Source of the DNA: Candidatus Nitrotoga fabula
Lineage (GTDB): Bacteria > Pseudomonadota > Gammaproteobacteria > Burkholderiales > Gallionellaceae
DNA length: 45,845 nucleotides
Assembly: GCF_905221025.1 (NCBI RefSeq)
Contig: NZ_CAJNBL010000027.1
Coordinates: 1-45,845, forward strand
Direction: 5' to 3'
Shown here in pieces: positions 1-45,845 of this stretch. Each line of letters begins with the position of its first letter. Position 1 is the first letter of the stretch. The position numbers and the translations under genes are program-made. Below the pieces are notes generated by a model that saw only the letters and a program-made list of their open reading frames with translations, did not search any database and had not been told where the DNA came from.

Positions 1-1
1 C

Positions 2-268
2 ATATTTTCCGGCGAGGAAGTGTCTTGGGCGATCCTGCGCTTTACACCGGAACGTTCGAGATGGGTTGTCGCGGAACGCTGGCACCCATATCAGAAGACT
101 GAAATCCATCCAGACGGTTCATTCGAGCTCAAAGTACCCTATGCCGACGACCGGGAACTCATCATGGACATCCTGAAATACGGTGGAGATTGCCAGGTGC
201 TTGAACCGAAAGAATTGCGGAAGCGTGTTGCGGAAGAATTCAGGCGGGGTCTGGCGCATTACCGTTGA
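2..268 (+). CDS. WYL-domain transcriptional regulator, C-terminal fragment (runs in from the left edge)
   Basis: The frame is open from base 2 and ends at TGA 266-268, so the gene begins outside the window and only about 88 residues are visible. The segment reads through ERWHPYQ and a closing block with FELKVPYADDRELIMDIL, GGDCQVLEP and a final RKRVAEEF helix. That is the usual ending (WYL/WCX region) of YafY-type DNA-binding regulators, which often control defence or stress genes. The N-terminal HTH cannot be assessed. A GTG at base 20 gives a shorter ORF but is clearly internal, because the residues before it continue the same fold. Its position next to a defence island fits the family, but a regulatory link is only inference. 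Confidence 0.75.
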   Translation: MFSGEEVSWAILRFTPERSRWVVAERWHPYQKTEIHPDGSFELKVPYADDRELIMDILKYGGDCQVLEPKELRKRVAEEFRRGLAHYR

Positions 269-388
269 TGTTCATTTGTACAGAGAATGCAATATTTTTA
301 TTGGCTCATTCCATGAGCCTACTATCCTGTATATTGTTTCCATGCACCGGTAATATCCATGAAAAAAGGATGCTTTCTCACAATCATG

Positions 389-469
389 GACATCGTCACC
401 ATCACACAGCAGGAGATCGACACCGCCATGGAACGATTGCACAACAGACCCAGAAAACGACTTGTATAG
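389..469 (+). pseudogene. IS30-family transposase C-terminal remnant (left copy)
   Basis: A 26-codon stretch reads VTITQQEIDTAMERLHNRP followed by RKRL, then TAG. This is the conserved IS30 C-terminal helix (QxEID...LNxRPRKRLGYxTP). The same segment, longer, recurs at 15850-16113 in the same orientation. Here the homology stops right after RKRL, so the element was cut by a later rearrangement. No inverted repeat or target duplication was recognised beside it. Confidence 0.7.
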
Positions 470-539
470 TAAATTTCTAACTAGATATTCGTCAAGTCAG
501 GTGTTGGACTTTAAATTTGAATTCGCGAAAGGAAAAACC

Positions 540-1388
540 ATGAAAATTTTCGTTTATGGCACGCTGTTAAGAGGCATGCTACGTGCACCTGTTTTAAATG
601 ATTCCGAATTTCTTGGTTCTGGATTCATCCAAGGCAGTTTTTATGATCTAGGAGAATATCCTGGAGTTTGTGAAGGAAAAGATCCCATATATGGTGAGAT
701 CTATCAAGTCGACCAGAATACCCTTAAAACGCTTGATCAGATTGAGGGTTACAACCCGGCTGCAGAAAGACAGTCCCTGTATGTGAGGAAAAATGTTTTT
801 GTAACCCCCTTCGATGGTGGCACTCCGATAGAAGCTATCACTTATTTTTATAACGGAGATATCACAGGCTGCAATCTCATCGCTTGCGGGGACTATCGAC
901 GTTACATCATGGAAAATACTTCTGATGACCAATGGTATCTTGCCTATGGTTCAAATATGAATCATAAGCAAATGATAGATCGCGTAGGCGCCGCCAAGCA
1001 GGTCATCGCTGGATATGTGAATGGTTATCAATTGGTATTTAATAAATGCGCTGAAGATGGCGGGGTGGCTGAAAATATCGGCTATATTAAGGGAAATCGA
1101 TGTCCGGTTTTAGCATACCAGTTAACGAAAGAGCAATTAAACGAACTGGATTTCTATGAAGGAGCGGGCACGCATTACATCAGGTTGGGGCTCCAGTTTA
1201 ATTTTATGGATAAAGAAAAACGCCGATTTAAACTCGGACATGTTTATATAGCACACCCTAGTATGGTTACCGAATATAAGGTGCCATCAAAAAATTATTT
1301 AAACGCCATTAGGGATGGTTATATTCAAAATGGTTTTAAAACAGGGGAATTAATGTTTTATGCAATGCACCCCTCAGAGTTATTTTGA
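540..1388 (+). CDS. two-domain gamma-glutamylcyclotransferase (AIG2/GGCT)-like protein, copy 1
   Basis: Start ATG 540 is preferred over upstream in-frame codons because GAAAGG lies 7 nt upstream and copy 2 starts at the same residue. The 282-aa product carries two GGCT/AIG2-like modules. The first opens with VYGTLLRG (the phosphate-binding YGxLxxG loop) and has LDQIEGY, where the Glu is in the position of the catalytic acid. The second, after about residue 130, opens with LAYGSNMN and has LDFYEGAG in the equivalent place. GGCT-fold enzymes release 5-oxoproline from gamma-glutamyl peptides or amines, but the substrate here is unknown. The downstream gene is a tandem duplicate 23 bp away. Alternative: a non-enzymatic AIG2-like protein. 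Confidence 0.8.
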   Translation: MKIFVYGTLLRGMLRAPVLNDSEFLGSGFIQGSFYDLGEYPGVCEGKDPIYGEIYQVDQNTLKTLDQIEGYNPAAERQSLYVRKNVFVTPFDGGTPIEAITYFYNGDITGCNLIACGDYRRYIMENTSDDQWYLAYGSNMNHKQMIDRVGAAKQVIAGYVNGYQLVFNKCAEDGGVAENIGYIKGNRCPVLAYQLTKEQLNELDFYEGAGTHYIRLGLQFNFMDKEKRRFKLGHVYIAHPSMVTEYKVPSKNYLNAIRDGYIQNGFKTGELMFYAMHPSELF

Positions 1389-1411
1389 TGAATTCAGGAA
1401 GCAAAAAAACC

Positions 1412-2227
1412 ATGAAAATTTTCGTTTATGGCACGCTGTTAAGAGGTATGCTACGTGCACCTGTTCTAAATGATTCCGAATTTCTTGGTTCTGGATTCAT
1501 CCAAGGCAGTTTCTATGATCTGGGGGAATACCCTGGGGTTTGTGAAGGAAAAGATCCCATATATGGTGAGATCTATCAAGTCGACCAGAATACCCTTAAA
1601 ACGCTTGATCAGATTGAGGGTTACAACCCGGCTGCAGAAAGACAGTCCCTGTATGTGAGGAAAAATGTTTTTGTAACCCCCTTCGATGGTGGCACTCAGA
1701 TAGAAGCTATCACTTATTTTTATAACGGAGATATCACAGGCTGCAATCCCATTACTTGTGGGGACTATCGACGTTACATCATGGAAAAATCCCCTGGCGA
1801 CCAATGGTATCTTGCCTATGGTTCAAATATGAACCAACAGCGAATGGAGGGTCGCGTAGGGGAGTTCCAGCAGGTCATCGCTGGATATCTGGATAATTTT
1901 ACATTGGTATTTAATAAGCGCCTTGCAGGAGGGGGGGTGGCCGCAAATATTGGTCATTTTGCTGGATGTAAATGTCCTGTTGCTGCATACCGGGTAACGA
2001 AAGATCAATTAAACAAGCTGGATTTTTATGAAGGTGAGGGCAAGCATTACATCAGACTTGGACTCCCGTTTTATTTTATAGATAATGGGAATCCCCAGTA
2101 TAAACTCGGACAAGTTTATATAGCACATCCGGATATGCTTATTGAGGGTCAGCCAACAGAACAATATTTAAACCTCATTAGAACAGGCTATGAACAACTT
2201 GGTTTTGCTTGGGATTTCCTCGTTTAA
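1412..2227 (+). CDS. two-domain gamma-glutamylcyclotransferase-like protein, copy 2 (tandem duplicate)
   Basis: ATG 1412 corresponds exactly to the start of copy 1 and follows a GGAAG motif. The first approximately 400 bp are nearly base-for-base copy 1 (VYGTLLRG and LDQIEGY conserved, only scattered third-base changes). The second domain keeps AYGSNMN and LDFYEGEG but is clearly diverged in sequence. The product is 271 aa, slightly shorter at the C-terminus than copy 1. Its TAA lies inside the motif GTTTAACC that begins the repeat at 2222, so the repeat insertion may have set the present end of the protein. The pair is probably cotranscribed. The uneven divergence suggests gene conversion between the 5' halves. 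Confidence 0.8.
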   Translation: MKIFVYGTLLRGMLRAPVLNDSEFLGSGFIQGSFYDLGEYPGVCEGKDPIYGEIYQVDQNTLKTLDQIEGYNPAAERQSLYVRKNVFVTPFDGGTQIEAITYFYNGDITGCNPITCGDYRRYIMEKSPGDQWYLAYGSNMNQQRMEGRVGEFQQVIAGYLDNFTLVFNKRLAGGGVAANIGHFAGCKCPVAAYRVTKDQLNKLDFYEGEGKHYIRLGLPFYFIDNGNPQYKLGQVYIAHPDMLIEGQPTEQYLNLIRTGYEQLGFAWDFLV

Positions 2228-2533
2228 CCAGACGGGTTATTGATCCGGAAATTTTCAATTTGATTTTTCTACAAACTCCATTTTGTAACGGAATTCGCAG
2301 TGAAATTATTGGATGTTGTATCCACCCTAATCTGGAGTTTTGCACGTTGGTTTACAAATCCCGCTTGGTTCGCGGGTGGAACAGCATGCCTACCCACACC
2401 GATGGCATAGTGACATCGGTTAGCGGCCACCCAATGATTTTGAAAGGGAGCTTGGAAAAACAGAAAAATCTTTGCGGCAGACAGCATATTTGACATCCTG
2501 AAGATATGTAAATCGTTTAGTTAAACGGGGTAA
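2222..2533. repeat. degenerate repeat element with inverted ends; right part recurs inverted at 17385-17475
   Basis: The stretch starts with CGTTTAACCAGACGG (from 2222) and ends with GTTTAGTTAAACGGGGTAAC (to 2533), an imperfect inverted pair. From about 2449 the sequence CTTGGAAAAACAGAAAAATC, then CTTTGCGGCAGACAGCA, matches the reverse complement of 17385-17475 over roughly 85 bp at an estimated three-quarters identity. This fills the whole 327-bp space between the GGCT genes and the next gene, and no convincing coding sequence was seen in it. The shared segment can be read as a short transposase-like tail, so an old IS or MITE is the likely source; the family was not recognised. Confidence 0.5.
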
Positions 2534-2554
2534 CCCCAGTAAAGGAGTTGAATC

Positions 2555-3433
2555 ATGGAACTTGCTAATTTTTTAGAACACCATGAAAAAGAATCTATGC
2601 CTGAATGGCTGGAAGCAATTGAACTTGATGACGAGGTTAGCAATGCCGTTAGAGTGCAGAATTTCTTTTCATCAAAACTCGTGTTTTATCCAGGCTCTGG
2701 GTCTGATGGTCAGCCGGTTCAACTTTTTGGTTCAAATCATGCCTGCCATTGCTTTGTTTATGCAGACTATGGACTAAGCCAAGAAAGACTTGAAACTGAA
2801 ATCACCAACCATGGTTTCGAAGGTTATTCGACGTTCAAGCGAATTCACTTAAAAAAATGTGAAATTTTGAGTCACTGGCAACCGCACCTTGAGGCTGATG
2901 AATTCAAGAAAGCGCAAGAAAAATCTAAAGATTGGGTAGATATATCACTGTATGCCTTTTTGGAAATTTTGCAGCGCGACACAAGCCTTGATGACACACA
3001 CGGTGCCAAACGTCTAGCCATTTTGTTTTTGGGGGCGGATGGTATTGCTTGTTACGATGCCTTGTTTTGCCAGCAACATAGTATGCCCTTGTTCGGTTTA
3101 GTACTTCAAGATCATGGGCTGGGCGGAAATTACGATCGATTTGGGAAAGACGGGTTAATGGAAAGGGTTGCCAGAAGAACAAATCGCTTTCCTCAATATT
3201 TATTAGTGGCAAATAATACACATGCTTGGCAAGGCTACATGAAGGTTCCAGATTTAAACTTCTCAGTCCCGATAGGGGCAATGCATCACCACAATCGCTA
3301 TTTGTTTAAGCATCTAAATGATGTCGACTTGAAGAGTTCCCCAAAGAAGAGTACTTATGCGTATTTCACGGAAACGGAACAGTCGTCGCGTAGCGATGTG
3401 GAGGGGTTTTTTACTTTGGATTTGCAGGCTTAG
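2555..3433 (+). CDS. hypothetical protein at the edge of the defence island
   Basis: A 292-aa protein with a strong ribosome binding site (AAAGGAG, 7 nt before ATG 2555). I do not recognise its family. The N-terminal part contains YPGSGSDGQPVQLF and HACHCFVYADYG. The C-terminal half contains LFLGADGIACYDALF, LQDHGLGGNYDRFG, a charged GLMERVARRTNRFP stretch and VANNTHAWQGY. There is no signal peptide or membrane segment; it looks like a soluble globular protein. Several Gly/Asp/His-rich conserved-looking loops hint at an enzyme, but no catalytic motif can be named. It lies 230 bp upstream of the AddAB-like pair on the same strand and may be an independent gene. Confidence 0.75.
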   Translation: MELANFLEHHEKESMPEWLEAIELDDEVSNAVRVQNFFSSKLVFYPGSGSDGQPVQLFGSNHACHCFVYADYGLSQERLETEITNHGFEGYSTFKRIHLKKCEILSHWQPHLEADEFKKAQEKSKDWVDISLYAFLEILQRDTSLDDTHGAKRLAILFLGADGIACYDALFCQQHSMPLFGLVLQDHGLGGNYDRFGKDGLMERVARRTNRFPQYLLVANNTHAWQGYMKVPDLNFSVPIGAMHHHNRYLFKHLNDVDLKSSPKKSTYAYFTETEQSSRSDVEGFFTLDLQA

Positions 3434-3663
3434 TTAAATCTCTTTTACGCTTTCGTAGGTAATTCATAAAACAGCAGGCTATAACTCCACTATCCCCGGG
3501 GCTTTTAAATTGTGGTCATGGCACCTGTTTAACTTCGCGATTGGGTTGCAAAGGCTCGGGTGGGTACTGCCAGCAATTATTATTCAGCATAGGCTATAAA
3601 AGTGAAGAGATATTTCGATGTTCCTGAACAGCATCGCATCAGTTAAAATTTGAGAGTAATGTA

Positions 3664-6294
3664 TTGAACCAGATGATTACATTTGGCCTTCATCTTGATG
3701 GTCAGCGTACTGCCCAACCGAAAAATGTTATTGGCTTTGCGATTGTCGGGCCTCTTGGGTTTCTGGACATTCTCGAGACTCACTTGGGCTTGTTGGCCAA
3801 TCGACTTTCGGAAGCATCAAGAGCGGTTCAATACCGTGCGTGCCTCGAAAAATGTGACGACGAGAATCGTTTTTATCATCGTTCCTTTATCGTTGATCCT
3901 TTTGGTACTGCTGCAACGCTATTAAAATGGCGTGACGATTGGGTTCTGCATGGCTGGAATGGAACTGCCGTAAGCGGTGCTCCCCATCGTGTAACAGATA
4001 TGGCCGATATCGAGAAGCTGGCCGTAAGGATGGTAGATGCAGGAGTCAGTCAACGTTTGATAGCGGTTGTGAATGCATTGCAGAATCGAAGCGTGCCGAT
4101 TGATAGTGTTTCTCTGGTTGAGCACATTGAGGTTTTCCCGAGTCTCTGGCAGAAGGTTCTGAGTTTTCTTGAAGTTCAGCCTGCACCCGAACCGACACCG
4201 AATGGGTCTGGTTTTCTCCGTCATGTGCAGGGTGCATTGTTGGCTGCTCGTGCTGGGCAGCAGTATGAAAAGCTAGCGTGGCAGGATGATGGCTCAGTCC
4301 TGATTGTTCAGGCCGAAAGCCAGTCTCTGGCAGCGCAGTGGGTCGCGACAAGCATAGAAGACAGCACTCCTGCGCTTCTTGTCTGTGAGCATGATGGCGA
4401 TCAACTGGATGCTTATTTATCAGCGGCTAAACTTCCTCGTCAGGGTTTCAAAGAGAGTAGCGCCTTTCGGCCTGCGTTACAGGTGCTCCCTTTAGCACTG
4501 GAACTTTTGTGGGATCCGTTAAATGTTTATGCGCTGGTGCAGTTTCTGACGCATTCGGTCTGCCCAATCCGCCCAGTGGCTCGTCAGTTGATAGCAGAAA
4601 AGGTTGTCGATGCACCAGGCATTACTGGTGTACGCTGGAAGCAAACTCTCGCCAAAATCGATGAAAAAGTCGGGGTAGATCTCCAAGCTCAGGTACGTGA
4701 AGAAATTGCTACCTGGCTGGGTCATCAACGTTACTCCCTTACCGAGGGTGCGCCAATTCCTTCGGTGATAGCACGCGTTGCTAAATTAGCGGAGTTTTTT
4801 CAGAAGCGGGTTGGAGACGAGGATGCCAGTCGCAGTAGTGCATTTATGGCAGGACTGTCGCAGTGCAGAGCCAGTCAGCGTACCCTGGCTGAATTGTTAG
4901 CTCAGGGACAGAAAATCATCAGCGCTCGGCAATTGCAGAAAGTTGTAATTCAATCTACAGCTAATGGTTCGGCAAACCCGTTATGGCCAGCTCAAGTTGG
5001 CGCAAAATTATGTGCGACAATTCCAGGGGCAGTTTTTGAACCTGTTGCGAAGGTGATCTGGTGGCAGATGCAGATGCCAGTGTTGCCGGGTTCCCTACCT
5101 TGGTCTGAAGCGGAGGTGAGTGCACTGGCAAATTCTGGGGCTATGTTGCGTAGCGCAACATCTCGTTTGGACCAAACTGTCCAAAGCTGGCTACGCCTGG
5201 TTCTAGCAGCCCAGGAAAAACTTATACTGGTTTTGCCACCCCCTGATACAGAAGTGCATCCTTTGTGGCAGATGCTCTGTGCAGTCGTTGATGATGTTCC
5301 GGTATTAGGGCTTGAGCAGTACCTTGCTGATGGCGGCAACGCAATGACTAGACAAACATATCGTCCCTTGCCTCAGGCCAAGCGTTGGTGGCAGCTTCCA
5401 AAGGACCTGGTTGTTACACTGAGGGAGAAGGAATCATTTACTAGCCTAGAGAAATTCCTGTTTAATCCCTACCACTGGCTTTTGCAGTATCCGGCAAAGT
5501 TACAACCCTCAAGGTTGCTGTCATCAGGGAGTGACTTCCGGATGATGGGTTTACTTGCCCATGGCCTTGTCGAGCGCTTTTACTTCGGTGCCGATTCCCT
5601 GAAGATGGACGATGAGGCATTCAATACATGGTTTTCAGAGACGTTTGAATCAATTGTCGATGAAGAAGGTGCGCATTTACGGATGTCTGGTCGTAAAGCC
5701 GATTTGGAAAGCTTCCGGTTTCGTCTTGAACGCGCAGTAAAAGCGTTGCGGCAACACATCACGAATGCAAAAGTGATAGAAGTTTGTCCGGAGGAAAAAC
5801 TATTTGGTCATTTCCCCGGTGGGGAGTTAGGTGGACCTGCAGATTTATTGTTGCGAACCTCAAACGGGCATACGGCAATCGTCGATATGAAGTGGGGTGG
5901 CTGCAAGAAATATGGCGAAAAGCTCAAGAACAATCAGCACTTGCAGTTGGCAATCTATGCCGAACTTCAACGTCAGACTACAGGCCAATTCCCAAGCGTG
6001 GCATATTTCATTTTTGACGATGCCCAAATGCTGGCACCTGATAACACGACCTTTGAGAATGCTAGGGTGGTTCCCTCAATAAATGGAGAAAATACAGCCC
6101 AGCTATATCAGCGTTTCATTGAAACCTGGCGCTGGCGTGCAAGTCAGGTTGAGGGCGGAGCCTTCGAAGTTGTATTAACCGGAATTTCTGATCATGACAT
6201 TGAAGAATTACCGGCAGAAGGGTTGGCTGGCGAAGTTCTGAATGTGGCCTATAACGAATATCGTTCCCTGGCGGGCTGGGGAAGCAAATCATGA
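3664..6294 (+). CDS. AddB/RecB-like PD-(D/E)XK nuclease family protein
   Basis: An 876-aa protein (TTG 3664; ATG 3673 is an equally possible start). The C-terminal part holds a RecB-type nuclease core: GGPADLLL, then TAIVDMKWGG around residues 738-746 (Asp and Lys of the D...DxK signature), then NNQHLQLAIYAEL (the Qhxx[hY] motif that follows in RecB/AddB nucleases). The rest is a long helical, helicase-like region without a clear Walker A, as in AddB, where the helicase domain is inactive. The four-cysteine iron-sulphur arrangement of classical AddB was not seen. Its stop overlaps the start of the AddA-like gene by 4 bp (ATGA), so the two are translationally coupled and probably form a complex that degrades or processes DNA ends. 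Divergence from housekeeping AddAB and the island context suggest phage defence. Confidence 0.8.
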   Translation: MNQMITFGLHLDGQRTAQPKNVIGFAIVGPLGFLDILETHLGLLANRLSEASRAVQYRACLEKCDDENRFYHRSFIVDPFGTAATLLKWRDDWVLHGWNGTAVSGAPHRVTDMADIEKLAVRMVDAGVSQRLIAVVNALQNRSVPIDSVSLVEHIEVFPSLWQKVLSFLEVQPAPEPTPNGSGFLRHVQGALLAARAGQQYEKLAWQDDGSVLIVQAESQSLAAQWVATSIEDSTPALLVCEHDGDQLDAYLSAAKLPRQGFKESSAFRPALQVLPLALELLWDPLNVYALVQFLTHSVCPIRPVARQLIAEKVVDAPGITGVRWKQTLAKIDEKVGVDLQAQVREEIATWLGHQRYSLTEGAPIPSVIARVAKLAEFFQKRVGDEDASRSSAFMAGLSQCRASQRTLAELLAQGQKIISARQLQKVVIQSTANGSANPLWPAQVGAKLCATIPGAVFEPVAKVIWWQMQMPVLPGSLPWSEAEVSALANSGAMLRSATSRLDQTVQSWLRLVLAAQEKLILVLPPPDTEVHPLWQMLCAVVDDVPVLGLEQYLADGGNAMTRQTYRPLPQAKRWWQLPKDLVVTLREKESFTSLEKFLFNPYHWLLQYPAKLQPSRLLSSGSDFRMMGLLAHGLVERFYFGADSLKMDDEAFNTWFSETFESIVDEEGAHLRMSGRKADLESFRFRLERAVKALRQHITNAKVIEVCPEEKLFGHFPGGELGGPADLLLRTSNGHTAIVDMKWGGCKKYGEKLKNNQHLQLAIYAELQRQTTGQFPSVAYFIFDDAQMLAPDNTTFENARVVPSINGENTAQLYQRFIETWRWRASQVEGGAFEVVLTGISDHDIEELPAEGLAGEVLNVAYNEYRSLAGWGSKS

Positions 6295-9200
6295 GCGAAG
6301 TAATAAATCCGAAAATTGTTTTTTATAGTGCTGGCGCTGGAAGCGGTAAAACTTACAAACTAACCGAGCTACTTCATCACGGGTTCACCGCCGATGGGGT
6401 GCGTCCATCTGGGGTGATTGCGACAACTTTTACCAAAAAGGCTGCAGCAGAACTACGGGAGCGTGTTCGGGAGCACCTCCTTCAGCAGGGGGATTTCGAG
6501 CGTGCTAGTGCTATGGGGGAAGCACGTATAGGGACCGTTAACAGCGTCTGCGGTCAGCTATTGACCCGCTTTGCATTTGAAGCAGGAATGCCTGCCGATC
6601 AGCTGGTTCTCGAGGAAGGCCAGGCTGGGATGCTACTGGGCAAGGCGGTTGATTCAGTTATCGAACCTGAAAAGCTGCGCGAGCTACTGAGTCTTGCAAG
6701 GCGATTGGGTCTGGAAGACGACTGGAAAAGTGCACTTCAAAATCTAGTCAATCAGATTCGTAGTAATGATATCCGGTTGAGCAAGGTAGCCGGATTCGCT
6801 AATGAGAATGCTGATGACCTATTAAAGCACTTTCCGAAGCCGGTGTCGGGGGATCTGAGCCTACAATTGCGCTCGGCGATCCATCTGGCCCTGCCGAAAG
6901 TGGAAGCGGTTGCCGAATCTGGTAATAAGAAAAACACGCAGAGATATCTGGATCTGCTGAAAGATTTTTCCAGAAAACTCGAAGAGGGAAGCATCGGTTG
7001 GGGCGAATGGGTCAAACTCGGCAAAGAAAAGCCTGAAGTTGGTTTGCTTCCAACGATTGAGCCTATCGCCGACTTGGCAATGCGCGTTGCCGAACACCCC
7101 AGCCTGCAACAGGATATACGCCGATATCTGGTACTCATGTATGAGCTTGCCGTTAATGCTCTAGAGGTTTATAGCCATCTCAAGCAGGAGATCGGTGCGC
7201 TCGACTTTACGGATCAGGAACACAAACTTCTTGAGCTTCTGGACCATCCTGAAGTTACCGCCGTGCTATCGGATGAAATTGATCTGCTGATGGTAGATGA
7301 ATTCCAGGATACCAGCCCGATACAGCTGACCCTGTTCCTGAAATTGACCAGATTTGCCAGGAAAGTGTACTGGGTTGGGGACATCAAACAGGCTATCTAT
7401 GGGTTCAGAGGCAGCGATACGGAGTTGATGCAGAAAATTCTTGAGGTACTGCCGCAACTTGACGGTATCAAGGATGTGCTACCAAGCTCCTGGCGGTCGC
7501 GTAGCGAATTGGTACATGTGGTAAATGACGTATTTTCTCGGGCCTTTGCCAATACGCTCGGACGTGAGGATGTCGTGCTCGAACCCAAACGGCTCGACCC
7601 GCTCCCTGGCGCTGCCTTGGAAAACTGGGTTCTTGAAGGTAAAAATCGCGACGAAGAAGATTCAGCGCTGGCTGCAGGGGTGCGTGATCTGATTGGAAGC
7701 CAGTATCAGGTGTTTGATAAGGCTAGCAAGAAGTTACGTCCTGCACGCTATAGTGATGTTGCCATTCTTTCACGTTCGAATGATGCAGTGAAATCAATTG
7801 CTGCTGCGCTGTCGGTACAAGGCATACCCGTAGCCGTTGCTCAATCGGGTCTCATGGCAACGCCAGAATCCGTACTTACCCTCGCTTGTCTTAGACGGTT
7901 GAATGACCCAGGTGACACGATTGCTACTGCTGAGATCGTCTCTCTGGTGGACTGTACTGAGCCTGAGGTGTGGGTGGCGGATCGATTGCGGTATTTGCAG
8001 TCGGGTGGCCATAAGAATCTGTGGCTGGAAGAAGCCATATTAGGCCATCCAGTGCATCCAATTCTCGAAACTATTGCACAACTACGCTCGGCTCTCCCTG
8101 TATTGGCACCGCGAGAAGCTTTAGGCAACATCGTTGCAGCTTGTCAAATTCCCCAGGTCGTTTTGCAGTGGTGTCGTAACCCTGATCGTGCCCGCGTTCG
8201 CCTCGCAAATATTGAAGCGCTGCTTGAATTGGCTGAACAATATGAAGATCTATGCCGTAATGAACAGCATGCTGCATCAGTTTCCGGTCTTATTCTATGG
8301 TTGGAAGATATTGCAGCCAATGACCAGGATATGCTGGCTGAGCCGGCGATTAATGCAGTTAAAGTATTGACGCACCATGCCTCAAAAGGACTGGAATGGC
8401 CTATCGTTTTGCTGACGGATCTGGCTGCGTCGGTGCGGGATAACCTTTGGTCCATTTCTGCACGCTCTGGAGCAGAGTTTGATGTTCAAGCTCCTTTGAA
8501 AGATCGCTTTATTCGTTATTGGCCATGGCCTTTTGGTGCCCAAAAAATGGTGCCTGTTGCAGAGACTATTGGTCAGACGGAGGTGGCGAAGGCTTTTAAG
8601 GCGGCAGCTATAGAAGAAGCTAAACGGCTACTTTATGTAAGCATGACCCGTGCTCGAGATCTAATGATTCTGGTACGTACGACCCGGAAGATTAGCGGGG
8701 AATGGCTCGAAAGTGTAGATTCTCCCTGGCTGTTAAATGAGCCTGAAAGCGATGGCATTACCTTGCCATCGGGGAAATTCTTGTCGGCTATTTATAAACA
8801 AATTCCACCAGCGGCGCTTTCTGAAGAACTACCTATTGAGAATAATGTACCTCTGTTTTGGCGCGAACGACCAATGGCAAATCACTCGTTCCTGAACCAG
8901 ACCTTTAATCCATCGGCGGCAATAGTGCTGCATGGCGGTGAGGCTATTGAGCAGTGTCGAATTGGTGAACGGATTGCACTACATGGTGGTGGCGACAAAT
9001 CAGTTGTTGGTACGGCGATTCACGCGTGTATTGCATTCATGTTCGGTGATTTTTCTGCTAAGCCAGAGATATCAGATATCGAAGCCATACTTTCAGGTTT
9101 TGCTGTGCAGGACCAGCTATCTGCAGTGGCACTTCATCAGCAGATAACGGCATTTGTGGAGTGGGTTGAAACACGTTGGCCTGTTGCGATCCCCAAAGCG

Positions 9201-9464
9201 GAGCTGCCTATCCAGTCAATTATTCAAACTGGGCAAATTCTTAATGGTCGGATTGATCTGCTGCTGGAATTGGAGGAAGGATGGATACTAATTGATCATA
9301 AGTCATCTCAGCTCGCTTCAGATCACTGGACGAATCTTGCAAAGGACTATTCTGGTCAGCTTGAGGGTTACGCTGATGCAATTCTGCGAGCGAGCGGGAA
9401 GCCTGTTCTGGAGTCATGGTTGTATTTGCCGGTAGCTGGTGGAGCTGTTCGAATAAATGGGTAA
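6291..9464 (+). CDS. UvrD/AddA-like SF1 helicase-nuclease
   Basis: A 1057-aa protein with a full SF1A helicase set. Walker A is AGAGSGKT (residues 14-21), motif Ia TTFTKKAAAELRERV, Walker B DEFQDT (about 336-341), motif III VGDIKQAIYGFRG and motif IV SSWRSRSEL. Motif V is THHASKGLEWPIVLL (about 695) and motif VI LLYVSMTRARD. The C-terminus adds a second PD-(D/E)XK nuclease: GRIDLLLELEEGWILIDHKS (about 985-1006), then QLEGYADAIL. This is the AddA architecture. With the upstream AddB-like subunit it gives a two-nuclease helicase complex acting on double-strand DNA ends. An older, diverged second copy of the recombination machinery is the alternative to a defence role. Confidence 0.88.
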   Translation: MSEVINPKIVFYSAGAGSGKTYKLTELLHHGFTADGVRPSGVIATTFTKKAAAELRERVREHLLQQGDFERASAMGEARIGTVNSVCGQLLTRFAFEAGMPADQLVLEEGQAGMLLGKAVDSVIEPEKLRELLSLARRLGLEDDWKSALQNLVNQIRSNDIRLSKVAGFANENADDLLKHFPKPVSGDLSLQLRSAIHLALPKVEAVAESGNKKNTQRYLDLLKDFSRKLEEGSIGWGEWVKLGKEKPEVGLLPTIEPIADLAMRVAEHPSLQQDIRRYLVLMYELAVNALEVYSHLKQEIGALDFTDQEHKLLELLDHPEVTAVLSDEIDLLMVDEFQDTSPIQLTLFLKLTRFARKVYWVGDIKQAIYGFRGSDTELMQKILEVLPQLDGIKDVLPSSWRSRSELVHVVNDVFSRAFANTLGREDVVLEPKRLDPLPGAALENWVLEGKNRDEEDSALAAGVRDLIGSQYQVFDKASKKLRPARYSDVAILSRSNDAVKSIAAALSVQGIPVAVAQSGLMATPESVLTLACLRRLNDPGDTIATAEIVSLVDCTEPEVWVADRLRYLQSGGHKNLWLEEAILGHPVHPILETIAQLRSALPVLAPREALGNIVAACQIPQVVLQWCRNPDRARVRLANIEALLELAEQYEDLCRNEQHAASVSGLILWLEDIAANDQDMLAEPAINAVKVLTHHASKGLEWPIVLLTDLAASVRDNLWSISARSGAEFDVQAPLKDRFIRYWPWPFGAQKMVPVAETIGQTEVAKAFKAAAIEEAKRLLYVSMTRARDLMILVRTTRKISGEWLESVDSPWLLNEPESDGITLPSGKFLSAIYKQIPPAALSEELPIENNVPLFWRERPMANHSFLNQTFNPSAAIVLHGGEAIEQCRIGERIALHGGGDKSVVGTAIHACIAFMFGDFSAKPEISDIEAILSGFAVQDQLSAVALHQQITAFVEWVETRWPVAIPKAELPIQSIIQTGQILNGRIDLLLELEEGWILIDHKSSQLASDHWTNLAKDYSGQLEGYADAILRASGKPVLESWLYLPVAGGAVRING

Positions 9465-9610
9465 TCTGACGATAGATAATGATTGTGGAGCCAAGTGATC
9501 ATTTTATCTGAAAAGGGACCAAAACCATCTGTAGTCTGGTCGACTTCGAGCGGACGCCGCTTTCGCGGAGTCCCTTGCCTCAAAAATTTCAATCTTAGTG
9601 GAGAAGTGAT

Positions 9611-9802
9611 ATGAGAACACCAGCAAAGAACATGGTCTGCTTTTGGTACGATGGCCACGCCAAGGACGTGGCACGCTTTTACGCTGTTACCTTTCCAGAA
9701 TCGTCTGTCGGCGCAGTACACAACGCACCGGGAGACTTTCCGTCGGGAAAGAAAGGGGATGTATTGACGGTCGAGTTTACCGTGATGGGTAGTGCTGCTT
9801 GA
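9611..9802 (+). pseudogene. truncated VOC/PhnB-type glyoxalase-fold protein, N-terminal fragment
   Basis: A 63-aa ORF with a good GGAG ribosome binding site before ATG 9611. It reads MVCFWYDGHAKDVARFYAVTF, then SSVGAVHNAPGDFPSG and DVLTVEFTVMG. This is the first third of the PhnB/3-demethylubiquinone-methyltransferase-like VOC family, normally about 150 aa. Homology ends at VMG, after which SAA and TGA follow. The fragment sits between two defence modules and is best seen as a relic carried in, or left behind, when they were joined. Confidence 0.7.
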
Positions 9803-9863
9803 ATCACACCAAGCAAGAAGTTGCTCACCTTCAAGAGGGATTGAGCGACATTGAACAACAAGG

Positions 9864-9884
9864 AAAGCACTAGCGGTGCTTTTT
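9864..9884 (+). terminator. short hairpin with T run ahead of the MTase gene
   Basis: AAAGCAC, a 5-nt loop and GTGCTTT, followed by TTG. The stem is only seven pairs and the T run is part of it, so termination is plausible but not certain. It would separate the AddAB-like unit and VOC relic from the MTase operon, implying that the MTase operon has its own promoter in the AT-rich 30 bp that follow. Confidence 0.4.
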
Positions 9885-9915
9885 GAGTATAAATATATTG
9901 TTTTTTGGAAATCAA

Positions 9916-12582
9916 ATGAACATTGGTCAGGTTGAGGAAAAAGTTAAGGCACTCGTTGCCAATGTTAATAACGAATCATTTCTCTATGATTTGCTTGATT
10001 GTTATGGCAAGCCCAAAGCATCTATCACTCGTCTAAAAATCGTAGGTAAGGGAAGCTATAACCTCTCCAAGAACGATGGTGAAGTTCTTTGGAAGAAACA
10101 GGTCTATTTCAAGTCCACAAACAGTGACAAGCTACTGTCTGTGATTGATGAGATGAAGGATGCTGATGTGGTAGAGAAGCACCAGCCACGTTTCATCATT
10201 GCCATCAATCAAACTCACCTTCTTGCCATTGACACCAAGACTGAAGACACCTTGGATGTTGCCCTGGCTGAACTCAACAAGAAGTTTGACTTCTTTCTTC
10301 CTTGGGCTGGATTAGAAAAAGCACAGGCCCAAAGTGAGAACCCTGCTGATGTCAAAGCAGCAGAAAAAATGGCTAAGTTGTTTGACCTGCTAAGGGACAA
10401 CAATCCAGCCAAGACCAAGCAAGAAATTCATGTACAGAATGTGTTCCTCTCACGAATTCTGTTCTGTTACTTCGCTGAAGATACTGGCATATTTGAGCCA
10501 AAGCTTTTCACCAATCACATTGCCTCACACACCACAGAAGATGGCAGTGACCTGGATGATTATCTAGGCAAGGTCTTTGATGTGATGAACCAGGAACACC
10601 GTGATGGTCTTCCTGCCTATCTCACTGACTTTCCTTATGTGAATGGTGGTCTGTTCGCTGACAAGCTCCCGATTCCGAAATTCAACAGGAAATCTCGTGC
10701 CATGCTCATTGAGTGTGGCTCGGACCTGAACTGGTCAGAAATCAACCCTGACATCTTTGGTTCAATGATTCAAGCGGTGGTCCATCCCGACCAGCGCGGC
10801 AACATGGGCATGCACTACACGTCAGTGCCAAACATCATGAAGGTCATTGAACCTCTCTTCCTGAACGAACTGAAGGAAGAATTTGAGAAGCACGCAGACA
10901 ACAAGAACAAGCTTGAACTACTTCTTCTCAGACTTGAACATCAGAAGATTTTTGACCCTGCTTGCGGATCAGGAAACTTCCTCATCATTGCCTATAAGGA
11001 ACTTCGCCAGCTTGAAATGGAAATCTTCAAGCGATTGCAAGAGATTTCCAAAGAAGGCTTGATTCCTCTTTCCAGAATCCGACTTTCCCAGTTCTATGGC
11101 ATTGAACTTGATGACTTCGCTCACGAAGTAGCCATTCTGTCTTTGTGGCTTGCAGAGCATCAGATGAACATGAAGTTCAAAGCTACCTTTGGACATTGCA
11201 ATCCCGCACTTCCACTTAAGAACAGTGGCAATGTTGTTCATGGCAATGCTCTTAGGGTTGATTGGAATGATGTTTGTCCACATGCGGAATCAAGCCAAGT
11301 CTTTGTTCTAGGAAACCCACCATACCTTGGCGCAAGCCTTCAATCAGAAGAGCAGAAAGAAGATATTGCCCTGGTTTTTGATGGTATTGATGGCTACAAA
11401 AGCATTGACCTGATTGCAAGCTGGTTCTATAAGTCTTCTAAATATATTTCCAAGAACAATGCCAGCGCTGCATTTGTATCAACAAATTCAGTTTGCCAAG
11501 GAGAACAGGTTGGTCTTCTTTGGCCCCATATTTTCAAACAAGATGTTGAAATCAGTTTTGTGCATCAATCCTTCAAGTGGGAAAACAATGCAAAAAACAA
11601 AGCAGCAGTCTATTGCGCAATCATTGGCATCAGGAATACTTCAACTGCTGACAAGTTAATTTTCAAAGATGGACTTGCTCAAAAAGTAGAAAACATCAAC
11701 CCCTACCTTGTTGCCACTAAACGCAACATTATTCTGCCAAAAAGACAAAAGCCGCTTTCCAAGTTGCCTGCCATGACCTACGGAAGTAAGCCTACAGATG
11801 GCGGCCATCTCATACTTGAGCCAGAGGAAAAAGAAGCACTTCTTGAAATTGCACCAAAATCCAAGAAGTTCTTGAAGAGGTACATTGGCGCATCTGAACA
11901 CACCAATAACAAAGAAAGATGGTGCCTTTGGATTGATGACAGCAATCTTGAAGAAGCCTTGTCAATTCCTGAGATAAACGATCGCATTAAAAGGGTAAAA
12001 GAATTTAGATTAAATAGCACCAAAGCAGCAACTAGAGCTATAGCTGCCTCCGCACACCGCGTTGGTGAGCCACGCTATATAGCAACAAACTCTATTCTTG
12101 TACCCATTCATGGCTCGGATCGACGGCCATATATACCATTTGGATTCCTTGACAAATCATTTGTGGCGTCCAATGCCACTCAAGTTATTTACACCAGTGA
12201 AATTTATGTGTTTGGTTTGATTTCATCTTTAATGCACAACGTGTGGATCAAGGCTTCTTGCGGAAAAATCAAAGAAGACCCACGATATTCATCAACATTG
12301 GGATACAACAACTTCCCTGTTCCTTCACTGACAGATCAGCAAAAAGGGGTCATCTCTAATTTGGTTCTGGAAATATTAGGCGCAAGAGAGCAATACCCAG
12401 AATTGAGCTTATCGGATTTGTATGATCCCGATTTGATGCCACCAGATTTGATGGATGCACACGCTCGCTTAGATGAGGTCGTTGAACGTTGCTACAGGGC
12501 TAAAGAATTTACCAATGATGAAGATCGCCTTGATTACCTCTTTAAACTCTACGAAAAAATGACAGGGACCCAGAATGCCTAA
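9916..12582 (+). CDS. MmeI/type IIG-like N6-adenine DNA methyltransferase of a restriction-type system
   Basis: An 888-aa protein. ATG 9916 is chosen for GGAA 7 nt upstream and because upstream residues look like translated spacer. The methyltransferase core has DPACGSGNF (residues 347-355, SAM-binding motif I) and NPPY (467-470, motif IV of N6-adenine amino-MTases). The block VSTNSVCQGEQVGLLWP is typical of MmeI-like enzymes. The N-terminal 300 residues contain ESFLYDLLDCYG, LWKKQVYFKS and VFLSRILFCYFAEDTGIF, shared with large stand-alone DNA MTases of defence loci. The classical MmeI nuclease motif is not obvious. The C-terminal part (from about 600) likely holds target recognition. The gene overlaps the helicase gene by 8 bp, so MTase, helicase and GIY-YIG protein form one operon. 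Probable role: modification of host DNA and recognition for restriction. Confidence 0.85.
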   Translation: MNIGQVEEKVKALVANVNNESFLYDLLDCYGKPKASITRLKIVGKGSYNLSKNDGEVLWKKQVYFKSTNSDKLLSVIDEMKDADVVEKHQPRFIIAINQTHLLAIDTKTEDTLDVALAELNKKFDFFLPWAGLEKAQAQSENPADVKAAEKMAKLFDLLRDNNPAKTKQEIHVQNVFLSRILFCYFAEDTGIFEPKLFTNHIASHTTEDGSDLDDYLGKVFDVMNQEHRDGLPAYLTDFPYVNGGLFADKLPIPKFNRKSRAMLIECGSDLNWSEINPDIFGSMIQAVVHPDQRGNMGMHYTSVPNIMKVIEPLFLNELKEEFEKHADNKNKLELLLLRLEHQKIFDPACGSGNFLIIAYKELRQLEMEIFKRLQEISKEGLIPLSRIRLSQFYGIELDDFAHEVAILSLWLAEHQMNMKFKATFGHCNPALPLKNSGNVVHGNALRVDWNDVCPHAESSQVFVLGNPPYLGASLQSEEQKEDIALVFDGIDGYKSIDLIASWFYKSSKYISKNNASAAFVSTNSVCQGEQVGLLWPHIFKQDVEISFVHQSFKWENNAKNKAAVYCAIIGIRNTSTADKLIFKDGLAQKVENINPYLVATKRNIILPKRQKPLSKLPAMTYGSKPTDGGHLILEPEEKEALLEIAPKSKKFLKRYIGASEHTNNKERWCLWIDDSNLEEALSIPEINDRIKRVKEFRLNSTKAATRAIAASAHRVGEPRYIATNSILVPIHGSDRRPYIPFGFLDKSFVASNATQVIYTSEIYVFGLISSLMHNVWIKASCGKIKEDPRYSSTLGYNNFPVPSLTDQQKGVISNLVLEILGAREQYPELSLSDLYDPDLMPPDLMDAHARLDEVVERCYRAKEFTNDEDRLDYLFKLYEKMTGTQNA

Positions 12583-14494
12583 CATCGTTGAAGTTACCTA
12601 TGCCCAGACTGGTCAAAGCACCAGCACCAATAAGTACGGCATGCGTGACATGCAAGATCGTGCTTTTGAAGCTCGCAATGCACAATACCTGCTTCTGAAA
12701 GCACCTCCAGCTTCTGGTAAGTCTCGCGCCTTGATGTTCATCGCACTGGACAAGCTCATCAATCAAGGACTGTCCAAAGCCATCATTGCTGTCCCTGAAA
12801 AGTCCATTGGCGGCTCTTTTGATAGCGTAGAACTCAGCAAGTTTGGCTTCTTCTCTGATTGGGTTGTAGAGCCAAAGAACAACCTTTGCACACCTGGTGG
12901 TGAGCAAAGCAAGGTCAAAGCTTTTGTGGACTTCATCAAGGGACCAGACAAGGTTCTTGTCTGCACCCATGCAACTTTGCGGTTCGCTTTTGAAGCTGTT
13001 GAGGAAACCGACTTTGACAATGTGCTGCTTGCCATTGACGAATTCCACCATGTCTCTGCTGATGGTGAAAACCGTCTTGGTGAACTGCTTCGCTCAGTGA
13101 TGGCCAAGTCAGATGCACACATCGTTGCAATGACTGGCTCTTACTTCCGTGGGGACAGTGTGCCGGTTCTGCTTCCTGAAGATGAAGCCCAGTTCACCAA
13201 AGTCACTTACAACTACTATGAGCAACTGAACGGCTACACCTTCCTCAAGTCCCTTGGTATCGGCTACCACTTCTACCAGGGCAAATACACCAGTGCTATT
13301 GATGAGGTTCTGGACACCGATCAGAAGACCATCCTGCACATCCCCAATGTGCAGTCTGGTGAGTCCACCAAGGACAAGTATGACGAGGTGGATCGCATCC
13401 TAGACATCATCGGCACCGTCACCCATCGTGATTCTGATACCTGTGTCATCCACGTCAAACGGCATGGTGATGGTAAGGACTTGAAGGTTGCTGACCTCGT
13501 GCATGATGAACCCAAAGCTCGAGAACGAATCGTTGAATACCTCCGCAAGATTGAGAAGCCAGAAGACATGGATCTCATCATTGCTTTGGGTATGGCAAAG
13601 GAAGGTTTTGACTGGAAATTCTGTGAGCATGCCCTGACTGTTGGCTACCGTGGATCACTGACCGAAATCATCCAAATCATCGGACGATGCACACGCGATA
13701 GCAACAACAAGAGCCACGCCCAATTCACCAATCTGATTGCTCAACCTGATGCAGAAGATGACTTGGTGAAGCTCTCAGTCAACAACATGCTGAAAGCTAT
13801 TACCTGCTCCTTGCTGATGGAACAGGTGCTTGCTCCCAATTTCAAGTTCAAGACCAAGCAAAGCGATGACGACAAGAGCACCGATACCGAAATCAAGGTT
13901 CGTGGCCTGAAAGAACCTTCCTCCAAGCGAGTGAAGGACATCATTGAATCAGACTTGAATGACCTGAAAGCTGCAATCCTGTCTGACGACAAAATCATCA
14001 AGGCACTACCTGGCAATGTTGATCCAGAAGTCATCAACAAGGTGATGATTCCAAAAATCATCAAGGTCAAATACCCGGAACTCACCCCTGAAGAAGTGGA
14101 AGAAGTTCGTCAGCATGTGGTTGTTGATTCAGTCATCAAGAATGGCGAAATCAAACAGGAAGGCGACAAGCGCTTTGTTCGTATGGCTGACAAGTTCATC
14201 AACATTGATGACTTGCATATTGACCTGATCGATCGTGTCAATCCTTTCCAGAAGGCATTTGAAATTCTGTCCAAGTCTCTCACCACCAAAGTCTTCAAAG
14301 TCATCCAAGACACCATTGAAGCTACTCGTGTGCAGATGAGTGATGAAGAAGCCATCTTGCTTTGGCCAAAAATCAAAGAGTTTGTGAAGACACACTGCAA
14401 GGAGCCAAACCTCAACTCCTTGGACCCACTTGAGCGGCGCATGGCTGATGCTGTTGTCTATCTGAAAGCTCAACGCAGACAGCAAGGGGTGTAA
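12575..14494 (+). CDS. SF2 (DEAD/DEAH-type) helicase of the MTase cassette
   Basis: A 639-aa SF2 translocase. Motif I is APPASGKS (43-50), motif II is DEFH (155-158), motif III has MTGSY, and motif VI is QIIGRCTRD. The linker region LIIALGMAKEGFDWKFCEH resembles motif IV/V of restriction-type helicases such as the DEAD/DEAH ATPases of type III and DISARM-like systems. The last approximately 200 residues are charged, helical and unassigned. No nuclease motif was seen, so cleavage would have to come from the neighbouring GIY-YIG protein or the MTase N-terminus. The start overlaps the MTase stop; the next gene starts 2 bp after its TAA. Confidence 0.85.
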   Translation: MPNIVEVTYAQTGQSTSTNKYGMRDMQDRAFEARNAQYLLLKAPPASGKSRALMFIALDKLINQGLSKAIIAVPEKSIGGSFDSVELSKFGFFSDWVVEPKNNLCTPGGEQSKVKAFVDFIKGPDKVLVCTHATLRFAFEAVEETDFDNVLLAIDEFHHVSADGENRLGELLRSVMAKSDAHIVAMTGSYFRGDSVPVLLPEDEAQFTKVTYNYYEQLNGYTFLKSLGIGYHFYQGKYTSAIDEVLDTDQKTILHIPNVQSGESTKDKYDEVDRILDIIGTVTHRDSDTCVIHVKRHGDGKDLKVADLVHDEPKARERIVEYLRKIEKPEDMDLIIALGMAKEGFDWKFCEHALTVGYRGSLTEIIQIIGRCTRDSNNKSHAQFTNLIAQPDAEDDLVKLSVNNMLKAITCSLLMEQVLAPNFKFKTKQSDDDKSTDTEIKVRGLKEPSSKRVKDIIESDLNDLKAAILSDDKIIKALPGNVDPEVINKVMIPKIIKVKYPELTPEEVEEVRQHVVVDSVIKNGEIKQEGDKRFVRMADKFINIDDLHIDLIDRVNPFQKAFEILSKSLTTKVFKVIQDTIEATRVQMSDEEAILLWPKIKEFVKTHCKEPNLNSLDPLERRMADAVVYLKAQRRQQGV

Positions 14495-14496
14495 TC

Positions 14497-15666
14497 GTGG
14501 AGAAGGATGCTCTTCTAAAAATTCTGGATGATGATGACCTTGGACTACTGAACATCAAGCCCAAGCGATCTTCCATCACGGTTGATGAACGTCTGCTCCA
14601 GTCCTTCCAGCAGATAAACGATTTCTACCGTCAGCATGGCAAGGAGCCTGAGTCCAATCCATCCAACATCCTTGAGTTCCAGCTTTTCAACAGGCTCAAG
14701 GGGCTTCGTGCCAGCAAGGAAAAATGCGAAGCCTTGCAGGAAGTGGATGAATTTCACTTGCTCACCTTCATAGAGCCAGAAAAGCCCATCACGTCTGTTG
14801 CTGACATCTTCAGTGATGACTCCTTTGGTCTGCTGGATGATGAAGCTGAAAGTATTTTTGACCTCAAGCATGTTCCAAAGTCACCTATGGAGATGCCTGA
14901 GAAGATTGCACAGCGCAAACGATGCAAAGACTTTGACCAATTTGAACACCTTTTCAAGCAGTGTCATGCTGAACTGACTTCTGGTGTCCGTGAAGCCAGG
15001 CAGTTCACTGGTGAGCAGCAAATCAAGCCAGGGCACTTTTTCGTGCTGCATGGGGTCATGGTCTATGTATCTGAAGTGGGTGAGAAGGAAGTCAAAAATG
15101 GGAAGGTAAATGCTCGGCTACGGTGCATCTTTGAGAATGGCACTGAGTCCAACATGCTTCTTCGGTCACTGGCTACTGAACTTTACAAGGATGAGACTGG
15201 TCGACGTATCCTCGATCACCATGAGAAAGCTCTTGAGGCACTTGAGCAAATCAAGGCTGAAGATGAAAAGACTGGCTACCTCTATGTGCTTCAGTCTCTC
15301 AGCCAAGAAACTAACATTGCCAGCATTGAGAACCTCTTCAAGATTGGCTACTCAACAGTGCTAGTGCAAGAACGCATCAAAAATGCTGCTGAAGAACCTA
15401 CCTATCTGATGGCGCCTGTGAAGGTGGTTGAAGTTTTTGAGTGCTACAACCTGAATCCTCAGAAATTTGAACTGCTACTCCACACCTTCTTTGGGAAGGC
15501 CTGTCTAAATGTGGATGTCTTTGACAAGACAGGAAAGCGGTTCTCACCAAGAGAATGGTTCGTTGCACCACTGCGCATCATTGAAGCAGCAGCCAACATG
15601 CTTATCAGTGGTGAGATTGTGAACTACAGATATGACCCAGATTCATCTGGAATCGTAGAGAGATAA
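14497..15666 (+). CDS. GIY-YIG (T5orf172-type) nuclease-domain protein, third gene of the MTase cassette
   Basis: A 389-aa protein from GTG 14497, 2 bp after the helicase stop. The C-terminal domain (from about residue 258) reads GYLYVLQSL, then LFKIGYST, then a conserved Arg-containing VQERIKNAAEEPTYL and FELLLHTFFG. This is the GIY-YIG fold in its T5orf172/Mug113 variant (GYLY for GIY, FKIGYS for YIG). The N-terminal 140 residues are helical and contain FNRLKGLRASKEK, a helicase-associated-type segment. The middle part is unassigned. As the only clear endonuclease candidate of the operon it probably delivers cleavage, guided by the MTase and driven by the helicase. That assignment is inference. 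Confidence 0.8.
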   Translation: MEKDALLKILDDDDLGLLNIKPKRSSITVDERLLQSFQQINDFYRQHGKEPESNPSNILEFQLFNRLKGLRASKEKCEALQEVDEFHLLTFIEPEKPITSVADIFSDDSFGLLDDEAESIFDLKHVPKSPMEMPEKIAQRKRCKDFDQFEHLFKQCHAELTSGVREARQFTGEQQIKPGHFFVLHGVMVYVSEVGEKEVKNGKVNARLRCIFENGTESNMLLRSLATELYKDETGRRILDHHEKALEALEQIKAEDEKTGYLYVLQSLSQETNIASIENLFKIGYSTVLVQERIKNAAEEPTYLMAPVKVVEVFECYNLNPQKFELLLHTFFGKACLNVDVFDKTGKRFSPREWFVAPLRIIEAAANMLISGEIVNYRYDPDSSGIVER

Positions 15667-15728
15667 AATTCACTCCGCAAAAGAAAAGTGAATCTCCCCG
15701 GGATTCGTGGAGGCTATTTGGTTTAAGT

Positions 15729-15818
15729 TCATGCCACCGTAGCGGCCTGTTTAGCGAGTTGCCGATAGTAGTTTACCTCAGCTTCTGCGGGTGGAATATA
15801 ACGCATCACTGCGATATC
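15729..15818 (-). pseudogene. IS3-family transposase OrfB C-terminal scrap
   Basis: On the minus strand the end of an IS3-type integrase reads RYIPPAEAEVNYYRQLA, then KQAATVA and TGA. That is the typical IS3 OrfB tail (GYIPPAEAE.NYYRQL). Only about 30 codons remain; the upstream catalytic core is missing and gives way to IS30 debris on the other strand. Confidence 0.6.
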
Positions 15819-15849
15819 CTGGAAACCGGGAACGATTCTTACCGTTTCA

Positions 15850-16113
15850 AGCAACGGAAAAACAGATCTCAGCAAACAACTGGATGCGGACTTCTATTTC
15901 GCCCATCCTTACGCTTCATGGGAGCGAGGGACGAACGAAAATACGAATGGACTGATTAGGCAGTATTTTCCCAAAAACCGGGACTTCACTACGATTACTC
16001 AGCAGGAGATAGATACAGCAATGGAAAGATTGAACAGCCGACCCAGAAAACGACTTGGTTACCAAACACCCAATCAGGTATTCTTCAGGTCAAGCGTTGC
16101 ACTTCATATTTGA
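15850..16113 (+). pseudogene. IS30-family transposase C-terminal remnant (right copy)
   Basis: In one frame from about 15880 the sequence reads LDADFYFAHPYASWERG, NENTNGLIRQYFPK, TITQQEIDTAMERLNSRP, RKRLGYQTPNQVFF and then TGA 16111-16113. This is the DDE-domain end of an IS30 transposase, including the Glu-containing WERG.NEN.NGLIRQYFP block. The upstream two-thirds are gone. It matches the remnant at 389-469 in sequence and orientation. The rest of the 15667-16209 gap holds the IS3 scrap and no other recognisable gene. Confidence 0.75.
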
Positions 16114-16209
16114 ATCAGCGTTTGTTAAGGCGGATAAATATCGCATTCTACCTTAAGCCGCGTGACGACCATTTGTTTAACTTAATAGGAACTGTTTAGG
16201 GAGATCGAT

Positions 16210-16725
16210 ATGGCTGCAGTGACAGCGATAACATTTGTTGGACATGCTCATCCGAATGATGGAGGTATTCGCCCAATCGATACTATTGAATTCGGAGAAG
16301 GCGATCGTCCGTATTTTGAATTTCCAGCCAAGAGAGGGGAAAGCCCAAGATCGCGTCTGGTTCTTATTCCAACGCTTGAAAATACGGTGGATGATTTATT
16401 GCTACTGATTTCTTACTATTTGGTCGAGCATCCGGAAATAGTTTCAGCGGTTGATAATACGTACGGAGAGGCAATAAAGGGTGGTTATCTTGAAATGTAT
16501 TCAAATTTCACTGAATCTCAGCGATACAGTCTTTATGAAAAAGTGATGCCACTGCAGGAGTTACCTAAGGTCGCCATTTGCTTATTTGAATCGTCACATC
16601 TTCAACGGACGGTGCATCATTTAGAAAATTACTCTTTAACGTGTGAAGTATGTATGTCCATCTTTAGTAGACAATATTCCCGTTGGACAAATAGATGGGA
16701 ATCGAGAGGAAAATTAGGAGGTTAG
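16210..16725 (+). CDS. hypothetical protein
   Basis: A 171-aa protein with GGGAG 6 nt before ATG 16210. I do not recognise the family. It contains GHAHPNDGGIRPIDTIEF, FEFPAKRGESPRSRLVLIP and a helical centre with LLLLISYYLVEHPEI. The C-terminus is rich in basic and aromatic residues (FSRQYSRWTNRWESRG). No signal peptide. It lies between IS debris and a convergent HD-domain gene, with a perfect inverted repeat after it that may end transcription from both sides. Likely accessory cargo. Confidence 0.6.
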   Translation: MAAVTAITFVGHAHPNDGGIRPIDTIEFGEGDRPYFEFPAKRGESPRSRLVLIPTLENTVDDLLLLISYYLVEHPEIVSAVDNTYGEAIKGGYLEMYSNFTESQRYSLYEKVMPLQELPKVAICLFESSHLQRTVHHLENYSLTCEVCMSIFSRQYSRWTNRWESRGKLGG

Positions 16726-16817
16726 CTTCCATGACAGCAAAGGTCACACGAGGTACTCCCTAATTTTTAACGAGGATAGACATTAGAGATTAGATGTAGT
16801 ATTTTCGATTTGACCTG

Positions 16818-16863
16818 AAAGTTACCCGATTTGACATTTACACAGGTCAAATCGGGTAACTTT
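16818..16863. repeat. 18-bp perfect inverted repeat between convergent genes
   Basis: AAAGTTACCCGATTTGAC (16818-16835) is followed by a 10-nt loop and its exact reverse complement (16846-16863). No T tract follows, so a classical terminator is doubtful, although its place between two convergent genes would suit a bidirectional one. The outer part GGGTAACTTT also occurs, in reverse complement (AAAGTTACCC), at 17385 just beyond the HD gene, so it may instead be a transposon-end relic. Confidence 0.6.
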
Positions 16864-16916
16864 GAGATTGGGTCACCACTACTATATATTAATAAAGGCA
16901 ACGGTTCAGCAGCACA

Positions 16917-17381
16917 TTACCTACGATTTAGCTCATTGGCATAGTCAATCATTTCTGAAGCAACATCGGAGATAAATTCAGGTGAAGGAAAAATTCCGAC
17001 TCTGCCTAAGTCTAATCTATCAGCGTCCCAGCATGTCTGTATGGTGGGATTGGTCGATATGTCACCCGATGAGTGATGTCTTATCGCGTGACACAAATTG
17101 TCTAATCGCTGGCTATTCAAATGGAAAAATTGTCCGTTAATACCATGGGCGAATTCCGCTCCGCGCTCACCGTGTAAAGGGTCGTGGCCATCATCCCGGC
17201 GGCAGCTATCATGCAAGAAAGCAAATAGTTCAACAACCAATAGATCGGCGTCGCGCTTTAGACCGATGCGCCTGCCGTGGTGTAATACACGTGCCCAATG
17301 ATTTGTGCCATGTAGACCGTGCCAATTAATTCTGAATTGGCTACGTACATGGTCTATCAAGGCGTTGCGGCTATATTGCAT
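16917..17381 (-). CDS. HD-domain phosphohydrolase-like protein
   Basis: A 154-aa protein starting at the ATG complementary to 17379-17381. HD-family metal ligands are visible: H in THWARVLHHG-like NHWARVLHHG (about 27-36), then LFAFLHDSCR with the paired His-Asp (about 57-58), later LCHAIRHHS and a final WDADRLDLGR Asp. This order H...HD...H...D is that of small HD hydrolases of nucleotides or phosphoesters. The short C-terminus reaches IDYANELNRR. It is monocistronic, convergent with the 16210 gene and flanked by GGGTAAC-type repeats on both sides, so it may be mobile cargo. The substrate is unknown. Confidence 0.75.
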   Translation of the reverse strand: MQYSRNALIDHVRSQFRINWHGLHGTNHWARVLHHGRRIGLKRDADLLVVELFAFLHDSCRRDDGHDPLHGERGAEFAHGINGQFFHLNSQRLDNLCHAIRHHSSGDISTNPTIQTCWDADRLDLGRVGIFPSPEFISDVASEMIDYANELNRR

Positions 17382-17384
17382 CTA

Positions 17385-17475
17385 AAGTTACCCCGTTTAA
17401 CCGGACGGTTTAATAATCGTCTGCAGAGTATCAAATCTGCTGTCTGACGCAAAGATTTTTTCTGTTCTTCCAAGC
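17385..17475 (-). repeat. inverted copy of the 2449-2533 repeat segment
   Basis: Read on the minus strand it has CTTGGAAGAACAG, AATCTTTGCGTCAGACAGCA and, at its end, GGTTAAACGGGGTAAC, matching 2449-2533 with scattered differences. It fills most of the gap between the HD gene and the prophage. The rest of the 17382-17642 gap holds an unassigned 51-codon open frame (17515-17670) overlapping the end of the integrase antisense; no support for expression was seen. Confidence 0.55.
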
Positions 17476-17617
17476 GTTTTTTTACAATTATCTGGCGTAT
17501 GCCAAAACGGACAAATGATTCAAAATGCGGACTCTGCTCTTATTGATGGACATTTGATCGGAGAGTTTACGCAAGTTCGGTTCCGTATTCCACCACCATT
17601 ATTATTGGGGACTTTTG

Positions 17618-17642
17618 AAAATGCTGAACAAATGCTGAACAA
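17618..17642 (+). repeat. tandem ATGCTGAACA pair beside int (candidate integrase arm sites, left)
   Basis: Two direct ATGCTGAACA units 11 bp apart, ending where the integrase stop codon begins. The same arrangement, with one extra A, occurs at 38427-38451. Paired short direct repeats on both flanks of an att core are what integrase arm-type binding sites look like; binding is inferred. Confidence 0.5.
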
Positions 17643-18779
17643 TCAGCCGAAAGTCCTCACTGCTTTTTGACCGGCATCCGGTGCTGCTTCTGGCATCCAG
17701 CGGCCATAATTCCTACGAATCATTCCAACGTCACTGTGCCCCATTTGCTGGGCAACCCACATTTCCGGCTCTCCGGATGACACCATCATGGATGCGTAAG
17801 TATGGCGCGTCATATAGGCCCGTCTGACGCGCACGCCTGCCTTTTTCATTGCAGCCTGCATCATTACCCGCACTTGCTTGTCCCCGGTGTAGCGTTTTAG
17901 CGTGAGTGGATTTTGGAATACTTCACGTCCTTGCAGGAATGTGTGCTGTTTTTGATCTTTTAATGCGGCAAGCGCGGGCGGTAACAGCTTGACCACCCTA
18001 ACTCCTGATCGAGTTTTCGGCGCTTCTGGATTGTCTGCGTTCTGGGTAAGCGCTTTGCTGACTGAGCAGGTTGCGGCTTTCATGTCTATGTCTGACCAAT
18101 CCAGCGCGATATATTCAGAAGTGCGAAGGCCAGTCCAGAGCGCGAATTGCACCAGATTTCTGGCTTGACCTGTTAAAGCCGCCAGTAGAAGAACCTGTTC
18201 CTCTTTGGTGAACGGATCCACATCATCAGACGTTTTTATCAGTTCCTTGCGTCGGTATGAGAACCCATGCAGCTCATTGGTTAATACCATGCCATCCTCA
18301 AGTGCACTCTGCAGGCCATGACGGAACACGGACAGAATGTTTGCAATCCGCTTGTTACTGGATTCAATATCTGCGCACCACTGGCGGAGGATTAATTTGT
18401 TGATTTCAGAAAGATCAAGATTGCCGAATGTTGGCAGTATCTGTCCGCGCACGATCCGTTCATAGTCTGTCCAGGTACTGCTTTTAAGGTGTGCCTTTTG
18501 CCTGGCAATCCATTGTTCAAAATAATGGCCAACATTGGTTTTTATTTGTGGTGGGCAAAATTTTTCAACCCTTGGACTATCCGGGAAACTGACCGAATAG
18601 TCGAATGTTCCGTTTTCAATCGCCAGAACTACCGCGGCGCGGAATCGTTCGACTCGTGTCAGATTGGTGGGCGTGGGCTTAAGCTTGATGCGTTCGCGGC
18701 ACAGCTGCCCCTTGTACCGGAAGTTGATCTCAATGCTGCTTTCTGATGCGGCGCGGACGCCTTTCCACTCTCTACCCAT
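17643..18779 (-). CDS. int: phage tyrosine recombinase (integrase)
   Basis: A 378-aa protein reading leftward to the prophage edge. The N-terminus (IEINFRYKGQLCRERIKL, residues 14-31) is the DUF3596/Min27-type arm-binding domain. A SAM-like core-binding domain follows (HYFEQWIARQKAHLKSSTW onward). The catalytic domain shows Arg in ALWTGLRTSEYIALDW, His/Arg in MTRHTYASMM, His in QQMGHSDVGMI and the Tyr nucleophile in RRNYGRW. All expected catalytic residues are present, so the enzyme may be active. The start lies within the 3' part of the overlapping xis gene, the usual way int and xis are coupled. Confidence 0.92.
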   Translation of the reverse strand: MGREWKGVRAASESSIEINFRYKGQLCRERIKLKPTPTNLTRVERFRAAVVLAIENGTFDYSVSFPDSPRVEKFCPPQIKTNVGHYFEQWIARQKAHLKSSTWTDYERIVRGQILPTFGNLDLSEINKLILRQWCADIESSNKRIANILSVFRHGLQSALEDGMVLTNELHGFSYRRKELIKTSDDVDPFTKEEQVLLLAALTGQARNLVQFALWTGLRTSEYIALDWSDIDMKAATCSVSKALTQNADNPEAPKTRSGVRVVKLLPPALAALKDQKQHTFLQGREVFQNPLTLKRYTGDKQVRVMMQAAMKKAGVRVRRAYMTRHTYASMMVSSGEPEMWVAQQMGHSDVGMIRRNYGRWMPEAAPDAGQKAVRTFG

Positions 18780-18937
18780 TCGTTATACCCCTCGACGTTG
18801 ATTAATACGCGACCGTCTGGTGCACGGAAAAACACCTGGTCTTCCGGCCAGACACCTTCTGCGATTTTGCTCCTAATCGCATGTTCTGTGTATCCGGATT
18901 CACGAGCGAACTGTAAGATAGTTTTATATTTGACCAT
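18659..18937 (-). CDS. xis: excisionase-like protein overlapping int
   Basis: A 92-aa protein with AAGGAG 9 nt before its ATG. The first 60 residues (ARESGYTEHAIRSKIAEGVW, then APDGRVLINVEGYNEWVE) match the small winged-helix excisionases that bend DNA at attP and direct excision. The tail of about 35 residues is Ser/Pro/Arg-rich and runs through the first 121 bp of int in another frame, so it is probably constrained by int rather than by function. Confidence 0.8.
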   Translation of the reverse strand: MVKYKTILQFARESGYTEHAIRSKIAEGVWPEDQVFFRAPDGRVLINVEGYNEWVESGKASAPHQKAALRSTSGTRGSCAANASSLSPRPPI

Positions 18938-18972
18938 GGATGGTTACTCCTTTTTGTATCATGGCTTCCCTT

Positions 18973-19350
18973 TTAAACTATCCACGCAAACGGAATTGGC
19001 TGGCGTGGTATTCGGTAATAACGGACTGGTAATCCAAATTGTGAATTTTCTAGTGGTATCCATCCGGCATCGTTGTCATAAAACTCAAATTTCAGGCCGT
19101 CACGTTGCGCTTCGGCACAAAATTTCTTTTGCTTCACTGGCTGCTCTGGTATGAAGAAAATCCCGTCCGTGACTGCGTTCTTTTTGTATATCTCAAGTCC
19201 AAATATTGAGATATAGTCGCTTGAGTCAGCTGCAGTTGTTGGTCCGTGAGTGCATTTGCAGATCAGGTGAAATGTTGCCTGGCTTATCCCTAACAATTCA
19301 GCGGCTTTTTTGAGGCTGACGAGATGGGTTTTCTGATGCTGTTCGGTCAT
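18973..19350 (-). CDS. phage early protein with N-terminal HTH-like segment
   Basis: A 125-aa protein upstream of xis on the same strand. Residues 11-34 (VSLKKAAELLGISQATFHLI) look like a MerR/excisionase-type helix-turn-helix. The remainder, with IPEQPVKQKKFCAEAQRDG and VRYYRIPRQPIPFAW, is not recognised. Its place between xis and the early block suggests a small DNA-binding regulator of the integration module. Confidence in the gene is fair; the function is inferred from the first 35 residues only. Confidence 0.55.
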   Translation of the reverse strand: MTEQHQKTHLVSLKKAAELLGISQATFHLICKCTHGPTTAADSSDYISIFGLEIYKKNAVTDGIFFIPEQPVKQKKFCAEAQRDGLKFEFYDNDAGWIPLENSQFGLPVRYYRIPRQPIPFAWIV

Positions 19351-19365
19351 GATTTCTACTTTCTA

Positions 19366-19524
19366 TTAATACATTTGTTCTTGTATTTCTGATACATATC
19401 TCTCAAGTTTTTCTTGTCCCATCTTGAGCTTTTCGACATCCCTTGTCATTTCTAATACAAAAAATAATGAAGAAACACTACATGCTATTGAAATGATAAG
19501 AACTATTATCACGATGACTAACAT
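19366..19524 (-). CDS. 52-aa single-pass membrane peptide
   Basis: Reads MLVIVIIVLIISIACSVSSL, then FFVLEMTRDVEKLKMGQEKL and ERYVSEIQEQMY. The first 24 residues form one hydrophobic membrane segment and the rest is a charged amphipathic helix facing one side of the membrane. AAAGGA lies about 8 nt before the ATG. It starts 16 bp after the stop of the 265-aa early gene, so the two are probably one transcript. Shape resembles small phage membrane proteins such as superinfection-exclusion or Rex/Cor-like peptides, but no family is claimed. Confidence 0.6.
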   Translation of the reverse strand: MLVIVIIVLIISIACSVSSLFFVLEMTRDVEKLKMGQEKLERYVSEIQEQMY

Positions 19525-19539
19525 CTTTAATCCTTTCGA

Positions 19540-20337
19540 TTACCTCCCCAAATTACCCATAACTGCATCCAGCGCACCGAGCCATGCTGGTGGTGGCTTG
19601 AACCAAGGGCTTGGACTTTCTTTCTTTGGCTTTACTTTTACCTTTCCGGTTTTCAATGGCATTTCAGCCTGCTCTATGATTTTTATTTTTCGCTTCAGTC
19701 CAGGATATGAAACCGGGAAGCCATTGGATTGCTCAAGATCACACAGCATTTCCTTGATAAACGCCAGGTCTGTTACATAGTAGAGATGTCGACCCCCGTA
19801 GATCACACTTCTTTTAATTGCACAAAAATCCAGAAGTACCTTAAATATTCTTGAAACACCTCTATAACCACCGTCTTGTTTTTTATATGTGCTAAATCTT
19901 TTAAGTTCGACTGCACGAATTGGTAAATTCTGAATATGCAGATTAACTATGTGCCGAAGAACATTAATGCGGAATGTCTTTTCGCTTGGGCATGGGTACA
20001 AAATATCCAGCAATAGATCTTGGTTTGATTCTTTTTCTTCTCCAAAAAATCCGTTAAACATCAAATCATTCTGTAACTCTTTTTTTAAGGCAGATTCATT
20101 AACAACTTCATATCTTCCTTGGTATATTCGTTTTATTAATCCGCGCTCAATTAAGTCAGATGCAACCCTACATAACTGGTTTGATTTATACCTATGCTTT
20201 TCTTTGGCGGTGGAAAATGTCTTCATGTCCACAGCGAGAATTGACTTGCCATCTGCATGGCAATTAAGCATGTACGAAATTATGTTTATACGAAAAACAT
20301 CATGCGATTTATTTTCGTTTTTGATGTATTTGTACAT
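19540..20337 (-). CDS. phage early protein with two copies of a winged-helix-like repeat
   Basis: A 265-aa protein opposing the terminase fragment. Two segments are alike: FRINIISYMLNCHADGKS...AVDMKTFST (residues about 15-44) and FRINVLRHIVNLHIQNLP...AVELKRFST (about 123-150). Each is followed by a second helical part and a short beta-hairpin (GRYEVV / GRHLYYVT). The layout suggests two fused winged-helix domains, hence DNA binding. The C-terminus is basic and proline-rich (KVKVKPKKESPSPWFKPPP). It could be a replication-initiator relative or a regulator; I do not recognise it. Its 5' side borders the deletion that truncated the terminase. Confidence 0.65.
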   Translation of the reverse strand: MYKYIKNENKSHDVFRINIISYMLNCHADGKSILAVDMKTFSTAKEKHRYKSNQLCRVASDLIERGLIKRIYQGRYEVVNESALKKELQNDLMFNGFFGEEKESNQDLLLDILYPCPSEKTFRINVLRHIVNLHIQNLPIRAVELKRFSTYKKQDGGYRGVSRIFKVLLDFCAIKRSVIYGGRHLYYVTDLAFIKEMLCDLEQSNGFPVSYPGLKRKIKIIEQAEMPLKTGKVKVKPKKESPSPWFKPPPAWLGALDAVMGNLGR

Positions 20338-20369
20338 TTTTAAATCCGCTTATCAAAATAAGTTGCTTA

Positions 20370-21389
20370 TTGACGTGCATCGCATTCCGGATCCCGCAGC
20401 ATCCGGGCAGGCCGGTGCGTGGTTACCAGCTGTCTGGTCTGTATTCGCCGCTTGGATTAGGGTTCAGCTGGCCAGAGCTTTGGAAAAAATGGAAGGAAGC
20501 GCATGACGATACCGCCAACCTGAAGCGGTTTATTAACACCACGCTGGGCGAATGCTGGGAGGAAATTGGCGACAGCATAGAAGACATTGCCCTGATTTCC
20601 CGCCTGGAAAATTACCCGGAAAACCTGCCAATTGCATTAATCACGGCTGGCGTGGACGTGCAGAAAGACCGCCTGGAAGTGACGCTGGTTGGCTGGGGAA
20701 TGGGTGAGGAAGCCTGGGTGCTGGATCATGTGATCCTGCAGGGTGACACCGCGCAGCCGGAAGTGTGGGCGGAGTTGGGGGAGACCTTGGCCAGTGCCAA
20801 TGTGCACACCGCTGCCATTGACAGTGGCTACAACACTGATCACGTCTATGCATTTACTGCGAAGCGCCGTTGGGCGTTTGCAATCAAGGGAGTGAGCGGA
20901 ACCAACCGGCCGCTTATCGAAGACGAAAAAAAGCGCCGTCAACGCCTGCGCAACCGCACCAAGCGTGGAGCCCATGTGGAACCGGTGGGGGTGGATCAGG
21001 GCAAGGCGTTGCTGTATTCGAGGCTAAAACTGACCGAGGTCGGGCCGGGGTATATCCATTTTACGAATGATCCGGCGTTTGATGACGAGTATTTTGCCCA
21101 GCTGGCCGCGGAAAAGCTGGTGACCAAGGTGCGCGGCACGCGACCATTTCAGGAATGGATTCAGATGCGCCCGAGGAACGAGGCGCTGGACTGCATGGTC
21201 TATGCGACCGCTGCCATGCGCCTATCCAAGAAACCGCTGGACGGCTCGCCGGTGAGCTGTCGGGAAGAAAAACCGCAACCAAAGCCGCAGCCACAAGCGC
21301 CACAGCAGCCTGCGGCTGTCATTTATGCTCAAAAAAAGGCGGCTGTTTCCAGAGGCCGCATTTCTCTTTCCGGACTGCGGCGTGGGTGA
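20370..21389 (+). pseudogene. terminase large subunit (GpA type), 5'-truncated: nuclease half only
   Basis: 339 codons are open from TTG 20370, but only the C-terminal half of GpA (about 600-650 aa) is present. Homology starts at about GRPVRGYQLSGLYSPLG and continues with the RNase H-like nuclease: AGVDVQKDRLEVTLVGWG (first Asp), AAIDSGYNTDHVY (second Asp) and NEALDCMVYATAAMRL (third Asp). The N-terminal ATPase with Walker A and B is missing, replaced by early-region DNA within the previous 30 bp. Without the motor it cannot package DNA. The C-terminal proline/glutamine-rich tail is ordinary for the family. Confidence 0.88.
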
Positions 21390-21396
21390 TTCCGGC

Positions 21397-21693
21397 ATGG
21401 ATAACCGGGAACCGGATATCGTGACAGTTATCCTGCAGCGGGTGGCAGAGGTCATGCCTGGCATGAGTGATGATCTGGTTCACCAGGTGGAAGATGAAGT
21501 GCGAAGGGAGTACGGAGGGCAGAGGTGGTTTGTGCCGAAGCGCAGAAAGCACCTGACCCACGAGCAGCGTAACAATGTGTTTAAAGATGGCCTCAGCAAC
21601 ATGCCGACCAAGGAAATTGTGCAAAAACACAAAATCAGCCAGGCAACGCTGTACCGCTTGATGAAAACCGGGGGCCGGTTTAGCAACCCATGA
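21397..21693 (+). CDS. Mor-family transcription activator-like protein
   Basis: A 98-aa protein. ATG 21397 is chosen because the longer in-frame start overlaps the terminase and adds residues unlike the family. The order VEDEVRREYGGQRWFVPKR, then EQRNNVFKDGLSNMPTKEIV and KHKISQATLYRLMK is that of Mu Mor/C-type activators: the REYGG.R.Y.PK dimerisation strand followed by a C-terminal helix-turn-helix. In Mu these switch on middle or late genes. Here it sits just after the terminase and 58 bp before a terminator, so a late-gene control role is plausible. Confidence 0.75.
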   Translation: MDNREPDIVTVILQRVAEVMPGMSDDLVHQVEDEVRREYGGQRWFVPKRRKHLTHEQRNNVFKDGLSNMPTKEIVQKHKISQATLYRLMKTGGRFSNP

Positions 21694-21750
21694 GTTTGAC
21701 AGGAAGCCCGGATTCGCCCAGGGTGTAGAGCTGGTGGGATAGGGAAGTAT

Positions 21751-21789
21751 AACCGCGAGCGGAAAATAAATTCCGTTCGCGGTTTTTTT
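21751..21789 (+). terminator. Rho-independent terminator after the Mor-like gene
   Basis: AACCGCGAGCGGAA, a 6-nt AATAAA loop, TTCCGTTCGCGGTT with one G-T pair, then a run of seven T in all. A strong intrinsic terminator. It isolates the following two cargo genes from terminase transcription. Confidence 0.85.
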
Positions 21790-21904
21790 GTGTGTATAAA
21801 TTTATGAACAATGTTACACACGGGGTATAAGAGTGGGCTTATAATTTGCCTTGCAAAAAAATGTAAAGTTAACTGATGTTGCAGTATACAAACCGTACAT
21901 ATTC

Positions 21905-22648
21905 ATGAGCTCCCCGACGCCGCGTAAAAAAATTAATGAGATTATTCAATCGATTAATGAAATGATCGTTAATGGAAGAAATCATGAGCGAATCGAAGAG
22001 ATCATTATTGAAGCTAATAAAATGAAGGCGTATGGGCAATATACAGATGCATGCATTGTTCTAGGAGTGGTTGCTGCGCTTCGTTCAGATTTCAATGAAG
22101 TTGATCGACTTTTTAAAGCAGCCTTTGCGCATAGCGGAAGAACTGTGGATACTTTGCTCAAGTATGCAGTCGTACTCAGTAATCTGCATCGTCATATAGA
22201 TGCTGTAAAAATAATTGATGAACTAATGGAGCTTGTTCCGGATGATTTATTTGTAGTAAATAATGCATTTTTATATCATTTCACTGCTTTTGATGTTGAT
22301 GGCGCCCGTAAATTAATGTCACATATGAAATTGCTCTCTCAGCCAATTGATGAAGCCATGTGGGAAGAAAGATTGATTTGGCTTGAAGAAATTATGAAAG
22401 AGCATAAAGTAGTATGGAAAGATGTAGCTTCCCGTATTGAACTTGCTTCTCGCGCCCTGCGCCAATCTGGAATGGTTCCGCGCAGCGCTGATCGATTCGA
22501 ATGGGATGGGATCATGATTTATAAATTTTTTATTCAGGGGGATGTTGATTCCATATGCCTTGCAGAATCAGCAATGATTGATGCCATAGCCAATCAGCCA
22601 TACTCTCCTGTTGATGACTTTCTGTATTTTTCTTGCGAATCTGTATGA
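21905..22648 (+). CDS. helical-repeat (TPR-like) protein paired with a HEPN protein
   Basis: 247 aa from ATG 21905; a TTG at 21851 would add 18 residues. The sequence is almost all helical, with repeating A/L/Y spacing: ACIVLGVVAALRSDFNEVDR, then LFKAAFAHSGRTVDTLLKYA, then VVLSNLHRHIDAVKIIDEL and MELVPDDLFVVNNAFLYH. This resembles two or three degenerate TPR units, so a protein-binding scaffold. The stop overlaps the next start (ATGA), so the two are coupled. The pair is visibly richer in A+T than the phage structural genes around it and is bounded by terminators, the mark of a moron. It could be the antitoxin or sensor for the HEPN partner; this is inferred. Confidence 0.7.
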   Translation: MSSPTPRKKINEIIQSINEMIVNGRNHERIEEIIIEANKMKAYGQYTDACIVLGVVAALRSDFNEVDRLFKAAFAHSGRTVDTLLKYAVVLSNLHRHIDAVKIIDELMELVPDDLFVVNNAFLYHFTAFDVDGARKLMSHMKLLSQPIDEAMWEERLIWLEEIMKEHKVVWKDVASRIELASRALRQSGMVPRSADRFEWDGIMIYKFFIQGDVDSICLAESAMIDAIANQPYSPVDDFLYFSCESV

Positions 22649-23073
22649 GTGTCACACCAGACGATCTTTTAAAACATGCATTAGAATTGGCAAGTCATCA
22701 TTCTGATGAGATTACGCAAAGAAATGTAATTTCCAGAGCGTACTATGCCGCTTATCATCGTGCCTGTGAATTTATAAAACCAGAACGGCAGATGTTGGGT
22801 GATGCCGGCATGCACAAACAGTATATAACTCAATTAAACCAAGGCAAATCTTGCTCAATAGAACGCAAGATCGGAGGAAAAATAAAAACAATGCATGTTC
22901 GGAGAATTACTGCAGATTATCGGATTCGGGAAGATGTTCCAAATAGTAATGTTGCCATACAGATAAGTGCGGCAAAAGAACTTTTTTCAATTATAGATAA
23001 TTATAAACCCGATCCAAGTACTGACATTCCTCCGCCACCGGCGTCTTCAGGTCACTTAAGAAGAATAAAATAA
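22645..23073 (+). CDS. HEPN-domain protein (candidate RNase toxin or effector)
   Basis: 142 aa from ATG 22645, overlapping the upstream stop by 4 bp. Residues 21-45 contain NVISRAYYAAYHRACEFIKP. The R-x6-H spacing (RAYYAAYH) fits the RX4-6H catalytic signature of HEPN ribonucleases, and the surrounding helices (LLKHALELASHH before, a second helix after) fit the HEPN four-helix core. The C-terminus is short, basic and proline-rich. HEPN proteins in small two-gene loci act as toxins or abortive-infection effectors. A non-catalytic HEPN scaffold is possible. An intrinsic terminator follows 16 bp after the stop. Confidence 0.72.
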   Translation: MSVTPDDLLKHALELASHHSDEITQRNVISRAYYAAYHRACEFIKPERQMLGDAGMHKQYITQLNQGKSCSIERKIGGKIKTMHVRRITADYRIREDVPNSNVAIQISAAKELFSIIDNYKPDPSTDIPPPPASSGHLRRIK

Positions 23074-23088
23074 ATTCAGATAACCACA

Positions 23089-23108
23089 CCCGCTTCGGCG
23101 GGTTTTTT
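23089..23108 (+). terminator. Rho-independent terminator closing the TPR/HEPN pair
   Basis: CCCGC, UUCG tetraloop, GCGGG, then six T. A compact, strong terminator 16 bp after the HEPN stop. Confidence 0.85.
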
Positions 23109-23187
23109 ATTTTCTAAAGTCTTCTCATTTTGCCCTATTTGAGAAAAGGTAATTTCCGTACAGTGAGCTCCATAACAGGAGCGTTAC

Positions 23188-23415
23188 ATGGCCGGAATTA
23201 CCCTAGCACAAGCTGAAGCACAGCTGGCCGCCTATCTGGCGGCAGAAACTGCGGTTTTGAAATCGCAGCGCTATGAGCTCGCCGGGCGTATGCTCACTCG
23301 TGCTGACCTGAAAGAAATCCGTTCTGGAATTGAAGTTTGGGATGCTCGGGTCAAGAACCTGAGCCGCCAGGCCTCCGGTCGCAGCCGCAGTCGTACAATA
23401 GTGGCAGGTGGTTAA
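23188..23415 (+). CDS. DUF6148/gpW-like head-tail connector protein
   Basis: 75 aa. The pattern GITLAQAEAQLAAYLAAE, then SQRYELAGRMLTRADL and IRSGIEVWDARVKNLSR is that of the small DUF6148/gpW-like proteins encoded between terminase and portal in lambda-type phages. They close the capsid portal after packaging. The C-terminus is Arg/Ser-rich. The start ATG follows AGGAG (23179-23183), and the stop lies 1 nt before the portal ATG. Confidence 0.8.
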   Translation: MAGITLAQAEAQLAAYLAAETAVLKSQRYELAGRMLTRADLKEIRSGIEVWDARVKNLSRQASGRSRSRTIVAGG

Positions 23416-23416
23416 G

Positions 23417-25039
23417 ATGAGTGATAAGTCACTATCAAGATTACCAGCCCTGACCGCACCCAACCTGCTGGACAGGGCAATCGCCTACGTTTTGCCAGGC
23501 ATGGCAGTGCGGCGCATCCAGTCACGCAATCAGCTGGCCATTTCCGGGTCCTATACAGGCGCTCGCATTGATCGCGCCCAGCTTTCCCGCTGGACCCCGA
23601 TTGCGGGATCCGCGAACGCGGACACGATTCCAGACCTCCCTGTTTTGCGCGCGCGCAGCCGTGACCAGATGCGGAATGCGCCGGTTGCATTGGGCGCATT
23701 GAATTCTACAGTCAGCCATGTTGTCGGCACCGGCCTTACTTACACCCCTGCGATCGACGCAGAATTTCTTGGCCTGGACGATGAACAGGCGGAAGAGTGG
23801 CAGGACGATGTCAAGCGCCGGTTCAAGGCCTGGGCCGAATCCATTGACTGCGATGTCAGCAGGCAGCTGGATTTTTATGGAATTCAGGAGTTGGTATTCC
23901 GGTCGTTTCTGGAATCCGGCGACTGTTTTGTACTGACCCCACGGATATCCAGAACCGGAAAGCCTGCCAGACTTACCCTGCAGGTCATTGAAGCCGACCG
24001 CGTCTGCAATCCCGACCGCGCGATGGACACGGAAACTGTAGTTTGTGGCATCGAAATTAAACCGGATACCGGGGAGGCTATCGCTTACCACATTGCGAAA
24101 CAGCATCCAGGAAGCGGTACCTATGCAGTCAATAGCAAAAATGCTTGGAAACGTGTCGCGGCACGTGGTGATGCGACTGGCCGCCGCAATGTGCTCCCGA
24201 TTTTCAAGCCGCTGCGGCCCGGCCAGCTGCGTGGCGTGCCCTGGATCACCCCTATTCTGGAACCGCTCAAACAGCTGGGCAGATGGGCAGACGCGGAACT
24301 GAACGCGGCCGTGGCTTCCGGCCTGACCGCCACCTTTATCACGATGGATCCGGAAGCGTTCGACACCCTGTATGACGAGGATGCCAAGGGCGTTATTCTC
24401 AATAATGCAATGAGTTGGTCCGGCGAAATGGAATCCGGCAAGGCCGTCAACCTGCTGCCTGGTGAAAAATCCGAATCCCCAACCCCGGGACGCCCCAATC
24501 CTGACTTTGATCCTTTCTGGATTGCCATGGTTCGTCAGATCGGCATGGCTCTGGAAATGCCTTACGAAGTGCTGGTCATGCATTTTCAGAGCAGCTACAG
24601 CGCCTCCCGCGCCGCCCTGCTGATTGCATGGAAATCCTTCCGATCCAAACGCGACCTGTTGGCCAAGATGCTGTGTCAGCCCGTTTTTGAATTATGGCTG
24701 ACGGAAGAAATTGCCGAAGGCCGCATCCATGCACCCGGATTTTTTACAGATGACGTGGTTCGCGCTGCCTGGTGTGCGGCGATCTGGACTGGCGACGGTC
24801 CCGGCTCCATTGATCCGGTCAAGGAAGTGCTTGCAGCCAGGGAGCGGGTGAGTCTCGGTATCAGCACAAAACAGGCTGAAAGCATCCTGCATGATGGTGT
24901 GGACTGGGAGCAGAAGCACGAGCAGCGCGTGAAAGAAATCAATGCGGAAAAACGCGATGGAATTTATGTGCAGCCTGCAGGCAGCCCATCCCAGCCAATG
25001 GAAGATGGAACGCCATTAAAAACCGAAGGGGACGATTAA
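23417..25039 (+). CDS. lambda-family phage portal protein
   Basis: 540 aa from ATG 23417, with AGGTGG 5 nt upstream inside the previous gene. The family pattern is clear: RARSRDQMRNAPVALGALNS near residue 75, VVGTGLTYTP, the wing region, WITPILEPLKQLGRWADAEL and IGMALEMPYEVLVMHFQSSY with SASRAALLIAWKSF. The portal forms the dodecameric ring at the capsid vertex through which DNA passes. Length is normal and no damage is visible. Its stop abuts the start of the protease gene. Confidence 0.92.
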   Translation: MSDKSLSRLPALTAPNLLDRAIAYVLPGMAVRRIQSRNQLAISGSYTGARIDRAQLSRWTPIAGSANADTIPDLPVLRARSRDQMRNAPVALGALNSTVSHVVGTGLTYTPAIDAEFLGLDDEQAEEWQDDVKRRFKAWAESIDCDVSRQLDFYGIQELVFRSFLESGDCFVLTPRISRTGKPARLTLQVIEADRVCNPDRAMDTETVVCGIEIKPDTGEAIAYHIAKQHPGSGTYAVNSKNAWKRVAARGDATGRRNVLPIFKPLRPGQLRGVPWITPILEPLKQLGRWADAELNAAVASGLTATFITMDPEAFDTLYDEDAKGVILNNAMSWSGEMESGKAVNLLPGEKSESPTPGRPNPDFDPFWIAMVRQIGMALEMPYEVLVMHFQSSYSASRAALLIAWKSFRSKRDLLAKMLCQPVFELWLTEEIAEGRIHAPGFFTDDVVRAAWCAAIWTGDGPGSIDPVKEVLAARERVSLGISTKQAESILHDGVDWEQKHEQRVKEINAEKRDGIYVQPAGSPSQPMEDGTPLKTEGDD

Positions 25040-26332
25040 ATGAAACTGCTCGACATTCTCACCGCTCCCTGGGCGATCGAACCGGCCAAGCTGCTGGAAA
25101 TCCAGGCCATCTATGCCACCCACCTCCGTGGCGACAAGATTGATATTGCCTCGGTAGAAGCCAAAATGGGCCGCCCGCTGAACCACCAGCAGCTGCGGTA
25201 TTTCATCCAGGATGGGGTGGCCATCCTTCCGATCGAAGGGGTGATTGCCAAGCGCATGAACCTGTTCAGCCAGGTCAGCGGCGGATCTTCCAGCGAGCTG
25301 ATTGCACGCGACCTGCGCGACATCATGAATGACCCGGCAGCGCACAGCGTCATTCTGCTGATCGACAGCCCCGGCGGCACGGTGGATGGTACAGAGACAC
25401 TGGCGTCCATCGTGGCCAATGCGGAAAAGCCAGTGGTTGCCCTGGCCAGCGGCACAATGGCAAGCGCTGCGTACTGGATTGGCTCCGCAGCACAGGCGGT
25501 TTATATCGCAGAAAACACTACCGTGGTCGGCAGCATCGGCGTGGTGGCCACGCACACAGATGTTTCCAAAGCAGAAGAAGCGCGCGGCGTAAAAACCACG
25601 GAAATCTTCGCCGGACAGTACAAGCGCATTGCCAGCAACTATGCACCCCTAACCAAGGAAGGCCGGCAGACGATGCAGGATCAGGTGGATTACACCTATT
25701 CGCTGTTTGTGTCTGCTGTCGCCAGACACCGTGGAGTTTCCACGGATACCGTACTCGAAAAAATGGCCGACGGCCGTATTTTCATCGGGCAGCAAGCGAT
25801 CGATGTGGGCCTCGTGGACGGTGTTTCCACCCTGGACGATCTGGTCGTGCAGCTCAACCACGACCGCGAAAGCGGTTTATCCCGTGCCGGTGTTGCACGT
25901 TCCATCCAACCGAAAAAACAAGGAGCAGAAATGCCAAATCCAACTGCAGAACAAATTGCAGCCGAGCATCCTGACATTGCGGAACATTTCCGCGCGGAAG
26001 GTGCGACCGCTGAACGCGCCCGTATCCAGGCTGTTGAAGGCCAGCTGATCCCGGGCCACGAAGCACTCATCAACAGCATGAAATTCGATGGCAAGTCGAC
26101 CGCAGGCGATGCAGCACAAGCCGTGCTAGCCGCTGAAAAATCCACCCGTGCCGCCATGGCGAAAAGCCTGGCCAGTGACGCGCCCCAGCCAGTGGTGCAG
26201 ACCCCGGCGCCTGCGATCGAGGATAAGCAGCTTACCCGAGCGGAACTGGATGCCCAGGCCAAGGCGTACATGGCCGCGCATCCCGGTACCGATTACATCA
26301 CCGCTGTAAAACTGATTGAAGGAGGGAAATAA
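25040..26332 (+). CDS. S49-family (SppA/ClpP-fold) prohead protease with C-terminal scaffold
   Basis: 430 aa. The protease part (about 60-280) has IPIEGVIAKRM, LLIDSPGGTVDGTE, then ASGTMASAAYWI, where the Ser after MA is the expected nucleophile, and FAGQYKRIA, with the general-base Lys. After a linker rich in K and Q the C-terminal 133 residues are helical and charged (AEQIAAEHPDIAEHFRAEGA and a long Ala-rich segment) as in lambda C. Lambda C and its in-frame C-terminal product Nu3 mature and scaffold the prohead; the same nested start is present here. The start directly follows the portal stop. Confidence 0.88.
   Translation: MKLLDILTAPWAIEPAKLLEIQAIYATHLRGDKIDIASVEAKMGRPLNHQQLRYFIQDGVAILPIEGVIAKRMNLFSQVSGGSSSELIARDLRDIMNDPAAHSVILLIDSPGGTVDGTETLASIVANAEKPVVALASGTMASAAYWIGSAAQAVYIAENTTVVGSIGVVATHTDVSKAEEARGVKTTEIFAGQYKRIASNYAPLTKEGRQTMQDQVDYTYSLFVSAVARHRGVSTDTVLEKMADGRIFIGQQAIDVGLVDGVSTLDDLVVQLNHDRESGLSRAGVARSIQPKKQGAEMPNPTAEQIAAEHPDIAEHFRAEGATAERARIQAVEGQLIPGHEALINSMKFDGKSTAGDAAQAVLAAEKSTRAAMAKSLASDAPQPVVQTPAPAIEDKQLTRAELDAQAKAYMAAHPGTDYITAVKLIEGGK
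25931..26332 (+). CDS. nested Nu3-like scaffold protein from an internal in-frame start
   Basis: Within the protease gene, AAGGAG (25920-25925) lies 5 nt before an in-frame ATG at 25931 (Met 298 of the parent). The product would be 133 aa and would cover exactly the helical C-terminal domain (MPNPTAEQIAAEHPD onward). Lambda makes Nu3 from C in this way, so an independent scaffold is expected. The SD is as good as any in the operon. Confidence 0.7.
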   Translation: MPNPTAEQIAAEHPDIAEHFRAEGATAERARIQAVEGQLIPGHEALINSMKFDGKSTAGDAAQAVLAAEKSTRAAMAKSLASDAPQPVVQTPAPAIEDKQLTRAELDAQAKAYMAAHPGTDYITAVKLIEGGK

Positions 26333-26333
26333 C

Positions 26334-26672
26334 ATGCCCGCATCTGCAAGAAACTTATTGGTCATTGGTCTGACCGCAGGCGCCGATCTGGCGCAGTTCC
26401 AGCCGGTGACCGCCGCCGGTGCGGCCGCTACCGCAGCTGGCAATGCGGTCGGGTTTACCACAATCGAAGCCGCTTCTGGCGAACGCGTTCCGGTTGCGGT
26501 ACTGGGTACTGTAATAGGCATTGCTGGTGGCAACATCGCGGCCGGTGCGCAGGTTGAAGTCCATACCGATGTTACCCAGGTGGTCACCAAATCTGCCGGG
26601 GTTGCGATTGGGCGTGCCCTGCATGCAGCTGCAGCCGGGGAACAAGTCGAAATTCTGCTCATTCCGAATTAA
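26334..26672 (+). CDS. DUF2190 capsid decoration protein
   Basis: 112 aa; ATG 26334 is preferred because GGAGG lies about 8 nt upstream. The sequence is Ala/Gly/Val-rich with no Cys, with QPVTAAGAAATAAGNAVGF, VPVAVLGTVIGIAGG and AGEQVEILLIPN. This is the small beta-rich DUF2190 type found between protease and major capsid genes, taking the place of lambda D. It probably stabilises the expanded capsid. Confidence 0.8.
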   Translation: MPASARNLLVIGLTAGADLAQFQPVTAAGAAATAAGNAVGFTTIEAASGERVPVAVLGTVIGIAGGNIAAGAQVEVHTDVTQVVTKSAGVAIGRALHAAAAGEQVEILLIPN

Positions 26673-26683
26673 GGAGATAAAAA

Positions 26684-27628
26684 ATGCCATTATTGAATCC
26701 AGCCGCATCCAGAGTGATCGATCCGGTTCTATCGTCCGTTGCGCAGGGCTACAAACACCCAGGGATGGTTGCGTCCGCCCTGTTCCCACAGGTGAATGTT
26801 CCGTTGCGTGGCGGGAAGATCATCACTTTCGGCAAAGAAGATTTCATGCTGTACAACGCAGGGCGCGCCCCTGGGGAAAACACCAAGCGCGTGTCGTTTG
26901 GCTACAGCGCGGGTGACTATGCCCTGTCCGATTACAGTCTGGAGGGTACCGTCCCCATTGAAAACCTGCAGGAAGGTCTGAACGGCCCAGGCATTGATCA
27001 TGCTGCCCTTGCCATTAACCGGGTGCAGGCCATCATGGCACTGCGCCTGGAAAAACAGGCAGCGGACATTGCCTGCGCTGCGGGCAGCTATGCATCAGCC
27101 AATAAAACCACGCTGACCTCTACCGCGCAATGGTCGGATTACACCGGCGTGAGCCAGCCCACCCGGGTGATTGAGACGGCGAAGGAAGCCGTTCGTGCTG
27201 CTACCGGCAAGGTACCCAATACCATTGTCATGGGGGCAAAAGTATTTTCTGCACTCAAAAATCATCCGGTCATTATCGACCGGATCAAGTACACCGGACG
27301 GGATGTGGTAACTGTAGAGCTGTTGGCAGCGCTGTTTGATGTGCAGCGCGTGCTGGTCGGCGGAGCCATTTATTCCAATGATGCAGGTACTGCATTTACC
27401 GATGTTTGGGGCAAGTTTGTGGTGGTGGCATACACCGAGCTGGGCAGTGTCGCCGATATGGGCGCTCCGAGCTATGGTTACACCTACAACCTGAACGGTT
27501 ATCCGCTGGTAGAAGAGCCGTACTACGACCGAAATGCGAAGTCGTGGATCTACCCGGTCACCCGTGCAGAAGCTCCGGTTCTGGCCTCCGCATCCGCCGG
27601 ATACCTGATTACCACTGCGGTTGCATAG
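26684..27628 (+). CDS. major capsid protein (lambda gpE-like)
   Basis: 314 aa, AAGGAG 7 nt upstream of ATG 26684. Family features: ALFPQVNVPLRGGKIITFGK near residue 32, the YNAGRAPGENTKRVSF region and LEKQAADIACAAGSYAS. TAKEAVRAATGKVPNTIVMG and WGKFVVVAYTELGSVADMG complete the pattern of the gpE/coat family with HK97 fold. Length is usual. Position between decoration and head-tail joining genes agrees. Confidence 0.88.
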   Translation: MPLLNPAASRVIDPVLSSVAQGYKHPGMVASALFPQVNVPLRGGKIITFGKEDFMLYNAGRAPGENTKRVSFGYSAGDYALSDYSLEGTVPIENLQEGLNGPGIDHAALAINRVQAIMALRLEKQAADIACAAGSYASANKTTLTSTAQWSDYTGVSQPTRVIETAKEAVRAATGKVPNTIVMGAKVFSALKNHPVIIDRIKYTGRDVVTVELLAALFDVQRVLVGGAIYSNDAGTAFTDVWGKFVVVAYTELGSVADMGAPSYGYTYNLNGYPLVEEPYYDRNAKSWIYPVTRAEAPVLASASAGYLITTAVA

Positions 27629-27630
27629 CC

Positions 27631-27831
27631 ATGAAGATCCAATTTCTGACACCGGTATGGCATGGAGTGGATTGCTATCGGGAAGGGGATGCTGCTGATA
27701 TCGATGACGAAGAAGCCGATGTCCTGATTCACCAGGGCGTGGCGGAAGCCGTGATTGAGGCGGAAAACACTGATCTGGCAGATCCAGTAGCAGAAATGCC
27801 AGTGGACGCCAATGGCGGGGCGAAAGGATAA
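27631..27831 (+). CDS. small phage head protein (DUF7210-like)
   Basis: 66 aa, starting 3 nt after the capsid stop. The first 40 residues (MKIQFLTPVWHGVDCYREGD then DEEADVLIHQGVAEAV) are like the small DUF7210 proteins found after capsid genes. The tail is acidic and disordered. It stands in the place of lambda FI; function is not known. Confidence 0.65.
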   Translation: MKIQFLTPVWHGVDCYREGDAADIDDEEADVLIHQGVAEAVIEAENTDLADPVAEMPVDANGGAKG

Positions 27832-27834
27832 GCC

Positions 27835-28107
27835 ATGGCCTTCGAGGAAGATACGGATGTGTTTCTTGATGAGTTTGCCGTGGCGGCCGTTTTGCCTGGA
27901 TCGGTCACGGTGAATGTCATTTTTGATAACCAGTATGCATCTCCATTCGACATCAGCGCATCCCGGCCGTCCTGCCTTGGCAAGTCCTCTGATCTGGATA
28001 GCCTGTTGTTCGGTGCGGAAATTGCGATCGACGGTGTGGATTATGTGGTGCGATCCGTCGAACCGGACGGCACCGGAATGACGCGCCTGCTGCTGGAGAA
28101 AGCCTGA
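27835..28107 (+). CDS. head-tail joining protein (gpFII-like)
   Basis: 90 aa. The pattern FLDEFAVAAVLPG, VIFDNQYASPFD, then GAEIAIDGVDYVVRSVEPDG and TRLLLEK is the Gifsy-2/FII-type beta-barrel head-tail connector. Its TGA overlaps the next ATG by one base (TGATG), the usual coupling in this operon. Confidence 0.75.
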   Translation: MAFEEDTDVFLDEFAVAAVLPGSVTVNVIFDNQYASPFDISASRPSCLGKSSDLDSLLFGAEIAIDGVDYVVRSVEPDGTGMTRLLLEKA

Positions 28108-28544
28108 TGCCAGCTCCACATATCCATAAGCAAATTCGTGATGCGCTGGTGGCTGCCCTGGCTGGATTGGCAACAACCGGCTCGAACGTGTTTGCCAACC
28201 GGGTGTATCCGCTGACCGAAGCGGAGGTGCCTGCCTTGCGGATTTCGATGGATGAGGAAGAAGCAGACGAGCAGGTCGACGGGATTCTGCAGCGGGAAGT
28301 GTATTGCATCGTCGAGGCCTGCGCGAAGCTGGGCGTTGCTCTGGACGATGCGCTGGATCAGATATCTCTGGAAGTGGAGCCGGTGCTGGCTGCCGGAATT
28401 ACCGTCGACGGTCAGCTGCTCTATCCGGTTTATACCGGAATGCGCATCGCATTTGAGGATGCCGATCTTCCTGTCGGGGTCAAGCGCATGCGGTACCGCA
28501 TCCCATGCTTCACCCATTCTTCATCCCCTGAATTATTAACTTAA
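28107..28544 (+). CDS. minor tail protein / tail terminator (gpU-like)
   Basis: 145 aa. HKQIRDALVAALAGLATTG at the N-terminus, VPALRISMDEEEADEQ, then REVYCIVEACAKLG and LDQISLEVEPVLAAG follow the tail-completion protein (U/Z-like) pattern. It caps the tail tube. Translationally coupled to the FII-like gene. Confidence 0.7.
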   Translation: MPAPHIHKQIRDALVAALAGLATTGSNVFANRVYPLTEAEVPALRISMDEEEADEQVDGILQREVYCIVEACAKLGVALDDALDQISLEVEPVLAAGITVDGQLLYPVYTGMRIAFEDADLPVGVKRMRYRIPCFTHSSSPELLT

Positions 28545-28563
28545 ACTTTGAAAGGATTAAAAA

Positions 28564-29223
28564 ATGCCTATTACTTTAGCAACCAGAACGATGATGTCTA
28601 TCGCGAACGGTTATGGCGCATCAAAAGCATTCAACGCTGCCAGCAATGCAGCGCAGTGTGAGCTCAGCTTTGCATCCGATCCCGGCCTTGCCATCGGCGA
28701 TGTGGTCGAGATTACTTCCGGCTGGGGAAGATTAAACAATCGTCTGGCACGAGTGGGTTCTATTTCCGGAGCTGGCCCATACCTTGCGGTGCTGGAAGAC
28801 ATCGATACGTCTGATACAGATGTTTATCCGCCTGGATCCGGCACTGGATCGGTCCGGGAAATTTCCGGGTGGACGGAAATTTCCCAGAAAAAGAGTATCA
28901 GCGCTTCCGGCGGAGAGCAACAGTTTGCGGATATCACCTCAATTGAGGATGACGTCGAGAAGAAAATCCCGACCATCCGTAGCGCGGTATCTGTAAGTGT
29001 GGAAGTGTATGACGACCCTGCCCTTGCGTATGTTCCTGTGGTCAAGGCAGCTGCAGATGCATCCCGCGTTGCAGGACTCAAGATGTCTTTCCCGAACGGG
29101 TCCGTACTGTACGCGAATGCGTATTGGTCCATCCAGGATGTGCCGAATATCGCGAAGAACGAGGCGCTGACCGCCAAGGTGGATACGTCTTTCGCTTCGG
29201 CCCCGACCCGGTACGCGGCGTAA
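28564..29223 (+). CDS. phage tail tube protein (gpV-like)
   Basis: 219 aa with AAAGGA upstream. It contains FASDPGLAIGDVVEITSGW, ISGWTEISQKKSISASGGEQQ, and a C-terminal beta-rich part with PNGSVLYANAYWSIQDVP. This matches the major tail subunit of lambda-type siphophages. A strong hairpin follows immediately. Confidence 0.8.
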   Translation: MPITLATRTMMSIANGYGASKAFNAASNAAQCELSFASDPGLAIGDVVEITSGWGRLNNRLARVGSISGAGPYLAVLEDIDTSDTDVYPPGSGTGSVREISGWTEISQKKSISASGGEQQFADITSIEDDVEKKIPTIRSAVSVSVEVYDDPALAYVPVVKAAADASRVAGLKMSFPNGSVLYANAYWSIQDVPNIAKNEALTAKVDTSFASAPTRYAA

Positions 29224-29239
29224 CTGTACTGCAGTGATT

Positions 29240-29266
29240 CTGCCTGGTGGAGGTTACACCAGGCAG
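29240..29266 (+). promoter_or_regulatory. 10-bp-stem hairpin between tail tube and chaperone genes
   Basis: CTGCCTGGTG, 7-nt loop, CACCAGGCAG, no T tract. A strong RNA hairpin 17 nt after the tail-tube stop. It may protect or attenuate the abundant tail-tube message relative to the downstream genes. Confidence 0.5.
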
Positions 29267-29319
29267 GGCAACCATGTATAAAAATCAATGTTAATTAATC
29301 AATAAAAAAGGGCTACACA

Positions 29320-29631
29320 ATGTTTAAGCTGGATCAAAACCGTACCTTCAAGGCAAAAGTACCTATCCCTGTCCCTGGAGCATCCAAGGACGCGATTCTG
29401 GAGTTTGATTTTATTTTCAAGGACCGTGACCAGATCAAGGATTTTATGGAATCCCTGCCCTCTCGTGAGGATGATGAATCTTTGCAGGAAATTGTTTGTG
29501 GCTGGAAAGATGTGGATGCGGAATTTTCTCCGGAGTCATTTACCAAGCTGCTGAAAAATTATCCTGGAGCGGCCCGCGCGATCCTGGACAAGTATCTGGC
29601 TGAAGTATCGGTATCCAAAACAAAAAACTAG
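29320..29631 (+). CDS. tail assembly chaperone (gpG-like)
   Basis: 103 aa. FKLDQNRTFKAKVPIPVPG, then EFDFIFKDRDQIKDFMESL and CGWKDVDAEFSPESFTKLL are typical of G-type chaperones that coat the tape measure. The last codons before the stop form A AAA AAC, a -1 slippery heptamer in the right phase. A G/GT programmed frameshift like lambda's is therefore expected here. Confidence 0.8.
   Translation: MFKLDQNRTFKAKVPIPVPGASKDAILEFDFIFKDRDQIKDFMESLPSREDDESLQEIVCGWKDVDAEFSPESFTKLLKNYPGAARAILDKYLAEVSVSKTKN
29622..29628 (+). other. -1 ribosomal frameshift heptamer A AAA AAC
   Basis: The zero frame reads ACA AAA AAC TAG, so the heptamer is in X XXY YYZ phase directly before the stop. Slipping gives CTA GAA ACG GCT..., the frame of the DUF1799-like sequence that follows. 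No stimulatory pseudoknot was worked out. Confidence 0.65.
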
Positions 29632-29654
29632 AAACGGCTGCGCGTGCACTGTAG

Positions 29655-29954
29655 TCGGGCACGCGCGGCCCTTCTGATGCAGAGCTGGAAGCGCTCGGCC
29701 TGACCCGCGATGACCTTGATGATGAGGAAGAGGAAATTCTGATCTGGCCAGAACACTGGCAGTCTTTCCAGATTTTTTGCAGTTTGCGTACGCAGTGGAT
29801 TACCGGTTTTAACGGCAGGACAGGAATCAATTACTGTTCCATTCCTGTTGTATTTGATTTATATAATATCGAACAACAGAAGCGTCTGGCAATTTTTGAA
29901 GACATTATGGTGATGGAAAACGCCGCTCTAGGCGTCATGCAAAAATCAAGTTAA
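29655..29954 (+). pseudogene. second half of the chaperone frameshift product (GT-like, DUF1799), cut by an amber codon
   Basis: The frame from 29655 to TAA 29952-29954 encodes 99 residues: SDAELEALGLTRDDLDDEEE, EILIWPEHWQSFQIF, LRTQWITGFNGRTGINY and so on. This is the DUF1799 protein usually fused to the G chaperone by -1 frameshifting. The frame has no ATG, GTG or TTG before its middle, so it can only be reached by the slip at 29622-29628. TAG 29652-29654, eight codons after the slip, would stop that product. Either this is a nonsense mutation in a dead prophage or a suppressed or miscalled codon. Confidence 0.7.
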
Positions 29955-29964
29955 GTGATCAATC

Positions 29965-31359
29965 ATGGCTGACAACAAGATTACCGTAACCCTGACCGCA
30001 AAAAATGACCTTTCTGGATCTTTGGCCAGTGCCGGTCGTGAACTGCAGGAGTTTGCCTCCCAAGCGGACAAGATCGGCAGCCGTTTCGAAGCGGCAGGTC
30101 TGCGCATCGGAGCCATGGGTCTGGCCGCCAATGCCGGGCTTTCCAGGCTGGGTCTGGATCTTAAAAGCGTGGTGGAATCTTCCATTGATGCACAGAAGGC
30201 TCTGTTCGGCATTGCCAGCACCGCCGGTATCAATGGCGCGGCTGCAGAGGCCATTGCTGGGAAATGGAGCCTTGCGCTTGATCAGATCGCAAAGCAGACC
30301 AATCAAACCAAATCCCAGCTCATCACCGCGTTTCAGGACATGGTGGCGAAAGGCATTTCCGAGCAGGATGCCCTGAAAATGCTGGCTCCAATCGGGAAGG
30401 CAGCGACCGCTACCAGTTCCAGCATTCGTGACATTGCTGTCACCGTTTCTGCCAGCTTCTCTAAAATGGAAATCAGTGGCGACCGCGTGGCCAAGGTGCT
30501 GGATGTCATGGCCGCAGCGGGTGATGCCGGCGCATTTGAACTGAAGGACATGGCGCAGTACATGGACATGCTGACCGCCAAGTCAGCCAGCCTGGGGGCG
30601 AAAGGCGAAGCCTCCATGACGCAGTTGGCTGCTGCCGCGCAGATGGCCAGAAAAGGCACGGGCGATGCATCCAGTGCAGCCAATAATCTCGCCAACTGGC
30701 TGGATAAACTGAACGCGAGCAGCACTGCCAATACATTTAAGGATATTGGTGTTGATCTCGAAAAACTGAAACAGAATGCCCGCCAAAGTGGTGATTTCAT
30801 CGGGTACATGCTTGCTGAAATCAAAAAAATTACCGGCGGCGATGCTGCAAAAATTGCCAAGCTGTTCCCGGATGTGCAGGCTGGCAGTTATGCGCAATTG
30901 GCCACGCAGACTGAAAACCTCAAGGAATATTTCAATATCGTCAATAAGGCCGGAGAGGCCACCGGTGTCGTGAATGAAAAATTCGACACCATGATGCGGA
31001 CTACCTCCGCAAAGCTGGATAGCGTACAAATCAATCTGGCAAGTGCGATTGAAGGCAGCAAGGTTGTTCAGGGTCTGCTCAGCAGTCTGGACGGTTTGGG
31101 CAAATGGGCTTCTGAGCACCCAGAAATTGCCGGTTTTATTGGTATTGGAGCTGCAAGCACGGCCGCCGTCGGTCTGGTCGGTGGCGCGGTTGTGGCTGGG
31201 ATCGGTGCAACTATTTCTGCAATTGGGTCATTAACCAGCGCAGCGATTGGATTGGGTGGCTTGCTGGTTGCGAATCCTGTGTTGGCTGTGCTGTTTGGTG
31301 TTGCTGCTGGGGCCATCCATTTCCGCAGGCCGGTACCGAATCAAGGCGCGAGAGTATGA
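29965..31359 (+). pseudogene. tail tape measure protein, N-terminal part only (fused by deletion)
   Basis: 464 codons. The N-terminus (NKITVTLTAKNDLSGSLASA) and the TP901-like core (SASFSKMEISGDRVAKVLDV, TAKSASLGAKGEASMTQL) are classical tape-measure features. It ends after the hydrophobic segment AGFIGIGAASTAAVGLVGGA, VVAGIGATISAIGS. Normal tape measures continue for several hundred more residues. At about 31312 the homology stops and the reading runs for 15 out-of-frame codons into tail-tip DNA. Confidence 0.85.
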
Positions 31360-32692
31360 CCCGGCAGCGTACACCGACATTGTGGTCAGCGAACCCACTT
31401 TTGCGGATACCAGCCTGCCAAATCCGGTGACCGCTCCGACTGTGACCGGCCTTGTGCTCCTCGAGGAAATCTACCAGAACGCCAATGGCATCTGGACCAG
31501 CCGCATCAAGGCTCAGTGGAGTGCTGTGGATTTCCCGTTCCTGCGCCACTATCGTATCGAAGTGTATCTGCTGGGCAATCTGGTGCACAGCGCGGTCAGC
31601 GCGGACGTGCTGTATCGCACGCCTCCCGTGCAGGATCTGGTGACCTATGTGGTCAAGGTAGCGGCAGTCAGCATGGTCGGCAGCGTGGGTACGGCTGCAG
31701 AGGAAAATGTTTATATTGATGGCAAATACCTGCCGCCATCCGACGTGCCTTCTATCAGTGTTTTCGAGGCAGGTGGACGGGTGTATGCGCAATGGGATCC
31801 CGCCACCGATGCGGACATCTGGCGTTATGAAGTCCGCTACGGGCCAACGGCGGGCAGCTGGGATACTGCCACCCTGATTGACCGGGTGGATGCATTGCGC
31901 CTGGTCACGGATCTGATTCCGGTCGGCACCTGGAAGATTTACGTCAAAGCACTCGATTCCGTGGGCCTGTATTCCGGTACCGCCGCATCGCAGACCTTCA
32001 CGGTGACTTCGGATGCAGCCGCCTTTCTGGTGGAGTCTGTCGATAGCGATACGCCGACGCTTACGAATATGACGGAATATGACATTTTTGACGGCAAGAG
32101 GCACTGGGTCAGCGAGGATGGTGTGGCATGGAACACCAAGTATTCCTCGAACATGGATACCTATACCAATCCGCTGGCCTCCTACCACAACAGCATGACG
32201 TCGGAGTGGTTGGGGGAATCCGAGGATTTCGCGATGCTGCTGAGTGGGCAGTGGACGGGTACGGCAGATGTGGCTGCCATCAGCGGCAGTATCGCCAGCT
32301 CGATTGGGTTTTCCAGTGACGGGGCTGCATGGTCCTATTTAAGTGGCTTGTCCCATAAAGAGAATGCCCGCTTTGCACGGCTGAAGCACGAAGCCTTGAC
32401 CACCTCAACACTGAAGGTCACGGTTCCTACGCAAAAAATCCGCCTCGACGCCATCCCGCGTGACGAAGTGGGCGCAGGATCCAGCAGCGCCCTGGGGCCG
32501 GTAACCATTACTCTGGAAAATCAGTACGTGGCCGTGAAACGGCTGACGGTTACCCCAGAGGGCACCACGGCGCGGATGGCGGTGGTGGACAACATCGTGC
32601 TTGCCACTCCGACCACGTTTGATGTGTATGTTTTTGATGCGGCTGGCAACCTGATTGCCAGCGATTTCAGATGGTTGTGGCAGGGGGTTTAA
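31316..32692 (+). pseudogene. tail tip / host specificity protein (gpJ-like), C-terminal part only
   Basis: The open frame carries no start of its own. Homology begins at SAGRYRIKAREYDP, typical of the middle of gpJ-like proteins. Fibronectin-III-like modules follow (TAPTVTGLVLLEEIYQN, IKAQWSAVDFPFLRHYRIEV; then RVYAQWDPATDADIWRYEV). A C-terminal baseplate-like region with DGKRHWVSEDGVAW ends the protein. All of H's end, M, L, K, I and the N-terminal two-thirds of J are missing. Confidence 0.82.
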
Positions 32693-33058
32693 TTGACTTA
32701 TACAGCTTTTGATAAATCGAAACCGGACGGTGCCACACAGAATGGCACGCAGGCCATGCAGTCCATTCGTGACAATCTGGCGGCCATCCGTGACGGAGTC
32801 ATTCTTGGGGCCTATCCCGGATGGGATTTCAGCAAGTCCGGCGGTACGGCCGAGCAGCCAGCGATTATCTACTTCAAAAAATCCACTGACTGGCTGAAGG
32901 TTGCGCTGACCTGGGGTACGACCGGCGGCGAGGATGGGAATGTCACGGTGGCTGTGTATTCATTCTCGTCTGACAGCGGTTCGAATTGGGATGTGATCGG
33001 CACGGAAACGATCACCTGGGATGCAAACGGGCTGGTGACAGCCACCACATGGAGTTAG
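32693..33058 (+). CDS. phage tail protein, hypothetical
   Basis: 121 aa from TTG 32693, directly after the tail-tip TAA, with AGGGGG upstream. It contains GTQAMQSIRDNLAAIRDG, a pattern seen in small tail-tip-associated proteins, and a beta-rich end ending ITWDANGLVTATTWS. Its exact role is not known. Confidence 0.65.
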   Translation: MTYTAFDKSKPDGATQNGTQAMQSIRDNLAAIRDGVILGAYPGWDFSKSGGTAEQPAIIYFKKSTDWLKVALTWGTTGGEDGNVTVAVYSFSSDSGSNWDVIGTETITWDANGLVTATTWS

Positions 33059-33062
33059 AACA

Positions 33063-33677
33063 ATGTCTGCGATTTTGTATGGAGTGCCCGGAAAACTTAA
33101 AACCCTGATCGACCGGCTGACCTCCGCCCGGGCAGCGAAAATCGACAATCTGGACGCGGCAGTCACCACCCGTGCTCCGGCCAGCACGGCCTTGTCGAAT
33201 GCAGTATGGACGGATGCCCGTGCGGCTAAACTGGATAATGCAGCGCAAAATACGGATCCATATCTGGCTTCCCCAAGTGCCTTGGTTCCTGCCAATCCGG
33301 GTGCCAGTACCAATGTTACAACGATCAATCTAGGCAGCATCAGCGGTCTGGATAATGGCACAACCAGTTCAACCAGCTTTGTGGATATTGTCAATTACTC
33401 TGGCAAGGGTGTGCTGGAGTTTTGTGCCTTGGCTATATATCAGGAGCTCTGTTACCTGAAGTTGATTGTGGATGGGGTTACTTTGGCGGATTTCAGCCTG
33501 GACCCATCTGCAAGCAACTGGGCAGCCAAGGCGGCGGTTGGCCTGTATCTGAACACGTCATCATTTACGACGATTGCGCTGTCGCAAATTCCATTCAAGA
33601 CCTCTTTACAGATACAGGCCAGGGTGAGCACGACCGGGACAGCTTATGTCTATTACAAATATAGGAAGACAGCCTGA
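33063..33677 (+). CDS. phage tail fibre-region protein with collagen-like spacer repeats
   Basis: 204 aa. The N-terminus has the repeat TSARAAKIDNLDAAVTTRAP / TDARAAKLDNAAQNTD, common as linkers in tail fibres. A beta-rich C-terminal head with FVDIVNYSGKGVLEFCAL and FKTSLQIQARVSTTGTAYVY follows, perhaps a receptor-binding domain. The stop is one base before the next start. Identity as fibre is from position and repeat type. Confidence 0.65.
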   Translation: MSAILYGVPGKLKTLIDRLTSARAAKIDNLDAAVTTRAPASTALSNAVWTDARAAKLDNAAQNTDPYLASPSALVPANPGASTNVTTINLGSISGLDNGTTSSTSFVDIVNYSGKGVLEFCALAIYQELCYLKLIVDGVTLADFSLDPSASNWAAKAAVGLYLNTSSFTTIALSQIPFKTSLQIQARVSTTGTAYVYYKYRKTA

Positions 33678-34201
33678 TGTACCGGCTTGCTCCGCGCGGC
33701 GTGCTCCGTATCGCGGATGGCCTGGCCATCACGCGGGATATGGCTGAATGGCAGGAATATCGCGCCTGGCTTAAAGCAGGGAATGTGCCGCAGCCGCAGC
33801 CCGCACCGCCTGGGCCAACGGTTGCAGAGGTGCTGGAAAAGATCAAAACCCGGATCACGGCCAGGCGTGATGCAGTGATGAATGGCTCGGCCAAACTGAA
33901 TGGCACCAATTTCCGTACGGACTATCCGTTTGTGCTGTCTCTGCTGTCCATGGCTGGGTATGCAAAAACCGCCCCGGCCCGGGTGTTCAAGGTCAAGCGG
34001 GCGAACGGCAATTACATCAATCTTACCGCTGATCAGATTGGATCTCTGGCGGTATTGCATGGGGAGCGCGTGGCCCGGTGCATGGATAACGAAGCAGCGC
34101 ATTTTGCGGCCGTGAATGCGATTGCAGCCGGATCCGGAACGGTCCGGGAAAAGATTGAGGCGCTGCGTGCTTATGATTTTTCAACAGGCTGGCCAGATTA
34201 A
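33677..34201 (+). CDS. DUF4376-like tail fibre accessory protein
   Basis: 174 aa. The N-terminus (GVLRIADGLAITRDMAEWQEY) resembles tail-fibre assembly tips. The middle is a QPQPAPPGP linker. The C-terminal domain (ITARRDAVMNGSAKLNGTNF, NYINLTADQIGSLAVLHGER) is of the DUF4376 type. Probably helps fibre attachment or folding. Confidence 0.7.
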   Translation: MYRLAPRGVLRIADGLAITRDMAEWQEYRAWLKAGNVPQPQPAPPGPTVAEVLEKIKTRITARRDAVMNGSAKLNGTNFRTDYPFVLSLLSMAGYAKTAPARVFKVKRANGNYINLTADQIGSLAVLHGERVARCMDNEAAHFAAVNAIAAGSGTVREKIEALRAYDFSTGWPD

Positions 34202-34227
34202 TAATAATTAACAAGAAAGGATGCAAC

Positions 34228-34515
34228 ATGAGTGATTCGGTCATTAGAGGCAACAGCACACGGCTGGAAAGGATTGAATCAAAAATTGATGATCTGTCTG
34301 AGGCCGTGATCTCTCTGGCCAGAATGGAAGAACGGATGATCACGCTGTTCAAGCGAATAGATGCATACGATGCCAGACAGAAAGAACTGGAGCAAAAACT
34401 GGTTGCTATTGAAAAGACGCTGATAAAACGTGGATCGTTTTTTCAGATATTCGATAAGGCCGCCTGGATTGCTGTGGCTGCCATTATTACTGCATACGTG
34501 ACCAGTAAATATTGA
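34228..34515 (+). CDS. coiled-coil protein with C-terminal membrane anchor
   Basis: 95 aa with AAAGGA upstream. Residues 10-65 form a heptad-rich coiled coil (RLERIESKIDDLSEAVISL, ELEQKLVAIEKTL). Residues about 72-92 (IFDKAAWIAVAAIITAYV) are one membrane segment. Such proteins precede holins in many prophages; it may be an antiholin or spanin-like partner. Confidence 0.65.
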   Translation: MSDSVIRGNSTRLERIESKIDDLSEAVISLARMEERMITLFKRIDAYDARQKELEQKLVAIEKTLIKRGSFFQIFDKAAWIAVAAIITAYVTSKY

Positions 34516-34540
34516 AACCTGATTAATCATGGAGGAGAAA

Positions 34541-34786
34541 ATGAATCCTAAAAATCTGAAATTTGTTCAGGTGCTGACACTGGTACTGGTGGCAGTTGTG
34601 TCCACGGTGGTGTTTATTGTGATGCTCCACGATGACTACAGGCTGGGAGAGCTGCGCACGCAGGTGGTGACTGCCATGCTGGGGGCTTTTGCTGTGGCAG
34701 TGGCGTACTGGATGGGCAGTACGAGCGGATCCGCGCGCAAAACGGAATTGATGGTAGGAAAAAATGACAGCAATGGAGGTGCATAA
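34541..34786 (+). CDS. holin-like membrane protein
   Basis: 81 aa. The GGAGGAG at 34530-34536 decides for ATG 34541 rather than ATG 34529. Two membrane segments are visible: VLTLVLVAVVSTVVFIVML and VTAMLGAFAVAVAYWMG, with a charged loop between and a short polar tail. This is the shape of a class II holin. Coupled to the next gene by TAATG. Confidence 0.65.
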   Translation: MNPKNLKFVQVLTLVLVAVVSTVVFIVMLHDDYRLGELRTQVVTAMLGAFAVAVAYWMGSTSGSARKTELMVGKNDSNGGA

Positions 34787-35169
34787 TGAAACGGATAACT
34801 ATCATGATGGCTTGTGTGATCCTGTCCGGATGCACAGGTATTAAGGAGCCCATCGGTGCAAAGTATACGCCCACCACCAACGTGGGTGCTTTTGTCCTCG
34901 AAGACCTGAAGGCTGCGAAAACCAATCTGGACCAGGCAGTCCAGGTTGGGGCGCTTCGCTACGATGATCCGGCACGGAAATGCCTGACAGCGGCACTCGT
35001 CCGGTTTGGAACGGATGATCAGGAGTCTTTCGAGCCTGAAATCAAGGGCGCTCTGAGTTACATGACCGTGCCATACATTCGTGGCCAGCAATTGGCCTCC
35101 CGGCAACCGGTCAGCGATGAATGCAAGCAGCTGATCGGTGATTTAATGGTCAAGGGGCTTTCGATATGA
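34786..35169 (+). CDS. phage lipoprotein
   Basis: 127 aa. A short basic signal (MKRITIMMACVI) ends in the lipobox LSGC, so the mature protein begins at Cys 16 and is lipid-anchored. The rest is helical with EDLKAAKTNLDQAVQVGAL. Located in the lysis region, it might serve as an outer-membrane spanin-like component, though it is longer than Rz1 and not proline-rich. Confidence 0.65.
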   Translation: MKRITIMMACVILSGCTGIKEPIGAKYTPTTNVGAFVLEDLKAAKTNLDQAVQVGALRYDDPARKCLTAALVRFGTDDQESFEPEIKGALSYMTVPYIRGQQLASRQPVSDECKQLIGDLMVKGLSI

Positions 35170-35627
35170 ACGACATGGTACAGTTCACTGCAACCGGGGA
35201 AGAGGCCAGCCAGGGTCACATTTATTACGGAGGTGGTTATAAGTATCAGCTGCGTAGAAATGCCGTGGCAGAGTCACGCATTCGGCCCGGCAAGTTAATC
35301 AACCATCCGTATTTTGCGATCTCTGTGGACGGCGTGATTCTGGTCAGGCAAGGTTACGCCTGGGACGGTGCCAGTTTTATCGCGGTCGATGATCCTGGGA
35401 CAATTTATGCATCTGTATTTCATGATGCTGGCTACCAGGCGCTCCGGCTGAAGTTGCTGGATGAGGTTTGGCGGGAAGAGCTGGATCTGATGTATGAAGC
35501 GCTTTGCGATCAAGGGGGGGTTAACCGGATAAGAGCCAGGGCACATTATTTGGCTCTGCGAATCGGGGGAGGATATTACAATTCACGTCCAGAATCGGAT
35601 TATCCTACGCGGGTTGCGCCTGGGTGA
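35166..35627 (+). CDS. DUF1353 protein of the prophage lysis region
   Basis: 153 aa overlapping the lipoprotein stop by 4 bp. VRQGYAWDGASFIAVDDPG and SVFHDAGYQALRLKLLD are the DUF1353 signature (GY.WDGAS, HD.LYQ). These proteins sit at the end of phage late operons; the role is unknown. A terminator follows 28 bp later. Confidence 0.8.
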   Translation: MNDMVQFTATGEEASQGHIYYGGGYKYQLRRNAVAESRIRPGKLINHPYFAISVDGVILVRQGYAWDGASFIAVDDPGTIYASVFHDAGYQALRLKLLDEVWREELDLMYEALCDQGGVNRIRARAHYLALRIGGGYYNSRPESDYPTRVAPG

Positions 35628-35654
35628 TAGGCTGCCTAAAAGGTGACCTGCCAG

Positions 35655-35677
35655 AATCGCGTGTGTTGCGATTTTTT
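35655..35677 (+). terminator. terminator after the late operon
   Basis: AATCGC, GTGTGTT loop, GCGATT and a T run. The stem is short but is well placed after the last late gene. Confidence 0.55.
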
Positions 35678-36014
35678 GAGGTAGGGTAGGGTAATATCCA
35701 GACAGTGAATTTTTTTATAATTGGCTCTCTCTGGTTTGCATTTTGATTTTCAATGCCCCAAAAATGCCCATGCCCTGAATATGGGGGATGTCACTGTTGA
35801 TAACCCTATAACGTACCCTCAACATTCGTATATAGATATAATCGATGCGTTATCGAATCTCACACCGAGTCAGAATTTTAAATTATTAACAGTATTCTTT
35901 GAACAATTTGTATATAAATCAAATAATTGTTGTCAGTATCTGATCTGCTGACAGCGGAGTTTGACCACAAACCTCAGATATTTCTTGGGCTGCTTAGCTT
36001 TCAAGAATGCAGCC

Positions 36015-36140
36015 TTAATCTTCTTTGTCGTCCACCACTTCTTGGTCTCTGGTGAGCCAGGTGTATAAAACGATGGCTATGATTACAATAACGGTAATAG
36101 TTGTACTGGATAAATTTAATGCTAATCCTTCAATATTCAT
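36015..36140 (-). CDS. 41-aa single-pass membrane peptide
   Basis: Reads MNIEGLALNLSSTTITVIVI, then IAIVLYTWLTRDQEVVDDKED. There is a perfect GGAGG 6 nt before the ATG. It has a membrane segment (about 14-29) and an acidic cytoplasmic tail. No family is recognised. It lies in an otherwise gene-poor kilobase (35678-36714) where I see only this, the doubtful ORF at 36172, two terminator-like hairpins and no other supported gene. Confidence 0.5.
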   Translation of the reverse strand: MNIEGLALNLSSTTITVIVIIAIVLYTWLTRDQEVVDDKED

Positions 36141-36171
36141 TGGGACCTCCTATTAGAATTATTATTTTCGT

Positions 36172-36360
36172 TTGACAATCGTTATCCTTGATAAATTCCA
36201 GAAAAAGTCTGGAGTTGATTTACGCTTGGCAATTACCATCGGCAGCGATCGATGTGCGAGAAATTATAGTAGGAACTACAAGGTAACCGAACTTCATATT
36301 TATGATATCTATAAAATGTTTCAGCATAATGACGGCGAAACTGTGCTGGTACCGTTTTAA
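36172..36360 (+). CDS. doubtful 62-aa ORF before a terminator
   Basis: A TTG start with no clear ribosome binding site; the product (DLRLAITIGSDRCARN, ELHIYDIYKMFQHND) has no recognised domain. A strong terminator starts 20 bp after its stop, which is the only support. It could equally be translated noise. Confidence 0.25.
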   Translation: MTIVILDKFQKKSGVDLRLAITIGSDRCARNYSRNYKVTELHIYDIYKMFQHNDGETVLVPF

Positions 36361-36380
36361 GGTGGGATCAGATTGAATTG

Positions 36381-36411
36381 AAAGGGTCTGCGTTATATGC
36401 AGACCCTTTTT
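36381..36411 (+). terminator. Rho-independent terminator
   Basis: AAAGGGTCTGC, 7-nt loop, GCAGACCCTTT followed by TT. An 11-bp perfect stem; because the arm starts with AAA it could act in both directions. Confidence 0.8.
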
Positions 36412-36714
36412 GCATCATGAAGTGAATTTGCGGAACGCTTTGCAGAATCAGAGGATGTATGATCCACGGGGGATCATACATTGTAAATCAGCGTGCAAAA
36501 TTTTCCAGATTAAGCTGGAAACAGCGTTCAGTGTCCCGATCTGAAAATTTTTGGACTGTGTGCGCTATCACACAGACCTGAGGCTATATTCGGAATATTC
36601 TGCTAGTTCGGTGTCTTGCTTATTGTACACGTTGGGCCAGATCGTAGTTGAGTATGTCCGACAAGGCATTGTAAGCAAGATTATGTCATTCCAATTGCAA
36701 GGAAAGGAGTCAAC

Positions 36715-36927
36715 ATGAATCCCACTAGAACGAAAAGGAAGGCTGCTATAAACCCGACCGGAATTTCCTCATTTGACCCGGATCTTCAATCAAATAATGA
36801 AAAATGGAGGTCACGCATTGCTGAATCTGCCTATTACATGGCAGAGGCACGTGGCTTTTTACCGGGTCATGAATTGGACGACTGGCTAGCTGCCGAATCT
36901 CATGAAGTGTTACAGCAGCAGTTATAG
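36715..36927 (+). CDS. DUF2934 protein
   Basis: 70 aa with AAAGGAG before ATG 36715. The signature RIAESAYYMAEARGFLPGHE then LDDWLAAESHEV is the DUF2934 motif (IA..AY..AE.RGF.PG.ELDDWL.AE). Common as a short stand-alone protein in beta- and gammaproteobacteria; function unknown. Confidence 0.85.
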   Translation: MNPTRTKRKAAINPTGISSFDPDLQSNNEKWRSRIAESAYYMAEARGFLPGHELDDWLAAESHEVLQQQL

Positions 36928-37021
36928 TAATTTAACTTACTTATTATCAAGACTACTGATACGAACTAAAACTTCAAAAGGTCTGTGATACATGCTGGTC
37001 TTCTTAATTTGAATTCCTCAT

Positions 37022-37059
37022 ATTCCCGCGTGCTGAAGATAAATTCCGCTCGCGGGAAT
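37022..37059 (+). terminator. hairpin CCCGCG...CGCGGG
   Basis: ATTCCCGCG and CGCGGGAAT, 20 nt apart, 94 bp after the DUF2934 stop. There is no T run, so its role as terminator is uncertain. The inner ATAAATTCCGCTCGCGG resembles the terminator at 21751. Confidence 0.35.
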
Positions 37060-37168
37060 GGTACAACTCAAAATAGAACATACGTTCTAAACAGAAAATG
37101 TACGCAAACTATACCCGGACTGTGTACATAATGCGCATTTCTGGTCTGGAAAACCTTTTTAATATGTG

Positions 37169-37348
37169 CTAGTCCCACGCCAGCGCCCCACCGGTTTGAT
37201 ATTCTGTCACCCTGGTCTCGAAGAAATTCTTTTCCTTTTTCAGGTCGATCAGTTCTGACATCCATGGAAATGGATTTTCAGCGCCTGGGAACAGGATCTC
37301 GATGCCGATCTGCTGGCAGCGCCTGTTGGCCATAAACCGCAGGTATTC
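37169..37348 (-). pseudogene. nrdB: ribonucleotide reductase beta subunit, 3' fragment
   Basis: Minus-strand frame ending at TAG (37169-37171): [20 protein letters not shown], then [20 protein letters not shown] and [15 protein letters not shown]. These are the last 59 residues of class Ia NrdB, including the C-terminal tail that docks onto NrdA (YQTGGALxWD). The frame is broken by a stop just upstream and no other NrdB sequence follows, so the radical-bearing core is absent. The remaining 36928-37637 stretch holds no supported gene. Confidence 0.85.
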
Positions 37349-37637
37349 CTATCCAGTAAGAAAAACATTTAAGTCAGGAAAACACGAATTGATTCCATTG
37401 CTCTGGCATGAATTCGTAAAACCATATCCATATGACTTGGGGATGACGAATCGTACCTTTAATGACACCACTTTATCAGTGTGCGGTAACGCACAGACAA
37501 TATATAACCCGATCCTTATCCTGCAACCAGAGTCTGCCGATTTGGATGGTTAAGTAGGCTCAATAAAGGCCTGCAGGCGCAAAGGATATCTAGCCTACTC
37601 AGGTATATTGATTAATTTTAAATTAAGGGAGTTCATC

Positions 37638-38267
37638 ATGAAAAAGACGGTGATTAATCTCGCGATAGTTTCTTGCTTTACATTAGGGGCATCAATGGTG
37701 CACTCTGCAGGGTGGTATATACCAGACTATGATATCCCTGAAACCAGCGATGCCACGGCTGCTCCCCCTGTCACATCTGGAAAACCGAATTATTACGCAA
37801 CCACCCCGCCTGCCGGTAACAACCCTAATAGACGCCAATTGGCCGACATAATGCGTACGGATAGGGACAAAGAAGACAGGTTGTTCGATGCCATTGATAT
37901 TAATGGCAGTGGCGGGATTACCAATGGCGAGTTTAACGCATACTTCATTAAGCGTTTCAAGGAAATGGATACTAACGGGACGGGTAAAATTGAACGAAAA
38001 GAAGCAAATCTCGGAAAACCGGAGAATTTTAGGATGTTCGATGATATTGATACCGACGATGACGGCATGATTTCTGAAAGCGAATCGTTTATCCATTTTG
38101 ACAAGCTTTTCAAAGAAATGGACTTCGATAATGATCGTATTCTCACACGTGCCGAAATGAAATTCTATACGGCGGATCCGTATCGTAAGCAAGCTCCAGC
38201 GAGACCGGAAGCTGACATTCCGTCAAAGAATACAAACGAACCGGGCGGGGATCCAGGTGGTAGCTGA
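37638..38267 (+). CDS. exported four-EF-hand calcium-binding protein
   Basis: 209 aa; ATG 37638 has AAGGGAG upstream. An N-terminal signal peptide (VINLAIVSCFTLGASMVHSA) is followed by a Pro/Thr-rich linker. Four EF-hand loops follow: DINGSGGITNGEF, DTNGTGKIERKEA, DTDDDGMISESES and DFDNDRILTRAEM. The first three have the calcium-coordinating pattern; the last lacks the central Gly. The C-terminal tail is Pro/Gly-rich. Probably a periplasmic or surface calcium binder, unrelated to the prophage. Confidence 0.85.
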   Translation: MKKTVINLAIVSCFTLGASMVHSAGWYIPDYDIPETSDATAAPPVTSGKPNYYATTPPAGNNPNRRQLADIMRTDRDKEDRLFDAIDINGSGGITNGEFNAYFIKRFKEMDTNGTGKIERKEANLGKPENFRMFDDIDTDDDGMISESESFIHFDKLFKEMDFDNDRILTRAEMKFYTADPYRKQAPARPEADIPSKNTNEPGGDPGGS

Positions 38268-38426
38268 TTTATAGCATTCATTTGGCGTATGCCAACTTGA
38301 ATCGCGATAGGCTCGATAAAAGCGGCGCATGATGAAAGAATATCGTGGCAATAGCTCGAAGAGCATGAGCAGTAGTAATGTTATATGCCTTTGTTAGAGG
38401 CTAAATAAACCGTCTACAAGGTTTCT

Positions 38427-38451
38427 AAAATGCTGAACAAAATGCTGAACA
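38427..38451 (+). repeat. tandem ATGCTGAACA pair, right copy (candidate integrase arm sites)
   Basis: Two ATGCTGAACA units 12 bp apart, matching 17618-17642 except for one extra A. Located 93 bp before the tRNA/tmRNA 3' end. Confidence 0.5.
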
Positions 38452-38543
38452 TTCGTACATAAAACAGCATTAAAAGGCATGAATAATGCGCTAGTAAAAT
38501 TTGTAACTTATTGATTTACAATGTGTGGCGGGTATTGGTTGCT

Positions 38544-38568
38544 GGTTCAATTCCCGCCGCCCCCACCA
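38544..38568 (+). other. orphan tRNA/tmRNA 3' end with CCA (candidate att core)
   Basis: GGTTCAATTCCCGCC followed by GCCCCCACCA is a T-loop, the 3' T-stem strand, a CGCCCCC acceptor strand, discriminator A and CCA. The 5' T-stem strand (GCTGG) only partly pairs with CCCGC and there is no tRNA body upstream. That is what remains when an integrase recombines at the 3' end of a tRNA or tmRNA gene. The A discriminator and GGGGGCG-complementary acceptor fit tmRNA or tRNA-Ala; the intact gene is not in the window. Confidence 0.6.
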
Positions 38569-38575
38569 ATAATTG

Positions 38576-38607
38576 AAGGTCAACAGTTATCTGTTGACCT
38601 TTTTTCT
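38576..38607 (+). terminator. Rho-independent terminator of the orphan RNA 3' end
   Basis: AAGGTCAACAG, TTAT loop, CTGTTGACCTT and a further T run: an 11-bp perfect stem, 7 nt after the CCA. It is the original host terminator of the tRNA/tmRNA gene. Confidence 0.85.
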
Positions 38608-38980
38608 TACCTATTGCCGCGTGTCCGTGGGGATTCCTGCTAACTCTTGCGGACTTCCTGTCAGCGTATTTTGTCACGATTTTTGTACTTTTTTCTCTCC
38701 ATGCGCAGTTATTCTCCGCAGCCCTATCCGAGCATGGGCAGTCGAAGTCCGCGAGATAGAGATTTATTACATCATAATTTCAATGAATTACACGCGGACT
38801 TGGATGAAGGGTTTGATTGGGGTATTGGTAGGGGAAGGAAGTCACCCCTGTATTGACCCATGTGCATCCACTTTCATGGAATATGATAGAACGCAATTGT
38901 GTCGGGTAAAGTAGGGCAACTCCAACTTCAGTTGTTGAACCAAGACACCCATTCCAGCGTGGCCAATTCCACGGATTCCT
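38608..38980. other. gap without supported gene
   Basis: Several overlapping open frames exist (for example ATG 38701 to 38856, 51 codons, with HHNFNELHADLDEGFDW), but none has a ribosome binding site or a recognised domain. I see no hairpin or repeat of note. Confidence 0.4.
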
Positions 38981-39778
38981 TTAACGCATCAACTTAGTAG
39001 CGATGAAGTTGCCAGTTTCCTGGAGAGATTCATCACTGTTGAGTCCGTTGTATCCGCTGCTGATATGTGGCAGCACAACTAGGATACGGCCATTGTGCGT
39101 GGCATAGCGAATTTTTTTGGTGTGCCCGTTGATGGAAAGTTGATGGGTTTCAAGCGGGGTATTATCCCCGAAGCAGGCTTTCGAAAATTCTCTCGCCATG
39201 CTGGCGCCTACACCGATGAACAGCTTGGGATGATAGTGGCGGACGGCATCTGCGATAGCAGGTAGCCGATGCTCATTGCACCACTTGATCAGCTCTCGCT
39301 TGTCTTCGAATCCGGTATCCTGTTTAGCCTCCGCAGTCCATGTCTTAATGTTGCGGCAGGGGTATGGATACAAGTTCCCCTTTAAATAACCTTTCGATCC
39401 CTTTACCCATGGCTTCTTGAGTTTCGCGAAATCTTCATGGTCATCGACCAGCTTGCCATGGATGGCTGCAAATAACTTGAATGCATTCCGGTTGAAGCGA
39501 TAGCCGAGCTGCTTGTCGATAGAGTAGTCCCGCTCATCATGCGTAACATCAGGATTTTTCTCAATGTTGCGCTCAACTCCATGCTCTATGCCGAATAACC
39601 ATATTGATGGCGACTCAATGCTGCCTGCATCTCCGCCATCTCCGCCTTCGAATGGGTCACATGCCGAAGCCTCGAAAAGCTCGCGGACAGTCGCCTGGTT
39701 CTGGGTCTGCCCCAAAGAGCGCACGCAGGGGGTCTGCTGGATTAATTCAGAAGTGGGTACGAAGGTTTGTGTAGTCAT
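38981..39778 (-). CDS. uracil-DNA-glycosylase-superfamily-like protein (tentative)
   Basis: 265 aa. The order of motifs is suggestive of the UDG fold: SIWLFGIEHG near residue 59 (motif A position), LYPYPCRNIKTW, then HYHPKLFIGVGASMAREFSK and near the C-terminus RILVVLPHISSGYNGL (the place of the HPS motif). The key residues of active UDG families (for example a clear GxDPY or GEAPG) are absent, so enzymatic activity is unsure. It is transcribed away from the beta-CASP gene with 333 bp between them. It might act on modified or uracil-containing DNA; this is inference. Confidence 0.5.
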   Translation of the reverse strand: MTTQTFVPTSELIQQTPCVRSLGQTQNQATVRELFEASACDPFEGGDGGDAGSIESPSIWLFGIEHGVERNIEKNPDVTHDERDYSIDKQLGYRFNRNAFKLFAAIHGKLVDDHEDFAKLKKPWVKGSKGYLKGNLYPYPCRNIKTWTAEAKQDTGFEDKRELIKWCNEHRLPAIADAVRHYHPKLFIGVGASMAREFSKACFGDNTPLETHQLSINGHTKKIRYATHNGRILVVLPHISSGYNGLNSDESLQETGNFIATKLMR

Positions 39779-40111
39779 GATGTCCTCTTTCGGTGATTGA
39801 GCACCACATTGGTGCTTGTCTTTATAACTGGCTTTTGCGTCTTCTAACCTTTTCTTCTTCTCCAGACAGAATTATTGTTAAGTTACAATGCATTATATTA
39901 AGACTATTAATCAGTACTCAAATTTTACCAGTTAACAACGTCGAATTTTGACCAGGCTGAACTGAGTTTTAGGCCGATTTTTCACTGTGTGAATAGATAG
40001 GAATCGTTGCCGGTTTTGGACCAGTTGCTTGCAAATAATTTCTACAGGCTCATCCTGTGAGCTAGTCACCTTCTATCATGTTCCACTCGCACTACTATCT
40101 AAGAGAAAAAC
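39779..40111. other. divergent intergenic region
   Basis: AT-rich in its middle (39880-39940) with two similar short motifs, AAATTTTACCAG and GAATTTTGACCAG, 31 bp apart. Likely holds the promoters of the two divergent genes, but no clear -35/-10 pair can be assigned. Confidence 0.35.
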
Positions 40112-41341
40112 ATGAATGTTCGAATACATCGTGGCACGAAACAAATCGGGGGAACCTGTGTTGAGATCGAAAATGATGGTGAGCGTATTGCTATCGATTA
40201 TGGCTTGCCTCTGGGCGGAAATGCTGCAGACGTGTCTCTTGTCCCATCCATCGATATGGAAAGCCTCATGGGTGTGGTCATCTCGCATCCGCACATAGAT
40301 CACTATGGCTTAATGCATCACATGCCAGGCGGAGTTCCAGTCGCCATGGGGGCCGCTGGCAAAAACCTGATCCGGGCCGCTGTACCGTTTACCCGGCAAA
40401 TACTTCCGCCACTGAACGGGCCAAACCTTGAACACATGCAACCTACCCAGCTTGGCTCTTTCAGGATTACCCCATATCTGATGGATCATTCAGCATTCGA
40501 TGCTTATTCGCTGTTGATTGAAGCGAATGGCAAGCGCATATTCTATAGCGGTGATTTCCGTGCCCATGGGCGCAAATCTGGTCTGTTTGAGAAAATAATT
40601 CAAGATCCACCTGAAGACGTGGACGTGCTGTTGATGGAAGGATCATCGCTTTCCCGCCTTGATGATGAGGTTACTTTCCCGACCGAGCAGGAACTGGAAA
40701 ATCAATTTGTAGCATCTTTTAAAGCAACATCCGGCTTGGCAATGGTTCATGCTTCCGCCCAGAACATTGACCGTATTGTCAGTATCTATCGGGCATGCAA
40801 GCGCAGCGGAAGGACGTTACTGATCGACCTCTATGCGGCGGCCATTCTTGAAGCAACTGGCAATAACAGCATTCCTCAATCCTCATGGCCAGGAGTGGCG
40901 CTCTATGTTCCAGAATGCCAAAGAAGACTGATCAAGCGGAATGGGTGGTTCGATCTGCTTGAGAGGCACAGTAAAAATCGTATCTATTTAAATAAAATTG
41001 GCGAGACTTCATCGCAATACGTTGCCCTGTTCCGCCCCTTATTGATGGCTGACCTGGAGAAAGCTGACTGCCTGTGCGGGGCAAGTTTTGTTTATTCGCA
41101 ATGGGAAGGGTATCTGAAAGAAGGTGCATATTGCCAGATTACAGCATGGTTAAAGAAACATGACATTCCGTTGACCCGGATTCATACATCCGGCCATGCC
41201 AGCCCTGTTGATCTAAAACGTTTCTCCAGTGCGATTTCACCCAAATCACTGGTTCCGATACATAGCTTCGCACCCGAGAAATATGAAGCGCTTTTTTCTA
41301 ATGTTCTTTACAAGAATGATGCAGAATGGTGGGGGGTTTAG
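40112..41341 (+). CDS. MBL-fold beta-CASP metallo-hydrolase (RNase J-like)
   Basis: 409 aa. Metal-binding and beta-CASP features are complete. These are IDYGLPLGG, then VISHPHIDHYGL (HxHxDH, about residues 58-64), LMDHSAFDAYSLLI and FYSGDFRAHGRKSGLF (motif 3 Asp). They continue with LLMEGSSLSR (motif 4 region), RIHTSGHASP (motif B His) and VPIHSFAPEKY (motif C His). Such enzymes are RNA or DNA nucleases. It is shorter than housekeeping RNase J and lacks its C-terminal domain. The next gene starts 1 nt after its stop, so the two form an operon. Confidence 0.85.
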   Translation: MNVRIHRGTKQIGGTCVEIENDGERIAIDYGLPLGGNAADVSLVPSIDMESLMGVVISHPHIDHYGLMHHMPGGVPVAMGAAGKNLIRAAVPFTRQILPPLNGPNLEHMQPTQLGSFRITPYLMDHSAFDAYSLLIEANGKRIFYSGDFRAHGRKSGLFEKIIQDPPEDVDVLLMEGSSLSRLDDEVTFPTEQELENQFVASFKATSGLAMVHASAQNIDRIVSIYRACKRSGRTLLIDLYAAAILEATGNNSIPQSSWPGVALYVPECQRRLIKRNGWFDLLERHSKNRIYLNKIGETSSQYVALFRPLLMADLEKADCLCGASFVYSQWEGYLKEGAYCQITAWLKKHDIPLTRIHTSGHASPVDLKRFSSAISPKSLVPIHSFAPEKYEALFSNVLYKNDAEWWGV

Positions 41342-41342
41342 T

Positions 41343-41816
41343 ATGAATGACCAAGGGCTTAGTCAGGAACAGGCGGATGAATTAAACGCTATTTTTGGCC
41401 TCGGCAGGGCAGGGAAAAAGAAAAGGCGTGTATATCTGTGGGAATCTGTCTTGCAGGCGCATGAGATGGGGATGTATCAGATCATTCCAATAACCAGTTC
41501 CTGGGCATTGCGCCATGAGGGACGCGTAATGAACCACTGTGTAGGCAGCTATGAAAAATTATGCAGGGATGGATACATAAGGGCTTTCTCCATACGAGAT
41601 TTGCATGGAAACCGCGTTGCGACCATGTCGCTCATGTTCCAGGACGACGATTGGCATCTGGAGCAGATCAAGGGATATTCCAACGCTGAAGTATGCATTT
41701 CAGAAGAAGTTTACTACGATGGCGAACAAACTCAGACATTGATCGAAATGACGGACTTGCATTATGTAGCTTACGAGGTATTGCGGTGTTATCGCAAAGC
41801 CTGGGAAAACGATTGA
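41343..41816 (+). CDS. PcfJ-like domain protein paired with the beta-CASP enzyme
   Basis: 157 aa from ATG 41343. The core GRVMNHCVGSYEKLCRDGY, then RAFSIRDLHGNRVATMSLMF and HLEQIKGYSNAEV is the PcfJ-type signature (MxHCVxxY...G...S.R...G.R.AT...........QIKG..N). PcfJ domains occur in plasmid and phage proteins of unknown biochemical function. Coupling to a nuclease suggests a specificity or toxin-like role, which is inference. Confidence 0.75.
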   Translation: MNDQGLSQEQADELNAIFGLGRAGKKKRRVYLWESVLQAHEMGMYQIIPITSSWALRHEGRVMNHCVGSYEKLCRDGYIRAFSIRDLHGNRVATMSLMFQDDDWHLEQIKGYSNAEVCISEEVYYDGEQTQTLIEMTDLHYVAYEVLRCYRKAWEND

Positions 41817-41886
41817 TCAAATTGATTGTTCTAATCGCCGTAGCGGATGGTGATTAAAAGAGGGATAAACAAAACGAAAGTTAGAT

Positions 41887-42876
41887 ATGACAGAAAATAA
41901 TGATCAAGATAGTAAACAATATTCCAGAGAAATTTCTCAACCTTTTATGGACGCTTTAAAGAATGGTCTGTTGAAACCGATCCTGGAGCGCGTAAAACAT
42001 GACGAAACCCTGATGTTGGCTCTTCGGGGTAAATACATCAATATTTATTATCGGGGTGGGAATTTAATTGAGATTAGAGAAAATGATGGCTGTTTTTCTG
42101 GCAAGTTCAGTTTGAATTACATCTGCCAGCGAACTGAGTTTCTCAGAGAAGAAATTAAAAAATTCCAGAAAATCACACTTGACAATTAAGATTGTGTAAA
42201 AGCATGGGTGAATGCCATTCCGAAATTGAAGCTTGCCATTGATATTTATTTGGGTTCCGTTAAAGACAAGCATGAACGTGAGTTTCAACAATTGGTTGCC
42301 CGTGAAAATAACGCTTCCGGTATTTCAAACGAAACAGAATACTTCATTGCAGACATTGAGTACACCCAGCCCGGGCTAAAAGCGCGATTTGACCTTTTAG
42401 CCATACAGTGGCTCGCTAAAGATAGAAGCGACGGCAGTAATTGTCGTTTAGCTTTGATTGAAATGAAATATGGAGACCGGGCTATCGGTGGAAAATCTGG
42501 ATTAATAGATCATCTTGAAGATATTGCGGAATTTTTTGAGGACAAAGAAAAATTTAAACCATTTTTATCTGAAGTAGAGTCAATGTTCAAACAATTAAGG
42601 GATCTTGGCTTAATCCGATTTGGCACTGCTGGCAACGAAAACGTCGTAAAGCTTGCTCAAGAAGATTTGGAAGTGATATTTTTGTTAGCCAATCATAATC
42701 CACGCAGTGTTTCACTCATGTCTGAATTGAACAACATAATTGTTCCAAAAAATATCGATTTGCGTTTCTTTGTTTCCAGTTTTGCTGGGTACGGGATGCA
42801 TACTCAGTGTATGTGTAATCTTGAGAAATTCAAGGAGTTAAATAAATTATTTGAAACCAATATGATAGCAGGTTAA
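41887..42876 (+). pseudogene. PD-(D/E)XK-like protein gene interrupted by one in-frame TAA
   Basis: Two open stretches lie in the same frame: 41887-42189 (100 codons, containing LRGKYINIYYRGGNLIEI) and 42190-42876 (228 codons). Only TAA 42187-42189 separates them. The second has ARFDLLAIQW then CRLALIEMKYGDRAIGGKSG, a D...ExK nuclease core, preceded by KHEREFQQLVARENN. Read together they make one protein of about 329 residues, and the 5' part looks like its normal N-terminus. A GTG at 42208 has no ribosome binding site. Either the gene is dead by a point mutation or the codon is read through. The intact form is probably an accessory nuclease. Confidence 0.65.
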
Positions 42877-42993
42877 CCAGTAGTGTACTTGGGTGCGATC
42901 CCGGGGCATGGGACGCACCAACCGCATTGAGGGCGCAGCATTGCTGGCCTGTTATGTTGCCAAACGGACTGCCTGATCAGCATAGGTTCGTGT

Positions 42994-43422
42994 TTAAAAA
43001 TTCTCAGCCCTTCGATCCCAGAATCCTGGCTCGTCGTGGTGAGCGTTTTTCATGGCAACATCAAGTGGCAAAAGAAATAGCAAAACGCCTGGGAAACGTG
43101 GACTCCCATCGGGATTTTCCAAATAATTGAGGACTTTTTGATATACCGGGTTTGTTTCTTCGAACGGCACATCAATGTAAACCTGCCCGGCATAGGATGT
43201 CATGGAATTTTCATCGGCAAACGAGCCGCATGGTTGCCAATGGATCTGGTTACGATTGAACCACTCGATGACTGATTGCCGGTCTGCCGATGATGCCCAA
43301 TGCCAAACGGAACTGGGTTTAACTTTCCCTTCCAGGTTTTCCGGATCGAGGAATTTAAGAAAAAGTACATCGCACTGTTTCTGACGGGCGATGGCGTCGA
43401 TATGTTCAATTAATTGAGGCAT
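42994..43422 (-). CDS. hypothetical protein of the serine-recombinase element
   Basis: 142 aa. It contains VLFLKFLDPENLEGKVKPSS, QPCGSFADENSMTSYAGQVY and VLLFLLPLDVAMKNAHHDEP. I do not recognise a family. It is the last gene of a leftward run that follows the recombinase fragment and the HTH protein. A homologous role to their usual cargo cannot be claimed. Confidence 0.55.
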   Translation of the reverse strand: MPQLIEHIDAIARQKQCDVLFLKFLDPENLEGKVKPSSVWHWASSADRQSVIEWFNRNQIHWQPCGSFADENSMTSYAGQVYIDVPFEETNPVYQKVLNYLENPDGSPRFPGVLLFLLPLDVAMKNAHHDEPGFWDRRAENF

Positions 43423-43455
43423 GGTATTCTCTGTCTGGTGGGGACATTCATGATT

Positions 43456-43905
43456 TCATGCGGGAGCGAAGGAATGAGTTGCACAGATTACATCCATTAC
43501 CGGGACGTTCTCCCACACCAATGGCGGATCCGCTGCCAGTTCCAGTAACGTAATATGGTCCGGCAAGCTGTCATCCAGAATCGCAGCCACTATATACGGG
43601 GACAGCATCGTAAGATTGATCATCCGGCTGACATAACTATTGTCCACCCCCTCGCGGATTGCCAGTTCGCGCAGGGTTTTCACCTCCCCGGATTCCAGCA
43701 TGGCCAGCCAGCGATGACCACGCGCCAGTGCCTGCTGCATTGACGTGGGCCTGGATAGTTTTTGTGGCATGCCGATTACTCCATTTGGCAAGGTTATTTT
43801 TTTGCATCCACTGCAGCGCCGGATCTGGATCGGAATCTGCAGCGTCAGTTTCCCATCACTGCAGGGCGCAACCTCTGTCTTGCCCGCAACTCGGATGGCA
43901 CTCAT
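43456..43905 (-). CDS. KorB/ParB-type HTH protein accompanying a large serine recombinase
   Basis: 149 aa. The segment ALARGHRWLAMLESGEVKT then LRELAIREGVDNSYVSRMIN and LTMLSPYIVAAILDDSLP is a ParB-like helix-turn-helix. It is frequently encoded next to phage-type large serine recombinases in proteobacteria. The N-terminal part has KLTLQIPIQIRRCSGCKKI. Its start overlaps the end of the recombinase frame by 4 bp, supporting one transcript. It may regulate or assist excision. Confidence 0.7.
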   Translation of the reverse strand: MSAIRVAGKTEVAPCSDGKLTLQIPIQIRRCSGCKKITLPNGVIGMPQKLSRPTSMQQALARGHRWLAMLESGEVKTLRELAIREGVDNSYVSRMINLTMLSPYIVAAILDDSLPDHITLLELAADPPLVWENVPVMDVICATHSFAPA

Positions 43906-44234
43906 GCCAGTGCCTCCTCAATTTCTCTGACCGGCTTGATTTCTTTCACCACCTGCCCGATGCCATTGGCCCGTAATTGCAATTCAATATTGGTCGGAGA
44001 CACAATCACCTTTTCCACCAGCAACTGCACGATGCGTTGCTGCTCTGCCGGGAACAGCTGATCCCAGATCACGTCCAGTCGTGTCATCGCCACTGTAATT
44101 TGTGCTTCATCCAGCTGATCGTTGAGAGCAACCGCCTGTGGCACGATCTCACTGATCATTACAGGCTGGCGCATCATATTACGCAACTGCTGCAGCACTG
44201 CCGCTTCCAGTTCCGCTGCCGGCAACCTGGGCAA
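43902..44234 (-). pseudogene. large serine recombinase, C-terminal fragment
   Basis: The last 105 residues or so: LPAAELEAAVLQQLRNMMRQ, then MTRLDVIWDQLFPAEQQRIV and QLLVEKVIVSPTNIELQLR. These are the closing helices and beta strand of the recombinase family, after its zinc ribbon. The catalytic serine domain is missing; homology stops at the boundary with an hsdR fragment at 44234/44235. Confidence 0.75.
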
Positions 44235-44366
44235 AGCGTGCGTGCCCGGCTGCGCCTGATGGTCAAGCGCATACTGCGCAAATACAAGTATCCCCCGGAC
44301 CAGCAGGATGCAGCAGTGGAACTGGTATTGCAGCAGACGGAGGCGTTGGGGGAGGGATGGGGGTAA
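44235..44366 (+). pseudogene. hsdR: type I restriction enzyme R subunit, 3' fragment
   Basis: 44 codons ending at TAA 44364-44366: SVRARLRLMVKRILRKYKYP, then PDQQDAAVELVLQQTEAL. This is the closing motif of HsdR proteins (VKRiLrkygYPPD.q..A...VL.Q.E). Everything upstream is replaced by the oppositely oriented recombinase fragment, which marks an insertion or deletion boundary. Confidence 0.75.
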
Positions 44367-44576
44367 GTTAATGGCAATTGTAGCGAGATAGATTGTCGAT
44401 ACGACGGCTGCTGAGGCCGAAGAACAATATTATCGAGAAATCATAATGTAGTCTGTAGAGACTGTTTTACTTTGACCAATTAGTCTCCACGAAACCCGGG
44501 GCGATTCAAAAAGGCTCGGAAGCTACCCTATTCTCCCCATCTGATCTGCGTTACTCCAAATTGCACTTTATCTTAA

Positions 44577-45314
44577 GGGTCTTAGGAAGTTAAGCGCATT
44601 ATAAAATGTGCTAACCTCCTAATATGGTTAATAAAAATAGATACTATGTCCGTTCACGAATCAGCGAGGCTAAATTCAGGCAACTTGTGCAATGTTTTGC
44701 ACTCGATCTTACTGCTACCAATACAGCTAAGTTGATTGGAATCTCGGTACGGTCTGTAAACAGCATCTACCTTGGAATTCGTCTTCGCATGGCTGAAGAC
44801 TGCGAGGTTGCTACTCCACTTAAAGACGCTGTAGAAGTGGATGAATCGTATTTTGGGGCGCATCGTGTAAGAGGTAAACGCGGGCGAGGTGCCTATGGTA
44901 AAACGATTGTGTTCGGGTTGCTGAAACGGCAAGGTAAAGTGTATACCGAGATCGTGCCAGACTGTTCCAAAGCCACGCTGCAAGGCATCATCAGAGGGCA
45001 TGTGGAACCCGCTACCATCATTCATTCGGATGGCTGGAGGGGATATGACGGCCTGGTTGATATTGGCTCCGACAAACATTTTAGAGTGAATCACGGAGAA
45101 AATGAATTTGCGAATGGCGATCGACATATTAACGGTATTGAGTCGTTCTGGAGCTATGCAAAACGAAGGCTGGCCAAATTTAATGGCGTACCCGGACATA
45201 CGTTCTATCTGCATCTGAAAGAAACTGAATATCGTTTTAATCATCGTCGTGATAATCTTTACCTTGAAATACTTAAATTGTTGAGATTAAACCCGCTTTA
45301 ACTTCCTAAGACCC
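44577..45314 (+). mobile_element. intact IS1595-family (ISXO2-like) insertion sequence
   Basis: 738 bp bounded by perfect 17-bp inverted repeats, GGGTCTTAGGAAGTTAA at 44577-44593 and its reverse complement at 45298-45314. Flanks show an 8-bp direct repeat TATCTTAA (44569-44576 and 45315-45322), the target duplication size of the IS1595 family. It holds one intact transposase gene whose stop lies in the right inverted repeat. A recent and probably still mobile insertion. Confidence 0.9.
44624..45301 (+). CDS. IS1595-family (ISXO2-like) transposase
   Basis: 225 aa. An N-terminal HTH (ALDLTATNTAKLIGISVRSV) is followed by the ISXO2-like DDE domain: AVEVDESYFGAHRVRGKRGR (first Asp), IIHSDGWRGYDGL (second Asp) and HINGIESFWSYAKRRLAKF (Glu, preceded by Asn). 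The C-terminus YLHLKETEYRFNHRRDN is also standard. The N-terminal zinc finger of longer relatives is absent, as in the short subgroup. Confidence 0.92.
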   Translation: MVNKNRYYVRSRISEAKFRQLVQCFALDLTATNTAKLIGISVRSVNSIYLGIRLRMAEDCEVATPLKDAVEVDESYFGAHRVRGKRGRGAYGKTIVFGLLKRQGKVYTEIVPDCSKATLQGIIRGHVEPATIIHSDGWRGYDGLVDIGSDKHFRVNHGENEFANGDRHINGIESFWSYAKRRLAKFNGVPGHTFYLHLKETEYRFNHRRDNLYLEILKLLRLNPL

Positions 45315-45576
45315 TATCTTAAAATTCGGCCTACATGATACGAAACATTGGACTCTTTGAAATTCTTCTTACGTCAAATCATATATGATGTTATTTGATA
45401 TTTATCAAATTATAAATAGTAATTTAATTTTACTATATACATCAAGCAAAAAATCTAAGTTATTAGAATCCTAAAATTTAAAAAATCAATATTTTTGTAT
45501 AATTTACTTTAATTATGGTTTAAAACTTCGTCTCAGTTCGTTCAGCAGCGGAAGGAGAGGCATAAAAAGAAGAGCC
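45315..45576. other. AT-rich gap after the IS
   Basis: Starts with the TATCTTAA target repeat. From 45370 to 45530 it is extremely rich in A and T with no gene, repeat or hairpin that I can support. Confidence 0.5.
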
Positions 45577-45845
45577 ATGAGAAGACTCATGATGTGGGGA
45601 GATTCGGCCTATAGTGGTCAAGGTTCTGTGCTTGCAGAGTATGCGCTACAGGCACAGGACTTCACCCGTGCCCGAGCTATCGCAACACATCACTGACCGA
45701 AGAAGACAAACGGAAATCGAAGGTGCGCGCCAAGGTGGAACATGTGTTCCGCGTGCTGAAGTGTCAGTTTGGTTTTACCAAGGTCCGTTATCCGGCGTTG
45801 ATCAAGGCATGGCCGGATGCATAGCGACCATCGCGGAACGACTTC
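45577..45845 (+). pseudogene. IS5-family transposase C-terminal remnant with a frameshift
   Basis: One frame reads WGDSAYSGQGSVLAEYALQA, with the DSAYSGQ block of IS5-type transposases, and ends at TGA. The following part SYRNTSLTEEDKRKSKVRAK, VEHVFRVLKCQFGFTKVRY continues the same protein in another frame from about 45675 to TAG 45822. The Glu-containing KVRAKVEHVF motif is present. The frameshift and missing 5' end make it inactive; the last bases may continue outside the window. Confidence 0.75.

Follow-up and report, generated by a model that had tools for sequence, protein, structure and literature searches.

A three-gene arrangement that combines an MmeI-type DNA methyltransferase (MTase) lacking the nuclease motif with an SF2 helicase and a T5orf172/GIY-YIG protein, in this order, is already known from Bacillus subtilis as DnmA(YeeA)–YeeB–YeeC. 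Such a trio had been noted earlier among MmeI homologues, and a comparison of DnmA–YeeB–YeeC with Type I restriction-modification (R-M) systems is already in print. The trio is common and its function is disputed. In the B. subtilis work, as far as excerpted, deletion of dnmA, yeeB or yeeC left infection by three phages unchanged, deletion of dnmA did not alter plasmid uptake, and phage genomes showed no avoidance of the DnmA site; B. subtilis YeeB and YeeC are also said to miss several stretches found in Vibrio crassostreae. For V. crassostreae itself, an excerpt states second-hand that loss of the dnmA and yeeB homologues raised the sensitivity to some phages. In the literature consulted, YeeB and YeeC are credited with neither nuclease nor translocase activity.

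The locus described here lies in a stretch of 45,845 nucleotides from Candidatus Nitrotoga fabula (the window) and has the DnmA–YeeB–YeeC layout, i.e. an MTase without D..ExK, followed by the helicase gene as first and the T5orf172/GIY-YIG gene as second gene downstream; the likeness to the B. subtilis trio is one of gene order and published descriptions. All three open reading frames (ORFs), at 9916-15666, are intact:

9916..12582, + strand: N6-adenine DNA methyltransferase, MmeI architecture, DnmA/YeeA type, nuclease active-site motif absent
9916..10398, + strand: MmeI_N domain (formerly the nuclease, now without its motif; Pfam MmeI_N residues 12-172)
10081..10119, + strand: stretch with the codons aligned to MmeI D70, E80 and K82 (from alignments)
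10882..11664, + strand: MTase catalytic domain with DPACGSGNF and NPPY (Pfam MmeI_Mtase)
11719..12330, + strand: target recognition domain, TRD (Pfam MmeI_TRD)
12575..12582, + strand: MTase/helicase overlap of 8 bp, the cargo slot, empty here
12575..14494, + strand: SF2 helicase, YeeB type, start ATG
12701-12724, + strand: helicase motif APPASGKS
13037-13048, + strand: helicase motif DEFH
14497..15666, + strand: GIY-YIG/T5orf172 protein, YeeC type, start GTG
15274..15597, + strand: GIY-YIG/T5orf172 domain with G260, Y263, K282-I-G284, R293, E325, H329, E353 and W354

The MTase frame is open from TTG 9883, with ATG 9916 as the likely start and the stop at 12582, and 2 bp separate the helicase stop from the GIY-YIG start. 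The initial annotation had proposed a coupled operon on the basis of this overlap and this gap, which our analysis supports, and its coordinates and strand as well as the four motifs it had named in the translations of MTase and helicase all proved correct; signals in a promoter and terminator scan were no better than in shuffled sequences. Its notion of a new kind of trio did not hold in view of the B. subtilis precedent. What our data add to the known trio is a phylum-wide association of MTase motif loss with the helicase and a cargo slot at the MTase/helicase junction.

In Pfam searches the MTase shows the MmeI_N, MmeI_hel, MmeI_Mtase (E 1.6e-106), MmeI_TRD and MmeI_C domains, and it matches the MmeI structure 5hr4 with E 9.8e-200. 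It thus shares MTase, TRD and C-terminal domains with MmeI (Type IIL/IIG), but has lost the nuclease motif, with the probable cutter being a separate protein and a helicase being added. MmeI residues D70/E80/K82 align to E67, K77 and T79 of the window MTase (numbered from 9883). Motif loss, as the initial annotation had suspected, was borne out in two ways, i.e. against MmeI 5hr4 and within an alignment of 110 MTases, where D..E.K is absent from 95 of the 108 with a readable N-terminus. The N-terminal domain as such is kept, and the loss is limited to the active-site motif. In an unrooted MTase tree calculated without the nuclease domain, a single edge (support 0.966) separates motif-less from motif-intact MTases, parting 97 sequences, including two without a readable motif region, from 13.

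PADLOC, suggested earlier as a check, did match the MTase but labelled it REase_MTase_IIG, a single-protein enzyme, at 1010 bits, with three motif-intact enzymes scoring 1150-1213 bits in the same model. A single-protein Type IIG/IIL enzyme was rejected as the identity of the window MTase, D..ExK being absent, and for MTases of such trios this label misplaces the cutter.

The helicase matches Pfam DEAD, with Helicase_C and ResIII falling below the Pfam cut-off, and its K49, D155, E156, R371 and R374 are kept in 84/84 sequences (the window and 83 of 91 ORFs selected by length; eight ORFs excluded). No PD-(D/E)XK or other nuclease family match was found in the window helicase and 49 relatives (n=50). 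The third protein matches MUG113 (E 2e-11) and T5orf172 (E 8.5e-11) and carries GIY/YIG-type motifs together with the Arg and Glu that we take to be catalytic. In a set made up of the window and 75 of 90 length-selected ORFs (15 ORFs of odd length excluded), G260, Y263, K282, G284, E325, H329, E353 and W354 are kept in 76/76 and R293 in 75/76, while the residue preceding K282 is Y in 53, H in 14 and F, as in the window, in 9. By its sequence, the GIY-YIG protein is therefore the likely cutter, as had been surmised. Among the solved structures searched none matched this protein, and the helicase gave a marginal match only.

The linkage of the three genes exceeds chance by far. In a survey of 299 genomes of the phylum, in which MTases were found with a search model restricted to the MTase domain, 15/15 motif-less MTases, but 0/6 motif-intact ones, have the helicase gene downstream in the same orientation and on the same contig (Fisher p 1.8e-5). 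For two of the latter (G276, G308) the contig stops inside or soon past the MTase and no helicase was found anywhere in the genome; with both removed, p = 2.6e-4. The helicase occurs in 17/299 genomes, and in all 17, as well as in 13/13 helicase genomes among 200 of the order, the GIY-YIG gene directly follows it. Helicase and nuclease genes thus remain paired, unlike the MTase/helicase junction. Two genomes without an MTase at E<=1e-50 (G362, G388) have helicase pieces that start at, or <=137 bases from, the contig start and are followed by the GIY-YIG gene, which in G388 has one internal stop. The neighbourhood conservation predicted for the trio is hence real; neither homologues that never co-occur nor an MTase nuclease motif alongside a GIY-YIG protein devoid of Arg and Glu was encountered. 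An MTase seemingly missing from G165 was rejected as a case of loss, since it sits 8.2 kb upstream beyond cargo.

In the order, MTases were found at 43 places in 35/200 genomes, five of them unscored (L159, L170-L173), and split trio MTases in G031 and G088 (two places each) were excluded from the motif table. The helicase shares the contig with 10/15 aligned motif-less MTases; for three others (L145, L146, L147) the contig ends inside the MTase or <=774 bases past it, and two broken MTases (L148, L150) have no helicase within the 20 kb read. At L148, genes that by eye resemble those of IS21 follow the MTase. Motif-intact MTases, 13 recognized by alignment (two places in G145) and five by text pattern alone (L165-L169), had a helicase in the stretch read in 0/18 cases, the stretch at L158 being cut by a contig end; among their genomes only G031 and G069 contain a helicase, each within a separate trio. 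GIY-YIG genes without a reachable helicase occur at contig ends (G110, G113) and as an 82-residue piece (G326).

The trio genes are common on plasmids: 230 plasmid records, many of them near-identical, contain a GIY-YIG relative, and a plasmid trio of Niallia (Bacillaceae) was recovered with the helicase and read as annotation. Viral contigs gave no match with the MTase and five loci with the helicase; at two of these (L031, L033) no MTase is visible because the sequence begins <600 bases before the helicase. A phage collection yielded two fragmentary records, 24% covered.

Gene content, MTase motif loss, conservation of GIY-YIG and helicase residues and near-obligate linkage are the observations on which we base our interpretation that the trio is probably a three-subunit, ATP-driven R-M system of the DnmA–YeeB–YeeC kind with a Type I-like division of labour. 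Judging from its family, the MTase would recognize an asymmetric site via its TRD and methylate adenine; upon meeting an unmethylated site, it would recruit the helicase, which would travel along the DNA and carry the GIY-YIG protein to be the DNA cutter. The helicase/GIY-YIG pair, acting in trans in the role of Type I HsdR, would thus have taken the place of the N-terminal nuclease of MmeI. With one-strand marking as in MmeI, replication would leave one daughter unmarked, and cutting is therefore predicted to require two sites in a given orientation. While complex formation, translocation, cutting and phage protection are what we infer, the clean swap between pair and in-built nuclease motif argues for the pair being the working restriction part, and also points to residues for mutation. 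This widespread and poorly understood bacterial three-gene set most likely destroys unmarked foreign DNA. Like Type I R-M (HsdM/HsdS/HsdR), it would bring modification and recognition together with an SF2 motor and a nuclease, but its recognition domain resides in the MTase and its nuclease is a GIY-YIG protein separate from the motor, with neither an HsdS subunit nor an HsdR with a PD-(D/E)XK nuclease being present. Of the division of labour proposed initially, the distinction from Type IIG stands, whereas the claim 'unlike type I' conflicts with the published comparison.

It seems unlikely that, as proposed for B. subtilis, the MTase is a functional orphan serving gene expression with the helicase and GIY-YIG genes being relics. 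The B. subtilis deletion results, as excerpted, fit this proposal, yet all three window ORFs are open, key residues of helicase and GIY-YIG protein are kept across phyla where a relic is expected to decay, and partnerless motif-less MTases in the sets examined sit at contig ends or are broken. Quite unlikely, too, is exclusion as in BREX or DISARM, with the MTase marking self, a helicase complex blocking phage replication and the GIY-YIG protein sparing phage DNA or acting on RNA. The MTase, related to BREX PglX and DISARM DrmMI, gave weak, partial PADLOC matches to both models, but no other BREX or DISARM part occurs among the nine window proteins scanned, and in all helicase genomes of the two surveys the helicase adjoins a nuclease whose active site is conserved. 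A Type IV-like, modification-dependent attack on methylated DNA, as brought about by designed fusions of GIY-YIG and a methyl-adenine reader (PMC12707154, as excerpted), is very improbable. It would turn against DNA that the MTase of the trio itself has marked, and this MTase is linked at nearly every locus examined. A mobility module, with the GIY-YIG protein spreading the cassette as a homing-type endonuclease, is hardly credible, for all that T5orf172 is named after a phage protein and the genes are common on plasmids, and the tie of nuclease to helicase gene across phyla speaks weakly against it.

In contrast to the empty slot of the window, the MTase/helicase junction holds 0.5-8 kb of cargo at 43/85 loci (L017 and L026 with split MTases excluded), which includes RhuM, Fic, Schlafen, YhcG, SIR2, HerA and other kinds, and occupancy differs between loci with ~95% identical helicases. 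PrrC, in a Type IC locus, is a guard that fires on blocked restriction. By analogy, the junction could perhaps serve specifically for the exchange of guard genes, i.e. back-up or abortive defences triggered by a block of the restriction complex, and the swappable extra genes in many relatives may be such back-up defences. In that case the trio would amount to a second restriction chassis, independent and equipped with its own guards, and new guards could be found by position alone. The slot is a positional handle for further defence genes. RhuM and Fic/Doc-type genes are reported, in the literature excerpts, within R-M loci, a feature shared with Type I. Slot ORFs of >=80 aa numbered 84, of which 82 were scanned after removal of a helicase fragment (L062) and an opposite-strand ORF (L111); small slot ORFs at L061, L108, L109 and L113 may be non-genes.

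The initial annotation had described three coupled genes for an N6-adenine methyltransferase, an SF2 helicase and a GIY-YIG/T5orf172 protein. This observation is confirmed as a whole, including the coordinates, the 8-bp overlap of the first two genes and the 2-bp gap before the third:

9916-12582, + strand, MmeI-type methyltransferase (MTase), ORF of 888 residues, open from TTG 9883
12575-14494, + strand, helicase, ORF of 639 residues
14497-15666, + strand, GIY-YIG/T5orf172 protein, ORF of 389 residues

In Pfam, five MmeI domains follow in order across the MTase, the helicase gives a DEAD match besides sub-threshold Helicase_C and ResIII matches, and the third protein carries MUG113 and T5orf172 domains. 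B. subtilis DnmA(YeeA)-YeeB-YeeC has the same gene arrangement, and excerpts of PMC9973331/PMC7261158 already report the conserved cluster with its missing nuclease motif and give a 'Type I-like' proposal, after Morgan 2009. The window trio is a member of this known kind, not a new system; worth following are the mutually exclusive swap of nuclease motif versus helicase, and a slot at the MTase/helicase junction that can hold cargo genes. The sign of the GC skew changes inside the MTase gene, from positive to slightly negative, which would fit acquisition as one block.

The only relative of the window MTase with a solved structure is MmeI (5hr4, E 9.8e-200), whose D70, E80 and K82, which we take to be the nuclease-motif residues, align with E67, K77 and T79. 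Among 110 aligned MmeI-family MTases, this motif (D..E.K) is present in 13 and absent in 95, with the region missing in 2; excerpts of PMC7261158 place a PD-ExK motif in the N-terminus. In an unrooted tree with the nuclease domain excluded, a single edge (support 0.966) separates 97 motif-less MTases, two of which lack the motif region altogether, from 13 motif-intact ones, so that, within this sample, the pattern fits one old loss. GIY-YIG residues are retained in 75-76 of 76 sequences, and all 84 helicases compared keep five motif residues; 50 helicases scanned singly gave helicase-family matches plus 4 scattered weak others. PADLOC calls the window MTase REase_MTase_IIG and labels motif-intact enzymes alike; this name should not be taken for an in-built nuclease.

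The trio is near-obligate. A search of genome_contigs gave 580 confirmed candidates; among the best 80 of these, a helicase lies downstream of the MTase in 73 and a GIY-YIG gene in 70; at the 7 loci without helicase the contig ends at most 1.4 kb from the MTase, and 3 further loci lacking the GIY-YIG gene also stop at a contig end. Because the query was an alignment of seven trio MTases, this sample is biased to close relatives, a bias avoided in a phylum survey of 299 genomes that used only the MTase-domain Pfam model as query. This yielded 21 MTase places in 20 genomes, which were matched to helicase positions by eye, N-termini being read after pairing. At fifteen places a helicase follows the MTase on its own contig and strand, and each of these MTases is motif-less, whereas the 6 without one are all motif-intact (Fisher test, p 1.8e-5). 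Without four places already contained in a survey of 200 genomes of the host's order (the window, G015 and two of G031), the remaining 17 split 12 versus 5 (p 1.6e-4). In genomes G276 and G308 the contig stops shortly after or within the MTase, so that they count only by the absence of a helicase anywhere in the genome; leaving both out gives 15 versus 4 (p 2.6e-4). The GIY-YIG gene adjoins the helicase in all 17 helicase genomes of the phylum survey, two of which have helicase pieces at contig starts. In the order survey, the helicase occurs in 13 and the GIY-YIG gene in 15 of the 200 genomes. Two loci, L148 and L150, contain motif-less but broken MTases with neither partner gene nearby; in L150, cargo-type genes still lie 3' of the broken MTase.

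In the 87 loci that have both MTase and helicase, the two genes always share a strand and lie either a small distance or 0.5-8 kb apart. Two split MTases set aside, the slot measures at least 250 bases in 43 of 85 loci, and 42 of these 43 contain one or more same-strand ORFs that are at least 80 aa long. Where all three genes are present (82 loci), such an ORF occupies this slot in 39 but the helicase-to-GIY-YIG gap in 5 (discordant 35 to 1, p 1e-9); by eye, the latter are split-off GIY-YIG N-termini or pieces of broken helicases. In 9 of 84 loci this second gap is longer than 150 bases. The first cargo ORF begins at most 60 bases from the MTase stop in 35 of 42 loci, in 19 of which it overlaps the MTase by 1 or 4 bases. 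The window slot is empty, and so is the slot of L035, a Duganella locus that is the nearest relative of the window (helicase 94%).

Among the matches listed for 25 of 43 families, the 82 slot proteins include RhuM (13), Fic (5), Schlafen AlbA_2 (5), YhcG (3), SIR2 (2), HerA (2) and one each of HEPN, Mrr, AIPR and AbiJ-type families; the 14-15 that match PADLOC candidates PDC-S05/S23 are probably the RhuM proteins. According to literature excerpts, R-M loci can contain RhuM and Fic/Doc genes, and PrrC, located within a Type IC locus, fires once restriction is blocked; neither the listings nor the excerpts from the literature searched, with few subscription journals covered, mention a cargo slot for the DnmA-YeeB-YeeC trio. 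Contents differ even between close relatives: one of two loci with 96.5% identical helicases (L065/L080) has a RhuM-like gene and the other none, and the same holds for a 277-aa gene at 95.0% identity (L023/L024). Of 87 pairs with more than 78% identity, which are not independent of one another, 30 differ in occupancy. Two Campylobacterota loci, L059 (Sulfurospirillum) and L112 (Aliarcobacter), carry similar four-ORF sets in their slots, whose sequences look SIR2-like, HerA-like and Fic-like.

Gene composition, linkage and the pattern of motif loss and retention are established. In the mechanism we propose, the MTase would read and mark DNA, while helicase and GIY-YIG protein probably act together as a two-piece HsdR; no cargo was seen parting their two genes. 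Complex formation, translocation, cutting and defence by the trio are what we infer. The B. subtilis results stand against this mechanism, as excerpts of PMC9973331/PMC7261158 report no restriction for that set, an outcome that could stem from decay of that copy or from the choice of phages tried. A study cited in these excerpts found higher phage sensitivity upon deletions in V. crassostreae.

In several lineages the GIY-YIG protein is, by eye, divided between two ORFs, one for the nuclease and one of about 80-126 aa for the N-terminal part, which may form a domain that stands alone:

L034:9930-11135, split GIY-YIG protein
L178:7930-9136, split GIY-YIG protein
likewise at loci L063, L110, L113 and L114

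Around the trio, the window further contains:

462-2227, + strand, two tandem ORFs, gamma-glutamylcyclotransferase-like by eye
3664-9464, + strand, AddAB/RecB-like pair with 4-bp overlap, upstream of the trio
17643-18779, - strand, phage-type integrase (database match)

The tandem ORFs share a near-identical stretch of well over 100 residues close to both N-termini. The AddAB/RecB-like pair, an 876-aa PD-(D/E)XK protein and a UvrD-type helicase of 1057 aa that has PD-(D/E)XK at its C-terminus, scores far under the AddA equivalog cut-offs and may be a defence or repair module of its own. From 20370 onwards, ORFs appear prophage-like by eye, and the integrase separates them from the trio on its opposite side.
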